From: an archaeon
GTDB taxonomy: Archaea; Thermoproteota; Nitrososphaeria; Nitrososphaerales; Gagatemarchaeaceae
NCBI GenBank assembly: GCA_021848045.1
Contig: JAJZNC010000060.1
Coordinates: forward strand, 1 to 64,000
DNA length: 64,000 nucleotides
Direction of reading: 5' to 3'
Shown here: one piece after another, positions 1-64,000 of the stretch
How the letters are laid out: each line of letters opens with the position of its first letter
Position numbering within the stretch: position 1 is the stretch's first letter
Notes under the pieces: generated by a model
The model's database searches: none
Told to the model about the DNA's origin: nothing
What the model saw: only the letters and a program-made list of their open reading frames with translations
Translations under genes and position numbers: made by a program

Positions 1-1665
1 GGCCGCGCCGGTCACTGGCTGGGGGTCGTATCCGAGCCCGAAGCCACCCTGGCCGCTCTGGACGACCTCGCCTGTGGACGGGTTCAGGAAGACCCTCCCG
101 AGGTCGGGCTGTGCGTGCGAAAAGTCGAACATGTTCAGTATCGAGCCGGCCATCGTGTCGTACGAGCTCGGGCCCAGGAGGCCCGGGCTGGTGGACGCGA
201 GGTTCCAGTTGTACTCGATGAAGCTGACTATCCCGGTCTGGCTCGCGAGGGTGCTGTCGACGTAGTTCGACTTGGCGTATGGGGAGATGACGAGGATGGG
301 GATGCGTGGGCCGTAGCCGCACCTGTCCTCGACACCCAGCGCGGGGGCGGCCGTCCCGCCGCAGGAGTTGCCGTTGAGCGCGTCATTGACGGGGTCGTTC
401 GAGGGGTTTACGATCGGCGGCATCACGCTGTCGTACCAGCCGTCGGAGTCGTCCCAGTTGATGATTATCGCGGTGCTGCTCCATGTGGGGAGGCTCATGA
501 GCTGGTCTATCGTGTTGACGAGCCAGGTCTGCTCGTCTAGAGGGTCGCTGTATCCGGCGTGGCCGTCCTGGTAGGCGGGCGCCTTCAGGTAGCTGACGGC
601 GGGCAGGTTGCCGGAGTCGGCCGCGACCCAGAACGAGGAGAGGTCGTACTGGTGGTTGGCCTGGTCCGTGTACCCGATCATGGAGGGGGAGCTCGGCGGC
701 AGGTGGTGGGGGTTCGCGGTGGACTGGAAGAACTGGAACGGCTCGTGGTGCGGGCTGTACGCGGAGATGACGCTCCCGCCCACGTTGGCGTTGGAGGATC
801 CGCAGACCGCCTGGCCAGTCGACGTGTATCCTGTGGGGGTGAACCCACCCTGGAACCAGCCCCAGGTGACGCCGCCCGTGTTCAGGAGGTTCCCGATGTT
901 CAGAGGAGCCCCGGGTCCAGTCACCATCCCGAGGGTGGTCGTCGAACCGTCTGTGGTGTACGAGCAGTCGTCGTAGACCGGGTCGTGGTCGTTTATTATC
1001 TGCCCGTTGACCAGCAGCGCTGGCACGTTGTCGGTGGTCGTCGCGGTCCCCTCAGGTCCCGTGTACGCCAGCGCAGGGCCACCGAGGCCGGAGACGACGT
1101 TGAGCGCCCCCGGCGTGGAGGGGCCGAAGGTCGTCCCGAACGAGTTGTCGCTCAGCGAGAAGCGCTGGGCGTAGTTCCAGAGAGCCGTGACGGTGTTCCC
1201 GTCGTAGTAGTCCATGACAATCCCGCTGCTGCCACAGCCGGTCTTACCCGGGAACATGTTCATCAGGCCGCCGTTCATCGCGGCCTGCTCGGCCGTGTAA
1301 CCGTGGTTGTTGTCGCAGGTGACGGGCTGGGTGCGGTCGAGCCTGGCCGGGTTGTCAGAGGGGCTTCCTGTCACCTGGGCGTTGGGGTTGTCCGTGAGCA
1401 GAGGGCCTGAGAGGCCGTCCGCGGTGGGCGTCCCGGGCGCCGCGTTGAACTGAGGCTCGTTCGGCGCGTTGGTCGCCACAGGGTAGGTCGCGAAGTAGTG
1501 GTCGGTGGAGACGTTCTCCTGGAAGATGACCACGACGTGCTTTATCGGGGTCGCGGTCCCCCCACCGAGAGACCCAGGGCTTGCGTTGGCGGCGATGTTC
1601 GCGGTGAGCATCACCGCCAGCAGAAACAGTGGTGTGACGATTGACAGTTTTGTCCGTGCTTTCAT
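1..1665 (-). CDS. Secreted phosphoesterase (phospholipase C / acid phosphatase family), C-terminus cut by window edge
   Basis: The reading frame is open from an ATG at 1665 to the window edge, giving at least 555 residues. It starts with a basic stretch and a hydrophobic signal peptide (KLSIVTPLFLLAVMLTANIA). The motif HVVVIFQENVSTDHYFATYP matches the N-terminal metal-binding region of the phosphoesterase family PF04185, followed by the family-typical SFGTTFGPSTPGALNVVSG and, further on, IINWDDSDGWYD and GPRIPILVISPYAK. Members hydrolyse phosphate mono- or diesters outside the cell. The usual first His/Arg position reads QENVS instead of QENRS, a small deviation. A TATA-like GAAATAGTC lies about 28 bases upstream, so the message is probably leaderless. 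Exact substrate is unknown. Confidence 0.85.
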   Translation of the reverse strand, partial: MKARTKLSIVTPLFLLAVMLTANIAANASPGSLGGGTATPIKHVVVIFQENVSTDHYFATYPVATNAPNEPQFNAAPGTPTADGLSGPLLTDNPNAQVTGSPSDNPARLDRTQPVTCDNNHGYTAEQAAMNGGLMNMFPGKTGCGSSGIVMDYYDGNTVTALWNYAQRFSLSDNSFGTTFGPSTPGALNVVSGLGGPALAYTGPEGTATTTDNVPALLVNGQIINDHDPVYDDCSYTTDGSTTTLGMVTGPGAPLNIGNLLNTGGVTWGWFQGGFTPTGYTSTGQAVCGSSNANVGGSVISAYSPHHEPFQFFQSTANPHHLPPSSPSMIGYTDQANHQYDLSSFWVAADSGNLPAVSYLKAPAYQDGHAGYSDPLDEQTWLVNTIDQLMSLPTWSSTAIIINWDDSDGWYDSVMPPIVNPSNDPVNDALNGNSCGGTAAPALGVEDRCGYGPRIPILVISPYAKSNYVDSTLASQTGIVSFIEYNWNLASTSPGLLGPSSYDTMAGSILNMFDFSHAQPDLGRVFLNPSTGEVVQSGQGGFGLGYDPQPVTGAA

Positions 1666-1836
1666 CGTCCCGTTCTTTCGCGCGAGACTATTTCTCGCCT
1701 CTCGAAGTACTCTCCGTCGGAAGGTGCGCCGAAGGTGGGGCGACGTGGGCGCACGTCGCGCCAGTGCGGGCTCTGGTCCCGACGGGTTCGCTATAGCCGG
1801 GAAGGATTAAGTCTGGGCGGGACCTCCTCACGTCCC

Positions 1837-2592
1837 TTGCTCAAGGTGGTGCCGGACGAGTCCGCGCTCATCCACAGGGACGGGGGCTACGCCACCCTGC
1901 TCGTCTCAGACCTCCACCTCGGCCTCGAGAAGGAGATGGCCTCGAAGGGGTTCAGGATCCCCCCATACTCGCAGAAGATGCTCGACAGGATGAACGCGAT
2001 GGCCGAGAAGAACAGCCTCAATCGCGTCATAGTGGTGGGGGACGTGAAGCACTCGATCGGGAAGGTCCAAGACATAGACTGGGGGATAGTACCGTGGTTC
2101 TTCGGGACGCTCCTCGACGTCTTCCAGTCGGTGGAGGTGGTCCCGGGCAATCACGACGGGATGCTGGGCACGCTGCTGCCTGGGCGCGTCAAGCTCCACT
2201 CCGTCGAGGGAACGGTGATCGGGGAGCGCCACAAGATAGGGGTAGCGCACGGCCACTCGTGGCCGTCCGAGGAGGTCATCTCCTCCAGGACCATAGTGAT
2301 GGGACACTCGCACTTCAGGTACGAGATGAGGGACAGGTTCGGGTCGAGGCGGAAGGAGGCGGTCTGGCTCTTCGCGAGGTACGACGTCGCCGAGCTCCTT
2401 GCGAAGGCAGGGCACCCGCCCTCGAGGCGGGGAGAGGGGAGGCTCATCGTGATGCCCCCCTTCAACAACCTGGTCGGCGGCCAGGCGATAAACGCAAAGG
2501 GCGGCTTCGACTTCGGGCCGATCCTTTCCTCAGGTTCGGTGAGGGTGTCCGACGCTGACGTCTTCCTGCTCGACGGGACGCGGGTCGGCTAG
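1837..2592 (+). CDS. Archaeal metallophosphoesterase (COG1407-like)
   Basis: This 251-residue protein has the calcineurin-like metallophosphoesterase pattern: SDLHLG near residue 28, GDVKH, the GNHDG motif, a GHSW segment and GHSH. The family is common in archaea, often annotated as an ICC-like or DEAD-helicase-associated phosphoesterase; the in vivo substrate is not established. I chose the TTG at 1837 because GGATTAAG (1803-1810) forms a TATA-like box about 28 bases upstream, giving a leaderless start. The longer frame back to 1735 has no family support. It converges directly on the thioredoxin gene, with the two stop codons adjacent. Confidence 0.8.
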   Translation: MLKVVPDESALIHRDGGYATLLVSDLHLGLEKEMASKGFRIPPYSQKMLDRMNAMAEKNSLNRVIVVGDVKHSIGKVQDIDWGIVPWFFGTLLDVFQSVEVVPGNHDGMLGTLLPGRVKLHSVEGTVIGERHKIGVAHGHSWPSEEVISSRTIVMGHSHFRYEMRDRFGSRRKEAVWLFARYDVAELLAKAGHPPSRRGEGRLIVMPPFNNLVGGQAINAKGGFDFGPILSSGSVRVSDADVFLLDGTRVG

Positions 2593-2991
2593 CTATACGC
2601 CCGCGGCCTTCCTGACGCGCATCTCGAGGGCGGCCTCCTGCATGGTCCCTATCACGGCGTCTACCGGCCTGCCGTTCTTGAAGAGCATGAAGGTCGGTAT
2701 CGACTGTACCTCGAACTTGGTAGCTATGCTGGGGTGCTCGTCAACGTTGAGCTTGCCGAAGTTGACGCTCGCCCCGAGCTTCCCCGCCAGGCGCTCGATC
2801 ACCGGCTCCATCGTCCTGCACGGCCCGCACCACACGGCCCAAAAGTCGACGAGCGTAGCCTTCTTGCCCCCGACTGTCTCGTCGAAGTTCTCCTCTGTGA
2901 GCTCGACTACCTGGCCGTGGGCGTGGGACTGCTCAGAGACCATCTTCCTCGCCCTGTCGGCGAGAGCCTTGTTGAAATCTGAATCGGACAA
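2593..2991 (-). CDS. trxA: Thioredoxin
   Basis: The 132-residue protein carries the WCGPC redox centre at residues 54-58 in the context VDFWAVWCGPCRTMEPVIE, and the cis-proline region QSIPTFMLFKNG. It is a cytosolic disulfide reductant. It has about 25 extra residues before the thioredoxin fold (MSDSDFNKALADRARKMVSE), a short charged extension seen in some archaeal thioredoxins. The start is TTG at 2991. The AT-rich segment 3016-3029 gives TATA boxes for this gene and the divergent NUDIX gene. Confidence 0.92.
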   Translation of the reverse strand: MSDSDFNKALADRARKMVSEQSHAHGQVVELTEENFDETVGGKKATLVDFWAVWCGPCRTMEPVIERLAGKLGASVNFGKLNVDEHPSIATKFEVQSIPTFMLFKNGRPVDAVIGTMQEAALEMRVRKAAGV

Positions 2992-3015
2992 CGACTGGAA
3001 GCGGAGCGAAAAGCG

Positions 3016-3029
3016 TATTTTAGTTTATT
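3016..3029. promoter_or_regulatory. Divergent TATA region for trxA and the NUDIX gene
   Basis: The string TATTTTAGTTTATT is the only AT-rich patch in the 56-base gap between two divergent genes. Read on either strand it lies about 25-30 bases before the TTG starts at 2991 (minus) and 3048 (plus), the expected archaeal TATA spacing for leaderless mRNAs. Confidence 0.6.
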
Positions 3030-3047
3030 CAAGCGAGTGCTTGAAGG

Positions 3048-3638
3048 TTGGACGTGAAGAGCTTTCTCGACTCGCTCTCTCCGAGGCTCTCCGCGGTTGC
3101 CTCCGCCGAGCTGGTGCCCGGTCGGAGCGCCAGCGTCGCCCTCGTATTCCGCGGCGCGCGGGACGCCGAGGAGATACTTCTGATCACGAGGGCTGAGAGA
3201 CGCGGCGACCCCTGGTCCGGCCAGGTCGCCTTCCCCGGAGGGATGGTGGACGTGGGGGACCGGAGCTTCGAAGAGACGGCCAAGAGGGAGACGGCGGAGG
3301 AGGTGGGGCTCCAGCTCTCCGGAGGGAGGGCGAGCTTCAGAGGCTACCTGCGCGAGTTCAGGACCCACGCCAGGAACATCTCGGTGGTCCCGTCCGTCTT
3401 CAGGCTCATCGCGAGCCAGGAGACCAGGCCGAACGCGGAGGTCGCCTCGTGCCAGTGGGCGTCGCTGAGCGAGCTCGCCGAGGAGGCGAAGCGGCCCGCA
3501 TACATGCCCCCCGGGCGCCCCGGCGAGGCCCCCTTCTCCTGCATTCGCCACGGAGGCCTGGTTATCTGGGGGCAGACAGAGAGGGTGCTTTCCGTGGTCC
3601 TGAGCGCCAGAGGCGCCGCCTCAAATCCCGAGCGCTAA
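3048..3638 (+). CDS. NUDIX hydrolase, CoA-pyrophosphatase-like
   Basis: The 196-residue protein has a complete Nudix box beginning GGMVDVGDRSFEETAKRETA and continuing EEVGL, preceded by the WSGQVAFPGG segment typical of the NudL/CoA diphosphatase subgroup. Such enzymes cleave nucleoside-diphosphate derivatives, here probably CoA or related compounds. The TTG start at 3048 is placed by the TATA region at 3016-3029. Its 3' end overlaps the convergent TFB gene by 18 bases. Substrate assignment is from family resemblance only. Confidence 0.85.
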   Translation: MDVKSFLDSLSPRLSAVASAELVPGRSASVALVFRGARDAEEILLITRAERRGDPWSGQVAFPGGMVDVGDRSFEETAKRETAEEVGLQLSGGRASFRGYLREFRTHARNISVVPSVFRLIASQETRPNAEVASCQWASLSELAEEAKRPAYMPPGRPGEAPFSCIRHGGLVIWGQTERVLSVVLSARGAASNPER

Positions 3639-4565
3639 TCGGAGGCCCTTGTACCTGTTACGGATGGTGACCTCGGTCACCCCGGCGGCGTCGGCGATGT
3701 CGCGCTGGGTCATGTTCTCGCCCTCGAGGATGCACGCGACGTAGAGCGCGGAGGCGGATATCCCCATCGGGTCCTTGCCCGCAGAAATCCTCGCCTTTTC
3801 AGCCCTCATGAGGATCTCTCGGGCCTTTTTCTGGGTCTTGCCGCTCACGTTGGCCCTCGACGCGATCTTCGACATGCACTTCATGGGGTCGACGACAGGC
3901 ATCTGGATGTCCATCTCCTTGAGCAGGAGTCGGTACGACCTCGCGAGGTCCTTCTTCTTGATGTAGCCGACGGCCGCCACGTCCTTGAGCGTTCTCGGGA
4001 CCTCCCTGTCCCTGCACGCGGCGTAGAGCGAGGCCGCCAGGATCGCCGTGATCGACCGTCCTCTTACGAGGTTCCTGTCGAGGGCCTTTCTGTAGATGTA
4101 GGCCGCCCTCTCGGTGACCGCTTCGGAGACCGAGAGCTTCTCGGAGAGCATGCGGAGCTCGCTGAAGGCCTGCTTCAGGTTCCGGTCCTGGGACTCGTGG
4201 ACCTGGCTCCTCCTGTCCCAGGTCCTCATCCGCTCGACGCTGGACTTCATCGCGCCGGTCAGCGCCCGTCCAGACGCGTCCTTGTTCTCGCCGCCGATTA
4301 TCGTCGCGAGCCCCATGTCGTGGATGGCCAGAGAGGTGGGGAGCCCCGCCCTGCTCCTGTCGTCCTTCTCGTCTCCCGAGAACGACCTCCACTCCGGGCC
4401 TGTCTCTATGACGTTCTCCCGGACAACGAACCCGCAGCTGGTGCAGTACACCTCCCCCCGCGGGTTGTCCGTAACCATCTTTGCCTTGCCGCACCGGGGG
4501 CACCTGTCCGTCGTGCCCTCGAATCGTCTTTGCCGTCCGGGGTCTTTCGCGTAGGCGCTAGATAT
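3621..4565 (-). CDS. tfb: Transcription initiation factor TFB (start codon problematic)
   Basis: TFB recruits RNA polymerase to TBP-bound promoters. The frame holds the zinc ribbon (CPRC...CTSC), the B-finger/linker with WRSF, and two cyclin repeats ending in a TEVTIRNRYKGL recognition helix. The first ATG in frame (4478) lies inside the zinc ribbon and would drop the first CPRC pair, which is clearly encoded upstream. Between the upstream in-frame TGA (4572-4574) and 4478 there is no ATG, GTG or TTG. I extend to an ATA at 4565 (314 residues). Alternatives are a +1 shift after a GTG at 4575, or a one-base sequence error. TATA CTATTTAA (4617-4624) on the minus strand fits a transcript start near 4593. 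The protein itself is certain; the exact start is not. Confidence 0.85.
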   Translation of the reverse strand: MSSAYAKDPGRQRRFEGTTDRCPRCGKAKMVTDNPRGEVYCTSCGFVVRENVIETGPEWRSFSGDEKDDRSRAGLPTSLAIHDMGLATIIGGENKDASGRALTGAMKSSVERMRTWDRRSQVHESQDRNLKQAFSELRMLSEKLSVSEAVTERAAYIYRKALDRNLVRGRSITAILAASLYAACRDREVPRTLKDVAAVGYIKKKDLARSYRLLLKEMDIQMPVVDPMKCMSKIASRANVSGKTQKKAREILMRAEKARISAGKDPMGISASALYVACILEGENMTQRDIADAAGVTEVTIRNRYKGLRLALGI

Positions 4566-4870
4566 CTCGAATCACGTGTCTAGGAGCTGTAGTCCTAAGG
4601 TTCGAGAGTAGCCACCCTATTTAAGGAATTGAGCCTCAGGGCGTCGCCGCGGGCGAAGCGGGGGTCTACCTCTCGATGGACGAGGACCCAGAGCGCCGAG
4701 GTTCCTTCGGCCCCCGCCGATCCGGGAGCGATGGCGAAGATGCGAGTCTGAGCCACGGTAGGAAGGGGGCCGCACCTACCTCTAACGCGAGCACCACGAG
4801 GTCATCATCACGGCGGCTGTCGGCCTGCAGCGTCGAGCGGGAGGCAGACAGCGCCCGGCGGTCCCCGGGG

Positions 4871-5416
4871 CTACGACTTTGCAACCGCGTAGGGCGAGCT
4901 GTCGAGGACTCCGTTGAGCTTGTACGGGACCAGTATCAGGGTGGCCATCCCCGTGATGAAGAAGAGGCTGGATACGATGTCGGGGAGCCCCGTCTGGAGG
5001 TTCGCGATAACCCCCGGGGTCAGGAAGAGGTACGAGAGGAGCCCTAGCAGGAAGGCGGCGACCGGGAGCCAGCCGTAGAGCGCCGACCAGGTTTCAAGCA
5101 CGGTCTCGCCGTCGATCCCCTGGCTGGTGAAGACCCCCACCTCGTAGCTCAGCGCCTCCTCGTTCGCGTCGATGAGGGCGTAGACGCCGAGCACGACGAA
5201 TATGGAAGGGAGCGTCGCGAGAGCGACCAGGACGGCGGACGGGCCGAACGTGGGGGAGGTCGTTCCCGCTGCCTCCGCCGCCACCCAGGACGCATCGTCG
5301 AAGAAGGTCGCGAGGTACCCAGCGAAGAACATCGCGGCGCAGCCTACGAGCACGGTGGGGGCGTGGGACCTCAGCTCAAGCATCAAGAGACCCTCGACCC
5401 TCTGCTGCCTCTCCAT
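4871..5416 (-). CDS. Membrane protein, possible half-size FtsX-like permease
   Basis: A 181-residue protein with about four hydrophobic segments: VLVGCAAMFFAGYLATFF, a second around ALVLATLPSIFVVLGVYAL, a third near LYGWLPVAAFLLGLLSYLFL, and a C-terminal one near SLFFITGMATLILVPY. The charged loop after the second segment (DANEEALSYEVGVFTSQGID) resembles the cytoplasmic coupling loop of FtsX/MacB permeases. It follows another small membrane protein and an ABC ATPase in the same orientation, gap 6 bases, so the three genes probably form one transporter. It has no large extracytoplasmic domain. Function is inferred from context. The 240 bases upstream of TFB beyond its end hold no convincing gene. 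Confidence 0.6.
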   Translation of the reverse strand: MERQQRVEGLLMLELRSHAPTVLVGCAAMFFAGYLATFFDDASWVAAEAAGTTSPTFGPSAVLVALATLPSIFVVLGVYALIDANEEALSYEVGVFTSQGIDGETVLETWSALYGWLPVAAFLLGLLSYLFLTPGVIANLQTGLPDIVSSLFFITGMATLILVPYKLNGVLDSSPYAVAKS

Positions 5417-5422
5417 CGCGCC

Positions 5423-5884
5423 TCACCCTGCCCTCCCGCCAGGACCCGCCTGGAAGCCCCTCCTGGAGAACCCTGAGGACGTGAGGAACGCGAGCCAAGC
5501 GACCAGGAGCGCACAGAAGATGGCGGCGAGCTCGACGGGAGGCAGGGCGTCGAGCCCGAGGTCCGCATCGACCGCGACCGTCAGTGCTGTCGCGCACGCC
5601 ACCCACCCCAGCGGGCGGACGGAGTGGGTCCGGAGGAGGCGCAGGAAGGCGGACGCCGCAGGGAGGCCGTTCACCCTGTAGATGTCTACGTCCGCCGAGA
5701 CCTTCGACCGGGTTATCATGAGGACCGCCCCGGCAAAGACGAGTCCGAGCCCGCCGGCCGCGTAGGCAAGCTCGGTTGAGGTCTGCCGCATCTGGGAGAG
5801 GACTCCGCCTTTGGCCAGGTCGTGCCTAGGGATCGCCTCGGCGAAGAAGTGAGTCGAGAGCTGCGAGAGCAGGACGAGGGTCAC
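5423..5884 (-). CDS. Membrane protein, second half-size FtsX-like permease
   Basis: This 153-residue protein has about three to four hydrophobic segments. A loop containing ADVDIYRVNGLPAASAFLRL resembles the FtsX coupling loop that contacts the ATPase. Start GTG at 5884; the frame continues upstream with RRPLRAVSLVFVGF, which looks like the front of the first helix, but has no standard start codon before a TGA inside the ABC gene, so the true start may be non-canonical. It sits between the ABC ATPase and the other half-size membrane protein. Confidence 0.55.
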   Translation of the reverse strand: MTLVLLSQLSTHFFAEAIPRHDLAKGGVLSQMRQTSTELAYAAGGLGLVFAGAVLMITRSKVSADVDIYRVNGLPAASAFLRLLRTHSVRPLGWVACATALTVAVDADLGLDALPPVELAAIFCALLVAWLAFLTSSGFSRRGFQAGPGGRAG

Positions 5885-5927
5885 GAACCCGACGAATACG
5901 AGGGAGACAGCCCTTAGGGGCCTCCGC

Positions 5928-6650
5928 CTACGCGCCGATGCCGCTCACCCTTTTCCCCTCTGTCCTCACGAGCTCGCCGTCCTCCAAGAAGACAGTCCCG
6001 TCAACGCGGTCCAGTATCCGAAGGTCGTGCGTGGAGATGAGCACCGTCTTGCCGCGCGTTCTGCTCTCTTCGACGAGGATGTCGACCACCTCGAACCCGC
6101 GCCTGTGGTCGAGGTTGCCGGTCGGCTCGTCGGCGAGTATCACCGGGGCGTCGCCGACTATCCCGCGGGCGATCGCCGCCCGTAGCAGCTCTCCCCCTGA
6201 GAGCTCGGACGGCAGCCTGCCAGCCTTGTCCGAGAGGCCCACCATCGAGAGCGCGTCGATGATCCGTCTCGACTTGTCTGCCGAGCTGAGCTGGCGAGGG
6301 ATGAGCGGCACCATCACGTTCTGGAAGACTGTCAGGTGGCCTATGAGGAAGAACTGCTGGAAGACCACCCCCACAGTCTGGTTCCTGAACCTCTGCAGAT
6401 CGTCCTTCCCAAGGTCGGACGTCGCAACCCCAGCCACGCGGACCGACCCCTCGCTGGGGAAGTCGAGAGCCGCGGCCATGTTGAGCAGCGTGGTCTTCCC
6501 GCTCCCCGACGGGCCGACCACGGCCACTATCGCCCCCTTCTCGACCTTGAAGGACACCGCGTCGAGCGCCCTGACGGTCTCGGACTTCGTGGTGTAGGAC
6601 TTTGTCACCGAGACGAACTCCACCGCCGGTGCGTCGCCCTGCGCGCTCAC
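5928..6650 (-). CDS. ABC transporter ATP-binding protein, LolD/MacB type
   Basis: A 240-residue ATPase with Walker A GPSGSGKTT, Q-loop VVFQQFF, signature LSGGELLRAAIARG, Walker B ILADEPTGNLD and switch STHD. The DEPTGNLD form is typical of the LolD/MacB/FtsE group that powers FtsX-family permeases. It is the first gene of a three-gene unit with two small membrane proteins. GTG start at 6650. A TATA-like CTTAAG near 6772-6777 implies a leader of about 100 bases that contains a 28-codon ORF ending in a GTGA overlap with this start. Confidence 0.85.
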   Translation of the reverse strand: MSAQGDAPAVEFVSVTKSYTTKSETVRALDAVSFKVEKGAIVAVVGPSGSGKTTLLNMAAALDFPSEGSVRVAGVATSDLGKDDLQRFRNQTVGVVFQQFFLIGHLTVFQNVMVPLIPRQLSSADKSRRIIDALSMVGLSDKAGRLPSELSGGELLRAAIARGIVGDAPVILADEPTGNLDHRRGFEVVDILVEESRTRGKTVLISTHDLRILDRVDGTVFLEDGELVRTEGKRVSGIGA

Positions 6651-6882
6651 GCCGGGTTACTCTCCGCCGCCGCTCGTGGCCTCGGCTGCTGGGGGTTGTT
6701 CATGGGTCGGGCGGAGAGGCACTGCGTTCTCACTTACGAGAGATGTGCACACCCGCGAGATGCCGCACTTAAGGGTTCCAACTCCCGCGGAGACAGACGC
6801 GGGGAACCCAGGTCGAGAATCAGAAAAACAAAGGACCCTGGCGCCCGAAGGCGACCAGGATGGGTCCGAGCGTTGTGGAAGC

Positions 6883-7227
6883 CTACGCTCCCTGCTCGTC
6901 GCTGCTGCCTGAATCGGTGGTCGACTCGGAGGACCCGGAGCCCGCGCCGGTCACGACGTCTCCCGTCGCGAATCGGTCGGTCACTCGGGTGATCTTGATC
7001 CTTGCGCTCTGGCCCTGCTTCGCGCCTGCGACAAAGATGACGAACCCGTCGATCTTGGCGATTCCCTCACCGCGCCTGCTGGTGTCGGAGATACTAACGT
7101 CGTACTCCTTACCGACCTCAACGGGCTTCGGCTTGAAGGAGCTGCCAAATCCGCCGCTACCGCCGTAGCCTCCGCCTCTGCTACCGCCGTAGCCTCCTCT
7201 TCCGCCACTTCTGTTCCCATAACTCAT
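6883..7227 (-). CDS. RGG-TRAM RNA-binding protein
   Basis: The 114-residue protein has three parts. Residues 1-33 are Gly/Arg/Tyr-rich (repeated GGYGG, SRGGG). Residues about 35-95 form a TRAM domain (KPVEVGKEYDVSISDTSRRG, then GEGIAKIDGFVIFV and GQSARIKITRV). The tail is Ser/Glu-rich. Stand-alone TRAM proteins in archaea bind RNA and act like cold-shock RNA chaperones. The RGG-like front end resembles eukaryotic RGG boxes and cyanobacterial or plant Gly-rich RNA-binding proteins. A TATA-like TTTAATTAG is present near 7283-7292. The adjacent 230-base gap before the ABC gene shows no gene. Confidence 0.8.
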   Translation of the reverse strand: MSYGNRSGGRGGYGGSRGGGYGGSGGFGSSFKPKPVEVGKEYDVSISDTSRRGEGIAKIDGFVIFVAGAKQGQSARIKITRVTDRFATGDVVTGAGSGSSESTTDSGSSDEQGA

Positions 7228-7376
7228 CCATATTCACCCATCCTACTGCAAGTTCCTCAGTGAGGGCTCCGCCCGTGAATAGCTAATTAAACGTATGTGT
7301 GCGGGGTAGCGGTCCCGGTCTGGGCTCGAGAACGAGCCGAGGAGGAACGCCGAGCCATCCGGAGATACTTGTGGAG

Positions 7377-7488
7377 TGGGCCAGGGCGGATTTGAACCAC
7401 CGACTCTCGCGGGGCTTGCGCCCGTTCGCTGTGTAAGAGCCTGACGGACGGTTGTCTGACGTCCTGGACCGAGCTAGACGACTGGCCC
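7377..7488 (-). tRNA. tRNA-Val(UAC) with two apparent non-canonical introns
   Basis: The acceptor stem GGGCCAG/CTGGCCC with discriminator A, D-stem GTCT/GGAC with an 11-base loop, and T-arm GGTGG-TTCAAAT-CCGCC are complete. Removing 17 bases (7441-7457) gives a perfect anticodon stem TCGCT/AGCGA around loop CTTACAC, anticodon at 7433-7435. The variable region is 24 bases (7402-7425); removing about 19 leaves five and a normal 76-base tRNA. The extra stretch contains GGGC-GCAA-GCCC. So introns lie in the anticodon stem (28/29) and the variable loop. No CCA is encoded. TATA GTAATAAG (7511-7518) sits 26 bases upstream. Splice points within the variable loop are uncertain. Confidence 0.8.
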
Positions 7489-7510
7489 GTGAATTCCCCC
7501 CGGCCAGCCA

Positions 7511-7550
7511 GTAATAAGCGTTGGAGCCCGGCGGCCGCGATTGCTTATTA
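7511..7550. promoter_or_regulatory. Divergent promoters for tRNA-Val and the SerK-like gene
   Basis: Two TATA-like boxes lie back to back: 7511-7518 for the minus-strand tRNA (26 bases from its 5' end) and CTTATTA at 7544-7550 for the plus-strand gene, predicting a start near 7573. Confidence 0.55.
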
Positions 7551-7583
7551 CCACCCCTCGTGGCCCGACGGAGGACTGCCCAG

Positions 7584-8009
7584 GTGGTAAAGATCAGATT
7601 CGCTCTCGTGCCGACCGGCGACCTCACGACTCACGAGGAAGCCCAGCCAGACAGGGTGAAGCGCGTCTTCAAGCAGATAAGGTCCTCAAAGGTCGTGAAG
7701 AAGGCCATCGCGGTTGACGAGAGGTCCATGGTGGTCCTCGACGGCGTCCACAGGCTGAGCGCCCTGAGAGAGCTCGGCTGTGCGCGGGTCCCCGTCTGGC
7801 TCATCGACTACTCTGACGAGGACGTGGTGGTCTTCACCAAGGACAAGAAGGCGCACGTCCCCAAGGAGGACGTGGTGAGGGCGGCCGTCCGCGGGCCCAA
7901 GCTCCCTCCCAAGAGCACGAGACACATGGTGAGGAAGAAGGACGGCAGCCTGGTGCACATCTCCTCGCTCGAGAAGGACGTCTCTGTCCCTCTCTCGAAC
8001 CTCATGTGA
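7584..8009 (+). CDS. ParB/SerK-like protein (free serine kinase family)
   Basis: This 141-residue protein begins FALVPTGDLTTHEEAQPDRV and carries VVLDGVHRLSALRELGC, the pattern of the ParB-like fold in archaeal ADP-dependent serine kinase SerK and SbnI. SerK phosphorylates free serine to O-phosphoserine, feeding cysteine or serine metabolism. The GTG start at 7584 has a GGAGG sequence about ten bases upstream; the longer frame from 7521 lies before the predicted transcript start. A role other than serine phosphorylation is possible because ParB-like folds have several activities. Confidence 0.7.
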   Translation: MVKIRFALVPTGDLTTHEEAQPDRVKRVFKQIRSSKVVKKAIAVDERSMVVLDGVHRLSALRELGCARVPVWLIDYSDEDVVVFTKDKKAHVPKEDVVRAAVRGPKLPPKSTRHMVRKKDGSLVHISSLEKDVSVPLSNLM

Positions 8010-8086
8010 CCTGGAATCCGCACCCCTCGAAGAGGACGGGAGGCGACCCTCGCCGCCTGCGCTGACAGGCAAGTAGGTCGACAACC

Positions 8087-8262
8087 CTTAAATACGATTC
8101 TCGGCCCGTGAAGCTCGAGTGGAGCAATTGGAAGGCGATTCAGTTCACGGGAGCTGGTCCGGTTCATCGCTAGCCTTCTGTCTCCGCGAGTGATCTCGTC
8201 TAGCCGCGGTCAGGGCTCAAGGATTTCTACCTCCCGACTGGTAAGTGGAGGGCGGTCACCTA
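8087..8262 (+). promoter_or_regulatory. his operon promoter and about 145-base leader
   Basis: CTTAAATA at 8087-8094 is a good TATA box, predicting a start near 8116 and a long leader before hisG. An 8-base perfect inverted repeat CCCGTGAA (8105-8112) and TTCACGGG (8144-8151) flanks the predicted start, with a smaller GCTC/GAGC hairpin inside. This placement suits an operator or a structured leader. No His-rich leader peptide is visible. Confidence 0.45.
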
Positions 8263-9243
8263 TTGGCTAGCAAGAAGCTGAAGCTGACGATTCCCAACGG
8301 CCACCTAGGCCAGAAGAGCACCGAGATATTCCAGAAGGCGTACTACAAGATATCCGGCCAGGACAGGAGCTACAGGCCAGGGTTCAGCGACGCCGACGTC
8401 GAGCTTAGGGTCCTCAGGCCCCAGGAGATACCCCTGTACGTCTCCGACGGCATCCTGGACGTCGGCATCACGGGCATCGACTGGATAACCGAGACGGCCG
8501 CGGACGTCGAGGAGGTCCTCGACCTGGAGTTCGGCGGGGTCAAGCTCGTCGGGGCCGCCCCAAAGTCCCAGCCGTACGACACTGTCAACGACCTGGCCGA
8601 GAGCTTCTGGAGCAAGGGCAAAGAGTTCCGGGTCTCCGCAGAGTACCTCAACGTGACGGCCGGGTACCTAAAGTCGCAGCCGGCCTACAAGAAGCGCTTC
8701 GGCGACAAGGACCCGATGATAATCACCCCGTGGTGGAGGAAGGGGGACAACCCGAAGGCTGCGGTCTACCTATCCTTCGGAGCGACGGAGGCCAAGCCAC
8801 CGGAGATAGTGGACATGATCGTCGACGTGACAGAGACCGGCACGACCCTGGAACAGAATAACCTCAAGCAGATAGGGACGCTCATGAGGTCCACCGCCAG
8901 GCTCGTCGCCAACAAGGAGGCCATGAAAGACCCCTGGAAGAAGGAGAAGATCCTCGACCTCAAGATAATGCTGAGCGGCGTTGTGGAGGGCCAGAAGCGC
9001 CTGCACATATTCGTCAATGTGAAGGAGAAGAACCTCAGCAAGCTCCTGGCCGAACTGCCCGCCCTGAAGCGCCCGACGGTTAGCCCCCTCTCCGAGAAGG
9101 GCTGGTACGACGTCAACACGGTCATCAGCAAGAAGGACCTGCACGGGATGCTGCCCACCCTGAAGAGGCTCGCCCAGGGTCTCGTCATCCACGAGCCCCA
9201 GAACATCCTCTCCCTCGAGGAGTTCGGGAAAGGGGATGAGTAG
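8263..9243 (+). CDS. hisG: ATP phosphoribosyltransferase, long form
   Basis: HisG catalyses the first step of histidine synthesis, joining ATP and PRPP. The 326-residue length matches the long, hexameric form with a C-terminal ACT-like regulatory domain that binds histidine. Recognisable segments are LTIPNGHLGQKSTEIFQKA, GITGIDWI, and VDVTETGTTLEQNNLK (PRPP loop region). TTG at 8263 has a GGAGGG ten bases upstream; GTG at 8245 would add six residues. It is the first gene of the operon and overlaps hisD by eight bases. Feedback inhibition by histidine is expected from the family. Confidence 0.93.
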   Translation: MASKKLKLTIPNGHLGQKSTEIFQKAYYKISGQDRSYRPGFSDADVELRVLRPQEIPLYVSDGILDVGITGIDWITETAADVEEVLDLEFGGVKLVGAAPKSQPYDTVNDLAESFWSKGKEFRVSAEYLNVTAGYLKSQPAYKKRFGDKDPMIITPWWRKGDNPKAAVYLSFGATEAKPPEIVDMIVDVTETGTTLEQNNLKQIGTLMRSTARLVANKEAMKDPWKKEKILDLKIMLSGVVEGQKRLHIFVNVKEKNLSKLLAELPALKRPTVSPLSEKGWYDVNTVISKKDLHGMLPTLKRLAQGLVIHEPQNILSLEEFGKGDE

Positions 9244-10543
9244 AGAGCTACTCCCCCTGATCCGAGTGGACTCGAAGCTAAGAGCGAGGGAGGCCGCGGA
9301 GAGGATCAGGGCCAGGACAGAGATTCCCCCAGACGCCGTCAGGAGGGCGGAGAGCATCGTCCTCGGGGTGAGGGAGAGGGGCGACGCCGCGCTGCTGAGC
9401 TACTCGAAGGAGCTCGACGGGGTCGAGCTCTCGGAGGGCGGGCTCGCCGTCGGCAAGGACGAGGTGGAGAGGGCTGCGGAGAGGGTAGACCCCGGCCTGC
9501 TGGGTGCCATGCGGTTCTCCCTCGCAAGAATCAGGCGCACGCAGGGCCGGCTACTGGGCAGGCTGCCCTTCGCCTACGTCGCGAACGGCTACGTGGTGCG
9601 CTGCGTCGTCCACCCCCTAGAGTCAGTGGGGTGCTACGTCCCCGGGGGGAGGGCTTCGTACGCCAGCACGGTCCTGATGACGGCCGGCGTGGCGAAGCTC
9701 GCAGGGGTGAAGAGGGTGGTCGTCTGCACGCCCCCGGGCAAGGACGGCAGGGTCAGCGAGGCGATCCTCGCCGCAGCGAAGATCAGCGGGGTGGACGAGG
9801 TCTACAGGGTGGGGGGCGCTCAGTCCATCGCCGCGCTCGCCTACGGGACCGAGTCGATAGCGAAGGTCTCTAAGATTGTAGGGCCGGGAGGGGCGTATGT
9901 CTCGGCCGCCAAGAGGGCGGTCTCCTCCGACGTGCCGATAGAGTTCGTGGCGGGCCCGACGGAGATGGTGGTGGTCGCCGACTCGAAGGCCGACCCGAGG
10001 CTCGTGGCGTGGGACCTGATGGGCCAGGCCGAGCACGGGGGCGACTCGATCTGCGGGGTCGTGACGTGGGACAAGAAGCTTGCGGAGAAGGTAAGGGAGA
10101 CGGTCGCCACCGTGTCGACGACCCTGGAGCGCCGCGACTTCGTCCGGGGTTGCCTGAGCCGAGGGTTCGCCGCCGTCTGCAAAGACCGCGACGTGGCGAT
10201 AGAGCTGGTCAACGCCATCGCCCCGGAGCACCTCGAGCTCATGATTGAGGACGCGGGGAAGGTCGCCCGGTCGGTGGAGAACGCCGGGCTCGTACTAGCA
10301 GGACCCTACGCCCCGGCGGCCGCGAGCGACTACTCCATAGGAACGGACCACGTCCTACCTACCGGCGGCGGGGCGCGGCTAAGGGCAGGCCTCACCGCCC
10401 TTGACTTTGTGAAGGTAGGCTGGGTGGTCGAGGGAAGCAGACAGGGGCTGAAGGCGCTCCTCCCGTCGCTCAGGGAGCTGGCGACCGCCGAGGGCCTCCC
10501 AAACCACTTCCTCTCGGCGGAGTCGAGGTTCAGGAAGGAATGA
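9236..10543 (+). CDS. hisD: Histidinol dehydrogenase
   Basis: HisD oxidises L-histidinol to L-histidine in two NAD-dependent steps. The 435-residue protein shows the family signature (VGPGGAYVSAAKRAV), the GPTEMVVVAD segment, zinc-site region AWDLMGQAEHGGDS, and NAIAPEHLELM and DHVLPTGG motifs. Its ATG lies in the hisG stop region, an eight-base overlap suggesting translational coupling. It overlaps the next gene by four bases (ATGA). Confidence 0.95.
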   Translation: MSRELLPLIRVDSKLRAREAAERIRARTEIPPDAVRRAESIVLGVRERGDAALLSYSKELDGVELSEGGLAVGKDEVERAAERVDPGLLGAMRFSLARIRRTQGRLLGRLPFAYVANGYVVRCVVHPLESVGCYVPGGRASYASTVLMTAGVAKLAGVKRVVVCTPPGKDGRVSEAILAAAKISGVDEVYRVGGAQSIAALAYGTESIAKVSKIVGPGGAYVSAAKRAVSSDVPIEFVAGPTEMVVVADSKADPRLVAWDLMGQAEHGGDSICGVVTWDKKLAEKVRETVATVSTTLERRDFVRGCLSRGFAAVCKDRDVAIELVNAIAPEHLELMIEDAGKVARSVENAGLVLAGPYAPAAASDYSIGTDHVLPTGGGARLRAGLTALDFVKVGWVVEGSRQGLKALLPSLRELATAEGLPNHFLSAESRFRKE

Positions 10544-11667
10544 AGCTCGAGAGCGCCGGCGGCCTGGAGTTCGGCAGCGACCGCGGGTATGTCAGGCCCT
10601 CCTCGAGTGGCGGCCTGGTGCTGAGGAGGGCGGCGGTGGGGGCCCTCTCGCGCGTCGACGCGGTTGCCTTCGACTGCGACGGCGTCCTGATTGACGCCCG
10701 CAAGTCCTACGACGAGACGATCAGGGTGGTGGTCGAGAGGATGGTCGAGGGGTTCTCGGGTACAGGCCTGACGCTCACGAAGGCCGCCCCCGCGCTGATC
10801 TCGATGGTGAGGAGGACGGGAGGGTTCAACAGCGACTGGGACACCAGCTACGCGCTCACCCTCTTCTCGGTCGTGGCCCTCGACGGCGAGCCGAAGTCCC
10901 GCGCGCGTGCCCTCGGCGCCCTGCGGGAGATCGCGTCGAGCTTCGGCTCCGCCCCCAGGGCAAGAGGGAAGGAGGCGGTCGACTCGTTCCTCGAGGAGCG
11001 GTTCCCCTCGCTCAAGGGGAGGCTGGACGGCGCCCGCGAGTACCTCGGCTATCCCACCGCCCCTCCCGAGGGGAGGCTTACCACGGCGTTCGACGAGCTC
11101 TACTTCGGTGGAGAGCTCTTCCGGAAGATCCACGGGTTCCCCGCGAGCAAGCCCCGTGCAAAGGGCCTGATAGAGCTCGAGCGCCCGCTGGTGAGCATCG
11201 GGACGCTCGACTCGCTCGTGAAGTCCCTCGGAGGGCACCGCCTTGCCCTGGTCACCGGGAGGCCGAGGGTGGGGACAGAGTACTCCCTGGGCGAGAAGGT
11301 CATGGGCTACTTCGACGGTCGCGCCTCGATGTTCATCGGGGACGCCGACATCGACCTGAGCCTGAGGCGCCGGTACGACGCGTACAGGAAGCCCAGCCCC
11401 GACGCCCTCGTGCGCGCCAAGGACACGCTCTCGTCGGAGACCATCCTGTACGTCGGGGACTCGGCGGAGGACCTCAGGATGGCCAAGGGCGCCAGGTCGA
11501 GGGGTCTCCGCGGATACCTTTTCGCGGGAGTCTACGAGACCTCGGCCATGAGGTCAGACCAGGCCAGGTTCTTCCGCAGGGAGGAGGCGGACATGGTCAT
11601 CCAGAGCGTCAACCGGGTTCCGTCAGGGTTATTGCTCGCGAAGAACGGCGCGGGGGCACGACGATGA
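10540..11667 (+). CDS. HAD-family hydrolase in his operon, candidate histidinol-phosphate phosphatase
   Basis: A 375-residue HAD superfamily IA protein with motif I FDCDGVLIDA near residue 45, motif II around LVTGRPRVG, a motif III Lys in YRKPSP, and motif IV YVGDSAEDLRMAK. Between motifs I and II it has a large helical cap (SMVRRTGGFNSDWDTSYAL). This is the TIGR01548-like group found in archaeal his operons. Embedded between hisD and hisB with four-base overlaps on both sides, it is the best local candidate for dephosphorylating histidinol phosphate. The first 40 residues are poorly conserved and might be a remnant or an extension. The substrate is inferred from context. Confidence 0.75.
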   Translation: MKLESAGGLEFGSDRGYVRPSSSGGLVLRRAAVGALSRVDAVAFDCDGVLIDARKSYDETIRVVVERMVEGFSGTGLTLTKAAPALISMVRRTGGFNSDWDTSYALTLFSVVALDGEPKSRARALGALREIASSFGSAPRARGKEAVDSFLEERFPSLKGRLDGAREYLGYPTAPPEGRLTTAFDELYFGGELFRKIHGFPASKPRAKGLIELERPLVSIGTLDSLVKSLGGHRLALVTGRPRVGTEYSLGEKVMGYFDGRASMFIGDADIDLSLRRRYDAYRKPSPDALVRAKDTLSSETILYVGDSAEDLRMAKGARSRGLRGYLFAGVYETSAMRSDQARFFRREEADMVIQSVNRVPSGLLLAKNGAGARR

Positions 11668-12251
11668 AGAGGAGAGCGGAAGTCAAGAGGAAGACCAAGG
11701 AGACGGACATCGAGGTCAGGGTCACGATAGAGGGGACGGGGGCGGCGCGAGCAAGGACGGGCGTGGGGTTCCTAGACCACATGCTCCACTCGCTCGCCAC
11801 CCACAGCCTGATCGACGTGACCGTGGACGCCAAGGGCGACCTGGTGCACCACGTGGTTGAGGACGTGGCCACCGCCCTCGGGAGGGCGGTGGGCCAGGCC
11901 CTTGGGGACAGGACGGGGATACGCCGGTTTGGGGACGCCATGGTCCCCATGGACGACGCCCTGGCGCTCGCGGCGGTGGACCTCGTCAAGCGGCCATACT
12001 CGGTCGTGGACCTGAGGCTCGAGAGGGTGATGGTAGAGGACGCCCCGAGGGAGGACCTAGAGCACTTCTTCGGCTCCCTTGCCCAGGCCCTCGAGGCCAC
12101 GGTCCACGTCAAGGTCCTTGAGGGGAGCAACGACCACCACAAGTTCGAGGCGGCCGTCAAGGCGTTCGCCCTTGCCCTGAGGGAGGCGGCCTCCCCGGAC
12201 CCGAGGCGCGCCGGGAGCAAGGCCCCTCCATCGTCGAAAGGGTCGATGTGA
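11664..12251 (+). CDS. hisB: Imidazoleglycerol-phosphate dehydratase
   Basis: The 195-residue mono-functional HisB dehydrates imidazole glycerol phosphate to imidazole acetol phosphate. The two manganese-binding HHxxED-type motifs are HHVVEDVATALG and DHHKFEAAVKAFA, and GVGFLDHMLHSLATHS is the N-terminal signature. Its ATG overlaps the HAD stop codon by four bases. A short Pro/Ser-rich tail follows the conserved domain. Confidence 0.95.
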   Translation: MKRRAEVKRKTKETDIEVRVTIEGTGAARARTGVGFLDHMLHSLATHSLIDVTVDAKGDLVHHVVEDVATALGRAVGQALGDRTGIRRFGDAMVPMDDALALAAVDLVKRPYSVVDLRLERVMVEDAPREDLEHFFGSLAQALEATVHVKVLEGSNDHHKFEAAVKAFALALREAASPDPRRAGSKAPPSSKGSM

Positions 12252-12261
12252 GGGAGGACCT

Positions 12262-12858
12262 TTGCGGGTAGAGATATTCAACTACGGGGCAGGGAACCTC
12301 TTCAGCATCCAGGCCGCGCTAAAGAAGGAAGGGGTCCGGACCGCCCTGACGAGGGACGGGGGGGGCTTGGAGGAGGCCGACGCCATCGTCCTGCCGGGGG
12401 TAGGGAGCTTCAACCAGGCCGCGAACGCCCTGCCGATGGCGAGGATACGCGAGGCGGTCGAGTCAGGCAAGCCGCTCCTCGGGGTGTGCCTGGGGCTCCA
12501 GCTCTTCTTCTCGAGGAGCGAGGAGGGGGAGGGGGAAGGGTTGTCGCTCTTCCCGGGAGAGGTGAAGAGGTTCAGGTCGCCGGGGGTCAAGGTCCCCCAG
12601 ATAGGGTGGAACACCCTGACCGTGAGGAGGGACTCCGAGCTCACCCAAGGGCTCGAGGGCGACGAGTGGGTATACTACGTGAACTCGTACTACCCCGCGA
12701 CCAAGGGAAGGTGGGTCTCGGCGACCACGCGGTACGGGGTCGAGTTCCCAGCGGTGGTCAGCGAAAGGAACGTCCACGGGACGCAGTTCCACCCCGAAAA
12801 GTCGGGCGAGGCGGGCAGGGTCATGCTGCGCAACTTCCTGAGAACGGTGAAGAGGTGA
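12262..12858 (+). CDS. hisH: Imidazole glycerol phosphate synthase, glutaminase subunit
   Basis: HisH is a class I glutamine amidotransferase that supplies ammonia to HisF. The catalytic Cys is in GVCLGLQLFF, and the His-Glu pair in HGTQFHPEKSGEAG; the N-terminus FNYGAGNLFSI is typical. The TTG start at 12262 is preceded by GGGAGG with normal spacing. Length (198 residues) is standard. Confidence 0.95.
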   Translation: MRVEIFNYGAGNLFSIQAALKKEGVRTALTRDGGGLEEADAIVLPGVGSFNQAANALPMARIREAVESGKPLLGVCLGLQLFFSRSEEGEGEGLSLFPGEVKRFRSPGVKVPQIGWNTLTVRRDSELTQGLEGDEWVYYVNSYYPATKGRWVSATTRYGVEFPAVVSERNVHGTQFHPEKSGEAGRVMLRNFLRTVKR

Positions 12859-12862
12859 GCGG

Positions 12863-13594
12863 TTGCTCGAGCTCTGGGCCGCGATAGACCTGCTCTCGGG
12901 GGCGGTCGTCACCCTCAAGCAGGGGAAGGAGGAGATGAAGACGAGCTGGAGGCTGGAGCCCACTGAGGTCGCGGAGCGGTGGGAGAGGGAGGGCGCCTAC
13001 GGCCTCCACATCGTGGACCTCGACGCGGCGTTCGGGAAGGGCTCCAACCGCGACGTGGTCCTCCGGATCCTAGAGAGGGCGCGGATACCTGTCGAGGTCG
13101 GAGGCGGGGTGAGGTCGCGCTCGGCCGCCGAGGGCTGGCTCGAGGCAGGGGCCGAGAGGGTCATAGTCGGGACGCTGGCGTACAAGGAGCCGGAGACCCT
13201 CGCTTCGCTCCTGGCGGCGAGGGGCGCCGAGAGGATAGTCGTGGCATCGGACTACGCCGACGGGAAGGTGGTCACGAGCGGGTGGACGAGGAGCCAGGAG
13301 GTGGGTGTCCTCGAGGCCGCCAGGAGGCTGGAGGCAGCGGGGGTGGTGAACCTCCTGGCGACCGCTGTGGGGCGGGACGGGATGGCGCAGGGGCCGGACA
13401 TAGCCACGCTGCAGGCACTGTGCGCGTCGAGCAGGAGGCTGAGGGTCCTCGCTTCGGGAGGTATCCGCGACGTCGACGACCTGGAGGACGCCGAGAGGGT
13501 CGGCGCGGCGGGTGCGGTGATTGGAAGGGCGCTCTACGACGGGGGGGTGAGGCTGGAGGAAGCGAGGTCGTCCCTAGGGGGCGGTCGGCGATGA
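12863..13594 (+). CDS. hisA: ProFAR isomerase
   Basis: HisA isomerises the 5-phosphoribosyl intermediate to the ribulosyl form in a TIM barrel. The catalytic Asp pair is visible in AAIDLLSGAVVTLKQG and VASDYADGKV, and the half-barrel phosphate loops appear as VEVGGGVRS and LASGGIRDVDDL. TTG start at 12863, four bases after the hisH stop. It overlaps hisF by four bases. Confidence 0.93.
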   Translation: MLELWAAIDLLSGAVVTLKQGKEEMKTSWRLEPTEVAERWEREGAYGLHIVDLDAAFGKGSNRDVVLRILERARIPVEVGGGVRSRSAAEGWLEAGAERVIVGTLAYKEPETLASLLAARGAERIVVASDYADGKVVTSGWTRSQEVGVLEAARRLEAAGVVNLLATAVGRDGMAQGPDIATLQALCASSRRLRVLASGGIRDVDDLEDAERVGAAGAVIGRALYDGGVRLEEARSSLGGGRR

Positions 13595-14349
13595 CCCTGG
13601 CCAAGCGGGTCGTGCCGTGCCTGGACGTGAAGGCCGGGAGGGTGGTCAAGGGGGTCAGGTTCGCGGGGCTCAGGGACGCAGGGGACCCGGTAGAGCTGTC
13701 GTCGCGCTATAGGGACGAGGGGGCTGACGAGGTGGTCTTCCTGGACGTGACGGCGAGCCTGGAGAAGAGGGCGACGATGCGCTCCCTGGTGCGGGGGGTC
13801 GCAGCCAGCCTGGACATCCCGTTCACGGTGGGCGGGGGGATAAGGAGCATGGCCGACGCGAGGCTCGCCTTGGCGAGCGGGGCGGACAAGGTCGCCGTGA
13901 ACACCGCGGCTCTGCGCGACCCCCGGCTCATCACCAGGCTGGCGGACGTCTTCGGGTCGCAGTGCGTGGTCGTCGCGATCGACGCGAAGAGGACCGAGCG
14001 CGGGTACCGGGTCTTCAGCCACTCCGCCACGAGGGCGGTCGAGGTGGACGCGGTGGAGTGGGCGCAGAGGGCTGCCGAGCTGGGGGCGGGGGAGCTGCTC
14101 GTCACCTCGATAGACAGGGACGGGACCAGGAGCGGGTACGACGTGGAGCTCCTCAGGTCGGTCTCCAGCAGGGTCGGGGTGCCGGTGATAGCGAGCGGCG
14201 GAGCGGGCAGGCTGGAACACTTCCTGGAGGCGGTCGTCGGGGGAGGGTGCGACGCGGTGCTCGCGGCCTCCCTCTTCCACTACCGCGAGCTAACGGTGGG
14301 GCAGGTGAAAGATTATCTGGCGGCCAATGGAGTCGTGGTACGACCTTGA
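13591..14349 (+). CDS. hisF: Imidazole glycerol phosphate synthase, cyclase subunit
   Basis: HisF closes the imidazole ring and releases AICAR. The 252-residue barrel starts [19 protein letters not shown] with catalytic Asp in CLDVK and the second in [13 protein letters not shown]; phosphate loops are VGGGIRS and ASGGAG. The start ATG at 13591 overlaps the hisA stop; a longer open frame upstream belongs to an artefact across hisA. Confidence 0.95.
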
Positions 14350-14675
14350 AGGCGTCCAAGATCGACGAGATCGACTTTGCAAAGGGGAACGGCCTGGTGC
14401 CGGTGGTTACACAGGAGGCGAAGACGGGGAAGGTGCTGATGCTCGCGTACGCCAACAGGGAGGCGGTCGAGGCGACGATGAAGACCAAGCTGGCGACGTA
14501 CTGGAGCAGGAGCAGGAACGAGCTGTGGAAGAAGGGGGACACCTCCGGCCACATCCAGAAGGTGAGGCGTGTCCTCGTCGACTGCGACAACGACACGCTT
14601 CTCTACGTGGTCGACCAGACGGGACCGGCCTGCCACACCGGGAAGCACAGCTGCTTCTTCAGCAAGCTGGAGTGA
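14346..14675 (+). CDS. hisI: Phosphoribosyl-AMP cyclohydrolase (HisI only)
   Basis: The 109-residue protein matches His[27 protein letters not shown], the GHIQKV segment and the zinc-binding residues in [10 protein letters not shown] and [12 protein letters not shown]. No HisE pyrophosphatase domain follows, unlike HisIE fusions. TTG at 14346 overlaps the hisF TGA by four bases. It is the last gene of the operon. Confidence 0.93.
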
Positions 14676-14791
14676 CGCGAAAGCCGCCCTGCGCTGCGTC
14701 GAGGCTCCGAGAATCGGATCGACGACTGCCAGGACGCTGACTGGCCCGGAAGGGACGCTCGAGCAGAGGTCGCGTCCAAGATGGGCCTAGG

Positions 14792-14875
14792 CGCGGGGAG
14801 TGGGATTCGAACCCACGAGTCCTTGCGGACAAAGGATTAGCAATCCTTCGCCCTACCAGGCTAGGCGACCCCCGC
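14792..14875 (-). tRNA. tRNA-Ser(GCU)
   Basis: Read on the minus strand it folds as a type II tRNA: acceptor GCGGGGG/TCCCCGC, three-pair D-stem, anticodon stem AAGGA/TCCTT around TTGCTAA (anticodon GCT), a long variable arm with GTCC-GCAA-GGAC, and T-arm GTGGG-TTCGAAT-CCCAC. Discriminator base G fits serine. No intron and no encoded CCA. A TATA-like CATAAAGA lies about 35 bases upstream. Confidence 0.95.
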
Positions 14876-15228
14876 CCTCGGGGCATCGAACCTGGAGAGT
14901 CTCTTTATGTGTGTTGGGCCTCGGGGACCGATCCGGTCGTTCGACGGCTACGACGGCCGCCACGGACGGTCGGTCCGGAGCGGCTTCCGGCTCGCGAGGC
15001 TCTCCGCGGGCAGACCAGCGAGGGGTCGGCTCTGCGAGAGCGCGATCACAAGCGCGAGCGCCCTGCCGTCGAGCAGGCCGCCGAGAGGGCCGAGCGTCAG
15101 GGGCCCTCCGTCCTACCTGTACCAGGTTCATGCAGACTCTAAGGAAACGCTGGTTCGGGGCACGTTTGCAACGCTTTTATATCAAGTTCCCGCCCAACGT
15201 GACCCAGAGGAACTGGTTTCATTTGCAA
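14876..15228. other. Intergenic region, about 350 bases
   Basis: This gap holds the minus-strand promoter of tRNA-Ser near 14908-14915 and the plus-strand promoter of the peptide-binding protein (CTTTTATA, 15174-15181). I see no convincing gene; open frames here have no recognisable domain. Confidence 0.6.
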
Positions 15229-17388
15229 ATGAACAGGAGGAGGCACGCGATATCTCGGAACGTAAGCATCGGGGTCGTCCTGGTGATACTGGTCGTGGCG
15301 GTTGTGGCGGGGATAGCCCTCACGCAGAAGGGTTCCACGTCCACCACGAACTCGACGACGGGCAGCTCGAGCACGGGGACAGGCAGCGGGCAGGTCCCTT
15401 CGAGCATGACCTACGAGTCGGCTGAGACCATCCAGTACATCGACCCTGCAATCTCGTACTACTCGTACGACTACAACATCATGCAGAACGTCTACGAGCC
15501 CATCCTGTGGTACAACGGCGCCAACGCGACGGACGTGATCCCGTGGCTCGCGCAGAGCTACACCGGCAACGCGGCGGGCACTCAGTACCAGTTCACCCTG
15601 AGGAGCGGGATAAAGTTCGCTGACGGAGAGGCGCTGAACGCGTCCGCTGTCTGGTTCTCGATAAACAGGGCGCTGATCAACGACGGCAGCAGCCCGGTCT
15701 CGCACGGGACCCAGTCCGCGTGGCTCATCCAGCAGCTCTCGAACCAGACCCTCAGCACCTTCTTCAGCGGCGCCCAGACGTACGGGAACGCATACGTCCA
15801 GGACTGGCTGAACATGAACTTCATCCAGGTCACCGGGACCCTCACGTTCAACGTCAACGTGAACTTCCCGAACGTGGCCTTCCCGTACCTGTTCGCCAAC
15901 CCGGTGGTCGACCCGGTCGCGCCGGGATACGTGGAGCAGCACGACCTGGCTCTGTGGAACGCATCGAGCGCGGGCTACACGCTCCCGTACCCGACCCTGA
16001 GCGGCAACTTCACAGAAAAGGCGATCCAGTACTTTGACGACCTCTCCGCGACCTGCAACTCCGGGTCAACGCGTGGTGGATGCGCGACGACCTACCTCGA
16101 CGCCTCGACCGGAGGCTCGATGGCAGGGACGGGCCCATACACGATAACCAGCGACGACACCTCGACAAACACGATAACGCTCCAGGCCAGCCCCAACTAC
16201 TGGGGCGGGCCTTACCAGTACATGACGCCCGCAGGGAACAAGATCGCTGCCCAGATCAAGACCGTGGTGTTCAAGTTCGTCCCTGACCAGACGACCAGGG
16301 AGATAGACCTCCAGAACGCGGCCAAGTCTGGCCAGGCGATGGCGATAGACCTGTCGAGCACCAACCTCTACGACCTGGCCAACAAGAGCGCCTGGCTCAG
16401 CTCGAACCAGCTCACGTCGACGATGCCAGGCGTAACGATGTACGGGCCATACTCGTTCCTCGGGGTGACGTTCGACCCGTTCTCCACGAACGTGACGAGC
16501 CCGCTCACGGGTTCGTACTACTCGTTCCAGCCCTTCGCTGACCAGAGGATCAGGCTGGCCTTCGCCGACGCGGTCAACATGACCCAAGAGTGGATCAGCA
16601 ACGGCGACAAGGTCGGTCAGGTCGCACCCAACGTGATCCCGCCAGGGCTGCCCCCAGCGGGCGTCTACAACGCGAGCCTAGCCCCGAAGTACAGCTACAA
16701 CCCTGACGCGGCGGCCCAGCTCCTCATACAGGCGATGCAGCACCCGGTGACCTCGTTCACCTTCACCAACGGGACGGCAGCCCCGCCTGGGCTGTTCAAC
16801 AACACCTTCGGCTGCACGACGCTCAGCAGCTCCGGGACGTGCACCAACCCGGTGCCGCAGACGATCCAGCTCGCCTACGCGACGGGCGACACCATCGACG
16901 GGGCGATATTCAACGACCTCGCCGGCACCATCAACAACATCAGCTCCACATACAACATGGGGTTGACGGTCAGCGTCCAGCCGATACCCGCGGGACAGCT
17001 CCTCACGGACGCGCTGTCAGTCCCGAACCACCTCTACATGTACGCCTTCGGTTGGATTGACGACTACCCATGGGTCCTCGACTTCACGGGGAACATGCTG
17101 GCATACCCGGGGACTTACCCCGCGCCTGACGGGATGAACTACCCCGCCATGACGAACCTCTACCACGAGAGCCTCAACGCGAGCGCGTCGGGGAACCTGC
17201 CAGCCCTGGTCCAGTACAGCAACCAGATGAACGCGCTGTCGAACCAAGAGGTGATGTACCTCTGGACGTTCGACAACATCAACTGGGTGACCATGACATC
17301 GAACGTCCATGGCATGTACTGGAACTCCAACCTAGGGAGCGCGGCTGCTGACGGCGTAGGCCCGGAGTACTTCGCGACGCTGTACTAA
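15229..17388 (+). CDS. Peptide ABC transporter substrate-binding protein
   Basis: This 719-residue lipoprotein-like or membrane-anchored receptor of the SBP_bac_5 (DppA/OppA) family has a basic N-terminus, one hydrophobic helix (VSIGVVLVILVVAVVAGIAL), a Ser/Thr/Gly-rich linker about residues 33-60, then the binding domain with MQNVYEPILWY, LRSGIKFADGEALNASAVWF and LQASPNYWGG. Archaeal relatives are tethered by the N-terminal helix and the linker is probably glycosylated. ATG at 15229 follows the TATA box at 15174-15181 by a short leader; TTG at 15223 is an alternative. Permease and ATPase genes follow. Confidence 0.9.
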   Translation: MNRRRHAISRNVSIGVVLVILVVAVVAGIALTQKGSTSTTNSTTGSSSTGTGSGQVPSSMTYESAETIQYIDPAISYYSYDYNIMQNVYEPILWYNGANATDVIPWLAQSYTGNAAGTQYQFTLRSGIKFADGEALNASAVWFSINRALINDGSSPVSHGTQSAWLIQQLSNQTLSTFFSGAQTYGNAYVQDWLNMNFIQVTGTLTFNVNVNFPNVAFPYLFANPVVDPVAPGYVEQHDLALWNASSAGYTLPYPTLSGNFTEKAIQYFDDLSATCNSGSTRGGCATTYLDASTGGSMAGTGPYTITSDDTSTNTITLQASPNYWGGPYQYMTPAGNKIAAQIKTVVFKFVPDQTTREIDLQNAAKSGQAMAIDLSSTNLYDLANKSAWLSSNQLTSTMPGVTMYGPYSFLGVTFDPFSTNVTSPLTGSYYSFQPFADQRIRLAFADAVNMTQEWISNGDKVGQVAPNVIPPGLPPAGVYNASLAPKYSYNPDAAAQLLIQAMQHPVTSFTFTNGTAAPPGLFNNTFGCTTLSSSGTCTNPVPQTIQLAYATGDTIDGAIFNDLAGTINNISSTYNMGLTVSVQPIPAGQLLTDALSVPNHLYMYAFGWIDDYPWVLDFTGNMLAYPGTYPAPDGMNYPAMTNLYHESLNASASGNLPALVQYSNQMNALSNQEVMYLWTFDNINWVTMTSNVHGMYWNSNLGSAAADGVGPEYFATLY

Positions 17389-17475
17389 GGGCCACGAGCC
17401 AGATGAAAGCGGGGCGCCGCCTTTGTTAGGCCCCCGCCAACCCTCATATATTCGGGAACGGCGAATCGAGACGGC

Positions 17476-18594
17476 TTGAAGCTCTACGAGTACGCCATCA
17501 GAAGGATACTCCTGATGGGACTCGTGCTGCTCGGGCTCAGCCTCCTGATGTTCTACCTGACCAGGGGGTTCCTCCCTCCCAGCTTCGCTCTCGCCCCCTA
17601 CATCACCCCCAGGATGAACTCGGCGGAGAAGCTCGCGCTGGCGCAGTCGTTGGGTGTGGCGACCCAGTCCTGCCCCTCGTTCCAGGCGTTCTCCTCGTAC
17701 CAGCCCAGCTGCCTAGTCCCGGTCTACGAGCAGTACGCCGGGTGGCTGGGCAACGTCCTCAAGGGCGACTGGGGGCTGACGCTCCTCCCGGGCATCGCCG
17801 GTACCCAGACCACCCTCTCGGTCTTCTTCAGCAGGTTCCCGTTCACGGCGGAGCTCGCGATCATGGGGGCGATACTCACGATACTGATAGGCATCCCCCT
17901 GGGGATTGTCTCCGCGACCCACAACAACAAGCTCCCAGACCACCTCTCCAGGATAGTCTCGCTCGGAGGGTACTCGATACCCCAGTTCTGGTTCGGGTAC
18001 GTCCTACTTATCATCTTCGTCCTCTACGTCCGGGTGGGCGGGTTAGGGCTCCTCCCGGGGAGCGGCGCGCTCGCCACCACCTGCGCGATCTGCTTCAGGC
18101 ACCCCGGGACGGTCAGCGCGGCCACCGGCGCGCCCATACTCGACGGACTGCTCGCGGGGAACCTCCGCTACGCCTGGGACTCTCTCGTGGCGATGATACT
18201 TCCCGCCATCACGCTATCGATAACCTCCATCGGGGCGCTGACCCGCATAGTGAGGTCTAGCATGCTCGAGGTGCTAAGGCAGGACTACATGCTCCTAGCC
18301 AGGTCCAAGGGCCTCACCGACAGGGTCGTGATATACAGGCAGGCCCTCAGGAACGCCCTGCTACCTGCGGTCACCGTAGCCGGCCTCCTGACCGCCTTCC
18401 TCTTCGGAGGGGTGGTGGTCATCGAGATAGTCTTCGACCTCCCCGGGGTCGGCTACACGTCCCTCCAGGCGGTCAACGTCTTCGACATCAACTTCATCGA
18501 GCTCTACGTCTTGGTCACCGCGCTGATCATCGTGGTCACCAACCTGGCTGTCGACATAATCTACGCCAAGCTCGACCCGAGGATCAGGTACTGA
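17476..18594 (+). CDS. Peptide ABC transporter permease, DppB type
   Basis: A 372-residue inner-membrane permease with an N-terminal helix (LLMGLVLLGLSLLMFYLTRG), a long extracytoplasmic loop containing two Cys (CPSFQAFSSYQPSC), and the BPD_transp_1 core. The EAA coupling loop reads LRQDYMLLARSKGL. C-terminal LDPRIRY is typical. The TTG start at 17476 is leaderless from CATATATT (17445-17452), so the permease-ATPase block has its own promoter separate from the binding protein. Confidence 0.92.
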   Translation: MKLYEYAIRRILLMGLVLLGLSLLMFYLTRGFLPPSFALAPYITPRMNSAEKLALAQSLGVATQSCPSFQAFSSYQPSCLVPVYEQYAGWLGNVLKGDWGLTLLPGIAGTQTTLSVFFSRFPFTAELAIMGAILTILIGIPLGIVSATHNNKLPDHLSRIVSLGGYSIPQFWFGYVLLIIFVLYVRVGGLGLLPGSGALATTCAICFRHPGTVSAATGAPILDGLLAGNLRYAWDSLVAMILPAITLSITSIGALTRIVRSSMLEVLRQDYMLLARSKGLTDRVVIYRQALRNALLPAVTVAGLLTAFLFGGVVVIEIVFDLPGVGYTSLQAVNVFDINFIELYVLVTALIIVVTNLAVDIIYAKLDPRIRY

Positions 18595-18596
18595 GC

Positions 18597-19517
18597 ATGA
18601 CGGAGATAGAGCCGGTCACGAAGGTCGAGCGCTCGGCCGACCTCAGGTACGCCCTCCACCTCTTCAGGCAGAACCCGCTGGTCCTTGTCGGGCTCACCCT
18701 GGCCTGCGGGAGCATCGCCGTCGCCCTGCTGTCGCCATTCCTGGTCAACCCGAACAGCTGGCAGATCACCCACCCGGCGCTGAAGAACTGCTGGAACAAC
18801 GGGCTCTTCGGCTGGGGAAACCCGAACATCGCGGCCTGCCCGACCGTGCACGCGCTCGGGACGGACTCGTACGGGAGGGACCTCCTCTCGATGATCGTGC
18901 TCGCGATACCCCTCGACCTCCAGATCGCCTTCGAGGTGGTCATCTCCGCGGTCGTGATAGGCGTGGTCTTCGGGGCGATCGCCTCATACGCGGGAGGGAT
19001 CGTGGACGAGGTCATACTGCGCGTGACAGACATCTTCCTCGCGGTACCTGGGATTCTCCTGGCGATAGTCTTCCTGGTGGTCTTCGGCAAGTCGATCGGC
19101 ATCCTCACGGCTGCGGTCGTTGTGATCTGGTGGCCGACGTACGTCAGGCTGGTGAGGTCGCAGGTCCTCAGCGAGAAGGAGAGACCCTACGTTGAGGGGC
19201 TGAGGGCGATGGGGGCGGGGAGGCTGAGGATCCTCTTCAGACACATAGTCCCCAACTCGATATACCCGATCATGGTCCAGGCGACCCTGGACATCGGGAG
19301 CGTGATCCTGACGATATCCGCCCTCACGTTCATAGGGCTGAGCCCGAGCCCCCTGCTCCCGGAGCTTGGGAACCTTGCCAGCCTCGGAGGGCAGTACTTC
19401 TTCACCGCGCCCTGGCTGATAGTCTTCCCAGGCCTCACGATACTCCTGATCTCGCTCGGGTTCAACCTCCTCGGGGACGGGCTGAGGGACATACTCGACC
19501 CGAGGCTGAGGAGGTAA
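18597..19517 (+). CDS. Peptide ABC transporter permease, DppC type
   Basis: A 306-residue permease partner of the preceding gene. It has the N-terminal cytoplasmic stretch, a first helix (LVLVGLTLACGSIAVALLSPF), HALGTDSYGRDLLS (the DppC/OppC hallmark GTDxxGRD), and EAA loop LSEKERPYVEGLRAMGAG. It ends LDPRLRR. Two bases separate it from dppB, so translation is probably coupled. Confidence 0.92.
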   Translation: MTEIEPVTKVERSADLRYALHLFRQNPLVLVGLTLACGSIAVALLSPFLVNPNSWQITHPALKNCWNNGLFGWGNPNIAACPTVHALGTDSYGRDLLSMIVLAIPLDLQIAFEVVISAVVIGVVFGAIASYAGGIVDEVILRVTDIFLAVPGILLAIVFLVVFGKSIGILTAAVVVIWWPTYVRLVRSQVLSEKERPYVEGLRAMGAGRLRILFRHIVPNSIYPIMVQATLDIGSVILTISALTFIGLSPSPLLPELGNLASLGGQYFFTAPWLIVFPGLTILLISLGFNLLGDGLRDILDPRLRR

Positions 19518-19525
19518 AGGTCAGA

Positions 19526-20638
19526 GTGGAACCCGGTCAGGAAGTGCTTCGGGTGGAGGGCCTCAGGGTCAACTTCCACACGTTCGGGGGCGAGGTGAAG
19601 GCGCTCGATGGGGTCGACCTGTCGCTGAGGAGGGGGGAGGTCCTGGGGCTGGTCGGGGAGTCTGGGTCGGGCAAGTCGGTCACCGCCCTCTCCATCGAGG
19701 GGCTCCTGCCGGGGAACGCCGAGGTGGTCGGCGGGAGGATCCTCCTCGAAGGGAGGGACCTGCTGAAGGAGAAGCCCGGCCAGCTGAGGTCTGAGAGGCT
19801 CACGAAGGTGGCGATGGTCTTCCAGGACCCGCTGACCTACCTCAACCCCGTCTTGACGATCGGGTCTCAGATCCTCGACATCCTCGAGACGGATAGGCGG
19901 GCCTTCACCCACACCGTGGCCACCGCGAGGCTCCAGGAGCTCCAGGCAGCCGGAGGGGCGAGGACGCTGACCGAGGCCGAGACGAGGGAGAGGGAGAGGC
20001 TCCAGTCTCTGCCCCCCGACGGCGTCCTTGGGAAGCGGGAGTTCAAGAGGCTTGCGAGGTCATACGTCGTCGCCACCCTCAGGAGCGTGAGGCTCCCGGA
20101 GCCCGAGAGGATATTCAGGATGTACCCCTTCGAGCTCTCCGGAGGGATGCGCCAGAGGACCATAATAGCGATGGCGCTGGTCAGGAAGCCCACCCTCCTC
20201 ATCGCGGACGAGATAACCACCGCGCTGGACGTGACGGTCCAGGCGCAGATCCTCGAGCTGCTCAGGGAGCTCAAGACGGAGATAGACGCGTCGATACTCC
20301 TCATCACCCACGACCTCGCGGTCGTCGCCGAGGTCTGCGACAGGGTGGCGGTGATGTACGGCGGGAACATCGTGGAGGTGGCGGAGGTCAACGAGCTCTT
20401 CAAGGACCCGCTCCACCCGTACACGAGGGGCCTCCTCGCCGCGATACCCAGGCCGGACGCGGCCCGGGGGGAGCTCACCTCGATCAAAGGGTCGGTCCCC
20501 AACCTCATACACCCGCCGAGCGGGTGCCGCTTCCACCCGCGGTGCCCTCAGGCCTTCGAGAGGTGCCCGCTCGGCAAGCCGCCGCCCGTCGAGGCCAAGC
20601 CAGGCCACCTCGTCGAGTGCTTCCTCTACGGGGGTTGA
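19526..20638 (+). CDS. Peptide ABC transporter ATPase, DppD type, with insertion
   Basis: Walker A GESGSGKS (residues 44-51), Q-loop MVFQDP, signature ELSGGMRQR near residue 203, Walker B LLIADEITTALD and switch ITHD identify the DppD ATPase. The C-terminal oligopeptide domain has the Cys cluster CRFHPRCPQAFERC. Between Q-loop and signature there are about 100 residues instead of roughly 55-60, a charged helical insertion around residues 120-175. Walker B has Ile in place of the usual Pro (DEITTALD). GTG start at 19526; overlaps the next gene by one base. Confidence 0.9.
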   Translation: MEPGQEVLRVEGLRVNFHTFGGEVKALDGVDLSLRRGEVLGLVGESGSGKSVTALSIEGLLPGNAEVVGGRILLEGRDLLKEKPGQLRSERLTKVAMVFQDPLTYLNPVLTIGSQILDILETDRRAFTHTVATARLQELQAAGGARTLTEAETRERERLQSLPPDGVLGKREFKRLARSYVVATLRSVRLPEPERIFRMYPFELSGGMRQRTIIAMALVRKPTLLIADEITTALDVTVQAQILELLRELKTEIDASILLITHDLAVVAEVCDRVAVMYGGNIVEVAEVNELFKDPLHPYTRGLLAAIPRPDAARGELTSIKGSVPNLIHPPSGCRFHPRCPQAFERCPLGKPPPVEAKPGHLVECFLYGG

Positions 20639-21663
20639 TGGACGTGCAGGAGACCGCGTTGCTCCGGGTGGAGGACCTCTTCAAGTGGTTCCCGATAAAG
20701 GGAGGGATACTCGGGAGGACCCAGCAGTACGTCAGGGCCGTCGACGGCGTCACGCTCTCGGTCGCACGGGGCGAGACGCTGGGGATAGTGGGCGAGTCTG
20801 GGTGCGGGAAGACCACCCTGGCGAGGACGATCATGAGGCTGCTCGAGCCGACCAGGGGGAGGATCGTGTTCGACGGCCAGGACTTCAGCGCTCTGAAGGG
20901 GAGGAGGCTCAAGCCCCTGAGGAGGAAGATGCAGATAGTCTTCCAGGACCCCTACGCCTCCCTCGACCCCAGGCAGAGCGTGAGGTCGGCAATCACAGAG
21001 CCGATGCGGATCCACGGCATCGCCTCGGGCAGCGAGGCGGACGCGCGGGCGGCGGAACTCATCCGCACCGTGGGGCTCAACCCCGACCACCTCTCGAGGT
21101 TCCCGCACGAGTTCTCGGGCGGGCAGAGGCAGCGGATAGCGATAGCCAGGGCGCTCGCGGTCAACCCCGAGTTCCTCGTCCTAGACGAGCCGACTTCGTC
21201 GCTGGACGTCTCCGTCCAGGCCCAGATCCTCAACCTCCTCAGGGGGCTCCAGAAGGACTTTGGGCTCACCTACCTATTCATCTCGCACAACCTCGCCGTG
21301 GTGAGGCAGATGTGCTCCCGCACAGGCGTGATGTACCTGGGGCGCCTCGTCGAGGAAGGGCCGACCGAGTCGCTCTTCGTCCACCCGAGGCACCCGTACA
21401 CGGAGGCCCTTCTCTCCTCGGTGCCGCTGCCCGACCCCGCGCTCAGGAAGAGGCTCGCGGTCCTGGAGGGCGACGTCCCCAGCCCCGTCAACATCCCCTC
21501 GGGGTGCAGGTTCAGGACAAGATGCAGGTACGCCACCGAGCGGTGCGCGGAGTCGAGCCCCCCGCCGGTCGAGATCTCGGCCGGGCAGTTCGCCGAGTGC
21601 TTCTACGACATCGACTTCGCCAGGAGCACCCGGCGCGACCTCTCGCCGTCAGCGAAGTCCTAG
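20638..21663 (+). CDS. Peptide ABC transporter ATPase, DppF type
   Basis: This 341-residue ATPase has Walker A GESGCGKTT, Q-loop IVFQDPYASLDPR, signature FSGGQRQRIAIARAL, Walker B LVLDEPTSSLDVS and switch ISHN. The C-terminal oligo_HPY-type region keeps a Cys cluster (CRFRTRCRYATERC) that in some DppD/DppF proteins binds an iron-sulfur cluster. ATG at 20638 overlaps the dppD stop as TGATG. Together with the four preceding genes it makes a complete five-component peptide importer. Confidence 0.92.
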   Translation: MDVQETALLRVEDLFKWFPIKGGILGRTQQYVRAVDGVTLSVARGETLGIVGESGCGKTTLARTIMRLLEPTRGRIVFDGQDFSALKGRRLKPLRRKMQIVFQDPYASLDPRQSVRSAITEPMRIHGIASGSEADARAAELIRTVGLNPDHLSRFPHEFSGGQRQRIAIARALAVNPEFLVLDEPTSSLDVSVQAQILNLLRGLQKDFGLTYLFISHNLAVVRQMCSRTGVMYLGRLVEEGPTESLFVHPRHPYTEALLSSVPLPDPALRKRLAVLEGDVPSPVNIPSGCRFRTRCRYATERCAESSPPPVEISAGQFAECFYDIDFARSTRRDLSPSAKS

Positions 21664-21798
21664 GGGCGCGAGGGCGAGCAGGATGAGCAGGACCAGCACC
21701 ACGAGAGGGAGGGCCACCGTCTGCAAGAGCGCTATGAAGAGCGCGACGTAGTCCCTCCACTCCAGCTTCCTGCGCGGGACTTTGTCCTCCTCGGACAT
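21649..21798 (-). CDS. Small single-pass membrane protein, 49 residues
   Basis: The frame reads MSEEDKVPRRKLEWRDYVAL and continues into one long hydrophobic helix rich in Leu/Val, ending APLGLR. A TATA-like CTAATTAC sits about 28 bases upstream on the minus strand, which suits a leaderless ATG. Codon use is like neighbouring genes. It overlaps the dppF 3' end by 15 bases in antisense. The architecture (charged cytoplasmic front, single helix) resembles small accessory membrane proteins; no family recognised. Confidence 0.55.
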   Translation of the reverse strand: MSEEDKVPRRKLEWRDYVALFIALLQTVALPLVVLVLLILLALAPLGLR

Positions 21799-22180
21799 CG
21801 CAACCGATCCGCTTCACGGACGTAATTAGGGTTGGGGCGGGTGCGCAAGGTGCAGACCGACCTTGGATGGGGGTGCGAAGGGAAGGGCAGCTCGGGCGGG
21901 ACCGTCTTGCCGAGTCGAAGTGCCGACCCCGCGCCTTCGTCAGAGGGCGCGACGTTCACCTCATTGGGGTCTTGCATGACATGCTTCACGGCGTACTGCG
22001 TCCATCTCGTCATCTCTCGGTCGTGGGTTGAGATGGGGGCGTCCGATCTATTCCCCGTCTTTCGCTTCCTTCCCGAGCTTACCTGTGCAAAAGTGTGGAA
22101 CGGAACCCACCCGTGCAATAGCCATTTAGCGAAGCGTAACCTGAAATTAAGCAACGAACACCCAGACCAATCGCGGATGG
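21799..22180. other. Intergenic region, about 380 bases, lower GC
   Basis: I see no supported gene. Base composition falls visibly compared with the flanking transporter genes. It contains the minus-strand TATA of the small membrane protein and a plus-strand TATA-like GAAATTAAG near 22143 for the next gene. Confidence 0.5.
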
Positions 22181-23299
22181 TTGCCCGTTATCTCTGTGGT
22201 AGTCGTAGCGGCACTACTCGGGGTCGCCGCGGCTGCCGTCCTGACCTATCGAGGAGGGACAGAAACGACCACCGGCGCATCCTCACTTTCTTCCACCGCG
22301 TCTGCGCAAAGCCTTCCCAGCGCAAGTGGGACATCGTTGCTCTCGACGAGTAACAGCAACTTGACGCTGGGACTTCAGTTGTCCCTGAGCGTCTCCAACG
22401 GCACGATATGGAGGGATAATGGCCTGTCGGTTCACATCTCGCTCAACAACACCATGTCGACGCAGAACAAAGTGTCGCCGCCGCTGAATGGCACCTGGCT
22501 TGGAAGCGACAACATTGACCTCTGCAGCGGGTATCCCATCGAGGTCCAGATCTTCAGCGGTAACTACTCGGCTGGCAATCTCTCGGAAGAGACCTCTCTG
22601 GAGCTCATTCGCCCCTACTCCGTAGGTGGCTGCCCTGGTCGCCCCCCCGTCGCAGTGACGTTCGCCCCTCTCAGCGGCAATATTACGTCGCCCGACGTTG
22701 AGGTGATCGACCAATCCGCCGCGAGCGTCGAGTATTGGGGGTACTGGGGCGGCGCTACCTTCCCTCCGTCGACCAGCTACGACTTTACATCGTTCGCGCC
22801 CGGCGTCTACACTGTCGAAGGGCTGGACTGGTGGGGGCAGGTCGCGGTGCTTCACTTCCAAGTTGTCGCCAATCCGGATCCACTCGACTGCGCGACAATC
22901 TCTTCGAACCCGGCCTTCGTTCAGGGTACCAATTTCTCTGCCAGCGCAGGTCCTCTCGAGCTCGAAAGATACTACAAGGACCTGCGAAGCAACAACACAG
23001 TCGCGCTCGAACTCAGAACGACTGGGGTATCGACACTTTCCGTCGACATGGTATCACTCAAGAATCCTTACACCGACAATCCCAACTACGTCTACACTCC
23101 ATTCGAGTTCTCTCCAAGTTCTAACTTCTCGCGACAGACTTGGCAGTACTACGATCCCAACGGAACCCTGAGCGAGCCCGCAGTATTCTTCCCCAACGAG
23201 TGCTCTCTGTTGCTGGTCGAATTTCCTGCAAGCTATCAGGGCGTTCCGCTAGCTCTCTACGTCGGCGGGCAGACTCAGACTTTCACCCTCAACGGATGA
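22181..23299 (+). CDS. Secreted/anchored protein of unknown function
   Basis: A 372-residue protein starting with a hydrophobic helix (PVISVVVVAALLGVAAAAVL), a Ser/Thr-rich linker about residues 30-65, and a beta-rich Asn/Ser/Tyr-rich ectodomain with many potential N-glycosylation sites (NGT, NNT, NYS). The front end recalls archaeal type IV pilin-like signals but no clear processing motif is present. The Cys residues in the ectodomain could form disulfides. TTG start placed by a TATA-like box near 22143. Base composition is lower-GC than most of the window. No domain recognised. Confidence 0.7.
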   Translation: MPVISVVVVAALLGVAAAAVLTYRGGTETTTGASSLSSTASAQSLPSASGTSLLSTSNSNLTLGLQLSLSVSNGTIWRDNGLSVHISLNNTMSTQNKVSPPLNGTWLGSDNIDLCSGYPIEVQIFSGNYSAGNLSEETSLELIRPYSVGGCPGRPPVAVTFAPLSGNITSPDVEVIDQSAASVEYWGYWGGATFPPSTSYDFTSFAPGVYTVEGLDWWGQVAVLHFQVVANPDPLDCATISSNPAFVQGTNFSASAGPLELERYYKDLRSNNTVALELRTTGVSTLSVDMVSLKNPYTDNPNYVYTPFEFSPSSNFSRQTWQYYDPNGTLSEPAVFFPNECSLLLVEFPASYQGVPLALYVGGQTQTFTLNG

Positions 23300-23716
23300 C
23301 TCGTCTTAAGAGTCCGACCCGCAGTTGGCCATGTCTGGTCCCGACTCGATATGGTGGGCAGACGAACCTCGGCGGGAGAGGAAGAGTCGGTCTGTCAGAA
23401 GCTCTTGTCTTTCAACGAGGGCAAGTTTCGCAACCCCAGTGACAAGCTATGCGTGCCCCGCTGCATTGCCGTAGTGAGATGCCGACCCGGTGCTCGTGGG
23501 TGGATGTGGGGAGTCATTCGAGGAGCAAAGCGCCAACGCGCGTCCTAGTACGAGCGCTGCAACCGCGATTTCCGGCGACCGTCTTGATTCGCATTGCCCC
23601 TGCGGAGAGAGTTCTGGTTGTCCGCCGCGGCATAACCCCTCGGGAACTATCTTCGGTCTCCACAACCTCACCCCGCCCTGACCAGGGGAGCCACACGCCC
23701 AGAGCAGACGATCGGC
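23300..23716. other. Intergenic region, about 415 bases
   Basis: Short frames on both strands show no recognisable domain or typical codon use, so I call no gene here. It may be debris of a transferred segment together with the preceding gene and the gap before it. Confidence 0.45.
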
Positions 23717-24913
23717 TCAGTCCATGACCAGGACCCGTGTCTGGAGGTCAGTGCACTGGCCGCACTCCCACTGCCCGTACTCGCTCATTACCTCGCCGTA
23801 GTCGTACTCGTGCCAGACCATCTGCTTGAGCTTGACGTTCCGCGTCCCGTTGAGGCTGACCGCGGATTCCGAGCCAAAGAGAAACCAGTAGGTCGCGCTG
23901 CTGTGGGGCGGGAGTTCCGCCGGCGAAGCGGGGGCAGACGTGTTGGGGAACTGGCCGGGGAACACCGCGCTGGGGTTGCGCGCGCTGAAGTCGGCAGCGG
24001 GAGCGGTGCCGTTGGTCAGAGTCACCGAGAAGTAGTTCCACATGTGCGCTCCCCCGTCCCCTAGGTTCTCGACGGTCGCGTTGACGAGCAGGTAGACGCC
24101 TTGGCCGCCTACGCCTTCGATGCTCGCCCCCTCGGCAAAGTGGTAGTTGTTGAGCGTTATCGACAGTCTTCCGTCGGAGACGGTGCCCCGCCCGCAGGAG
24201 TACTGCACGCCCGGCCCGGAGGCCGGAAGGTCAGAGAAGGTGACCCCGAGCGCGCTGCAGGAGGGCGAGACGTACTCCGAGCCGGTCGTGAGCGCGGCGA
24301 TGAGGACGATGGCAACCTGGACCGAGATCGCCACCTCCCCGGAGAACTTCTGGACCCCCTGCCTCCGGAGCGAGTAGGCTAGGAAGAGGACGAAGCCGAA
24401 GGCGGCGAAGGTCGCCCCCGTCCAGAACGCAAGATCGGCCGCTGCGTTGACCAGGCTTAACTGGGTCGTCACGCCCCCGAATGGCCCGCAGTCGAGCCGA
24501 GACAGGTACTCGAAGGGGAACCCCATCGGGCTGGGGAAGCAGACCAACGGGGCGTCCAGAGGGGTGGCCATCGCAAGGGGAGGCAGGAGGAGGCTGAGCA
24601 GGGTCACCCCCAGCCCCCCGAGCAGTGCGAGGACCAGCCTCCAGCGCGTGAAGGCAGAAAGGGCGAGGAGCGCAATCGCGAACCAGACCGAGAGGTCCCC
24701 CGCGAGGTTCAGCGGGTAGAAGACGTGGGCCGCCTCGTTGGAGGGGTAGTACGCCGCGTAGGGGAGCGGGAAACCCCTGACCTTGGCGACCCCCATCACC
24801 TGGAGCTCGGGGAGCCAGTGGTGCACCCCGTCGACGCTCAGGGCGTAGGACGCCCCCGTCGTGGCCAAGCTCGCCGAAGCGGCGATGGCGGCAAGCCTGA
24901 GCAAGCGTCTCAC
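23717..24913 (-). CDS. Membrane protein with extracytoplasmic DUF4352-like domain
   Basis: A 398-residue protein. The first 200 residues contain about five hydrophobic segments (for example SVWFAIALLALSAF, LALLGGLGVTLLSLLLPPLA, WTGATFAAFGFVLFLAYSL). The last 180 residues form a secreted domain with LSITLNNYHFAEGASIEG, YLLVNATVENLGDGG and SATYWFLFG, the pattern of DUF4352-like immunoglobulin folds. Two CxxC-like Cys lie near the C-terminus (WECGQCTD). The GTG at 24913 is about 30 bases from CCATAAGG on the minus strand. No function recognised. Confidence 0.65.
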   Translation of the reverse strand: MRRLLRLAAIAASASLATTGASYALSVDGVHHWLPELQVMGVAKVRGFPLPYAAYYPSNEAAHVFYPLNLAGDLSVWFAIALLALSAFTRWRLVLALLGGLGVTLLSLLLPPLAMATPLDAPLVCFPSPMGFPFEYLSRLDCGPFGGVTTQLSLVNAAADLAFWTGATFAAFGFVLFLAYSLRRQGVQKFSGEVAISVQVAIVLIAALTTGSEYVSPSCSALGVTFSDLPASGPGVQYSCGRGTVSDGRLSITLNNYHFAEGASIEGVGGQGVYLLVNATVENLGDGGAHMWNYFSVTLTNGTAPAADFSARNPSAVFPGQFPNTSAPASPAELPPHSSATYWFLFGSESAVSLNGTRNVKLKQMVWHEYDYGEVMSEYGQWECGQCTDLQTRVLVMD

Positions 24914-24949
24914 AAGGACCGGCAGGACCTAGTCGCGGCCCCTTATGGA

Positions 24950-25271
24950 GCTTGTTCCCGCCCACTAGCCGTCGGAAATGCGCTGCAGCCGTCTGCACAT
25001 TCTCCATCCTCCCTCGCCTTCCAGGAAGCAGAGCCCGTTCCGGATGGAATCCAGGTTCGTCGGAGCGGGCGCCGTACCTGATGGCGACCTTCGTCCTGAC
25101 CTCCAGGTCGTTGAACCGCCGCCAGCTCTTCAGGGGCGTGGCGTACCCTTGCCCGAGACGCCCTGGTCCTCGAGGAGGTGCCTGCACGGGGAGCGCTCGA
25201 AAGTCCGCCTCATCCCTCGAGCACACCATCTTCCAGGCGGCGGAGGATCTTAACGGGCCCGAGGCTTCGCC
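24950..25271. other. Gap between membrane-protein gene and SRP RNA, with possible coding remnant
   Basis: On the minus strand 25130-25213 reads MRRTFERSPCRHLLEDQGVS and then stops, while the next frame continues with well-adapted codons as KSWRRFNDLEVRTKVAIRYG (about 25075-25135). A single frameshift would join them. This looks like a decayed small gene but no family is assignable. Nothing else is seen in the gap. Confidence 0.25.
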
Positions 25272-25276
25272 AAAAA

Positions 25277-25591
25277 TGGTGGCGGACCCGTCGGAGTTCA
25301 CCACCCCGACCTCCCCCAGTCTCACGCCACGGGCGGTCCCGCACGTAGACGGAGCAGCGTGGCCGTGTCACCTTAGGGTTGCTCCCTCCCGGACCTCACC
25401 CGGTTCGGCAATCAAGAGTCAGAACCCCTCCTTCGAGGGGCCCGCACCTCGCGACCGCCCGCTCCGGCGTGGGATCATCCCGCCCAGGCGCGCAGGAGAG
25501 AGGAGAGATGGCTTTACCCGACGGTTGCTGGCACTCCTGTAGCCCGTTAGAGCTCCGGAAGAGGGCTAGCCTCCCTACCCTACCCGCCACC
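25277..25591 (-). ncRNA. SRP RNA (7S RNA)
   Basis: The signal recognition particle RNA is recognised on the minus strand. Helix 8 carries the SRP54-binding core (GAACCGGGTGAGGTCCGGGA then GGGAGCAACCC, about 25368-25408). Helix 6 is CCCCTC-GAAG-GAGGGG (25425-25440) with a GNAR tetraloop for SRP19. The two ends pair perfectly as helix 1: GGTGGCGG at the 5' end (25584-25591) and CCGCCACC at the 3' end (25278-25285). A U-run (25272-25276) follows. TATA CTAAATATAC is 26 bases before the 5' end. Length about 315 bases is normal for archaea. Confidence 0.93.
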
Positions 25592-25611
25592 GAGCGTGGT
25601 TGCTAGCTGCC

Positions 25612-25623
25612 GGTATATTTAGG
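25612..25623 (-). promoter_or_regulatory. SRP RNA promoter TATA box
   Basis: CCCTAAATATAC on the minus strand is centred about 26 bases upstream of the predicted RNA 5' end at 25591, independent support for that end. Confidence 0.7.
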
Positions 25624-25748
25624 GTGCTGATACCGCAGACAGGCGGACTCCGGGTCGGTGGACAGCACGGAGGTTCCGATGACATCTCGTGTGCCGACCC
25701 AGACGCCACCCGGAAAGGCGGAGTGCGAGCAATGCGCGTCGGGGGGGG

Positions 25749-26696
25749 TCATCCCTGGGCCTTCAGGACTTTGGCGTGCTCGAGGACCAGCTGGGTCATC
25801 CTGCAGACTCCGCAGAGCCCTCGGGAGGAAGGTTTCCCGCACTTCTCGCAGGGCACTGCCCCCTTTCCCGCCGGGTCGTCTCGAACTGCCGACGACATCC
25901 TAGAGGTTACCTTGAGGGCGGAGCTCAGCAGGACGTTCTTGACTCCGGGGTGCCTCGCCTCGAGCTCGTTGAGGTAGTCCCTCACCTCGCTCCTCAGCCC
26001 CTCGTGCATGTAGGGGCAGCTCGTGCCCTGAAAGGGTATCTTCGAGAGGAGTGCGTAGAGGGCTACCTCCTCCTCGTAGACCTCGGTGAAAGGTTTCACC
26101 CTCCGAACCGGAATGCCGTCTCCCCCTCCTGACGGGTCGAGCCACGCAAGCCGGTCCACGTCCCCGTGGAGGAGATTCATCATGAAGGTCTGGACGTGGT
26201 CGTCGAGGTTGTGGGCTGTCGCGACGACGTCCACCTTCGCCCTCGCGGCGGCCTCGTCTATCGCCCTCCTCCTGAACACGCCGCACATGCTGCAAGATGA
26301 GACCTCCCGCTCATCCTCCCAGTCGAGTGCCTGGTCGAGGCTGAACCCGAAGAGCTCGCGGTAGGAGACGAGGACGAGGTCGACCCCCAGCCCGCCGCAG
26401 ACCGTCTTGACGTGCTCTATCGCCTCGTCGCGGTACCCTTCGACCCCCTCGTCAACTGTGAGGGCGACCAGGTCGTACCCGCCCAGGTCGTGCAGCACCT
26501 TGAGGAGGGAAAGGCTGTCCTTGCCCCCGGAGACGGCGACGCCCACCCTCTGCCCACGCCTGAGCATCCGGCGGTCGGCGACCGTCCGCCCGACCTTCTC
26601 GACGACAGACCCTACAAAGCATCCGGGACAGAGGCTCTCCCCCGAGTACCTCCTCGTGTAGTAGGCCGGGTGGGCCCGGCAGCGCGAGCAGTCCAA
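25749..26696 (-). CDS. ncsA: tRNA 2-thiolation protein, Ncs6/TtuA (NcsA) family
   Basis: This PP-loop ATPase adenylates U34 or U54 of tRNA before sulfur transfer. It has an N-terminal zinc finger (CSRC...CPGC), PP-loop VSGGKDSLSLLK, the catalytic Cys regions SCSMCG and TSCPYMHEG, the TAHNLDDHVQTF motif, and a C-terminal zinc finger (CEKC...CGVC). I prefer TTG at 26696 (315 residues) because the TATA at 26729-26738, read on the minus strand, predicts a start near 26705; TTG at 26729 would add 11 residues. Partner sulfur carriers are not in the window. Confidence 0.9.
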   Translation of the reverse strand: MDCSRCRAHPAYYTRRYSGESLCPGCFVGSVVEKVGRTVADRRMLRRGQRVGVAVSGGKDSLSLLKVLHDLGGYDLVALTVDEGVEGYRDEAIEHVKTVCGGLGVDLVLVSYRELFGFSLDQALDWEDEREVSSCSMCGVFRRRAIDEAAARAKVDVVATAHNLDDHVQTFMMNLLHGDVDRLAWLDPSGGGDGIPVRRVKPFTEVYEEEVALYALLSKIPFQGTSCPYMHEGLRSEVRDYLNELEARHPGVKNVLLSSALKVTSRMSSAVRDDPAGKGAVPCEKCGKPSSRGLCGVCRMTQLVLEHAKVLKAQG

Positions 26697-26727
26697 GGGA
26701 TGTGGCCTGCGGCCGTGACACCAGGTC

Positions 26728-26739
26728 AAACCTTAAAGG
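26728..26739. promoter_or_regulatory. Shared near-palindromic TATA for ncsA and the site-2 protease
   Basis: AAACCTTAAAGG is almost self-complementary and lies at the right distance for starts at 26696 (minus) and 26766 (plus). It may be used in both directions. Confidence 0.5.
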
Positions 26740-26765
26740 GTTCTCCAAGAGGCTCGGGTTTCGAC

Positions 26766-28082
26766 TTGTCAGGCTCCCCGTCCCCGGACATCCCTCCCCC
26801 ACCAGTGGACGAGGAGAAGCCCTACAAGGCCGTCACCCGGTGGTTCATCTTCTTCATGCTCAGGACGAGGCAGGGCCTCGGCATGATGGACAGGCTCGGG
26901 CGATGGCGGGTGACCAAGCCCCTCGGATGGATCATGCTCGCCATAGTCCCCTTCGCAGGGCTGCTCGCCCTGTACGTCATCTCTTTCGAGGTCTCGGCGC
27001 TCTACTTCTCGCCTCAGGGCCACCAGATAATCTCGGACGTCGTGACGATATCGCCCCTCGCAAACTTCCTCCTCCCGGGCATCAACCCGTACCTCCCCCT
27101 CAGCGTCTGGCTCGCGGTCATCGTCGCAGTGGTCATACACGAGGCTTCGCATGGGATAGTCGCGCGGAGCCTCGGCCTGAGGATCAAGTCGGCCGGGGTG
27201 CTCTTGCTCGTCATCCTCCCCATAGGCGCGTTCGTAGAGGTCGACGACAAGCAGATGAAAGAGGTCAAGAGCAGGGACTCGCTTAGGGTACTAGGCGCAG
27301 GCTCTGGGATCAACTTCATCGTTGGAGTGGCGTGCCTCCTCCTGCTCATCGTCACCGTCTCCTCGATGGCCCCGTCCGCCAAGGGAGCCGCCATAGTCGG
27401 CGTAGTGCCAGGCTCCCCCGCGAGCGCCGCGGGGATCCAGCCCGGGGACTTCATCCTCGCGATAGACAACGCCCCGCTCACAGACCTCGGTGTCCTGCGC
27501 AACGGGACGTTCACGGTGGGGGAGAGCGTGAGCCTGACCGTGTGGCATGCCGGGCAGGCCCGGACAGTCAACGACGTGGTGCTGAGCAACTACACGGTGA
27601 CGGTGCTCAACAAGACCAGCGGCCAGAGCACTCAGGTCGTCTACCCCTTCTTGGGGGTGGACACGGTGAGCTACGCGGGGCTCAAGGGTATCTCGAACGG
27701 CTACGTGAACTATTACAGGACATCCCCGCTGGCGTACCTGGTGGAGATCCCCACATTCGGCGCGGCCCAGACGAGCGTCCCGTTCTCCACTATCCTCTCC
27801 GCGGTCTACTCCTCGCCCTTCGGCGGCCTGACACCCCTCGTAACCTCGGCCCTCTACTGGATGTTCTTCGTCAACTTCAACCTGGCGATCTTCAACAGCC
27901 TCCCGATCTACCCCATGGACGGCGGGCAGGCCTTCGAGACATTCCTCAGGGGCGCCGGGAGGGGGAGGATAAGCGACGAGCTGGCGAGGCGCGTGACCAC
28001 CGGGGTGACACTCGCGGTATTCTTCGCGCTCTTCGCGGTCATCGCGGGGCCGTACATCGCGAACGCGTTCCCCTCTTACTGA
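26766..28082 (+). CDS. Site-2 protease family (M50) intramembrane metalloprotease with PDZ domain
   Basis: The 438-residue protein has the zinc motif VIHEASHG (HExxH) in a transmembrane helix, a PDZ-like segment between membrane parts (VPGSPASAAGIQPGDFILAI), and the second active-site motif NSLPIYPMDGG in a late helix. Such proteases cut transmembrane substrates such as anti-sigma-like or sterol-regulator proteins; archaeal substrates are mostly unknown. The leaderless TTG at 26766 follows the TATA at 26728-26739 by about 30 bases; a longer open frame upstream overlaps ncsA in antisense and is not coding. Confidence 0.9.
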   Translation: MSGSPSPDIPPPPVDEEKPYKAVTRWFIFFMLRTRQGLGMMDRLGRWRVTKPLGWIMLAIVPFAGLLALYVISFEVSALYFSPQGHQIISDVVTISPLANFLLPGINPYLPLSVWLAVIVAVVIHEASHGIVARSLGLRIKSAGVLLLVILPIGAFVEVDDKQMKEVKSRDSLRVLGAGSGINFIVGVACLLLLIVTVSSMAPSAKGAAIVGVVPGSPASAAGIQPGDFILAIDNAPLTDLGVLRNGTFTVGESVSLTVWHAGQARTVNDVVLSNYTVTVLNKTSGQSTQVVYPFLGVDTVSYAGLKGISNGYVNYYRTSPLAYLVEIPTFGAAQTSVPFSTILSAVYSSPFGGLTPLVTSALYWMFFVNFNLAIFNSLPIYPMDGGQAFETFLRGAGRGRISDELARRVTTGVTLAVFFALFAVIAGPYIANAFPSY

Positions 28083-28124
28083 GAGCGCGTGGCCGATTAA
28101 ATATCCGGCCGAGATATCTTGTGG

Positions 28125-28439
28125 ATGGACCCAACGTTCCTCCTTGCCCCTCCCGCGATCGCCTCTGCGATGGGGCTGCCCGCGGCGCCCCAGTTGGCTC
28201 CCGCCGCCCAGGGCTTCACCGGGCAGTTGGTCGCGGAGGTCACGTCAACATTGGCCCTGGTCAACGCCGCGGTGGTGGACATCGTCCGCGTGGCATACGT
28301 CACATGCCTCCTTCTGGGTGTCCTGCTCTACTTCACGCACGTCGCGAGGCGCCTCGGCAAGGACCTTATAGTCGGGGGCATCCTCCTCATCGTGATTACC
28401 GAGTTCCTGCTTCCCGCGGTCGCTTCTCTCATCGGATAG
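28125..28439 (+). CDS. Small membrane protein, 104 residues
   Basis: Two to three hydrophobic segments: an Ala/Pro-rich front (LLAPPAIASAMGLPAAPQLA), AYVTCLLLGVLLYFTHVARR and DLIVGGILLIVITEFLLPAV. ATG at 28125 is leaderless from GATTAAATA (28095-28103). It ends by an 11-base antisense overlap with pelA. Cotranscription with the upstream protease is possible but it has its own promoter. Not recognised. Confidence 0.6.
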   Translation: MDPTFLLAPPAIASAMGLPAAPQLAPAAQGFTGQLVAEVTSTLALVNAAVVDIVRVAYVTCLLLGVLLYFTHVARRLGKDLIVGGILLIVITEFLLPAVASLIG

Positions 28440-29514
28440 AGGCGGGCCGTCCCGCTACATCGTACCTCAGGAGGGCGACCACCCCGCCGAGTGAGGAGAC
28501 CTGCTTACCAGTCTCCAAGGTCGAGTCCACGAGGAAGACCTTCCCTCCTCTGTCCTCTATCGAGTTCAGGGCGACCACCAGCGCGTCCTCGTCGGCGTTC
28601 TTGGCGAACACGTCGTCGGAGACCATGCACTTCTCCACGGCACCAGCGTCCCCCGCCTCGGCGACCCTGGGGAGCGTGTAGGCCACTCTCCTCTCACCCC
28701 TGGATATCCTCCTGATCGCCTCGTCGACGGCCTCCTGCACCTCGACCAGGACGCTGTCCTTGGCGACCTTCCTGAAGCCCTCGAACTTCACCAGGGCCCT
28801 CACCCCGTCGGCGCCGGCTAGGTCAAACCCCTCGACGAGGGTCTCCTTCTTCCTCAGGTCGGGGTCCTTCCTCACGAGGTTCTCGACGGTGAGCTTGGTG
28901 TTCCCAGGGCCCGCCACCACGGTGAGGTCCCCCTCGCGCCAGGTGGCCTTCAAGAGCTCGAGCACCTTCCGGAAGTACGGCTGCATGTCGACCTCCTTCC
29001 CGCTCCCTCCTTGCTTCCCCGAAGCCCCCGACTCGACGGTGGAGACTATCGTCAGGTGGGAGCCCGAGAGGAGGCCGACCCCGGCCTCTCGGCGGTCTAC
29101 GGCCACGAGAAGGAACCTTTGCTCCGAGGCCGCGGACGGCTCGAGCAGGCGGGTGTCCCCAGGCCTCCAGGCGTCCTTCTTGATGGTAAGCTCCTGACCA
29201 GGCGAGACCAGCAGCGAGTGCGAGCCCGCCTTTGTCACGCTCTCGTCGCTCGCCTCGACTATCCTCCCCCGGACCCTCAGCCGCGCCACGCTGCTGTCGA
29301 GGGCGATGCTCTCGACCTCGAGCGCTACCGTGACCTTGATGCGCTCCCCCTTGTCAGGCCTCGAATAGTCGCCTTCCCTCTTCAAGACCCGGGAGCTCTT
29401 GGTGACCACGGTGTCCCCAGGGGCGAGGAGCCTCCTGAGGGTCCAGAGGTCGTCGGGGGACTCGACGGTGAGCCTGCAGATGCCCTGCTTTGGGACGAGC
29501 TCGCTTACTATCAA
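28429..29514 (-). CDS. pelA: aPelota (Dom34), ribosome rescue and mRNA surveillance factor
   Basis: The 361-residue protein shows the three eRF1-like domains: an N-terminal Sm-like domain (LVPKQGICRLTVESPDDLWT, GDTVVTKSSRV), a central domain with KVLELLKATW and LTVVAGPGNTK, and a C-terminal L7Ae-like domain with YTLPRVAEAGDAGAVEKCMV. It splits stalled ribosomes together with ABCE1 and also serves as a partner of aEF1A. TTG start at 29514, nine bases downstream of dnaG, so the two are likely cotranscribed. Confidence 0.95.
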   Translation of the reverse strand: MIVSELVPKQGICRLTVESPDDLWTLRRLLAPGDTVVTKSSRVLKREGDYSRPDKGERIKVTVALEVESIALDSSVARLRVRGRIVEASDESVTKAGSHSLLVSPGQELTIKKDAWRPGDTRLLEPSAASEQRFLLVAVDRREAGVGLLSGSHLTIVSTVESGASGKQGGSGKEVDMQPYFRKVLELLKATWREGDLTVVAGPGNTKLTVENLVRKDPDLRKKETLVEGFDLAGADGVRALVKFEGFRKVAKDSVLVEVQEAVDEAIRRISRGERRVAYTLPRVAEAGDAGAVEKCMVSDDVFAKNADEDALVVALNSIEDRGGKVFLVDSTLETGKQVSSLGGVVALLRYDVAGRPASIR

Positions 29515-29523
29515 CCGACGGGG

Positions 29524-30795
29524 TCACTCGAGCTGTAGGTCCCTGAATGTGCCTACGCTCAAGCCTTCCGGCATGCTCTTGACCTCGCCGATCCTGTGCC
29601 CGACTATGCCCTTCACCTTCGCCCTCCCGGCCGCGTCGATCAGCCTCTGGGTGACTATGCCGTCGAAGATGATGTAGCTCGCCCCCGCCCCATCCATCTT
29701 CGCAACAAGCTCGCTTATCGGCATCCTCCCCTTCTCCACAAGCCCTTCGTCCAGGAGCATCGCCTCGAGGGTCCCGTTGATAGACGGGAAGACCTCCTTT
29801 ATCTTGTCGGCGACGGGCGCAGGGACCGCCGGCGTCGGAGGGGCTTCCTCAGGCTTGGCCCTCTCATACCTCTCGTATTTCGGGGTGGAGGGTCTCTCCG
29901 CCCTCTCATACCTCTCGAACCTCTCGCGGCGCTCGTGCCTCTCCGGCCTCTCGCGGCGCTCGAACCTCTCGCGGCGCTCCTCGCGCGGGTTGCGCCCTGG
30001 GAGCTCCCCCCTGAGCATCTGGTGGACCTCGATCGGCGTGAGGTCCTCGACCTCCTTCCCGTCGGGGGCCCGTATCACCTTCTCTACCTTCATGACCTGG
30101 GCCAGCTCCTTCTCTATGAGGTCCCCTCCCCTGTCGCCGTCCAGGACCGCGATTATCCTCTTCTTCCTGCTCAGGTCTATCACGGCCTGCGGGATGCTCG
30201 TCCCCTCGATGGCCACGACGTTCTCTATCCCGGCCCTGAGGAACAGCACCACGTCCGCCCTCCCCTCGACGACGTACACGCCGTCAGCCGTGTAGACGCC
30301 CGGGCCCGCAGGGAGGTTCTCCACTCCGTAGTTCACCACCCTGGCCCTCTTGGTCGACTCCTGGACGTCCTTGAGGACGTTCTCGCCCTCGCTGAGCGTG
30401 CGCGAGCTCCACTCCTTCATTATGTCCTTGGCGCGGTCCGCAATCTGTTGCCGCTTGGCCGCCCTCACGTCCTCGATGCCGTCGAGGACCACCCGGGCAG
30501 AGCAAGGCCCGACCTTGTCGACGCTCTCGACCGCAGCCGCGATCAGCGCGGCCGTGCTGACGTCGGTCGACATGGGTATGAGGATCGAGCCCCACGTCTT
30601 GTCGTTCTTGGACTCTAGATTGATCTCTATTCGTCCGACTTTCCACGTCTTCTGAAGCTCGTTGAGATTCATCTCAGGGCCGAAGAGACCCTCGGTCTGG
30701 CCGAAGATCGCGCCGATCAAGTCGGCCTTCTCGACCACACCGTCTACTTCGAACCTCAGCTTGACGAGGTATTTTACTACTGCCGAATCAGGCAA
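29524..30795 (-). CDS. dnaG: DnaG-type primase (archaeal), exosome-associated
   Basis: Archaeal DnaG has a toprim domain (VYVVEGRADVVLFLRAGI with Glu, then LDGDRGGDL) and in many archaea is part of the RNA exosome with poly(A)-binding ability. N-terminal NLNELQKTWKVGRIEINLE is typical. A highly charged Arg/Glu linker (about residues 268-305) separates the toprim part from the C-terminal domain ending GHRIGEV. TTG start at 30795, about 30 bases from AATTAACT on the minus strand. Length 423 is within the family range. Confidence 0.93.
   Translation of the reverse strand: MPDSAVVKYLVKLRFEVDGVVEKADLIGAIFGQTEGLFGPEMNLNELQKTWKVGRIEINLESKNDKTWGSILIPMSTDVSTAALIAAAVESVDKVGPCSARVVLDGIEDVRAAKRQQIADRAKDIMKEWSSRTLSEGENVLKDVQESTKRARVVNYGVENLPAGPGVYTADGVYVVEGRADVVLFLRAGIENVVAIEGTSIPQAVIDLSRKKRIIAVLDGDRGGDLIEKELAQVMKVEKVIRAPDGKEVEDLTPIEVHQMLRGELPGRNPREERRERFERRERPERHERRERFERYERAERPSTPKYERYERAKPEEAPPTPAVPAPVADKIKEVFPSINGTLEAMLLDEGLVEKGRMPISELVAKMDGAGASYIIFDGIVTQRLIDAAGRAKVKGIVGHRIGEVKSMPEGLSVGTFRDLQLE
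29868..29995 (-). repeat. Arg/Glu-rich repeat inside dnaG
   Basis: The coding strand encodes iterated R(F/P)ER, (E/H)RRE and RYER units (for example RERFERRERPERHERRERFE), and the DNA shows near-identical direct copies such as CTCTCGCGGCGCTCG on the plus strand. It is a low-complexity linker that probably varies in copy number. Confidence 0.7.
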
Positions 30796-30866
30796 CTGCT
30801 TTCATTCAACTCGTTGTTAGCTAGTTAATTTCGCTGAGCTTAACTTGGGCAGTCGCCCGTTGACCT

Positions 30867-31397
30867 TTATTTAAACCTCCCGCCTACCGAGAACCTCCGC
30901 AGATTCTCGATGTGAAGGAAGACCCCCCTGGAGGCCCTGGAGAGCCGCCTCCTCTGGCCGAGCGAGGGCTCGATCCCCTCCCTGGCGAGGAACCTCACGT
31001 ATCTAGAGGCGAGCCGCCTCCCCTCCGAGTCCAGGTCGGTCATGATCACCATCGTCTTCACCCGGGTCCTGAGCCTCTCCCGGGCAGCCTCGGTGGAGGT
31101 GAGGATCGAGACGGTGAAGACCTGGCCCACGTAGCCCAGCCCCCTCATCGCTTCGACGTCCCTCTTCCCCTCAACCAGGACGGCGCCCCCCTCCTCGGAG
31201 AGCTCGTTCAGCTCCTTGACCAGGTCAGCGAGGAAGGCGGAGAGCTCCCCGAACCGCCTCTCCTCTGCCTGGATGTCGCCGGGGTGCAAGGAGGGGCGGG
31301 GGGACCCCGGCTCGCTTAACGGTTGTGGCCCGCCTCTGACGGTCCGGCTCATCCTGCGGCTCGCGCCGCCGTTGCCGAGCCTCTTAATGCGGGCCAA
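30867..31397 (-). CDS. Toprim-domain protein (UPF0292/RNase M5-like)
   Basis: A 176-residue protein whose core VLVEGKRDVEAMRGLGY, ILTSTEAARERL and VKTMVIMTDLDSEGRRLASR is a compact toprim domain with catalytic Glu and DxD. Small archaeal toprim proteins of this type are related to RNase M5 and often sit near dnaG. TTG at 31397 is leaderless from CTTTAAGC on the minus strand; ATG at 31352 is an alternative, using a second TATA-like ATTAAGAG. The 240-base gap before pheT contains no gene that I can support. Confidence 0.75.
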   Translation of the reverse strand: MARIKRLGNGGASRRMSRTVRGGPQPLSEPGSPRPSLHPGDIQAEERRFGELSAFLADLVKELNELSEEGGAVLVEGKRDVEAMRGLGYVGQVFTVSILTSTEAARERLRTRVKTMVIMTDLDSEGRRLASRYVRFLAREGIEPSLGQRRRLSRASRGVFLHIENLRRFSVGGRFK

Positions 31398-31638
31398 CAG
31401 CGGTGTCAGACCCCCGGCTTAAAGCGGTTTGCGCGTGGGCGGGCGTCGAGGCCTCTCGGTCCCTCAGAGCGGCGCGCCGTGGGACGGGCAGGAGGCGGAC
31501 GCTTCATGGCTTCCGTCTGTAGCACGACTGGGTAAACCATCCGATCATCAAAGCAAACTGGTTGCTTTCGCGGGTGGCCGTTTGTTGCGTGCAGTGCGAC
31601 GGAAGCCGAGCCCTCCTCGGCGTCCTGCGCCTTTAATC

Positions 31639-33270
31639 CTATGCCCGCGTCCGGGGCTTGAGGCCGAGCTCGAACCCGCAGACCCCCACGCCGAGGCCGA
31701 AGGCCGCTAGTGCGCCGGGCTTGACCTCGCCAACGTGTCCTATCGTGACGCCCTTGACGACTACCTCGGCGCACCTGCCCTCCGCGAACGCCCAGTGGCC
31801 GGCCGGCCTGGTCTCGGCGGCCTCCCCGAGCTGCCTCCTGACGAGCGCCTCAAGGTGCATCTTCGCCTCCGTGAAGGACGAGGACGAGTGCGCAGAGAGC
31901 GCGGCAAGAGACGTCGACTCGACGACCCGCCCCCCTGACCTCCTGAAGACCGTCCCGACCTCGTAGACGCGCTGCGGGTACTCGTTCTTCGTGTTGCGCC
32001 CGAGCACGGCCATCAGCGACGGGAGGAGAGAGTCTCTCAGGAGGCTGTGCTCCGCCGTGCGCGGGTTGTCCACCTCGAGCCTGGCCTCGGAGCTCCTCCC
32101 GAAGTTCCTGTAGAGCGTCGCGTCGTCGACCAGGTCAAAGCTCATCGTCTCGTTGTAGCCCGCCTCAGCCATGGTCAGCGACATCGCGTCGACCGATGCG
32201 AGGCCCCGGTCGTACCTCCCCGCGTCCCCGCTGGGCGGGTAGACAGGGGTCATCTTGTCCAGACCGTACCCTATGACCACCTCCTCAGCCAGGTCTACCG
32301 GGTGAAGGATGTCCACCCTGTACCTGGGTATCACCGCGAAGCCGCGCGGGTCCACGTCGAGCCTGCTCTTCCGGAGGGCATCACTGGCCTCCGCCTTCGA
32401 GAGCGAGAGCCCGGTCAGCGAACCTGCGAGCCGCAGGTCGAATTTCATCCTAGCGGGGGTCAGGTCGGGCGTGACGACCTTCGTCCTCGCGTAGCTCACC
32501 GTGACCGACTCGAGGGTCGCACCCGCGTCGGCCAGGGCGCACGAGACTATGGCCAGGGCCTCGTCCCCGAGCCTCTGGTCGGTCGACGTCACATCGACGA
32601 AGAGTCCTCTGGTGCCCTTGCCAACCTTGGTCTTCTGGCCGTTGATGATGGGCGGGAACGAGAGGACAGTCCCCGTGGAGTCGATGAGCATGGGGTAGGC
32701 CTCGGTCCCCGCGAGGATGTGCCCGTAGGCGCGGCCCGTCTCCGTCCTCGCCAGGATCTCCGCGACGGTCATCTCCTCGTTGGACCCCAGGGGAGCGAAC
32801 GCAAAATCTCCCGCCTTTGCAGAGTAGCGGACTGGGAACCCCACCGCTTCGAGGTCGTGGAGCCCTATCGCCACCTTCCTCCTCTTCCTCCCGAGCCCGT
32901 TGTGCAGGTCCTCCTGCATCGAGATGAGCTGCCTTATCGTCTCGTCATCGAGTCTGATCCTCCTGGCCACAACTCCGGCGATGTACGGCCTCACCTTCGC
33001 GAGGCTCCTGTCGGCGATTATCCTCCCCCTGCCCGCGGAGACCCTGTACTCCGGGACACCCGTCTCCTTTCCGACGAGGCCCACGAGCGCCCTCGCTACC
33101 CCATAGTCGGTCGAAAAGTCCGGCCTGTTGGGGTTGTACTCTATCCTGACTGACTCGTCGTCGGTCCCCTCGATGTCGAGTCCGAGGTACGGCAGCCTGT
33201 CGAGGACCCTCTCCCTCGAGAGGCCGCTCATCCTCTGGATCCGACTAAAGTAGATCTTGAGTACTGGCAA
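31639..33270 (-). CDS. pheT: Phenylalanyl-tRNA synthetase beta subunit
   Basis: The 543-residue archaeal/eukaryotic-type PheT carries the B1-like N-terminus (LDRLPYLGLDIEGTDDESVR, EYNPNRPDFSTDYGVARAL), the B3/4 editing region (GLHDLEAVGFPVRYSAK), the B5 domain and the catalytic-like B6/B7 part (YNETMSFDLVDDATLY). It pairs with PheS to charge tRNA-Phe. It overlaps pheS by 26 bases, with a TTG start at 33270. Last gene of the trpS-pheS-pheT unit. Confidence 0.95.
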   Translation of the reverse strand: MPVLKIYFSRIQRMSGLSRERVLDRLPYLGLDIEGTDDESVRIEYNPNRPDFSTDYGVARALVGLVGKETGVPEYRVSAGRGRIIADRSLAKVRPYIAGVVARRIRLDDETIRQLISMQEDLHNGLGRKRRKVAIGLHDLEAVGFPVRYSAKAGDFAFAPLGSNEEMTVAEILARTETGRAYGHILAGTEAYPMLIDSTGTVLSFPPIINGQKTKVGKGTRGLFVDVTSTDQRLGDEALAIVSCALADAGATLESVTVSYARTKVVTPDLTPARMKFDLRLAGSLTGLSLSKAEASDALRKSRLDVDPRGFAVIPRYRVDILHPVDLAEEVVIGYGLDKMTPVYPPSGDAGRYDRGLASVDAMSLTMAEAGYNETMSFDLVDDATLYRNFGRSSEARLEVDNPRTAEHSLLRDSLLPSLMAVLGRNTKNEYPQRVYEVGTVFRRSGGRVVESTSLAALSAHSSSSFTEAKMHLEALVRRQLGEAAETRPAGHWAFAEGRCAEVVVKGVTIGHVGEVKPGALAAFGLGVGVCGFELGLKPRTRA

Positions 33271-34744
33271 TCTCGCCCCTCTCTCTGAGCCACCGGAGGT
33301 CGTTGTTGTAGAGCTCCCTGATGTCGTCCATCCCCAGCCTGAGCATGAGCAGGCGCTCCAGGCCGCACCCCCACGCGATCACCGGGGTCTTGACCCCGAG
33401 AGGCCAGGTGACCTCTGGCCTGAACATCCCCGCACCCCCCATCTCGAGCCACTTGCCGACCTTGTCGTAGTACACCATCACCTGCATCGAGGGCTCCGTG
33501 TACGGGAAGTACGAAGGCCAGAGCTTCACCCCGCTCATCCCGAGCTTCCCGTAGAACTTGGTCAGCACTCCCATGAGGTCGCGCAAGCTGAGCCCTTCTC
33601 CTACGACGATCCCCTCCATCTGGTGGAGCTCCGCGAGGTGTTTGTAGTCGAGGTTCTCGTTGCGGTAGACCCTTGCGACGCTGAAGACCCTCGTCTCCGC
33701 CCCCTTCGAGTCCCTCGTGGCCTGGACGGTCACGGCCGTGTTGTGGGTCCTGAGCACCAGCCGCCTCGCCTCCTCCACGTTCCACTTGTACCTCCAGCCC
33801 TTGCTGCCCGTCCGCCACCCGGACTCGTGGGCGGCCGCGATGTTGGCGACCTCCCCCGTTCGCGCGATGCTCTCGTCTCGCATCCCCTTGACGTAGAACG
33901 TGTCCTGGAGCTCGCGTGCGGGGTGGTCCTGGGGGGTGAAGAGGGCGTCGAAGTTCCACAGGGCGGGCTGTACCGCTTCCCCCGCGATCTCCGCGAACCC
34001 CATGGAGAGGTAGACCTCCCTGACCTCGGCTATGAGCTCCTTGACCGGGTGCCTCCTCCCAGGGTGGAACGCGGGGGCGCTCGCCGCGACGTCGATTGGC
34101 CTGAGCTTGACCTCGACGCCCGTCGCCCTCACGGCGGAGAGGATCTCTGAGGTGAGCCTGTCGAAGCCCTGGTCCTCGACAGAATTCACCGCCTCGGTCC
34201 CGTCCTGAGTTATCGCCACGCTCACGGTCTTTGACTCGTTCCTCTCGACGAGCCCCCTCTTGACGAGGTCGGCGACCGTGGACCTCTGCTCGGGTGCGAC
34301 GCTCGCCTCGCTCACCCCGCCCTTGAGGAGGTCGACCAGCGCCTCCAGGGACCTGCCGGCCTCCTTGTCCTTCAGCAGGACTATCTGTCCCATCATCCCC
34401 TCCTTCACCTCGACCCACCCTGCGGAGATCGCCCGTCCCATCGCGGCGGAGAAGCCCTTGTCCTCGCCCACCGCGTTCCTGAGGTAAGCGACCGAGGCTT
34501 CCCCGCCCATCTCCTTCACCTTCTCTACCAAGGTCAACTCGGCTGGCCGGCCCGTAGCCTTGAGCTCGGTGCTCGAGGCTTCTGTCGCCGTGACGAGCCC
34601 CTTGGAGGAGAGCCAGGAGATTGACCTCCGGACCTGGTCCGGGAGGAGCCCGGTGGAGGCCACTATCGCTTCGAGGAGCTTCGGGCCGTCGGCGAGCGAG
34701 GCGAGCACCTTCCTCTCGATGGGATGGAGGGGGGTCTTTTCCAT
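33245..34744 (-). CDS. pheS: Phenylalanyl-tRNA synthetase alpha subunit
   Basis: This 499-residue alpha chain has winged-helix DNA-binding-like repeats at the N-terminus and the class II core: motif 1 around HPVKELIAEVREVYLSMGF, motif 2 ETRVFSVARVYRNENLD, and motif 3 WGCGLERLLMLRLGMDD. It binds Phe and ATP. It starts six bases after the trpS stop. Confidence 0.95.
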   Translation of the reverse strand: MEKTPLHPIERKVLASLADGPKLLEAIVASTGLLPDQVRRSISWLSSKGLVTATEASSTELKATGRPAELTLVEKVKEMGGEASVAYLRNAVGEDKGFSAAMGRAISAGWVEVKEGMMGQIVLLKDKEAGRSLEALVDLLKGGVSEASVAPEQRSTVADLVKRGLVERNESKTVSVAITQDGTEAVNSVEDQGFDRLTSEILSAVRATGVEVKLRPIDVAASAPAFHPGRRHPVKELIAEVREVYLSMGFAEIAGEAVQPALWNFDALFTPQDHPARELQDTFYVKGMRDESIARTGEVANIAAAHESGWRTGSKGWRYKWNVEEARRLVLRTHNTAVTVQATRDSKGAETRVFSVARVYRNENLDYKHLAELHQMEGIVVGEGLSLRDLMGVLTKFYGKLGMSGVKLWPSYFPYTEPSMQVMVYYDKVGKWLEMGGAGMFRPEVTWPLGVKTPVIAWGCGLERLLMLRLGMDDIRELYNNDLRWLRERGEIASTQDLL

Positions 34745-34749
34745 GCTCG

Positions 34750-35889
34750 CTAGCTCGCTAGGGTGGCAAGCCTCTTCCGGCTGGACTTCAAAAGCTCCTC
34801 GGCGTCCTTCATCAGTGCGTCGCGCCTACGCCTGTGCTCCTCTAGATAACGCTTGACGATGGCGGCGAGTTCCTTCTTGCAGTCGCCGCACATCCTCGTC
34901 CCCCTGTAGCACTCGTCGTAGACCCTCCTGGCGTAGTCGTCCTCGAGGGCGAAGTGGTAGAGGTACTGGTCGTAGACGGGGCACTTCTCCGCCTCCCCAC
35001 CGAGCCGCCTCTGCTCTTCGACGCTCGCCCTCCCCCCCGTGAACGCCGACATCACCTTCTTTGCGGCCGACGAGGGCGCCTCGTCGAGGGTGAACGAGGA
35101 GGCGGCGCTGCGCTTCGACATCTTCGTCGCGCCGTCGAGGCTCTTCATCAGCTTGTGGTAGACAGCCGAGGGCGGGACGAACCCAAAGTCCCCCTTGTAG
35201 GCGTTCGCGATGTCCCTGGCCAGCCTGATGTGGGGGTCCTGGTCCGCGCCTACGGGGACCAGTACGGGCTTGGGGCCACCGAACTCCTTGAGCTGCGGCA
35301 TCAGTATGTCGCCCATCTGGATGAGCGCGGAGACGTAGAGGCCTATCTGCCTCTCCCCGTAGATCGCCCTGAGCATGTTGTTCGTGACGCTGCTCGAGAA
35401 TATCGCGGAGAGTCGCATCACCCTCACCTCCTCGCTCTGCTTGTAGACGACCGCCCTCTCCGGGTCTAACCCGAGGGCGAGTATGTCGGCGACGTTCTGG
35501 ACGGCGATCTTGGAGCTCTCCGCAAAGGAGAGGCCGTTGTCGTTGTACGACTCGACGTCGGCGATGCAGTAGAAGACCGTCGCCCTCTTCGAGAGCGACT
35601 GGAAGTAGATCATGTCGTCCGCGGTCATCTTCGTCCCGAGGTGGAAGTTGCCGCTGGGCTTGATCCCGCTCATTACAGCGAAGGGCTTGTCCTGGTCTAC
35701 GGCGTCGATGACCCGGCCCAGGTCCCTGTGCCCAAAGTCGATCCCCCGCCGTATGTGCGGGCTGGGCTCCTTGAGCCTGGCCAGGATCGGCTCCATCCGC
35801 TCGATCCCGAACTCCGAGTGAAGGCGCTCGTAGTTCCCCACGAAGGTCTCACCCCACGGGTCGAGTCGGTCTTTCTCCACGCTGGGCAT
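34750..35889 (-). CDS. trpS: Tryptophanyl-tRNA synthetase, archaeal/eukaryotic type
   Basis: The 379-residue class I enzyme has the HIGH-equivalent GNFHLGTKM and the KMSKR signature (TKMSKRSAASSFTLDE). The C-terminal region holds three Cys (CYRGTRMCGDCKKELA), a putative zinc site. The frame also allows a GTG three bases earlier; the ATG at 35889 is preferred. It probably leads a trpS-pheS-pheT operon of aminoacyl-tRNA synthetases. Confidence 0.94.
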   Translation of the reverse strand: MPSVEKDRLDPWGETFVGNYERLHSEFGIERMEPILARLKEPSPHIRRGIDFGHRDLGRVIDAVDQDKPFAVMSGIKPSGNFHLGTKMTADDMIYFQSLSKRATVFYCIADVESYNDNGLSFAESSKIAVQNVADILALGLDPERAVVYKQSEEVRVMRLSAIFSSSVTNNMLRAIYGERQIGLYVSALIQMGDILMPQLKEFGGPKPVLVPVGADQDPHIRLARDIANAYKGDFGFVPPSAVYHKLMKSLDGATKMSKRSAASSFTLDEAPSSAAKKVMSAFTGGRASVEEQRRLGGEAEKCPVYDQYLYHFALEDDYARRVYDECYRGTRMCGDCKKELAAIVKRYLEEHRRRRDALMKDAEELLKSSRKRLATLAS

Positions 35890-35905
35890 CACCCGCCGAG
35901 TCGGA

Positions 35906-36403
35906 TTATAAGCTCCTCTCCGCGCGCCGTCGGCCGAGGAGCCTCCCTTCAGGGTCGATCTCGCCCTTCCTTATCCTGGTCGAGGAGATCGGCCTCCCGT
36001 CGTCCGCCACGACCCAGTCGACCACCACGAGCTCTAGAGGCGGGAAGCCCTTCGCGGCGCGGAGGGCGTTGGCAGCGTCCACCCTCTCGCCCGTCTCTGG
36101 ACTCGCCACGAGCGCCTCGACCTCCCTGCTCGCTATCCCCGGCCCGAAGAAGTCGTCTAGCTTGGCTATGGCGTAGCGCCTCCCGGGGAAGGAGCCCCTC
36201 AGGTACGAGGCGAGGCCTGCCTCGCGCTCATCGTACCCGAGCCGGGGCGCCTTGCCGTGCCTCCGCGCGAAGCCGTCTGAGGTGAGCCCGATGACGACCT
36301 CGTCGCCCAGCTCGAAGCTCCTCTCAAGGAGGCGCCTGTGCCCAGCGTGGAGCCCGTCGAAGGTTCCGCCCGTGGCGACCCTCGAATACCTCCGCACGGG
36401 CAT
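35906..36403 (-). CDS. coaD: Phosphopantetheine adenylyltransferase (archaeal type)
   Basis: A 165-residue nucleotidyltransferase with GGTFDGLHAGHRRLLE (the T/HxGH motif) and the C-terminal ISSTRIRKG motif. It makes dephospho-CoA from 4'-phosphopantetheine, with ATP. The ATG at 36403 lies about 30 bases downstream of AT-rich 36433-36440 on the minus strand; a longer open frame to 36667 runs through the divergent gene and is not coding. The trpS operon follows on the same strand. Confidence 0.92.
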   Translation of the reverse strand: MPVRRYSRVATGGTFDGLHAGHRRLLERSFELGDEVVIGLTSDGFARRHGKAPRLGYDEREAGLASYLRGSFPGRRYAIAKLDDFFGPGIASREVEALVASPETGERVDAANALRAAKGFPPLELVVVDWVVADDGRPISSTRIRKGEIDPEGRLLGRRRAERSL

Positions 36404-36431
36404 GGCAGGTCGGAGGCACGGCCTGGTCGGA

Positions 36432-36441
36432 GATAATAATC
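36432..36441. promoter_or_regulatory. Divergent TATA for coaD and map
   Basis: GATAATAATC is the AT-rich core between two divergent genes. It is about 30 bases before the coaD ATG (36403) on the minus strand and gives a short leader containing GGAGG before the map ATG (36472) on the plus strand. Confidence 0.55.
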
Positions 36442-36471
36442 GCTCCGGTGGAGGCTGGGTGGAGGATAAGG

Positions 36472-37371
36472 ATGCGCGTGCCCGAGCAGTACGCCAGGGC
36501 GGGCAGGCTGGCCCGCGAGATGAGGGAGTGGATTCAACAGAACGTGAAGCCGCCCCAGCCTTGCCTGGAGATCGCCGAGAAGGTCGAGGCGGAGATAGTC
36601 CGGAGAGGGGGGCAGCCTGCATTCCCGACGGGGATCGGGATAAACGGGGTGACCGCCCACTACTCACCCCAGGAGGGCGACCTGACCACGACGTCGGAGT
36701 CTGACCTGGTCAAGATCGACTACGGGGTGCACTTCGACGGTTACGTCGCGGACACCGCGGTCACCATGTCGGAGAACGCTGACCACCAGCTGATGATCGA
36801 GACGACAAAGAGGGCGCTGGAGGCGGCCATAGCCGTGGCAAAGCGCGACCCAAGGACGGGCGAGATAGGACGGGCGATAGAGGAGACCGCCAGGAGGGAG
36901 GGGTTCAAGACGATAAACAACCTTAGCGGGCACACTCTGGAGCAGTACGTCGTCCACGCGGGGAAGAGCATCCCCAACGTCTACGCGCCCAACCAGCCGG
37001 TCCTGAGGCGGGACGACGTCTTCGCGATAGAGCCTTTCCTGACCAGGGGGACGGCTGCCGGCTACGTCGTGGACGACCCGAGTGGCTCGAGGCCCACGAT
37101 CTACTCGCTGACGATGAGGAAGAGGACGGGCGCCGAGGAGCTCGACCGCCTGGTCGAGGCGATATGGGACAGGAGGAAGAGCCTGCCCTTCACGCCGAGG
37201 TGGTTCTCAGGTCAGTTCGGGCGGGAGCGGCTCCTCAAGCTGCTCGCGGAGCTCGAGAGGAGGCGGATAGTGCGCGGCTATCCGACTCTCGTCGAAGCAT
37301 CAGGCGCACCCGTGGCCCAGTTCGAGCACACCATGAAGCTCGAAGGGAGCTCGCTCGTGATCCTTACTTAG
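36472..37371 (+). CDS. map: Methionine aminopeptidase, type II
   Basis: The 299-residue enzyme removes the initiator methionine. Metal ligands are in KIDYGVHFDGYVADTAVTM (two Asp), SGHTLEQYVVHAG (His), AIEPFLTRG (Glu) and the C-terminal FEHTM (Glu). The inserted helical subdomain (DRLVEAIWDRRKSLPFTPRW) marks type II, the archaeal/eukaryotic class. ATG at 36472 follows GGTGGAGG; the longer frame from 36448 adds eight residues. It converges on the zinc-ribbon gene with an eight-base overlap. Confidence 0.95.
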   Translation: MRVPEQYARAGRLAREMREWIQQNVKPPQPCLEIAEKVEAEIVRRGGQPAFPTGIGINGVTAHYSPQEGDLTTTSESDLVKIDYGVHFDGYVADTAVTMSENADHQLMIETTKRALEAAIAVAKRDPRTGEIGRAIEETARREGFKTINNLSGHTLEQYVVHAGKSIPNVYAPNQPVLRRDDVFAIEPFLTRGTAAGYVVDDPSGSRPTIYSLTMRKRTGAEELDRLVEAIWDRRKSLPFTPRWFSGQFGRERLLKLLAELERRRIVRGYPTLVEASGAPVAQFEHTMKLEGSSLVILT

Positions 37372-37582
37372 CCTTGACCACGGGCTCGGCGTAGATCAGG
37401 GTTATCTTCGTGGCGTTGCCGCACTTTGAGCAGTTCGCGCCGTCCTTCGTGATGTAGTCGCCGACCTGGAACGCCCTCTTGGTCTTCTGCCCGCATGCGG
37501 GGCACTCCTCGATGGTGTAGACGTTGAACTTCGCCTTGCCAGAGGTACCCTGCTGCGGCGGGCTGGGCTGGGGGCTGCTCAT
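37364..37582 (-). CDS. Small zinc-ribbon protein, 72 residues
   Basis: A Pro/Ser/Gln-rich start is followed by YTIEECPACGQKTKRAF and GANCSKCGNATKITLI, two CxxC pairs forming one zinc ribbon. Its ATG is adjacent to the stop codon of the DUF1512 gene, implying coupled translation. The ribbon could bind RNA or a protein partner. No specific family recognised, and the pairing with DUF1512 is the only hint of function. Confidence 0.75.
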   Translation of the reverse strand: MSSPQPSPPQQGTSGKAKFNVYTIEECPACGQKTKRAFQVGDYITKDGANCSKCGNATKITLIYAEPVVKAK

Positions 37583-38701
37583 CTACTGTCCAACCCCCAG
37601 CGTGTTGCCGATACCCGCCAGGAGGACCTTGTCCCCCTCCTTGGTCTTCTCCTCGATGAGGTTCCCGATGAGGGTGTGGACGCGGTCGCTCGCGTCGGTG
37701 ATCTCCTTCCTCATCACCGTGATCGCCTCCAGGATGCTCTGCTTGACCAGTATCGCGTAGACCGGGACCTTGTGCTTGGAGGAGACCTCCTCGATCCTGA
37801 ACTTGTCGGTGCCTATCCCTCCGATGGCCGCGCCTATTCCTTCGGCGACGTCCCCGGTCTTCTCGCCCTCGAGCTTGAGGGCCGCGTCGACCATGATGAT
37901 GGCGTTCAGCGGGACGTTCATCTCCTCGATCACCCTCTGGATCGCGACGCCGGGCTCGCCGACGTAGCCCATGGGCCCTTCCGCCTTTAGGACGTAGAGC
38001 GTCCTCCCCTTGTACTCCGAGACGGTCATCACGGTGTCCTTGGCTACGACCTGCTTGGGGGCGGTCAGCATGTACTTGGAGGCTATTATCGGGCCGATGC
38101 CGTCGCCGACTGGCTGCCCCAGCTTGAACGTGTCCACCGCGTTGATGAGCGCGTCGGCCTCCATGAGGACCTGCGGCATTATCATCTGGAGCTGGACGAG
38201 CAGGATGTAGGAGTTGGTCTTCTTCCCGAGAAGGTAGTAGTGCCTTACGATCTTGTGGATCATGTTTAGCGAGCTGGCTATCTCGAGTATGTTCTCAGCG
38301 ACAGAGACCTTGATTGGCTCTGCGCTCGGGAGCATCTTCCTGACCTCCGACCTGACCCTCTCGTCCCTGGTCTCGGTGATGTGCTCTATCTTCCCGACTA
38401 TGCCCTGGGGGTCTAGGTCGACCGGCATTATGGTCACGTACTCGAGGAACTCGTCGATCCGCGTGGTGGGGTCGCCGCTGGCCTTGCCCGTCCCGTTGAA
38501 GTAGTCGACGGCCTCCTTCCTCGACCGGTCCTTCATCAGCTTGAGCTTGTTGAGCGCCCTGGAAATGTCGTTTCCAACGATGTAAACCTGGATCCTCTGC
38601 CCGTAGACGATGAAGACGAAGAACGAGAGCAGCCACACTATGTTCAGGAGGCTGCTGACATTGTTCCCAAACTGGAGGGACATGTTCGTCAATGCGGGCA
38701 T
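37583..38701 (-). CDS. DUF1512 family protein
   Basis: This 372-residue archaeal protein has one N-terminal hydrophobic helix (LLNIVWLLSFFVFIVYGQRI) and a large cytoplasmic domain. Segments VGDGIGPIIASKYML, ALKLEGEKTGDVAEGIGAAI and GGIGTDKFRIEE look like a conserved nucleotide- or metal-binding fold; the biochemical role is unknown. I chose the ATG at 38701 because GTTTAAG (38733-38739) on the minus strand gives a leaderless start there; the longer frame from 38752 starts inside the promoter. The region 38741-39004 upstream holds no recognisable gene. Confidence 0.85.
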   Translation of the reverse strand: MPALTNMSLQFGNNVSSLLNIVWLLSFFVFIVYGQRIQVYIVGNDISRALNKLKLMKDRSRKEAVDYFNGTGKASGDPTTRIDEFLEYVTIMPVDLDPQGIVGKIEHITETRDERVRSEVRKMLPSAEPIKVSVAENILEIASSLNMIHKIVRHYYLLGKKTNSYILLVQLQMIMPQVLMEADALINAVDTFKLGQPVGDGIGPIIASKYMLTAPKQVVAKDTVMTVSEYKGRTLYVLKAEGPMGYVGEPGVAIQRVIEEMNVPLNAIIMVDAALKLEGEKTGDVAEGIGAAIGGIGTDKFRIEEVSSKHKVPVYAILVKQSILEAITVMRKEITDASDRVHTLIGNLIEEKTKEGDKVLLAGIGNTLGVGQ

Positions 38702-39004
38702 TAGGTGGAGTAGCACGCCCCCAGGGGGTGGACTTAAACATTTTACAAACAAGATTTCGACGAAAACGAAACGGACGCTGTGGCCTGGGGCGGGAGAGCC
38801 CGTCCGGCCGGTCGCGGGAAGGCGAGTGCGAGAGAATACACGCGGGCGTGGGCTATATGGATGGGCGCCGGCACATGGGATTCACGAGCCCTTTCGGAGC
38901 TCACTAACGCCCATGCGACATGTGGTTTGACTTCTGGGATCGGACGAGTCCAGGTCGGACCCACACGCTATGGCCGGCTGGAGCGCGCGTGACCCGGAGG
39001 GGAT

Positions 39005-39285
39005 TTAACCCTTTTGGAGCGGAGGCTCCGTGCGCTGGGGTGGCTCCTCATCTCCTCGCTTGTCGGTCGCGCCTAGGACGCGCCTGAACCAGTCAAGGAA
39101 CCGGCCGTAGACCCCACCCAGGGTGATCTCCAGCACCGTCGAGGATGCGAGTCCGATAAGGGCCGCGTCGATTGTCTTCGAGGTGTAGAGGAAGACAGGG
39201 GTGTAGACCGTGGTCCAGAATATCGCCATCGCACCCGCATCGGCCAGGAACTTTCGACGTTTCGACGGTATTGTGCCGTGCTCAC
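39005..39285 (-). pseudogene. Half-size AlaE-like membrane protein, frameshifted by an 8-bp tandem duplication
   Basis: The frame after 39251 encodes KFLADAGAMAIFWTTVYTPV, two membrane helices and GGVYGRFLDWFRR, closely resembling the second half of the L-alanine exporter AlaE (VYGYFLDYCRR). The good leaderless start is GTG at 39285, just below TATA GTTTTAGG (39311-39318), but it is in another frame. The tandem duplication at 39252-39267 causes the shift: with one copy the frame reads MSTAQYRRKFLADAG through to the stop as 90 residues. In-frame alternatives are an ATA at 39271, ATG at 39229, or a start at 39415 upstream of the promoter. It may be a fresh mutation, a phase switch or a sequence error. 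Confidence 0.6.
39252..39267 (+). repeat. 8-bp tandem duplication TTTCGACG x2
   Basis: TTTCGACGTTTCGACG is an exact two-copy tandem repeat within the beginning of the AlaE-like gene. Eight is not a multiple of three, so gain or loss of a copy changes the reading frame. Confidence 0.9.
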
Positions 39286-39429
39286 TCGGCCTTGCGAGGG
39301 GTGGGCCCTGCCTAAAACGTTTGCCCGCGGTCGCTCTCTTAAGACCGCCGCCGGGCGACTCCGGCCTCGCGCGACCGCTCGACTTCCAGGATGAAACCAT
39401 TATAACGAGCAGCAAGGCGCGGAAGAACG

Positions 39430-39705
39430 ATGCGGCGCAAGCTCCTCGACATCCTGGCGTGCCCGATGGACAAGCACTACCCGCTCAGGCTCCTCGAGTT
39501 CTCGACCAAAGAGCCAGACGTGGTCGTCGATGGCGCCCTCCTCTGCGACAAGTGCGGCCGATTCTACCCGATCATCGACGAGATCCCGGTCATGCTCCCC
39601 GACGACCTGAGGAGCAAGAAGGAGGACCTGGAGTTCTTGACCAGGTGGAAGGACCGCCTCCCCAAGGAAACGGTCGCAGAGGGCAAGCCCGTCAACCTGT
39701 CCTAA
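39430..39705 (+). CDS. trm112: Trm112-like methyltransferase activator
   Basis: The 91-residue protein has the Trm112/UPF0434 zinc-knuckle layout: ILACPMDKHYPL, LLCDKCGRFYPIIDEIPVMLP. Trm112 is an obligate partner of several tRNA, rRNA and release-factor methyltransferases in archaea and eukaryotes. The ATG at 39430 is leaderless from ATTATAAC (39398-39405). Confidence 0.9.
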   Translation: MRRKLLDILACPMDKHYPLRLLEFSTKEPDVVVDGALLCDKCGRFYPIIDEIPVMLPDDLRSKKEDLEFLTRWKDRLPKETVAEGKPVNLS

Positions 39706-39719
39706 AGTCCTCCTTCACA

Positions 39720-39737
39720 ATATTCATATATGAATAT
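39720..39737. promoter_or_regulatory. 18-bp perfect palindrome over the promoter of the HTH-CBS gene
   Basis: ATATTCATATATGAATAT is a perfect inverted repeat. Its centre, TTCATATATGAA, contains the TATA box that sits about 25 bases before the ATG at 39753. A repressor bound here would exclude TBP. The adjacent gene encodes an HTH regulator, so autoregulation is the simplest reading. Confidence 0.75.
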
Positions 39738-39752
39738 CGGGACGGGTGAGTG

Positions 39753-40322
39753 ATGTCCGTATCGACGATCGACCCGAAGCAGCTCAAGAAGATAAGGGTC
39801 CAGCTTGGGATAACCCAGTCGGAGCTCGCAAAGGCGGCGGGCGTCAGCCAGTCGCTCATCGCCAAGCTAGAGTCGGGGCTTGTCGACCCGTCATTCAGTA
39901 CGATGAAGGCGATCTCGGAGGCCCTACGGTCGCAAATCAGGATCGAGGGGAAGAAGGCCTCTGACGTGATGTCCTCGCCGGTGGTCTCCGTCCAGTCCTC
40001 GGTTTCGATCTCAGAGAGCATCAACGTCATGAGGAAGAGCAGCATATCCCAGATCCCGGTGTACTCTGGGAGCAAGCTCGTGGGCTCGATCACGGAGAAC
40101 CAGATAGTCGCCCTGCTTAGCGGGGTCGACGACCCACGCGGAATCCTCTCAAAGCCGGTCTCCACCGTGATGCAGCCTTCCTTCCCCATCGTGAGCGCCG
40201 ACACGCCCATCGAGGCGCTCTTCTCGCTCTTCAAGTTCGTGCCCGCGGTCCTGGTCGCGCGCGGAGAGAAGGTCGACGGGATAGTGACAAAGATCGATAT
40301 GCTTTCCGCCGAAGTGCACTAA
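39753..40322 (+). CDS. HTH-XRE transcription regulator with two CBS domains
   Basis: Residues about 7-60 form a lambda-repressor-like HTH (LKKIRVQLGITQSELAKAAG, QSLIAKLESG). Two CBS domains follow (ASDVMSSPVVSVQSSVSISE, IPVYSGSKLVGSIT; then VSTVMQPSFPIVSADTPIEA). CBS pairs bind adenine nucleotides such as AMP, ATP or SAM, so this is probably a nucleotide-responsive regulator. Leaderless ATG at 39753; GTG at 39750 is in frame. A perfect 18-bp palindrome covers its TATA box. Confidence 0.9.
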   Translation: MSVSTIDPKQLKKIRVQLGITQSELAKAAGVSQSLIAKLESGLVDPSFSTMKAISEALRSQIRIEGKKASDVMSSPVVSVQSSVSISESINVMRKSSISQIPVYSGSKLVGSITENQIVALLSGVDDPRGILSKPVSTVMQPSFPIVSADTPIEALFSLFKFVPAVLVARGEKVDGIVTKIDMLSAEVH

Positions 40323-40394
40323 CGGCGAGGGCTCCGTCAGCATCCCCGTGGGCGGGCTGGAACGTTTTCATCTCGGCACCCCGGCGGGAGGGCC

Positions 40395-40574
40395 ATGGGG
40401 ATGGTCGACGTCCCGGCCGCGTGCGCCAGGTGCCACAAGCCCGGGACAGGGTACAGCAGCTGCAGAGGGTGCGGGCTGCGGTTCTGCCCCGCCTGTACAG
40501 CCGGTCTTGGGAGGGTCTGTCCGAACTGTAGGTCTTCCCTGGCCCGAGTCCAGCCCGCCCCGGCCGATCCCTAG
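40395..40574 (+). CDS. Double zinc-finger small protein, 59 residues
   Basis: The frame reads MGMVDVPAACARCHKPGTGY and continues with SCRGCG, FCPAC and VCPNC: four CxxC pairs in 40 residues, enough for two zinc sites of B-box or treble-clef type. A GGAGGG lies six bases before the ATG. It is preceded closely by the HTH-CBS gene and converges on the radical SAM gene with a four-base overlap. No specific family recognised; likely a nucleic-acid or protein-binding module. Confidence 0.65.
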   Translation: MGMVDVPAACARCHKPGTGYSSCRGCGLRFCPACTAGLGRVCPNCRSSLARVQPAPADP

Positions 40575-42247
40575 CTTCCGACTGGCCGGGGCGTAGCGCT
40601 CGCCACCAGCCCGTGCCGCTCAGCCTTGGCCACGTCGAGCCCTCCCTTCTTGCAGATGTTCGAGACTATCTGGAACAGCCCCCAGGAGCCCAGCCCGACC
40701 ATGAGCCCGGTCGCGAGCCTCGCGAGAGGGTTTGGGTCGCCGGACGAGCTGAACGCGTTCCTGGCCGCCATCTTGGCGAGGTGCCTGTACGACGCGTAGT
40801 AGACCGCGAGCTGGGACTGGTCGAGCCTGAGCGAGGAGAACTCCCTGCTCTTCAGGTGGCCGAGGGGTACGTTCTGCATAGGCGTGACGGTGAACTCGAA
40901 CGGCCTCCCGTCGTCGAGGGTCGAGTTGCTCAGCTTGTTTATCAGGGCGACCGTCTCCCAGTTGTCCTCCTCCGTCTCACCGGACTGCCCCACCTGGACG
41001 GTGAATGCCGGCCTCCAGTAGTGCGTGTTCATCACGCGGGTCCCCCTCAAGACGATCTCCTGCCAGGTGCCGTCCTGGCCGACCTTCAGCGGGAGGGTCT
41101 TGTTGGGCATGTGCATCTTGGCGAGGCGGTCGCTCCCGGTCTCCACGCCCATCTGGACGCCGATCCAGTTGTCAGGTCCCGCGCGCATTATCTCCGAGAG
41201 CCTCGCTATCAGGTCCGGGTACGCAGCAGGTATCGATATGCGCCCGTGCGTAGGGTTGGTGCGGTCCACCCCGTGCGTGGCCATCACGCCGCGCATCAGC
41301 TCCACTAGGGCATCCTCGTTGGGGGCGTAGTCTGCGCCGTGCTCGTAGGCGAATATCTCGTCGCTGTGGAGCCAGACCCGGTCCACCCCCGCGGCCACGT
41401 TGACCGCAATCTCCTTCTGGACCTTCTCGACCGGGCAGTAGCGGAGCGGCCTGAGGGTCACCTCGCAGAAGTCGCAGCCTACCCCGCACCCCCTCATCGC
41501 CTCCACCATCCCCTTGATCGACGGGTTCGCTATCTCCGGGATGTCCTCCAGCTTCGGGAACTGCCTGGAGAACGGGTACCGGCTGACGAACTTCTCGTTC
41601 TCGACCCACTGCTTGTGGAAGCTTCGGTCGAAGGTCTGGAACCCTCGGTAGAACTGCGTGTTCTCGGACGAATCCCCAGAGAGGTACTCGAAGAGGTCTA
41701 CAGCGATGTCGTCGGCCTCGCCCTGGAACGCATAGTCCACGGAGAAGGCCTCGAGGACCTCCGGGCGGACGGTGAGCTCCCAGACCCCAGGGCCGCCCAC
41801 CACGAGCCTTGGCTTGCGCTGCTTCCCGGCCCTGGCCCTGTTTATTCGGGCGAGGAGCTCCTCGAACTCCTTCCTGACGTACGCGGGCGCGCTTGTCCCG
41901 AAGAGCACGGAGTAGGACATGGTGAGCGGGCCGAGCCCTAGGGGGTCCATGGTCGTGACCCCGATCAGCTCGGTGTCGTCGTCGACGAACTCCTCGAGGT
42001 GGTCCTCGTGCGCGACCGCCACCTCGTAGTGGGAGTAGGCGCGGAGGAGCGCCGCCTCGAGCTTCCTAAGGGAATATGGCGCGAAGAGCGGCCGCCCTCC
42101 CGTCTCGGGTGGAGCCGGGCCTTTCAGGAAGTGGTAGATCGACCCCGGGAGGCTGCTCGTCGGGGCGCTCGCTAAGAAGTCGAGGAGGGGAGTGTTCCGG
42201 TAGTCGTGGGAGAGGCTGGTGTCGGAGATGAGCACGAATCTTGCCAT
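40571..42247 (-). CDS. Radical SAM protein with N-terminal B12-binding-like domain
   Basis: The 558-residue enzyme has the radical SAM motif MRGCGVGCDFCEVTLRPL (CxxxCxxC) near residue 258, an N-terminal Rossmann-like part ending in the KPRLVVGGPGVWEL region that resembles cobalamin-binding domains of class B radical SAM proteins, and a long C-terminal domain (TVTPMQNVPLGHLKSREF) with a hydrophobic segment near LATGLMVGLGSWGLFQIV. ATG at 42247 with GGGTGG upstream is preferred to 42286. TATA GTAAAATAC (about 42345-42353) predicts a leader near 75 bases. Substrate unknown; methylthiolation or methylation are possibilities. Confidence 0.85.
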   Translation of the reverse strand: MARFVLISDTSLSHDYRNTPLLDFLASAPTSSLPGSIYHFLKGPAPPETGGRPLFAPYSLRKLEAALLRAYSHYEVAVAHEDHLEEFVDDDTELIGVTTMDPLGLGPLTMSYSVLFGTSAPAYVRKEFEELLARINRARAGKQRKPRLVVGGPGVWELTVRPEVLEAFSVDYAFQGEADDIAVDLFEYLSGDSSENTQFYRGFQTFDRSFHKQWVENEKFVSRYPFSRQFPKLEDIPEIANPSIKGMVEAMRGCGVGCDFCEVTLRPLRYCPVEKVQKEIAVNVAAGVDRVWLHSDEIFAYEHGADYAPNEDALVELMRGVMATHGVDRTNPTHGRISIPAAYPDLIARLSEIMRAGPDNWIGVQMGVETGSDRLAKMHMPNKTLPLKVGQDGTWQEIVLRGTRVMNTHYWRPAFTVQVGQSGETEEDNWETVALINKLSNSTLDDGRPFEFTVTPMQNVPLGHLKSREFSSLRLDQSQLAVYYASYRHLAKMAARNAFSSSGDPNPLARLATGLMVGLGSWGLFQIVSNICKKGGLDVAKAERHGLVASATPRPVGS

Positions 42248-42432
42248 CTGTCCACCCCGCTGGCTGCTATCCCGGCGGCCTCCCATCGTGACCCGATTGC
42301 GTCTCCGAGTTCGTGCCCGGTGCCCGGACTTTGGGAGACGGGGCTGTATTTTACCCTATGCCGGCGCCCAAGCTCCTTCGGCGCGTCCTTGCGCTGAGCT
42401 TTTAATCCCCGCTTCGTCCCGCAAGGCTCGAT

Positions 42433-42569
42433 GGGGACGTAGCCCAGCCAGGTAAGGCAACAGGCTCCAGTGGTCAAACGACAAAGGTTTGATGACACGC
42501 TTTGCGTGGATGATATCCCATCGGAGCGGCGATACCTGTGGATCGTCGGTTCGAATCCGACCGTCCCCA
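42433..42569 (+). tRNA. tRNA-Trp(CCA) with 63-base intron
   Basis: Acceptor GGGGACG/CGTCCCC with discriminator A, T-arm GTCGG-TTCGAAT-CCGAC, and anticodon stem ACAGG/CCTGT around CTCCAG(A). The intron (42471-42533) lies at the canonical 37/38 position after anticodon CCA at 42467-42469. The intron contains TGATGA (42490-42495) and ATGATA (42510-42515), like the C and C' boxes of the box C/D guide RNA known in other archaeal tRNA-Trp introns, but no clear CTGA D box. TATA CTTTTAATC lies 30 bases upstream. Confidence 0.93.
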
Positions 42570-42644
42570 TCTCCAGTCTCGAGCGTTCTGGCGCTTTTCA
42601 CCCCCTTTCAAAGCCTTATCCGAGGTTCGCCTTCGGGGTGCCCG

Positions 42645-43121
42645 TTGAGCACGGTGGGCTCCCGCCGAGGGCTCCTGCGCAGGTCTGCCTTCCTGAGGGT
42701 GGTGAAGTTCGCGATAGCAACCGGCCTGGGATTCCTGATAGCGGAAGCCATCCTGGTGCTGGGGGTCTTCTGGCTGTACCATGACATCCAGGTGCCCGGG
42801 CTCTCCAGCTCCCCGACGATCCTCGAGCTCGACGCGCTCTCCCTCGGCGTGGGATCGACCGTCGCCTTCGTGGTCAACGAGATGTCCACCATCAAGAAGC
42901 ACGAGTCCAGGACCACCGCGAGCTGGCCGGTGAGATGGGTGAAGTACCAGTTCGCGAAGCTGCTGGGAAACATCCTTATCGTGGTCATCCAGTTCATCCT
43001 CCTAGCCACGGTCGCGCTCTCCCCGGTGTACGGGAGCGTGGTGGGGGCCATACTCTCGTATCCTGTGACGTACGCGGTGTCGATGGTCTTCGTCTGGAGG
43101 ATAAACCCCCTCCGCGACTAG
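42645..43121 (+). CDS. Small membrane protein, GtrA-like
   Basis: A 158-residue protein with four hydrophobic segments (FAIATGLGFLIAEAILVLGV, LSLGVGSTVAFVVNEM, LLGNILIVVIQFILLATVAL, GAILSYPVTYAVSMVFVWR). The spacing and the end of helix two (AFVVNE) resemble GtrA family proteins, which flip or transfer polyprenyl-linked sugars; this is a weak match. TTG at 42645 is leaderless from a TATA-like CCTTATCC. Confidence 0.6.
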   Translation: MSTVGSRRGLLRRSAFLRVVKFAIATGLGFLIAEAILVLGVFWLYHDIQVPGLSSSPTILELDALSLGVGSTVAFVVNEMSTIKKHESRTTASWPVRWVKYQFAKLLGNILIVVIQFILLATVALSPVYGSVVGAILSYPVTYAVSMVFVWRINPLRD

Positions 43122-43124
43122 GGT

Positions 43125-44681
43125 TCACCCGAGCGCAGCTAGGAGCCTGTCGCCTATCGGGCTCCCCCACCCGGTGCACGCGTCCCAGCCGGGGCCCGCC
43201 TTGTAGGCCCCGTTGTTCCCCTTGACGACGTCGGTGAAGGCAGAGGGGCTCCGGTAGAGGAGCGGGTTGACGTAGCCCACACGCTTACCTATCCCCTGGT
43301 TGATCAGGGCGAGGAGCCCGGTCCAGAGCGGCGCGACGGCGCTCGTCCCGCCCACGGTAGCCGCGCTGCCGTCCACGACTATCCCGTAGCCCGTCCGCGG
43401 GTCGGCGTCCCCAGACACGTCCGGGACGCCCCTACCGACCCGTCCGCCGGGGTTAGCGGAGGGCGGCACGTCGGCGCCCGCCTGCCAGGGAGGCATGGGA
43501 AAGACGTCGCTCACGCCGCCGCCGGTCGCCCCTCCGCTCGGGAGGTCGTCCCAGACCACCTGGCTGGATATCCTCCCCCCGCTAGCCGTGAGCCGCGTCC
43601 CCCCGCATCCGACCACGTACTGCGAGGAGGCGGGATAGTCGACGTGGGCTAGGCCGTCGTCCACCCCGTCAGACGAGCCGTTGTCCCCGGACGCCGCGCA
43701 GACCGTTACCCCCAGGACGGCGGCGTCCTGGAACGCCTGGTCGAGGGCGCCGATTCCCTGGGCGGTCCACTCGTCCTCGGCGCTTCCCCAGCTTATCGAG
43801 AGGACGGAAGGCTCTCCCTGCGCGCCGTGCAGGGCGGCGCCCACCCCGTCAACGAAGCCCGCGTCCGTGTTGGGGGCGAAGTAGACGAGGACATCGGCGT
43901 TCGGGGCGATCGCCCCTGCCACCTCGATGTCCAGCGAGACCTCGGCGTCTGGCCCTGCCGGGTCCCCGGTAGGGGAGTTCGTGGCCCCGTCGACGGAGAC
44001 GGCGGTCACGGATGGAGGGGCGATCCCCAGGCCGGAGAAGAAGGACAGGATGTCAGCACGGGAGTACCCTCCCCCGAGCTCGAGTATCCCGAACGACTGT
44101 CCTGAGCCGTCCAGGGAGGGATAGTCGTACAGCCGAGCGACCTCGGTGGGGGCGTAGGACACCCCCGCCTCGGCCTGCGGACGCATCCGGAAGTGCGTTC
44201 GCGCCTGGGGGCGGTTGTCGAGCCCGAGGACGGCCGCGACCACGGAGACCAGCTCCTCGGAGACGAAGACCGGGCCCACCCGGCCGCGATAGGAGCCGCG
44301 CGCAGGGTGCTCGCATCGGGCGAGGGTGACGTTGAACGCCTTCGAGAGCTGCCCGACGGTCCCCGAGAGGACGACGGAGCGCTTGGCGGCGCTCTCCTCG
44401 ACCACGGAAAGGGAGTTCTCGGCGGCGAAGTCCCTGACCTTCACGAGCTCCTCGCCGGCAGAGCCGAACTCCCTCTCGAACTCAAGGCGCGACAGGTACG
44501 TCCGGTCGCGAGGCCGGACCGAGGAGAGCTTCCTCACTAGCTCCAGCTCCCTCTCCGGCGACCGCGGGCGGAGGACGACCGTCACGCGCGCCACCTCCGC
44601 GGGGTCGGCCGGACCCGAGACCCGCGCGAGCCTGAGCGCTTTCCGCTCGCTCTGAGGCAGGGGGAGGAGACGAGTCGGCAC
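43125..44681 (-). CDS. Sedolisin (kumamolisin-like) acid serine protease S53
   Basis: The 518-residue protein has a Pro-kumamolisin activation domain (residues about 30-150) and the subtilisin-like sedolisin catalytic domain. Glu247 and Asp251 (AEVSLDIEVAG), oxyanion Asp333 (ASGDNG) and Ser447 (GGTSAVAP) make up the catalytic set; a Ca-binding C-terminus (SAFTDVVKGNN) is present. These enzymes act extracellularly at low pH. No N-terminal signal peptide is seen from the leaderless GTG start at 44681, which is well placed 26 bases from TCTTAAGA. Together with the peptide ABC importer it suggests protein scavenging. Confidence 0.92.
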   Translation of the reverse strand: MPTRLLPLPQSERKALRLARVSGPADPAEVARVTVVLRPRSPERELELVRKLSSVRPRDRTYLSRLEFEREFGSAGEELVKVRDFAAENSLSVVEESAAKRSVVLSGTVGQLSKAFNVTLARCEHPARGSYRGRVGPVFVSEELVSVVAAVLGLDNRPQARTHFRMRPQAEAGVSYAPTEVARLYDYPSLDGSGQSFGILELGGGYSRADILSFFSGLGIAPPSVTAVSVDGATNSPTGDPAGPDAEVSLDIEVAGAIAPNADVLVYFAPNTDAGFVDGVGAALHGAQGEPSVLSISWGSAEDEWTAQGIGALDQAFQDAAVLGVTVCAASGDNGSSDGVDDGLAHVDYPASSQYVVGCGGTRLTASGGRISSQVVWDDLPSGGATGGGVSDVFPMPPWQAGADVPPSANPGGRVGRGVPDVSGDADPRTGYGIVVDGSAATVGGTSAVAPLWTGLLALINQGIGKRVGYVNPLLYRSPSAFTDVVKGNNGAYKAGPGWDACTGWGSPIGDRLLAALG

Positions 44682-44762
44682 GAGAGTCCTGCCGTGCGAC
44701 GGGTCTTAAGAAGCTGACCGAACAATCGTCGCCCCTACGCTGATAAGAGGGTCGTCGGTCGA

Positions 44763-45350
44763 ATGGCTGTGGCACGCCTCGGGCGCGGGTTCTTCTCCCG
44801 TTACACACCGGAGGTCGCCAGGGACCTCCTGGGTTGTCTCATCGTCAGAGAGACCCGGGGGTCGAGGCTCTCGGGCAGGATAGTCGAGGCCGAGGCATAC
44901 AGGGGGAGCGACGACCCGGCGAGCCACTCATACCGAGGTGCGACCAAGAGGAGCGCGATGATGTTCGGGGAGGCCGGGAGGGCCTACGTCTACTTCGTGT
45001 ACGGCAACCACTGGTGCCTGAACTTCACGACGGAGGAAGAGGGCCAGCCGGGGGCAGTCCTGATCCGGGCGCTCGAGCCGGTGGAGGGGGTCGCCCGGAT
45101 GGCCAGGAGCAGAGGAGTGGACGACCTGAGGAGCCTCACCAGCGGGCCTGGCAGGCTCACGGAGGCCCTCTCGATAGGCGGGAGCTTCAACGGGGAGGAC
45201 GTCGTCACCTCGAAGAGGCTGCGCGTGGAGGGCCGCGCCGGGCAGGTTGAGGCTGGCACCTCGGCGAGGATAGGCGTCAGCAGCGGACGGGAGATGCGGT
45301 GGAGGTTCTTCGTGGTGGGGAACCCCTTCGTCTCGAAAGGCAAGGCATAA
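44763..45350 (+). CDS. 3-methyladenine DNA glycosylase (AAG/MPG family)
   Basis: The 195-residue enzyme has the AAG signature RIVEAEAYRGSDDPASHSYR with the catalytic Glu, then KRSAMMFGEAGRAYVYFVYG and GQPGAVLIRALEPVEG, plus the base-binding LTSGPGRLTEAL. It excises alkylated purines. ATG start at 44763; the gene is divergent from the sedolisin. The downstream tRNA-Pro promoter overlaps its 3' end. Confidence 0.93.
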   Translation: MAVARLGRGFFSRYTPEVARDLLGCLIVRETRGSRLSGRIVEAEAYRGSDDPASHSYRGATKRSAMMFGEAGRAYVYFVYGNHWCLNFTTEEEGQPGAVLIRALEPVEGVARMARSRGVDDLRSLTSGPGRLTEALSIGGSFNGEDVVTSKRLRVEGRAGQVEAGTSARIGVSSGREMRWRFFVVGNPFVSKGKA

Positions 45351-45380
45351 CTAAGGAGCCTGGGAAGACGGGAGGCGGCA

Positions 45381-45510
45381 GGGGTCGTCGGCTAGGCTGC
45401 GGCCTTCGGTCCGCGGGGCTAGTCTGGTCTAGGCTTCAAATCGAAAGAAGAGGCCTTGGGAACGAGTTCAAGAGCGCTTGAGACCCCCGGTTCAAATCCG
45501 GGCGACCCCA
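45381..45510 (+). tRNA. tRNA-Pro(UGG) with three apparent introns
   Basis: Acceptor GGGGTCG/CGACCCC with discriminator A and T-arm CCCGG-TTCAAAT-CCGGG are intact. A normal 76-base tRNA results after removing 27 bases in the D-arm entrance (45390-45416; limits ambiguous because GGCTAG repeats), 13 bases in the anticodon stem (45440-45452, position 29/30) and 14 bases at 37/38 (45461-45474). The mature stem is CAAGC/GCTTG with loop CTTGGGC, anticodon TGG at 45457-45459, D-stem GGCT/GGCT, variable AGACC. Base accounting is exact. The first intron contains GCGG-CCTTCGGT-CCGC. TATA CATAACTA lies about 30 bases upstream. Confidence 0.85.
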
Positions 45511-45574
45511 CCAACACCATCCCCTCCCCTTGTCATTGAACGGCCAGGCCGGGGCTCACAGGCCTTCTGGTTCC

Positions 45575-45617
45575 GCCATGCGAAGACGATGGTAGGCCGT
45601 GCCGGCCTTCGCATGGC
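45575..45617. repeat. 11-bp perfect inverted repeat with 21-base loop
   Basis: GCCATGCGAAG (45575-45585) and CTTCGCATGGC (45607-45617) are perfectly complementary and would form a strong hairpin in DNA or RNA. It lies in the 235-base gap between tRNA-Pro and the NrdD-like regulator. No T-run follows, so it is not an ordinary terminator. Confidence 0.7.
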
Positions 45618-45693
45618 CCCGCCCGTCCCAGGAAGCGGAAGCTCCAGCACGCAAGGACAGAGCCGAATCCGTTCGGGAGATGTGGATTTTATT

Positions 45694-45722
45694 TGACATT
45701 AGGTGATGTCATAATTATATAG
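45694..45722 (+). promoter_or_regulatory. TGACAT inverted-repeat operator next to TATA of the NrdD-like gene
   Basis: TGACAT-(6)-ATGTCA at 45694-45711 is a perfect inverted repeat. It abuts the TATA region ATAATTATATAG (45711-45722), which lies about 30 bases before the ATG at 45747. This is a natural position for an autoregulator. Confidence 0.65.
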
Positions 45723-45746
45723 TTTGCACCCCAATACGCGTGAGAG

Positions 45747-47834
45747 ATGCAGGCAGCCCCCCGTCGAGTCAGAACGATCTACAGCGTCATCGCCTCCCCG
45801 CAGAGGCTCGAGATCCTCAAGATCCTGAACGTCAAGGGGCCGCTGACGTACAGCGCGCTAAAGTCGCTCGCGGGCTTCAAGTCGAAGAAGGAATCGGGCA
45901 AGTTCGCCTACCACCTGAGGAAGCTGGTCAGGCAGCTCCTCATACAGCTCAACAGGCAGGAGAGGAAGTACACTGTCACAAACCTCGGGAGGCTCGTGCT
46001 CAACCTCACGAGGCAGATCGAGGAGCAGTCGCTGATAGAGAGCGGCAAGCTCTACGTGAGGACCACGAGGCAGGCGATGGAGGAGTTCAACGCGGACAAG
46101 ATACTCCAGTCGCTCGTCAAGGAGGCGGGGATGCCCGTCGAGCTCGCCCAGAAGATAACCAGCGAGACAGAGTCGAGGCTCTACAAGTTCCAAACCCAAT
46201 ACCTCACGGCCCCCCTGATCAGGGAGATGGTCAACTCGCTCCTCGTCGAGCAGAACCTCGAGGAGTACAGGCACAAGCTCACGCGACTGGGGCTCCCTGT
46301 CTTCGACGTCACGCAGCTACTGGCCAGGGCGGGCGGAGACGGGGGGGACGCCGAGTCCCTCCTCCACCAGACGGGCAAATCCGTCTTCTCAGAATACCTG
46401 CTCCTAGAGCAGCTGCCCAGAGACGTCTCCGACGCCCACCTCAACGGTGACATTCACATCTCGCAGGCGGGGACGTGGGCGCTCATCCCTGACACCGTGT
46501 TCCTGGACCTCCTCTCCGTCAGGGCGTCGGGGTTCAACCCGAAGGGGAGGCTGCCGGGCGTCCCAATGCTTCAGGGTCCGACCAACCTGGAGGAGGCCGT
46601 CAACGTGGTCGCGAACATAGCGCCCCTCATCAAGAAGGAGGCGAACCAGGAGGTGGTCTTCAGGAACTTCCTGCAGTACGTCGCGCAGTTCACCAGGTCC
46701 AGGACCAAGAAGGAGGTGGCGGACGCCCTCAGCAAGCTCTTCGACCAGGTCTCTTCGTCGCTACAGCCGATGCAGAGGCCCGCGGTCACCCTCCAGCTCG
46801 ACGTCTACGTCAAGGACGACGCGGGACGCGAGCTGATGGACAAGGCGCTGGGGGCGACCATGGACGCCTACAGGGACTACGTCGAGATGGTGCCGAGGCC
46901 GGAGGTGCGCCTCCTCCTCGCCAAGCCTGCCAAGTCAGAGGAGACGTGGTACCTCAAGGAGGCGGCCGCGCTGATCTTCCACGGCGGCAAGGTGAGCTTC
47001 TTCCAGTCGGGGCAGAAGCGGAGCTCGCTCGGGATAAACCCGGACGTCCTGCCTCAGGACCACCAGGGCGACAACGTGAGCGTGCTGCACAACCTCAGCA
47101 TAAACCTCCCGCGGCTCTCGTACGAGTCCAACCAGGACGAGACGTACTTCAGGGCGAAGCTCTCGATGCTCATGGGGGTGGCCTCCGACGCCCTTCTCAC
47201 CAGGAGGCGGCTGCTCGAGAGGGTGATGAACAAGGGGCTCCTCCCGACGCTCAGCTTCGGCTCGGACAACGTGAGCTCAGACTCGATGCCGCTCGTCATG
47301 AACCTGGTGGGGCTCGACGAGGCAATCTACGGACTGGGGAGGGAGGCCGCGCCCGCGGCGAGGGCAGAGCTGGCGTCCAAGATCCTCGCCACCGCGTCCC
47401 AGTCGGCAAGGGAGAGGTCCGGAAAGGGCGAGAGGCTCGCGATAGCGCTCATCGAGGAGGAAGGGGCTGCGCGGATGGCCGCGCTGGACGCCGAGAGGTA
47501 CGGGAGGGCGAACCTCCAGAGCCTCGAGAGGAGGGGCTACTCTCAGGCCGCGAGGCTCACGATGGAGGACCTAGGGAACGCCGAGACGATGGCACATCTG
47601 GCGAAGCTGGGCCAGGGGGCTGCGGGGGGCCTGTCGGTCTACCTGGACGCGACGGCGCTCGACCCGAGGGGGATCTACAACCTGGCCGCGAGCGCATCCC
47701 CGAGCCTCGACTTCTTCGGGGTCGAGAGGCTCGTCTCCTTCTGCCGCAACTGCGGCTCGAAGCTCCCCGCCAAGACTGAGAGGTGCACGAAGTGCAGGTC
47801 CACGGCGACCGCCCAATATTCGACAGCCGAATAA
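45747..47834 (+). CDS. Winged-helix + ATP-cone + catalytically dead NrdD-like protein; candidate RNR regulator
   Basis: The 695-residue protein has an ArsR-like winged helix (residues about 10-90: ASPQRLEILKILN, KFAYHLRKLVRQLL), an ATP-cone (about 100-190: EEFNADKILQSLVKEAG, YLTAPLIREMVNSLLVEQ), and a body like anaerobic RNR NrdD (SDAHLNGDIHI, LSINLPRLSYESNQDETYFR, VGLDEAIYGLG). The C-terminus keeps a zinc site (CRNC...CTKC) but the RVxGY glycyl-radical tail is missing, and these four are the only Cys in the protein, so no thiyl-radical Cys exists. It is not an active reductase. The adjacent gene is class II RNR. ATG is leaderless. Function as an ATP/dATP-sensing regulator is inference. Confidence 0.85.
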   Translation: MQAAPRRVRTIYSVIASPQRLEILKILNVKGPLTYSALKSLAGFKSKKESGKFAYHLRKLVRQLLIQLNRQERKYTVTNLGRLVLNLTRQIEEQSLIESGKLYVRTTRQAMEEFNADKILQSLVKEAGMPVELAQKITSETESRLYKFQTQYLTAPLIREMVNSLLVEQNLEEYRHKLTRLGLPVFDVTQLLARAGGDGGDAESLLHQTGKSVFSEYLLLEQLPRDVSDAHLNGDIHISQAGTWALIPDTVFLDLLSVRASGFNPKGRLPGVPMLQGPTNLEEAVNVVANIAPLIKKEANQEVVFRNFLQYVAQFTRSRTKKEVADALSKLFDQVSSSLQPMQRPAVTLQLDVYVKDDAGRELMDKALGATMDAYRDYVEMVPRPEVRLLLAKPAKSEETWYLKEAAALIFHGGKVSFFQSGQKRSSLGINPDVLPQDHQGDNVSVLHNLSINLPRLSYESNQDETYFRAKLSMLMGVASDALLTRRRLLERVMNKGLLPTLSFGSDNVSSDSMPLVMNLVGLDEAIYGLGREAAPAARAELASKILATASQSARERSGKGERLAIALIEEEGAARMAALDAERYGRANLQSLERRGYSQAARLTMEDLGNAETMAHLAKLGQGAAGGLSVYLDATALDPRGIYNLAASASPSLDFFGVERLVSFCRNCGSKLPAKTERCTKCRSTATAQYSTAE

Positions 47835-47849
47835 GCTAGACAAAACGGT

Positions 47850-47880
47850 TTGACATTCTGTCAACTTCGGTTGACTTGAA
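47850..47880. promoter_or_regulatory. TTGACA repeat cluster between the NrdD-like gene and nrdJ
   Basis: TTGACA-TTC-TGTCAA (47850-47864) is a perfect inverted repeat, and TTGACTTGAA (47871-47880) adds a third similar half-site. The half-site matches the one at 45694. Fifteen bases downstream of the regulator stop and about 220 bases before the nrdJ TATA box (48080-48087). The rest of the 270-base gap shows no gene; it contains a small palindrome TGGAATTATTCCA. Confidence 0.55.
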
Positions 47881-48105
47881 CCCCGGACGAGGGCGCGGGA
47901 CCCCTCCGCGCGGAGGCGTGGAATTATTCCAAAGATCCCGCAGAAGACCGGGGAGACCCGTGAGAGCAGGCCCTATCGCTTACGCTGACTCCATGGCAGG
48001 ACACACATGTAACCGACGTGAGCGCAATCGCGAGTTGTAACGGCGCGGTATCGACGGAGGAATCTTTGCCGGCGTAAGGTATTAAGGCTGCCGTTGGTTA
48101 ACGAT

Positions 48106-50484
48106 TTGTCCACCGAGAACCAGATAAAGGGTGTCCGTCGGCCAGAGTGCGCGAATTGTTATTTGACGACTGAGATTGAATCTAACAACGAAAGCGGGTT
48201 GAGCGAGCAGCCGCCCCAGCGGACGGAGGTGACCCTGCCCAGGGAGACCCTCGACGCGTTCGGGGAGGACGAGCTCAGGGCCCGTGTCTTCTACGAAAAG
48301 TACGCGCTGAGGGACGAGTCGGGCAAGCAGGTCGAGACGGTCCCAAAGCAGCTCTGGCGGAGGGTCGCCAGCGAGCTCGCGTCGGTGGAGGTCAACGAGT
48401 CCAAGAAGGGCGAGTGGACGGACAAGTTCTACTGGCTGCTCGACGACTTCAAGTTCGTACCCGGCGGAAGGATAATGTTCGGGGCTGGGCAGTCAAGGAG
48501 GTCGACGCTCCTGAACTGCTACTTCTTCAAAATAAGGGAGGACTCGATAGAGGCGATCTTCGACTGGTGCAAGGAGGCGGCGAGGACCTACAGCTTCGGC
48601 GGAGGGGTTGGGACTGACATATCCGTGCTGAGGCCGCGCGGGACGCCCGTGAACAACTCGGCGATAGTCAGCTCTGGCTCCGTCTCGTTCATGGAGCTCC
48701 TCTCCACCACGACAGGGACAATCGGTCAGGCGGGGAGGAGGGGGGCGCTGATGATCACCCTCAGGGTTGACCACCCGGACATATTCGACTTCATCAACGT
48801 GAAGAAGGACCTGAAGAAGGTGAACTATGCTAACATCTCGGTGAAGGTCACCGACGAGTTCATGGAGGCCGTCGAGAGCGACGGGGAGTTCACGCTCAGG
48901 TTCAAGAACGAGAAGGCGAGCATGGAGAAGAAGGTCAGAGCGAGGGAGGTCTGGAACTCGCTCGTGAAGGCGGCGTGGCAGAGCGACGAGCCCGGCCTCA
49001 TATTCTGGGACACCATCAAGAGGGACTCCACCACCGAGTACAACGGGATGGCGGTGGAGGGAGTCAACCCCTGCAGCGAGCAGACGCTCGAGAACTACGG
49101 CTGCTGCTGCCTGGGCTCGATCAACCTAAGCGCGTTCGTGAAGGACTCGTTCACTGACAGGGCGAGCGTAGACTGGGCAGGCCTGACAAAGGCCGCGCAG
49201 TACGCGACCAGGTTCCTGGACAACGTGCTCGACTACAACGCCGACAAGCACCCGCTGCCGCAGCAGAAGAAGGCGTCTCTCTGGTCGAGACGGGTCGGGG
49301 TGGGCACCACCGGGCTCGGGGACATGCTCATCAAGCTCGGCAGGAAGTACGACGAGGAGCCGACGGTCGAGTTCGTCGACAAGCTCTTCGAGAGGATAAC
49401 CAACGTCATCTACGACTACTCCGCGGAGCTGGCGAAGGAGAAGGGGCCGGCCCCCGCCTTCGAGGCTGAGAAGCACCTCGCCCAGCCGTTCGTCAAGAGG
49501 CTGGACGCGGGCGTAAGGGATAAGATCAGGGCGCAGGGGATAAGGAACTCCGCCCTCACGACGGTACCCCCGGTGGGCTCTGGCTCCATCTTCGTGGGGT
49601 CGTCGAGCGGCGTGGAGCCCGTCTTCGCCCTCTACTACACGAGGAGGTCCAAGTCCCTCAGCGAGGGGGAGTTCAAGGTCTGGCACCCCCTGGTCAAGGA
49701 GTACATGCGGGTGTTCAGGGTCACCGACGAGGACACGCTCCCTGGATACTTCGTCACAGCGCACCAGATCAAGCCCGAGATGAGGGTGAGGATGCAGGCG
49801 GCCATCCAGAAGCACATCGACACGGCCATATCGAGCACCGTCAACCTCCCCCAGGAGACCTCGACCGAGGAGGTCGAGAAGGTCTACTTCCTCGCCTGGA
49901 AGCTCGGCTGCAAGGGCATCACCATCTACAGGGAAGGGAGCAGGGAGGGGATCCTCGAGACGACCAACGTCGACAAGAAGGAGGCGGGGGCGGCCCCGAG
50001 GGAGGAACCCAGGCAGGAGGCCGCCGGGGCGTTCGAGAGGCCCAAGGTAATGGTCGGGAGGACGCTGAAGCTCAAGCTCCCCCAGGGAGGGCTCTACGTC
50101 ACCGCCAACTCAGACGAGGTCGGGACCCTGAAGGAGGTGTTCGTGACGCTGGGCAAGCTGGGCGGCGACGAGAAGGCGGACGCCGAGGCGATAGGGAGGC
50201 TCATCAGCCTCTACCTCCAGCACGGCGGTGAGATCCAGAGCGTGGTGAACATGCTCAAGGGCATCCGCGGCAAGTACGTCTCGTGGGACGAGGGGGTCCA
50301 GTTGCTCTCGATCCCGGACGCCGTGGCAAAGGCACTCGAGGTGCTGACGGCGGGGAAGGTCAAGAAGGAGGCGGCCACCCCGCTCACCCAGGGCGGGACC
50401 TGCCCCGACTGCCACGAGAACGCCCTCATCTTCGAGGGAGGGTGCTACAAGTGCACCAGCTGCGGGTACTCAAAGTGCGAATAG
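48106..50484 (+). CDS. nrdJ: Class II (adenosylcobalamin-dependent) ribonucleotide reductase
   Basis: The 792-residue NrdJ reduces ribonucleotides to deoxyribonucleotides. Conserved pieces are NCYFFKIREDSIEAIFD with its Cys, SFGGGVGTDISVLRPRG, the active-site GVNPCSEQ, TTVPPVGSGSIFVGSSSGVEP, and WKLGCKGITIYREGSR. The C-terminal region (TCPDCHENALIFEGGCYKC, CGYSKCE) supplies redox or zinc Cys. There is no N-terminal ATP-cone, so it lacks the usual overall-activity site. TTG at 48106 is leaderless from TATTAAGG (48080-48087); 12 bases longer to 48094 is possible. The upstream NrdD-like protein holds the ATP-cone instead. Confidence 0.95.
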   Translation: MSTENQIKGVRRPECANCYLTTEIESNNESGLSEQPPQRTEVTLPRETLDAFGEDELRARVFYEKYALRDESGKQVETVPKQLWRRVASELASVEVNESKKGEWTDKFYWLLDDFKFVPGGRIMFGAGQSRRSTLLNCYFFKIREDSIEAIFDWCKEAARTYSFGGGVGTDISVLRPRGTPVNNSAIVSSGSVSFMELLSTTTGTIGQAGRRGALMITLRVDHPDIFDFINVKKDLKKVNYANISVKVTDEFMEAVESDGEFTLRFKNEKASMEKKVRAREVWNSLVKAAWQSDEPGLIFWDTIKRDSTTEYNGMAVEGVNPCSEQTLENYGCCCLGSINLSAFVKDSFTDRASVDWAGLTKAAQYATRFLDNVLDYNADKHPLPQQKKASLWSRRVGVGTTGLGDMLIKLGRKYDEEPTVEFVDKLFERITNVIYDYSAELAKEKGPAPAFEAEKHLAQPFVKRLDAGVRDKIRAQGIRNSALTTVPPVGSGSIFVGSSSGVEPVFALYYTRRSKSLSEGEFKVWHPLVKEYMRVFRVTDEDTLPGYFVTAHQIKPEMRVRMQAAIQKHIDTAISSTVNLPQETSTEEVEKVYFLAWKLGCKGITIYREGSREGILETTNVDKKEAGAAPREEPRQEAAGAFERPKVMVGRTLKLKLPQGGLYVTANSDEVGTLKEVFVTLGKLGGDEKADAEAIGRLISLYLQHGGEIQSVVNMLKGIRGKYVSWDEGVQLLSIPDAVAKALEVLTAGKVKKEAATPLTQGGTCPDCHENALIFEGGCYKCTSCGYSKCE

Positions 50485-50541
50485 TGCGCCCTGGCGGCTC
50501 CCCTCGGGGCGCTGCAGGCTCCGGAAGGCCCCTGTCCCCCC

Positions 50542-51027
50542 TCAGTGGGCAGCCTGCTCTTTGAGCTCGGCTTCCATGGCCTTCGCGAGGTTCTTCCATA
50601 TCTTCGAGTCGCCCGCGCGCTCGGCCGCGGCCAACCGAGCCACCTCGGCTGGAGAGACCTCTTTCCTTACGGAGAGGAGGAGCATCCCGGTGAACTCGAG
50701 CCGCGAGCCCCCGTCGGGCTCGGGGAAGAACTCGTAGAGGAATTGGGAGTAGGGGGTCGGGCCCCCGATGTGCGTGTTCACAAGGGAACGCCTCTCTCGG
50801 TTTATCCTGACGAGGCGCCTCTTCGTTACCCGGCCCCGGTCGGTCTGGCGCGTGTCGTCCAGGATTATCGCGTCCTCGGTGAGCTTCCTGATCCTCCTGC
50901 TCCCCTCGAGTCCCATCCGCTTCCAGTCGGCAGGGCCAGGGTCGTAGTCTGTCGACCAGGCGAACGCCCTCTCGACGGGGACGGCGAACCTCTGGGTGAA
51001 GGTGTAGTTGATCGAGGCGTAGGGCAA
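50542..51027 (-). CDS. SRPBCC (START-like) domain protein
   Basis: The 161-residue protein resembles polyketide cyclase/SRPBCC proteins: FTQRFAVPVERAFAWSTDYD, a central strand pair with TKRRLVRINRE, YSQFLYEFFPEPDGGSRLEF, and a long C-terminal helix. Such folds bind hydrophobic ligands. It is divergent from another SRPBCC gene, with an AT-rich promoter at about 51056-51068 between them. Confidence 0.65.
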   Translation of the reverse strand: MPYASINYTFTQRFAVPVERAFAWSTDYDPGPADWKRMGLEGSRRIRKLTEDAIILDDTRQTDRGRVTKRRLVRINRERRSLVNTHIGGPTPYSQFLYEFFPEPDGGSRLEFTGMLLLSVRKEVSPAEVARLAAAERAGDSKIWKNLAKAMEAELKEQAAH

Positions 51028-51091
51028 GCCGTCCGACGACAGGGTTTCGGGGCTACATAATCGTTATAGCGCCGGGTGAATCCGCAGGGTC

Positions 51092-51532
51092 ATGATCATC
51101 CAGGAGAAAGTCCAGTTCGAGGGGGACCCGGAGGCTGTCTGGGGGCGCCTCTCGGACGTCGAGAGGATACCCGAGTTCTGGCACGGGACGCGTTCGCTCA
51201 CCGTCCTCGGCAGGGAGCAGAAGGGCCCGGGCAGGGAGACGGTGAGGGCGAGGTCGAAGTTCGCGTTCGGCGGGGGAGGCGAGGTGGCGATAACCTCGGA
51301 CGACTCTACGAAGACCCTCACCTCAGAGTACACGTCGGGGCCGTTCAGGGGGACGCAGGTCGTGAGGGTGGTGGGCAACTCGCTCGAGGTGGACTGGGAG
51401 GTCAATTTCACCGGGCTCTTCAAGCTCACCTCAAGCTGGAGCGCAGGTCACTTTAGGAGCGGGACGCTCCACGCGCTCGAGAGGCTCACCGCAAAGGAAT
51501 CCCCTACGCAGGCGTCGCCCAGCCCTGGCTAG
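51092..51532 (+). CDS. SRPBCC (CoxG/START-like) domain protein
   Basis: A 146-residue START-fold protein: VQFEGDPEAVWGRLSDVERI, PEFWHGTRSLTVLGRE and a terminal helix (GTLHALERLTAKE). The residue pattern resembles SRPBCC proteins that bind lipids or cofactors. It pairs divergently with the SRPBCC gene at 50542, a possible functional couple. ATG at 51092. Confidence 0.65.
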   Translation: MIIQEKVQFEGDPEAVWGRLSDVERIPEFWHGTRSLTVLGREQKGPGRETVRARSKFAFGGGGEVAITSDDSTKTLTSEYTSGPFRGTQVVRVVGNSLEVDWEVNFTGLFKLTSSWSAGHFRSGTLHALERLTAKESPTQASPSPG

Positions 51533-51555
51533 CCAAAGCGAAGGCGAGGGACGCC

Positions 51556-53610
51556 CTATCTGGCGGGGACCGGCCGGGGGCCAGGGACCTCGGCGGGGCC
51601 CATCTTCGCCATCTCCATCCCGCTGACCGTGTAGGTGCGCTTCCCCCTGAACGGGGTGAACGGCCTGCCCTGTCCGTGGTAGAACTTCGAGAAGAACTCG
51701 ACGTAGATGAGCCTGGCCCCCTGTATGCCGGGCTCGAAGAGGGCCAGGACGAGGTTGAAGAGCTGCCCCACGACGAGTATGACGACCCCCACGACGGCGT
51801 AGGCCACCCCGCCGGAGAGGTCGCCAAGGAAGAGCGTGTCGACAACAAGAGCTAGGGCGACGGAGGCCAGGAGTATCCCGACGAGCCTGGTGTACGAGAG
51901 TATGTGGCTGACGATCGAGGGGAGCTCGATGAGAGCCTGCCCTCCCTCGCCGTATGCGATCAGGACGATCCCGGCGACCGCGAGCCCGATATAGCCCCCG
52001 GCGAGCGGGTTGGAGGAGGGACTGACGTCCCCGTGGTGGAGGACGGTCAGCCCGATAAGGACTATTCCCCAGGCGACGAAGAGCCAGCCGAGCTTGCCGT
52101 AGATGTGCCGCGTCTCACCCTCCCAGTACTTGTTGACCATCCCCATCACGAGGCCTAGGGAGACCTCGAAGAGCCCGATGTACCCGCTCAGGAGAAGGAG
52201 CGTCTTGAGGCCCCTCGAGGATATCGGGTCGAGTATCGCACCGTTGGTGGTGAGGCTCTGCGAGAGGTTGAGCTTGAGCGCGGTATTGAGGTACGAGAAG
52301 AGGTACTGGTTGATGTGGAACCCGAAGTACGCGTTGAAGATGAAGCCGAAGACTATTCCCAGTATCGAGCCCGGTACCATCGCCATCGCGAGCTTCCTGA
52401 ACTGGGCTGGCCTGAAGATGTTCCTGGCGAACCTCCTGAGGGCCGCTGGGACCATGGTCTTACCCCCGGGGTGCTCGACCCGGTTGATTATCCAGAGAGC
52501 TATCCCGAGGATTATCACGCCGTACCCTACGTCTCCGAGCATCAGACCGAAGAAGAGCGGGAACGTGAGCGCGAAGAGCACTGTCGGGTCGAACTCGTTC
52601 GACTGGGGGAGCGAGTAGAACCTCACGAACGACTCGAAGAACCGCAGTCTCTTCGGCGTCTCCATGAGGGTGGGGGGCCTGGTCTCGCTCGGTATGTCGA
52701 AGAGGCTCGTAGAGGGGCTGTGGCGCGCGAGCGCGTCCCTGAGCGCCTGCACGCTCTTCCGGGGGACCCACCCCTCCATCACGAAGCTGCTCTCGGTGAA
52801 CCCGAACTGGTTGATCACCTCGTAGACCCTGGCCTCGATCGAGAGCTGCTCCTCGACTGCGGAGAGGGTGGCGTAGTACTTCTCAGAGAGCCCGCGGAGT
52901 CCCTGCTCGACCTTGGAGAGCTCCGACTCTGCCTGCGCCATGTCGGAGTCGATCGCGGAGAGGACTTGAGGCGCCGTACCCTTCATCGGGGGGACGCGCT
53001 CGAGCCTGACGTTGGCGGCCTGGACCACCGCGCCGAACTTCTCGAGGGTGTCCCTGGGGACGACCACCACCACCCTGACCGGGTCGCCGCCAGCCGACTG
53101 GAGCATCACCCCGGGGAGGGAGGCGAGTCCTTTCGATAGCTGGGCGAAGGAGTCCTTCGGGAGACTCGCGAAGAAGGACGCCGCGCTCTCGAGGTCGAGG
53201 ACCCCGAGGTCTGCGCTGATGAAGTCGAGGCTCTTGACCAGCGCTGCCCTGGATCTGAGGTCGTCAATCCTCGACCTCAGGCGCTCCTCGCTCTGCTTTA
53301 GTGAGGCCACTTCGGCGTCTATCTTGACCGACCTTGCGACCTCCATGACCTCCCCGGTGGAGGAGAACCCTCTCTTCCCGGTGGAGGCAGATCGCGGGAG
53401 GGCCGACATGAGCGACCTTATCCTCAGCAGCTCCTCGGAGACCTCCTTCGAGGCCGCGGCCTCGGCGTCGGCGTGCAGCAGGGCGGCGGCGCCCTCGGAG
53501 AGCGGCTCTATCTGGACTACGCCGAGGTCGTGGAGCAAGGCTACGACGCGCTGCCTCTCTTCGCGGGACCCGACGACCCCCACCCTCTGCATCGCCGCCG
53601 GCTTTAGCAA
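51556..53610 (-). CDS. atpI: A/V-type ATP synthase subunit I (a)
   Basis: The 684-residue subunit I forms the proton half-channel and stator. The N-terminal half is a cytosolic coiled-coil region (residues about 1-330), followed by eight or so membrane segments (NEFDPTVLFALTFPLFFGLM, GDVGYGVIILGIALWI, IGLFEVSLGLVMGMVNKYWE, SYTRLVGILLASVALALVVD). The conserved Arg that faces the proteolipid Glu would be in the YTRL segment. TTG at 53610 or ATG at 53592; last gene of the operon, 2-3 bases from subunit H. Confidence 0.94.
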   Translation of the reverse strand: MLKPAAMQRVGVVGSREERQRVVALLHDLGVVQIEPLSEGAAALLHADAEAAASKEVSEELLRIRSLMSALPRSASTGKRGFSSTGEVMEVARSVKIDAEVASLKQSEERLRSRIDDLRSRAALVKSLDFISADLGVLDLESAASFFASLPKDSFAQLSKGLASLPGVMLQSAGGDPVRVVVVVPRDTLEKFGAVVQAANVRLERVPPMKGTAPQVLSAIDSDMAQAESELSKVEQGLRGLSEKYYATLSAVEEQLSIEARVYEVINQFGFTESSFVMEGWVPRKSVQALRDALARHSPSTSLFDIPSETRPPTLMETPKRLRFFESFVRFYSLPQSNEFDPTVLFALTFPLFFGLMLGDVGYGVIILGIALWIINRVEHPGGKTMVPAALRRFARNIFRPAQFRKLAMAMVPGSILGIVFGFIFNAYFGFHINQYLFSYLNTALKLNLSQSLTTNGAILDPISSRGLKTLLLLSGYIGLFEVSLGLVMGMVNKYWEGETRHIYGKLGWLFVAWGIVLIGLTVLHHGDVSPSSNPLAGGYIGLAVAGIVLIAYGEGGQALIELPSIVSHILSYTRLVGILLASVALALVVDTLFLGDLSGGVAYAVVGVVILVVGQLFNLVLALFEPGIQGARLIYVEFFSKFYHGQGRPFTPFRGKRTYTVSGMEMAKMGPAEVPGPRPVPAR

Positions 53611-53612
53611 AG

Positions 53613-53945
53613 CTATTCGCCCTTGAACTCTGAGAGCAGCACCTTGTCGATTATCTCGCGGAGCTGCTTCTTGTCGAGCGCCCTTGCGGAGAGGGCGGCG
53701 GCCTTCTTCTTGGTGGAGGCGAGCAGCGCTTCGGCCTCCTTCTGGGAGGCGCTCCTGGCCTTCTCTGCCTCGCCCGCGACGTAAGACTCGGCCGCCGCCT
53801 TGGCGTCCGAAATCGACCTGTCGGCCTGCTGCTCCAGGGAGAGAAGCTCGGCCTCGAGGCTCTTCCGCCTCTCCGAGACCTGGCGGTTGCTGGCCTCCTC
53901 CGCCTCCTTGATCTTCTTCAGGGTGTCGGTGTAGTTTGTCGACAT
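53613..53945 (-). CDS. atpH: A/V-type ATP synthase subunit H (G), peripheral stalk
   Basis: The 110-residue protein is almost all charged coiled coil (KKIKEAEEASNRQVSERRKS, KARSASQKEAEALLASTKK), as in archaeal AhaH, which pairs with subunit E in the peripheral stalk. It lies between the 61-residue membrane protein and subunit I, tightly spaced. Confidence 0.85.
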   Translation of the reverse strand: MSTNYTDTLKKIKEAEEASNRQVSERRKSLEAELLSLEQQADRSISDAKAAAESYVAGEAEKARSASQKEAEALLASTKKKAAALSARALDKKQLREIIDKVLLSEFKGE

Positions 53946-53946
53946 T

Positions 53947-54132
53947 CTAGACCATCCCGATTATGATGAGGGCCACGGCCGCGAATGCCGCCACCTTGGC
54001 CACCTTGAGGGCCGTCATGACGAAGTAGAACCGCCTTTGCTGGGGGTTGACGAACCCTTTCCGCACTGGCTTGGGCGGGGCGGCCCAGTAGAAGGGCGGG
54101 ATGCCCAGGGGCCGCTTTGGCTTCTCACTCAT
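53947..54132 (-). CDS. Small membrane protein inside the ATPase operon, 61 residues
   Basis: It has a Pro/Lys-rich front (KPKRPLGIPPFYWAAPPKPV) and one C-terminal hydrophobic helix (ALKVAKVAAFAAVALIIIGM). It overlaps subunit D by eight bases and is one base from subunit H, so it is translated with the operon. I do not recognise it as a standard A/V-ATPase subunit. It may be an accessory or assembly factor, or a very short stator component. Codon use matches the neighbours. Confidence 0.75.
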   Translation of the reverse strand: MSEKPKRPLGIPPFYWAAPPKPVRKGFVNPQQRRFYFVMTALKVAKVAAFAAVALIIIGMV

Positions 54133-54781
54133 GCTTGGAACCCTCCTCCCTCTCCGCGAGCTTCCTCTTCACGGTCTTTAGCTTGGTGAAGCTCTCCCTC
54201 TCCATCTCGTCGAACCTGAACTTGATGTAGCGTGCGTTGGCCTGGAGTCTGGGGATGAGGACGTTCTCGATCGCATTTGACCTGCGCTTCACCTTTTCGA
54301 TCTCCATGAGGAGCTTCCTCAGGGCGGTCTCCTTCTCAGCGACGTCGAGGACCATCTGGTGGAGGTCCTCGAAGGACTTTATCGCCTGGCTCACAGCGGC
54401 GGGTATCTCCAGCAGGTACTCCTGGCCTGCGCTCCCCGACGCCTGAGAGGAGATCTCAGGTATCCTGACCCCCATCACGTTCTTGCTCCTGAGGGTCAGC
54501 TCGTGGATACGGGGGATCCGCATGGACTCGTACTCCAGCCTGAGCGGCCCGACGAACATCTCGGTCGCGTGGATCCCCTCGTAGCCCTTGACGAGCTTGG
54601 TCTGGAGGCCGCTCCGCATGTCGGCGAGCGTCTTGCTCAGGTTGAAGAACTCGAGGATGAGGGCGGACCTCTTGAGCTTCAGCAGCTTGAGCCCCTTGCG
54701 GGAGACCGCGATCCTCCGCATCGTGCGGAGGTACTCCATCCTCGTAGGCTTGATGTTTATCGCGGCGGGCATCTCTCCCAT
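54125..54781 (-). CDS. atpD: A/V-type ATP synthase subunit D
   Basis: The 218-residue central-shaft subunit has the two long helices characteristic of NtpD: NIKPTRMEYLRTMRRIAVSR, KGLKLLKLKRSALILEFF at the start and EKVKRRSNAIENVLIPRLQA near the end. It couples rotor movement to catalysis. ATG at 54781, ten bases after the subunit B stop. Confidence 0.94.
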   Translation of the reverse strand: MGEMPAAINIKPTRMEYLRTMRRIAVSRKGLKLLKLKRSALILEFFNLSKTLADMRSGLQTKLVKGYEGIHATEMFVGPLRLEYESMRIPRIHELTLRSKNVMGVRIPEISSQASGSAGQEYLLEIPAAVSQAIKSFEDLHQMVLDVAEKETALRKLLMEIEKVKRRSNAIENVLIPRLQANARYIKFRFDEMERESFTKLKTVKRKLAEREEGSKHE

Positions 54782-54790
54782 CCACCAGCC

Positions 54791-56185
54791 CTATTGGACC
54801 GCGGCTCTCTTCCTGTACTTCTCGACGAGCTCGGGCTTTATCCTCTTGATCTCGGTATCCGAGAGCGGCTCTATGACCTGCCAGCCGATATCGAGCGTCT
54901 GCTCGATGCTCCTGTCCTCGTAGATCCCCTGCTTGACGAACATCTGCTCGAACCGCTCCGCGACCTTCAGGAACTTCCTGTCTGTCTCGCTGAGAGCCTC
55001 CTCGCCGACGATGGCCGAGAGGGCGCGGACGTCCTTCCCCTGGGCATAGGAGGCGTAGAGCTGGTCAGCCATCCCCCTGTGGTCCTCCCTGGTCCTCTTG
55101 GGGCCGATGCCCTGGTTCATCAGCCGGGAGAGGGACTCGAGTACGTCGATTGGCGGGTATACGCCAGACCTGTCGAGGTCCCTGCTGACGTAGATCTGCC
55201 CCTCGGTGATGTAGCCCGTGAGGTCAGGGATGGGATGGGTCTTGTCGTCGGCCGGCATGGTGAGTATGGGGATCTGGGTGATCGAGCCCTTCCTCCCCTT
55301 GATCTTCCCCGCCCTCTCGTAGAGGGTGGCGAGGTCGGTGTAGGTGTATCCGGGGTAGCCTCTCCTGCCGGGCACCTCGCTGCGCGCCGCGGCGATCTCC
55401 CTCAGGGACTCGCAGTAGTTCGTCATGTCCGTGAGGATGACCAGGACGTGGCTCTCCCTCTCGTAGGCGAGGTATTCGGCCGTGGTGAGGGCCAGCCTGG
55501 GCGTGAGGATCCGCTCCATCGACGGGTCGGAGGAGAGGTTCAGGAAGAGGACAGTCCTCTCGAGGGCGCCCGTCTCCTCGAACTGCCTGATGAAGAAGTT
55601 GGCCTCCTCGCTTGTGATCCCCATCGCGGCGAAGACCACAGAGAAGTTCTCCGACGAGTTTAGGACCTTCGCCTGCCTCGCGATCTGGGCTGCAAGCAGG
55701 TTGTGCGGGAGGCCAGCAGCGGAGAAGAGCGGGAGTTTCTGTCCCCTGACGAGCGTGTTCATGCCGTCGATCGTCGAGATCCCCGTCTGGATGAACTCGG
55801 AGGGCTCCTCCCTGCTGTAGGGGTTCATGGCGGAGCCGACTATCTCAACCTTGGTCTTGGAGACGATGGCGGGGCCCGAGTCGCGCGGGTTGCCCAGCCC
55901 TGAGAAGACGCGCCCAAGCATCTCGTCCGAGACGGATATCCTGGCGGTCTCCCCGAGGAACCGCACAGAGGTGCCTGTGGTGCTGAGCCCGAGGGTCGAG
56001 CCGAAGACCTGGACCACCGCGAGGCCGGAGCCCGTGTCCAGAACTTGGCCGCGCACCCTCTCCCCGAGGGCGTTGGTTACCTCCACGATCTCGCCGTAGG
56101 CCGCGTGCTCGACCTTCTCCACAAAGAGGAGCGGGCCCGCGACCTGAGAGACCGTCTTGTAGGAGACCGGCTGTGCCTCGGGCAT
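54791..56185 (-). CDS. atpB: A/V-type ATP synthase subunit B (non-catalytic)
   Basis: The 464-residue B subunit has the family [15 protein letters not shown] in place of a Walker A loop, [16 protein letters not shown] and the signature [20 protein letters not shown]. It forms the AAA-BBB hexamer with subunit A. It begins at the base adjoining the subunit A stop codon. Confidence 0.96.
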
Positions 56186-57952
56186 CTAGACCTTAACCTC
56201 CTGGATTAGCGAACTAAACTGCTGGTCCATGTCAGACATCACCCCTTTCACAAAGTCCTCGACCTGGTCCTCGGGAGTCCACTTTATCCTCCCTATCTTG
56301 ACCTTTACCGGCAGCGAGGAGACTTGCGTCGCCTGCGCTCCCGCCCTGATCGCGTCCGACTCCTTCCTTCCGAAGGTTAGGATGGTGTTCAACATCAGAT
56401 ACTGCTTCCTCACCGAGGTGTAGGTGTCGACGGCGTCGTAGGCGCTCTGCTGGAGGTAGTCCTCCCTGATCATCTTGGCGAGGTCCATCGTCCCCTTCTC
56501 CGACTCTGGGAGGGCGTCGTACCCCACCAGCTGGACGATGTCGTTGAGCTCTGCCTCCTTCTGCAGGATGCCTAGCGCCTCGGCGCGCATGTCAGGCCAC
56601 TCCTTGGCCACCGTCTTCTGGTACCAGCCCTTGAGGTCCTCGGAGTAGAGCGAGTAGCTGGTGAGCCAGTTGATCGAGGGGAAGTGCCTCCTCGACGCGA
56701 GGCTCGCGTCTAGCGCCCAGAAGACCCTCGTGACCCTGAGCGTGTTCTGCGAGACAGGCTCGGAGAAGTCTCCGCCCGGAGGTGAGACCGCGCCCACGAC
56801 CGTGACAGACCCGACCCGCTCGTCAGGCCCGAGGGCGATAACCTTTCCAGAGCGCTCGTAGAACTCGGCGAGCCTGCTCCCGAGGTACGCGGGGTAGCCC
56901 TCCTCACCAGGCATCTCCTCGAGCCTACCGGATATCTCCCTCAGGGCCTCGGCCCACCTCGAGGTGCTGTCGGCCATAAGGGCCACGTCGTAGCCCATGT
57001 CCCTGTAGTACTCTGCGAGGGTGATCCCGGTGTAGATGCTCGCCTCCCTGGCCGCGACCGGCATGTTGGAGGTGTTCGCGACGAGGATCGTCCTCTCCAT
57101 GAGCGGCCTCTTCGAGCGAGGGTCCTCGAGCTCCGGGAAGGTCGCGAGGACCTCGGTCATCTCGTTGCCGCGCTCCCCGCAGCCCACGTAGACGATTATC
57201 CTGCTGTCGCTCCATTTTGCGAGCTGCTGCTGCGAGACAGTCTTCCCGCTCCCGAAGGGCCCGGGAATCGCGGCCGTCCCGCCCTTGGCGACAGGGAAGA
57301 AGGTGTCGAAGACCCTCTGCCCAGTAAGGAGGGGGGTGTCGGGGGGCAGCTTCTTTGCGATCGGCCTGGGGGTCCTCACCTTCCACTTGGTAGCGAGGAA
57401 CATGTCGACATCTCCCGCCGGGGTCTTGACCTTCGCGACCACCTCTCTGATGGTGAACTTGCCTTCCTTGATCTCCTTGAGCTCGCCTGCGACGCCGGGC
57501 GGGACCATTATCTTGTGCGAGATGAGCTGGGTCTCCTGTACCGTCCCTATCACCTCTCCAGGAGAGACCTTGTCAGCCTTCTTCTTTGTCGGGACGAACT
57601 CCCACTTCTTCTTCTCGTCCAGGGCGGGGATGACGAGCCCTCTGCTGATGAAGTCGCCGCTCTGCTCCCTGAGGACGTTGAGCGGCCTCTGGATGCCGTC
57701 GTAGATCGAGGTCAGGAGCCCCGGCCCGAGCTCCACGGAGAGGGCTTGGCCGGTGTTGACCACCTTGTCGCCCGGCCTGACGCCGGTGGTGTCCTCGTAG
57801 ATCTGGAGCGTGGCGGTATCGCCCTTGAGCTTGATGACCTCGCCCACGAGCCCCAGCTCGCCGACCCTCACGACGTCGAACATCTTGGCCTCCTCTAGGC
57901 CCTCCGCCGTTACGACAGGTCCTGTTACCCTGATGATGGTTCCGTCCTTCAT
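56186..57952 (-). CDS. atpA: A/V-type ATP synthase subunit A (catalytic)
   Basis: The 588-residue catalytic subunit carries Walker A GPFGSGKTVSQQ, the catalytic Glu region VGCGERGNEMTEVL, and PSINWLTSYSLYSEDL. Length is normal and no intein is present. It overlaps subunit F by four bases (ATGA). Confidence 0.97.
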   Translation of the reverse strand: MKDGTIIRVTGPVVTAEGLEEAKMFDVVRVGELGLVGEVIKLKGDTATLQIYEDTTGVRPGDKVVNTGQALSVELGPGLLTSIYDGIQRPLNVLREQSGDFISRGLVIPALDEKKKWEFVPTKKKADKVSPGEVIGTVQETQLISHKIMVPPGVAGELKEIKEGKFTIREVVAKVKTPAGDVDMFLATKWKVRTPRPIAKKLPPDTPLLTGQRVFDTFFPVAKGGTAAIPGPFGSGKTVSQQQLAKWSDSRIIVYVGCGERGNEMTEVLATFPELEDPRSKRPLMERTILVANTSNMPVAAREASIYTGITLAEYYRDMGYDVALMADSTSRWAEALREISGRLEEMPGEEGYPAYLGSRLAEFYERSGKVIALGPDERVGSVTVVGAVSPPGGDFSEPVSQNTLRVTRVFWALDASLASRRHFPSINWLTSYSLYSEDLKGWYQKTVAKEWPDMRAEALGILQKEAELNDIVQLVGYDALPESEKGTMDLAKMIREDYLQQSAYDAVDTYTSVRKQYLMLNTILTFGRKESDAIRAGAQATQVSSLPVKVKIGRIKWTPEDQVEDFVKGVMSDMDQQFSSLIQEVKV

Positions 57953-58305
57953 TGCGCGTTACCCTTGATGTCTACCCCTAGCACCCGCCTGGCCAGCTTG
58001 GAGAGCGACTCCTCCTGGGGGGCGGCCGAGTCGACCGGCGGCATGAAGACGACGAGCGGGATTATGGACGAGTCCAGCCTCTCCCTCGCGGCCGACGAGA
58101 GGGCCTTCCTGACCTCGCTTCCCGCGATGATGAGCCCGTAGCCATTCGAGTTGAACAGGTCCATCAGGGTCTTCTGGGCGTCGTCCTTGTTGGCGATGAA
58201 GGCGTCCTCCACGCCGAGGAGACGGTACCCGAGCACGAGCTCCCTGTCCCCGACCACGGCTATCTTGCCGCTCTGGGCGGCCTGTCTACCACTCATCTCG
58301 TTCAT
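57949..58305 (-). CDS. atpF: A/V-type ATP synthase subunit F
   Basis: The 118-residue subunit F shows GKIAVVGDRELVLGYRLLGV and GYGLIIAGSEVRKALS, the Rossmann-like F fold contacting the shaft. ATG at 58305 overlaps the subunit C stop (ATGA). A longer open frame to 58554 is an artefact over subunit C. Confidence 0.92.
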   Translation of the reverse strand: MNEMSGRQAAQSGKIAVVGDRELVLGYRLLGVEDAFIANKDDAQKTLMDLFNSNGYGLIIAGSEVRKALSSAARERLDSSIIPLVVFMPPVDSAAPQEESLSKLARRVLGVDIKGNAQ

Positions 58306-59366
58306 CCCGCAAGAATTGTTGACTTTATGTATTCTTCGGTCATGCCGTACTGTTTGGCGTAGGTAATCCTTCTGATGTTCGACCTCTCGAACTCTGCCTG
58401 GAGGACGAAGGCGAAGACCGAGGTCAGGGATATCGCGAGGCTCCTGAACTTCGGGATGTACTTGCCGACTATGAGCCTGTCCATCGCCACCTCGAATGCG
58501 GTGAGGTCGTGATCCTGCCTGTACCTTTCGAGCGGCTCGTTGATGTCCATCCATGGCTCGAGCCTCTTTGCTATCTCAGACGGCTCGGGAGAGGAGTACG
58601 CGTCAAGGACGCCCGCGGTCGGGAGGAGCCCTCCCTCGACCACGTGCTTGGAGAAGACGTCCCTGCTCACCCCCGTCTCCTTGGCCTTTAGTAGGCTGAG
58701 GACGTTCCTCTTGGTGACCTCGGTCCGGATGTACTCCCTCAGGACTCCCTCGTCCCCCTGGAGGAACCTGAGCTCCTGCAAGAGCCTCGAGTAGTAGAGG
58801 TTCTGTAGGGCGACGGTGAACACCCCGAGGTCGCCGGACTTGCGGAACTCACCTAGCTGCTGGAGGAGCACTGCGCCGTAACCGTACTTCACGAGGGAGT
58901 TGATCACCGCCTCAACGTCAGGCTGCTGGAGGAGGGCGTGGAGCTCGCTGAGGGGTATCGTCGTCGTGGAGAAGCCCACTGGGACGTTCCTGGACGAGAC
59001 CAGGAACGCCTCTGTCTGCTCGAGCGTCCTCCCCAGACTCTTCGCCGCGATTATGAGCTCGATGTTCTCGACGTCCCACTTTGCGAGGTAGGCCATCAGG
59101 GCGTTCTTCCCGAAGACGGGCGCGGCCTGGAGCGCGGTCCTGTTTACGTAGACGAGGTGCTTATTGACGGCGATCTCGACCGACTCGGGCGGCTTGTAGG
59201 CGGCCTGGGCGGCCTCTATGTCCTGCCCATACCACGTCGACTCTAGTCGCTGGGCTATCTCGGCAACGTCCTTGGACTTTGCGAGGTCCTCGAGCTGGGC
59301 CTTGGTCAGGAGGCTGAGGGAAAGTACCTTGATGACGCCGAAGCTCGCTCCGTACGAGGACTGCAA
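58302..59366 (-). CDS. atpC: A/V-type ATP synthase subunit C (d)
   Basis: The 354-residue C subunit links the shaft to the proteolipid ring. It begins SYGASFGVIKVLSLSLLTKA, and a later segment VENIELIIAAKSLGRTLEQT carries the ENI(E)L(I) motif typical for NtpC. The gap to subunit E is seven bases. Confidence 0.93.
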   Translation of the reverse strand: MQSSYGASFGVIKVLSLSLLTKAQLEDLAKSKDVAEIAQRLESTWYGQDIEAAQAAYKPPESVEIAVNKHLVYVNRTALQAAPVFGKNALMAYLAKWDVENIELIIAAKSLGRTLEQTEAFLVSSRNVPVGFSTTTIPLSELHALLQQPDVEAVINSLVKYGYGAVLLQQLGEFRKSGDLGVFTVALQNLYYSRLLQELRFLQGDEGVLREYIRTEVTKRNVLSLLKAKETGVSRDVFSKHVVEGGLLPTAGVLDAYSSPEPSEIAKRLEPWMDINEPLERYRQDHDLTAFEVAMDRLIVGKYIPKFRSLAISLTSVFAFVLQAEFERSNIRRITYAKQYGMTEEYIKSTILAG

Positions 59367-59372
59367 TGGACC

Positions 59373-59933
59373 CTACTCCTTTCCGAGAATCGACGCGCGG
59401 GCGTCCTCCTCGCGGCTACGTAGGAGCTCCTCGAAGGTCAGGTCGAGCTCCAGCGTGCCGTCCCTGCTAGTTGCCTTAAACCCGCCTATCGACGACAGCT
59501 CGGAGGAGGCGACCTTGACGCCCGCCTTTTTGAGCGTGGGGGCGTCTGCGGACCGGCACGTGACGTTTATCGAGCCGCCGAGCCTCCTGTCCGCGTACGC
59601 CGCCATCTTCGCGAGCAGGTCGTTGTACTCCTTGGACTCTGCGTAGTCGGCGAGCACATCCCTGAGCGCGGTAAGGTTGGACTCGAGCATCCTCTCGGTG
59701 GCGTCGAAGATCATCTTCTTCGCTTGGAGCTTCGCGGCGCCCTCTATCCTGACCTTCTCCCTCTGGGCGGCGGCCTCCCCCTCTCTCTTGCCCGAGTCCT
59801 GGATGTATGACCTCTGCTCAGCAGCCTTCTTGGCCACCTCGTCCTTCTTCGCCGAGTACTCCGCCTCCAGCATCTGGATGGTCTTCTTGCGCTTCTCCTC
59901 GACCTCTCCGAGCAACGCTTCGGCGGCGGCCAA
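59373..59933 (-). CDS. atpE: A/V-type ATP synthase subunit E
   Basis: The 186-residue peripheral-stalk subunit has a long charged N-terminal helix (EVEEKRKKTIQMLEAEYSAK) and the globular C-terminal domain (GGFKATSRDGTLELDLTFEE). It is the second gene of the operon, ten bases from the K subunit. Confidence 0.93.
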   Translation of the reverse strand: MAAAEALLGEVEEKRKKTIQMLEAEYSAKKDEVAKKAAEQRSYIQDSGKREGEAAAQREKVRIEGAAKLQAKKMIFDATERMLESNLTALRDVLADYAESKEYNDLLAKMAAYADRRLGGSINVTCRSADAPTLKKAGVKVASSELSSIGGFKATSRDGTLELDLTFEELLRSREEDARASILGKE

Positions 59934-59942
59934 GCCTCTCGC

Positions 59943-60167
59943 CTAGAGGATGTTGAGTAGGAGTATTATCCCGAGGACGAACCCGATGATCCAAAGGGTC
60001 TCAGGGATCACGAAGAAGAACAGCACCTGTCCGAACTTCTCGGGCTTCTCAGCGATGATCCCCATGCCTGCGGCGCCGATGCCCTGCTGGGCTAGGCCGG
60101 TCCCTATGAGTCCACCGGCCATCACTATCGCAGCGGCGATTGCGAGCTCAGGATTTACGACTGCCAT
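59943..60167 (-). CDS. atpK: A/V-type ATP synthase subunit K (c), single-hairpin proteolipid
   Basis: The 74-residue proteolipid has two membrane helices. The first is Gly/Ala-rich (IAAAIVMAGGLIGTGLAQQG) and the second carries the ion-binding Glu (FFFVIPETLWIIGFVLGI). A loop with AEKPEKFG joins them. This is the one-hairpin, one-Glu form that favours a high ion-to-ATP ratio for synthesis. ATG at 60167; TATA CATAAATATAG (about 60202-60212) lies upstream and starts the ten-gene operon. Confidence 0.93.
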   Translation of the reverse strand: MAVVNPELAIAAAIVMAGGLIGTGLAQQGIGAAGMGIIAEKPEKFGQVLFFFVIPETLWIIGFVLGIILLLNIL

Positions 60168-60201
60168 TTCTGATGTCTTTGAACTGCTCCCGTCGGCGAA
60201 C

Positions 60202-60212
60202 TATATTTATGC
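60202..60212 (-). promoter_or_regulatory. Promoter of the A/V-ATPase operon
   Basis: CATAAATATAG on the minus strand, about 40 bases before the atpK ATG, is the strongest TATA-like element near the operon front. The rest of the 60168-60446 gap shows no gene. Confidence 0.6.
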
Positions 60213-60446
60213 GTATCTCCGCTTGGATTCCGTAGAGCCCCTTGAAAGGAGAATCAAGGCGGAAGGCTCTGCCCCTTTGTTCAAGCTGATGAACCTGCGC
60301 ATAGTTTAGAGGCGCCAGCTTGTCCTAGGCGCATCGGCTGCTGCCTTCCCTATCCTTGCTCCAGTCGTGTACTGGAAAGAGTCTCTCCGGCCGCCGAGGT
60401 CCTTGGCCGACCTATCGTCCGCTTTAGACCGTCGGAGCAGCCGGAC

Positions 60447-60566
60447 GTGGTCGACCTCGAGAGGTTAGGCTACGGGTACAGGTGCCGCCGCTGGGGCCAT
60501 CAGTGGTCAGAGGTGAGGGAGGATGTCCGCTCCGCGGCCCGTGCCGAGGGGTACACAGGAGACTAG
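60447..60566 (+). CDS. Possible 39-residue protein
   Basis: GTG at 60447 opens a 40-codon frame (VDLERLGYGYRCRRWGHQWS and on to AEGYTGD). A TATA-like CTTTAGAC (60422-60429) lies at leaderless distance. The frame looks coding further upstream too but has no start there. RCRRWGHQW resembles a worn zinc-knuckle. It overlaps the NAC stop in antisense by four bases. It is short and unsupported by family. Confidence 0.3.
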   Translation: MVDLERLGYGYRCRRWGHQWSEVREDVRSAARAEGYTGD

Positions 60567-60901
60567 GAAGTGAGAAGCAGGATCGCCTTGGCGACCTCGC
60601 CGTCCGACTGCTCCAGTGCCGCCAGAGCCTTCTCCCTGGATACGTTCGCCTGCTGCTGGACGAGCGTGATGTCCTCGTCGGAGAACTTCTTGACCTCCCT
60701 AGGCACCTCCTCTACCTCCCCGGCTACCTGGAAGACCCTGTTGCCCTGGAAGTTCACCTCCGAGACCGAGGCGCCGCTGATCACAAGGTCCTTGGTGCGC
60801 GTCCTGATGACGACCTCCTCGACCTCGGGGACCTCCTTCTGGTTGATGCCCATCCGCTCCATCATGCGGCGGGCGTTCCTGTCGTTGAGTCTCATTCCCA
60901 T
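60563..60901 (-). CDS. nac: Nascent polypeptide-associated complex protein (NAC alpha)
   Basis: The 112-residue protein has the NAC beta-barrel dimerisation domain (EVEEVVIRTRTKDLVISGAS, NRVFQVAGEVEEV) and a C-terminal UBA domain (FSDEDITLVQQQANVSREKA, LEQSDGEVAKAILLL). Archaeal NAC homodimers bind ribosomes near the tunnel exit. It overlaps the upstream PUA gene by ten bases. Confidence 0.95.
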   Translation of the reverse strand: MGMRLNDRNARRMMERMGINQKEVPEVEEVVIRTRTKDLVISGASVSEVNFQGNRVFQVAGEVEEVPREVKKFSDEDITLVQQQANVSREKALAALEQSDGEVAKAILLLTS

Positions 60902-61359
60902 GAAGATCCTCTGACCTTGACAGCAACCCCGTGCTTGAACTGACGCATAAAGTCTCCGTGCATCCTTGCGCTCCCCACCCCGATGACGCGCCCCCCCGGG
61001 TCGAGGACCGCGACCTCCCCCCCTGGAAGGACGTGCTTGCCCACGGACCTCACGAACTTGCAGAAGACAGACCTCCCCTCCTTGACGAACTCCACGGCCT
61101 CGGCATCCACCGTCACAGAGTTCTGCGCGTAGGCCCGCGACCTGATGAGGACTGTTGCGCCGTAGTGGGTAGGGGCTATCGCGCCGTTGGGCTTGATTGT
61201 GGCGAAGAGCTCCCCGCCGTGGACGACCTGCTTGAGCCTGTCCGACTTTTTGGAGTAGACGAACTCGAGGCCTTCCTTCGGGAGCGCCCTGCTGGCCCCC
61301 GGCCCGAACTCGTAGTCGAGCATCAGGGAGAACTGTTTCCTCCCGTCGAGCAGCCTCAT
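60892..61359 (-). CDS. PUA-domain RNA-binding protein
   Basis: The 155-residue protein has an N-terminal domain and a C-terminal PUA domain (AEAVEFVKEGRSVFCKFVRS, VLPGGEVAVLDPGGRVIGVG). PUA-NAC gene pairs recur in archaea. It may modify or bind tRNA or rRNA. ATG at 61359 with a TATA-like TTTTTAGAC upstream on the minus strand. Confidence 0.85.
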   Translation of the reverse strand: MRLLDGRKQFSLMLDYEFGPGASRALPKEGLEFVYSKKSDRLKQVVHGGELFATIKPNGAIAPTHYGATVLIRSRAYAQNSVTVDAEAVEFVKEGRSVFCKFVRSVGKHVLPGGEVAVLDPGGRVIGVGSARMHGDFMRQFKHGVAVKVRGSSWE

Positions 61360-61449
61360 GCTGTCCCTGGCGTCAAAAGGGTGGTCTAAAAATCTGCGAT
61401 GCCGCTCTTCGCGGGGAAGCTTTTAAGCCGGCTCGTCTGCGTGACGGTC

Positions 61450-61905
61450 ATGAAGGCAGCCTGCGAGGTGTGTGGGTCGCCCCTCCGCACCCCTCCAAAC
61501 AGGGTCGAGATCGACGGGGCCGTGATGGTGGTCTGCGGCAACTGCGCGAGGCTGGGGAAGCAGGTCGGGCCGTCTCCCAGCCCGGTGACCCCGATAAGCC
61601 CCTTCAGGGCGCGCCCTCGGGCCAGGCCACCCCCGCGCCCTGCCCCCGTCCCCAGGGTCGACGAGGCGGAGTACGACGTAGACCCGGACTACAACCTGAT
61701 GATAAAGCAGGCGAGGGAGAGGATGGGCCTCTCACAGGAGCAGCTGGGTAGCCTCCTTAACGAGAAACCATCCGTGATAAGGATGGTCGAGTCCAAGAAG
61801 CTGAAACCCGACATGACGCTCACGCGGAAGCTCAACCACGAGCTCAAGATCAACCTCTTGGTCTCCCTCTCCGAGCTAGAGGGCGGCAGGCCGACGGGGA
61901 CCTGA
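61450..61905 (+). CDS. Multiprotein bridging factor aMBF1
   Basis: The 151-residue protein begins with a zinc ribbon (CEVCGSPLRTPPNRVEIDG, CGNC), a Pro/Arg-rich linker, and a conserved XRE HTH (IKQARERMGLSQEQLGSLLN, PSVIRMVESKKLKPD). aMBF1 associates with ribosomes and the transcription machinery. ATG at 61450 is leaderless from CTTTTAAGCC (about 61419-61428); the longer frame from 61399 starts upstream of the TATA. Confidence 0.92.
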   Translation: MKAACEVCGSPLRTPPNRVEIDGAVMVVCGNCARLGKQVGPSPSPVTPISPFRARPRARPPPRPAPVPRVDEAEYDVDPDYNLMIKQARERMGLSQEQLGSLLNEKPSVIRMVESKKLKPDMTLTRKLNHELKINLLVSLSELEGGRPTGT

Positions 61906-61925
61906 GAGCGAACAAGGCGCTCCTG

Positions 61926-62999
61926 GTGGCGCGCCCCGACAGGGACGCCGTCGAGGAGGCGGAGGCGCTCGCCAGGGCGGCCGGGTACGAGACCGTAGGC
62001 CTTGTCACGCAGGGCTTCCTCCACCACGCGAAGTACGGGGTCGGGACGGGCAAGGCTGAGGAGGTCGCCGCCGCGGTCAGGGATAGCGGCGCGGGCATCG
62101 TCCTTCTCGACTCGGCGCTGAGGGCGTCGCAGGCCTACTCGCTCGCCAAACTCTGCAAGGTCGAGGTCAAGGACAGGGAGAAGCTCATACTCGAGATATT
62201 CGCCATGCGGGCGTCGACGGCGGAGGCGAAGCTCCAGGTCCAGCTCGCGGAGCTGGAGTACGAGCTCCCGAGGGCTAGGGAGAGCGTCAAGATGGCCAGG
62301 AGGGGGGAGCAGCCAGGGTTCTTCGGGCTCGGCAAGTACGAGGCGGACGTCTACACCAGGATGATGAAGAGCAGGGTCGCCACGCTCAGGAGGAAGGTGG
62401 AGGAAGTCGCAAAGAGGAGGGAGATATTCCGCGAACACAGGAGGAGGCTCGCGTTCCCCACCATCGCCCTCGCGGGGTACACCGCCGCGGGGAAGACGAG
62501 CCTCTTCAACAAGCTCACCGGGGAGACGAAGAGCGTCGACGCCGGCGTCTTCACCACCCTGGCTCCCACCACGCGGGCGGTGATGGTGGGAGAGAGGAAG
62601 ACCCTGCTCACCGACACGGTGGGCTTCATCAGCAACCTCCCGGCGTACCTGATAGAGTCGTTCAAGTCGACGCTGGAGGAGATATCCTATGCTACTGTGG
62701 TCTTCCTCCTCCTCGACGCGAGCCAGCCGGCGGAGAAGTTCATCAGGAGCTACGAGAGCTCGGCCCAGGCTCTCTCCCACCTCATGGTCAAGCCCTCTAA
62801 GACGATAGCCGTCCTGAACAAGTGCGACCTCGCCCCGGCCGAGCTGATCGAGGAGAGGAAGAGGGAGCTCGGGCCCATCGAAGCTGTGGCGGTCTCCTCG
62901 AAGACCGGTCAGGGGATGGACTCGCTCTTGGGGGTCGCCGACGCCAAGCTCACCGAGGTCGCCGAGGAGGAGGGCATGGAAGGGAGGGTGCCGGCCTGA
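61926..62999 (+). CDS. hflX: HflX GTPase, ribosome-associated
   Basis: The 357-residue protein has the HflX N-terminal domain (GFLHHAKYGVGTGKAEEVAA), the helical linker (MRASTAEAKLQVQLAELEYE), and a GTPase domain with G1 GYTAAGKTS, G3 DTVGFI and G4 NKCD. GTG at 61926 is used; upstream in-frame RANKALL looks like the genuine N-terminus with only a CTG (61902) available, so the start may be non-standard. It follows aMBF1 with a short gap. Confidence 0.93.
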   Translation: MARPDRDAVEEAEALARAAGYETVGLVTQGFLHHAKYGVGTGKAEEVAAAVRDSGAGIVLLDSALRASQAYSLAKLCKVEVKDREKLILEIFAMRASTAEAKLQVQLAELEYELPRARESVKMARRGEQPGFFGLGKYEADVYTRMMKSRVATLRRKVEEVAKRREIFREHRRRLAFPTIALAGYTAAGKTSLFNKLTGETKSVDAGVFTTLAPTTRAVMVGERKTLLTDTVGFISNLPAYLIESFKSTLEEISYATVVFLLLDASQPAEKFIRSYESSAQALSHLMVKPSKTIAVLNKCDLAPAELIEERKRELGPIEAVAVSSKTGQGMDSLLGVADAKLTEVAEEEGMEGRVPA

Positions 63000-63001
63000 G
63001 C

Positions 63002-63532
63002 TTGGGGCTGAAGAGCCTGAAGGTGGTGCGGGTGGGGCATAGGTATGTCAGGGACTATCGCACGCTGACCCACCTGTGCCTCGTCTCTAGGGCGCTCGGG
63101 GCGGAGTGCGTCTATCTCGAGGAGGTGGAGAGCGGGCTCATGGACACGGTCGGGGAGGTGAACAAGGCGTGGGGAGGCGACTTTCCGGTCGTCCAGGCCC
63201 CATGGAAAAAGGTCTTCCGCGAGGCGAAGGGCGAAGGGAGGACCATCGTCCACCTCACCATGTACGGGGACCCTCTCCAGGACAGGGTGGAGGAGCTGAG
63301 GGAGAAGGGGAGCTTCCTGCTCGCGGTTGGCGGGCCGAAGGTCCCGGGGGAGGTCTACCAGCTCGCCGATTACAACGTGGCCGTCACCTCTCAGCCCCAC
63401 TCGGAGATCGCCGCCCTGGCGATCGCCATCCACGACATCCAGAGGGGAGAAGAGCTTAAGAAGGTGTTCAGTGGTTATAAGCTAAGGATAGTCCCTTCGG
63501 CTAGAGGCAAGCAGGTAGAACAGAAAACGTGA
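63002..63532 (+). CDS. trm56: tRNA (cytidine-2'-O-)-methyltransferase Trm56
   Basis: The 176-residue SPOUT-fold enzyme methylates C56 of archaeal tRNAs. Segments VVRVGHRYVRDYRTLTHLCL, GRTIVHLTMYGDPLQD and FLLAVGGPKVPGEVYQLADY match the family, with the SAM-binding knot in the last. TTG at 63002 is two bases after the HflX stop. Confidence 0.92.
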   Translation: MGLKSLKVVRVGHRYVRDYRTLTHLCLVSRALGAECVYLEEVESGLMDTVGEVNKAWGGDFPVVQAPWKKVFREAKGEGRTIVHLTMYGDPLQDRVEELREKGSFLLAVGGPKVPGEVYQLADYNVAVTSQPHSEIAALAIAIHDIQRGEELKKVFSGYKLRIVPSARGKQVEQKT

Positions 63533-64000
63533 AAATAGAGTACGAAGATACTTTCGTAAAGGTCGCAGGTCTAATAGGCGGTCCGGACTACGTCAGGGTA
63601 GCCAGGGCGCTGCTCAACAACGAGAACGCGACGGACGAAGAGATCGCCTCGGCCACCGGGCTAAAGATAAAGACGGTGAGGAAGGCCCTTTACGACCTGT
63701 TCGGGAGGAGCCTCATCTCCGGCGTGAGGGTAAGGGACCCAAAGAGGGGTTGGTTCGTCTACAGGTGGAAGGCGCAGCGCGACCAGACCGATGGGTTCAT
63801 CCAGACGCAGAAGAAGAAGATCCTCGTGAGGCTCAAGCAACGCCTGGAGCACGAGGAGACCCGCGAGTTCTACTTCTGCGGGACCCCGACGTGCGTCACC
63901 CGGACATTCGAGGAGGCCATGGAGACCTTCTTCAAGTGTCCCACCTGCCAACGGCCCCTCAACAGGATCGACAACACGGAGCTCAAGGAGGCCCTCCGGT
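63529..64000 (+). CDS. tfe: Transcription factor E alpha (TFE), C-terminus beyond the window
   Basis: At least 157 residues are encoded. The N-terminal winged helix is YEDTFVKVAGLIGGPDYVRV, ATDEEIASATGLKIKTVRKA, and a zinc ribbon follows (YFCGTPTC, KCPTCQRPL). TFE helps open promoters with RNA polymerase, TBP and TFB. GTG at 63529 overlaps the Trm56 stop (GTGA). The gene continues past the window. Confidence 0.93.
   Translation, partial: MKIEYEDTFVKVAGLIGGPDYVRVARALLNNENATDEEIASATGLKIKTVRKALYDLFGRSLISGVRVRDPKRGWFVYRWKAQRDQTDGFIQTQKKKILVRLKQRLEHEETREFYFCGTPTCVTRTFEEAMETFFKCPTCQRPLNRIDNTELKEALR

Follow-up and report, generated by a model that had tools for sequence, protein, structure and literature searches.

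The window analysed here, a stretch of 64,000 nucleotides from an archaeon of the order Nitrososphaerales, carries a gene for a large protein of composite build, called the regulator below after its proposed role, followed on the same strand by nrdJ, which encodes a class II ribonucleotide reductase (RNR). Their features are listed in Table 1. Pfam profiles recover three successive regions in the regulator: a winged helix (DUF7347/HTH_20, residues 11-85, with DUF7347 over its cut-off), an ATP-cone (residues 103-174, 27.9 bits for a cut-off of 25.8) and a body related to the class III reductase NrdD (NRDD, residues 206-687, 94.8 bits). This is the combination that the initial annotation had read from the locus.

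Table 1. Features of the regulator-nrdJ locus (positions in the window)
Feature	Position	Strand	Remarks
Candidate operator GTGGATTTTATTTGAC, regulator's own promoter	45682..45697	+	one mismatch to GTSAA-N6-TTSAC
Inverted repeat TGACATTAGGTGATGTCA, from the initial annotation	45694..45711	+	not conserved
TATA-like element TTATATA of the regulator gene	45715..45721	+	presumed, read from the sequence
Regulator gene	45747..47834	+	695 aa; predicted winged helix, ATP-cone, inactive NrdD body, zinc ribbon
Winged-helix domain	45768..46031	+	approx. residues 8-95; DUF7347/HTH_20; ArsR-family PDB chains
ATP-cone	46038..46316	+	approx. residues 98-190; PF03477 above cut-off
NrdD (class III RNR) body	46362..47726	+	approx. 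residues 206-660; PF13597, Foldseek, hhalign
Zinc ribbon C666, C669, C680, C683	47742..47795	+	no glycyl-radical loop after it
Candidate operator dyad GACAAAACGGTTTGAC	47839..47854	+	one mismatch; 21 bp before next dyad
Candidate operator dyad GTCAACTTCGGTTGAC	47860..47875	+	exact match
nrdJ, class II ribonucleotide reductase, no ATP-cone	48163..50484	+	TIGR02504, NPCSE; listed ORF opens at TTG 48094

The winged helix is assigned from profile matches. DUF7347, HTH_20 and the ATP-cone were matched in 24 of the 24 N-terminal regions of members that were scanned, and the family profile matches ArsR-family PDB chains at E 5e-4. The core of the domain, GF-x-SKKESGKFAYHLRKL with K or R at x, is invariant across the order. 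In the AlphaFold model its pLDDT is 34-45, and the N-terminus scores low in both predictions made, for which the alignment was too uniform or absent. The ATP-cone carries VRTT/S where a KRDG stretch is usual.

The product of nrdJ scores 551 bits against TIGR02504 (cut-off 400), carries the active-site motif NPCSE and is the only RNR barrel-family match in the genome, which is 88% complete. A profile search gave no ATP-cone match in this NrdJ, in agreement with its first description. Relatives align to it from residue 22-24 on, so that translation probably begins at the in-frame TTG at 48163.

A pro-kumamolisin/subtilase-type peptidase gene (43125-44681) and a methylpurine-DNA glycosylase gene (44763-45350) lie upstream of the regulator. 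Just upstream of it a tRNA-like 3' half, GGTTCAAATCCGGGCGACCCCA, occurs at 45414-45513 of the window, and such a 3' half also lies upstream of the regulator in ten relatives (L027, L028, L030, L036, L039, L041-L044 and L052). Neither ARAGORN nor Rfam calls a tRNA at 45414-45513, perhaps because of an intron. Further upstream, an Rfam tRNA match at 42433-42569 (+) is unusually long (137 bases) and probably contains an intron. A 5S rRNA gene is located at 38863-38981 (-).

Catalytic motifs and origin of the regulator family

Homology to NrdD extends over most of the regulator. An hhalign profile comparison with intact NrdDs of its phylum spans the ATP-cone, the body and the zinc ribbon (586 columns, E 1.2e-35). 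The structure prediction that the initial annotation had suggested points the same way: the NRDD body was modelled with high confidence by AlphaFold, its best PDB match is the NrdD of T. maritima (4coj, E 2e-20), and T4 NrdD is also matched in Foldseek. Against the NrdD equivalog profile TIGR02487, the regulator reaches 83 bits for a cut-off of 326.

The residues on which NrdD catalysis depends are missing. The only cysteines of the protein are 666, 669, 680 and 683. No cysteine precedes residue 666 that could be the thiyl-radical residue of the barrel, and the family has no conserved column for one, its sole conserved cysteines being these four. The early reading of the protein as devoid of a thiyl-radical cysteine, with the four zinc ligands as its only cysteines, is thus confirmed both in the protein itself and in the family. 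Aligned to the intact NrdDs, the regulator has no counterpart of MCCR (with the thiyl cysteine), PYC, the ENxNM flap or the RVVGY glycyl loop, the last of which bears out the claim that the glycyl-radical tail is absent. Its C-terminus falls just past the zinc ribbon, with no RVxGY loop. The members outside the order that were read likewise lack an RVxGY-like glycyl motif and conserve no cysteines but the four of the zinc ribbon. The genome contains nine radical-SAM matches, among which a counterpart of the NrdD activase NrdG might lie. Judged from its sequence, the regulator is an NrdD descendant without the defining catalytic features of that enzyme.

Of 61 genomes sampled from Nitrososphaerales, 55 contain an orthologue, and all 28 sampled genera are represented, the ammonia-oxidiser-type families included; nearly all orthologues are full length from the winged helix to the zinc ribbon. 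Named orthologue records belong to Nitrososphaerales/Thaumarchaeota, among them Ca. Gagatemarchaeum. Relatives were searched within the window's own phylum, where the family is widespread: about 26 further families carry the same build in a profile search. No member was found in the plasmids and phages searched. The sole plasmid match, from Methanomethylovorans, is a canonical NrdD that has the RVTGY motif, and the hypothetical gene before it, which has no Pfam match, does not belong to the regulator family. In an unrooted tree, one branch (support 100/99) parts the regulators from the intact NrdDs, a topology compatible with a single origin of the family.

Conservation is unevenly distributed along the protein. 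Pairwise identity among 25 diverse members of the order averages 78% in the winged helix and 69% in the ATP-cone but 34% in the reductase body, while intact NrdDs of the phylum are conserved along their whole length (71% mean column identity). This pattern, with a drifting body behind conserved N-terminal domains, suggests that the regulator is kept for DNA binding and nucleotide sensing, and the NrdD body appears to act as a scaffold. Homology over the whole body could also be taken to mean that the protein still works as a reductase, or that its gene is a pseudogene in decay. We consider this highly improbable: the thiyl cysteine and the glycyl loop are absent throughout the family, and a pseudogene would hardly retain an intact frame in 28 of 28 genera together with a winged helix that is 78% identical.

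Ribonucleotide reductase genes and other neighbours

The conserved linkage to RNR genes for which a search had been proposed is evident throughout the order. In 56 of 58 loci the regulator is immediately followed by an RNR gene in the same orientation, and the other two loci (L046, L097) are truncated where the contig ends. By coordinates, an RNR gene also follows in 48 of 49 further genomes, the exception belonging to a fragmented assembly. The linked enzyme has been exchanged between several NrdJ types across the order. These comprise the window-type NrdJ without an ATP-cone, an NrdJ with an ATP-cone and an NrdJ of about 1050 aa with 28% identity. Downstream NrdJ proteins without an ATP-cone occur in the lineage of the window and in several others, and those with one occur in the ammonia-oxidiser-type families and in L091, L098 and L107. 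The proposal that the regulator took over ATP/dATP sensing from the enzyme is contradicted as a general rule by the many linked NrdJ proteins that carry an ATP-cone; since the domain is kept there, sensors in the enzyme and in the regulator would often coexist.

In seven relatives (L031, L041, L047, L049, L052, L057 and L099) nrdJ is interrupted, often just after the conserved LLNC (residue 142 of the NrdJ in the window), as expected of inteins. The nrdJ of L052 has more than one break, and in that of L099 one break is read through as a frame of 1149 aa.

The regulator might act on a protein partner rather than on DNA, with the dead NrdD binding the adjacent RNR or an RNR intermediate and tuning its activity while the winged helix serves for protein contact. 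Its kinship with RNR and its place beside RNR genes would suit such a role. However, the neighbouring RNR changes in type and even in class while the winged helix is nearly fixed, and the dyads described below are enriched at both promoters. This makes direct action on the enzyme quite unlikely, though not as unlikely as the reductase or pseudogene proposal.

Outside the order the neighbourhood is more varied. The regulator directly precedes an intact NrdD gene in 8 of the 31 genomes in which both genes were located, and both of the regulator-linked NrdD proteins that were read contain the glycyl motif (RVTGY/RITGY). In one locus (L148) it precedes nrdJ. Genes of pyrimidine synthesis, the aspartate carbamoyltransferase genes pyrB and/or pyrI, lie beside regulator relatives in 9 of 19 loci (L139, L143, L146, L149, L150, L151, L153, L156 and L157). 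Among the outside-order loci read, these neighbours are commoner than RNR genes, linkage to which is a minority condition there. The adjacency hints at a tie between regulator relatives and pyrimidine synthesis. A dCTP deaminase gene lies directly downstream of the regulator in L158 (9625-10164), and a glutaredoxin gene is located between the regulator and nrdD in L152 (7185-7490).

It is possible, if clearly the less favoured option, that the protein, as a nucleotide-sensing and DNA-binding regulator, originally acted on genes for nucleotide biosynthesis at large (pyrBI, dcd, nrdD, nrdJ) and that control of nrdJ only is a specialisation of Nitrososphaerales. The pyrB and pyrI neighbours, the dCTP deaminase, the glutaredoxin together with nrdD and the occurrence of the regulator build in some 26 further families are all in keeping with such a history. 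The pyrBI genes are, however, mostly on the opposite strand to the regulator, end to end or adjacent, which weakens the case for shared control.

Candidate operators

A 16-bp dyad, GTSAA-N6-TTSAC, recurs in many of the regions around the regulator. Allowing at most one mismatch, a dyad with a gap of 6 occurs in 19 of 33 deduplicated regulator-RNR intergenic regions (shuffles: mean 1.3, maximum 5) and upstream of 14 of 31 regulator orthologues (shuffles: mean 0.5, maximum 4); these loci are also the ones that yielded the pattern, so that the enrichments describe the data and are no independent test. Fairer checks are provided by a gap control, a window-wide scan and a genome-wide scan. Other gaps from 0 to 15 give at most 4 intergenic regions each. 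Only three sites in the 64-kb window match with one mismatch or none, and all of them lie in the regulator promoter or before nrdJ. The exact dyad is found at three sites in the whole genome, and the one linked to RNR is the only one seen to recur within the genus, where an exact dyad lies beside the regulator in 7 of the 7 genomes having the locus. The other two (C34:3557 and C51:166017) look like chance or local cases. The latter, GTCAACGGTCGTTGAC (L161, contig C51 of G000, 166017-166032), lies shortly before a gene whose product combines a winged helix with a probable membrane segment, and it may be due to chance or represent a second target. A wide regulon was considered and rejected: genomes contain about 0-10 exact dyads each, frequently close to the count for a reversed-pattern control. 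In ammonia oxidisers the motif has drifted or is unconvincing.

These sites only partly coincide with the operator repeats of the initial annotation. Its downstream repeat (47850-47880) overlaps the two dyads before nrdJ, whose motif is found in many families. Its upstream repeat (45694-45711) was rejected as an operator, the TGAC-N10-GTCA spacing occurring in 1 of 31 upstream regions.

In many relatives the upstream copy reads GTTAAATACTTTTGAC and overlaps the TATA box. Where the dyad covers this element, autorepression is likely. Before nrdJ, where the distance is clear, the dyad lies 84-88 bp from a TATA-like element in several loci and about 61 bp in others; the loci are too few for a fixed spacing to be claimed. 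With dyads upstream of the TATA-like elements, both activation and repression at a distance would be possible there.

An origin of the dyads as RNA hairpins, terminators or core promoter elements is also conceivable, because they are located between two genes and the TATA box falls within the dyad in the regulator promoters of several relatives. Against this, 17 of the 19 dyads with one mismatch or none leave one or more positions unpaired, so that a perfect RNA stem would not form, and the motif recurs with a strict gap of 6 in the regulator promoter as well as in the intergenic region. Such an origin appears improbable, though slightly less so than direct action on the enzyme, and we retain the dyads as candidate operators.

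Proposed mechanism and comparison with known systems

We propose that the regulator is an NrdD-derived, nucleotide-sensing transcription regulator of RNR and also of its own gene, and we assign this reading a probability of roughly three in four; its DNA binding, its ligand and the direction of control are inferred. It would stem from a class III ribonucleotide reductase whose radical chemistry was lost and which gained an ArsR-like winged helix ahead of its ATP-cone. The ATP-cone, perhaps together with the old effector site of NrdD, would read the nucleotide state, probably ATP versus dATP. Such a reading could change the oligomeric state or the domain geometry, and the winged helices would then bind or release the GTSAA-N6-TTSAC dyads at the adjacent RNR gene and at the regulator's own promoter. 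The replacement of KRDG by VRTT/S makes the ligand less sure. However, an archaeal intact NrdD has VRTTDG at this position, which suggests that ATP/dATP is the likely ligand.

Taken across the phylum, the members probably form a family of transcription factors derived from class III RNR, although we hold this wider reading with less assurance than the one for the locus itself. A whole enzyme would serve in them as a dNTP sensor for RNR, and perhaps for pyrimidine genes, as an independent counterpart of NrdR. If this is true, a complete reductase has been turned into a regulator, and the ATP-cone has been recruited twice independently for the control of RNR genes. The relation of RNR expression to dNTP levels in archaea without NrdR is so far undescribed in the open-licence literature searched. 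The family is easily filed as NrdD by homology, and genomes credited with an anaerobic RNR from the regulator protein alone would be misread. The suspicion that the system might be undescribed still stands: no description of a winged-helix NrdD family was found in the open-licence literature, and an earlier mention elsewhere is possible.

The regulator combines parts that are known separately. It shares a DNA-binding domain, identified by profile, with ArsR-type/DUF7347 regulators. However, the matched PDB chains of these are of about 100-150 residues, whereas the regulator joins the domain to a dead RNR with a likely sensor. It shares with NrdD the ATP-cone, the barrel fold and the zinc ribbon, in the same order. 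It differs from NrdD in having lost the thiyl cysteine, the NxN flap and the glycyl-radical loop, in the added winged helix and in a conservation that has shifted from the body to the N-terminus.

The closest functional parallel is NrdR, the bacterial RNR repressor composed of a zinc ribbon and an ATP-cone, which is described as rare in archaea in the NrdR papers. The NrdR profile TIGR00244 gave no match over its cut-off for the regulator, and an NrdR above that cut-off was found in 0 of 61 relatives. The analogy drawn at the outset, to NrdR but with a different build, fits the results. Both join an ATP-cone to a DNA-binding domain (predicted here), both are linked to RNR genes, and both have 16-bp dyads near these genes (identified in silico here). 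A distance of 21 bp, close to two turns of the helix, separates the two dyads before nrdJ; for NrdR, binding is best when its boxes are a whole number of turns apart (PMC12051234). The differences lie in the architecture: the regulator has an N-terminal winged helix and a C-terminal zinc ribbon, whereas the zinc ribbon of NrdR is N-terminal. The archaeal protein also carries an entire dead NrdD, is 695 residues long compared with roughly 150 for NrdR, and is associated with a different candidate operator sequence.
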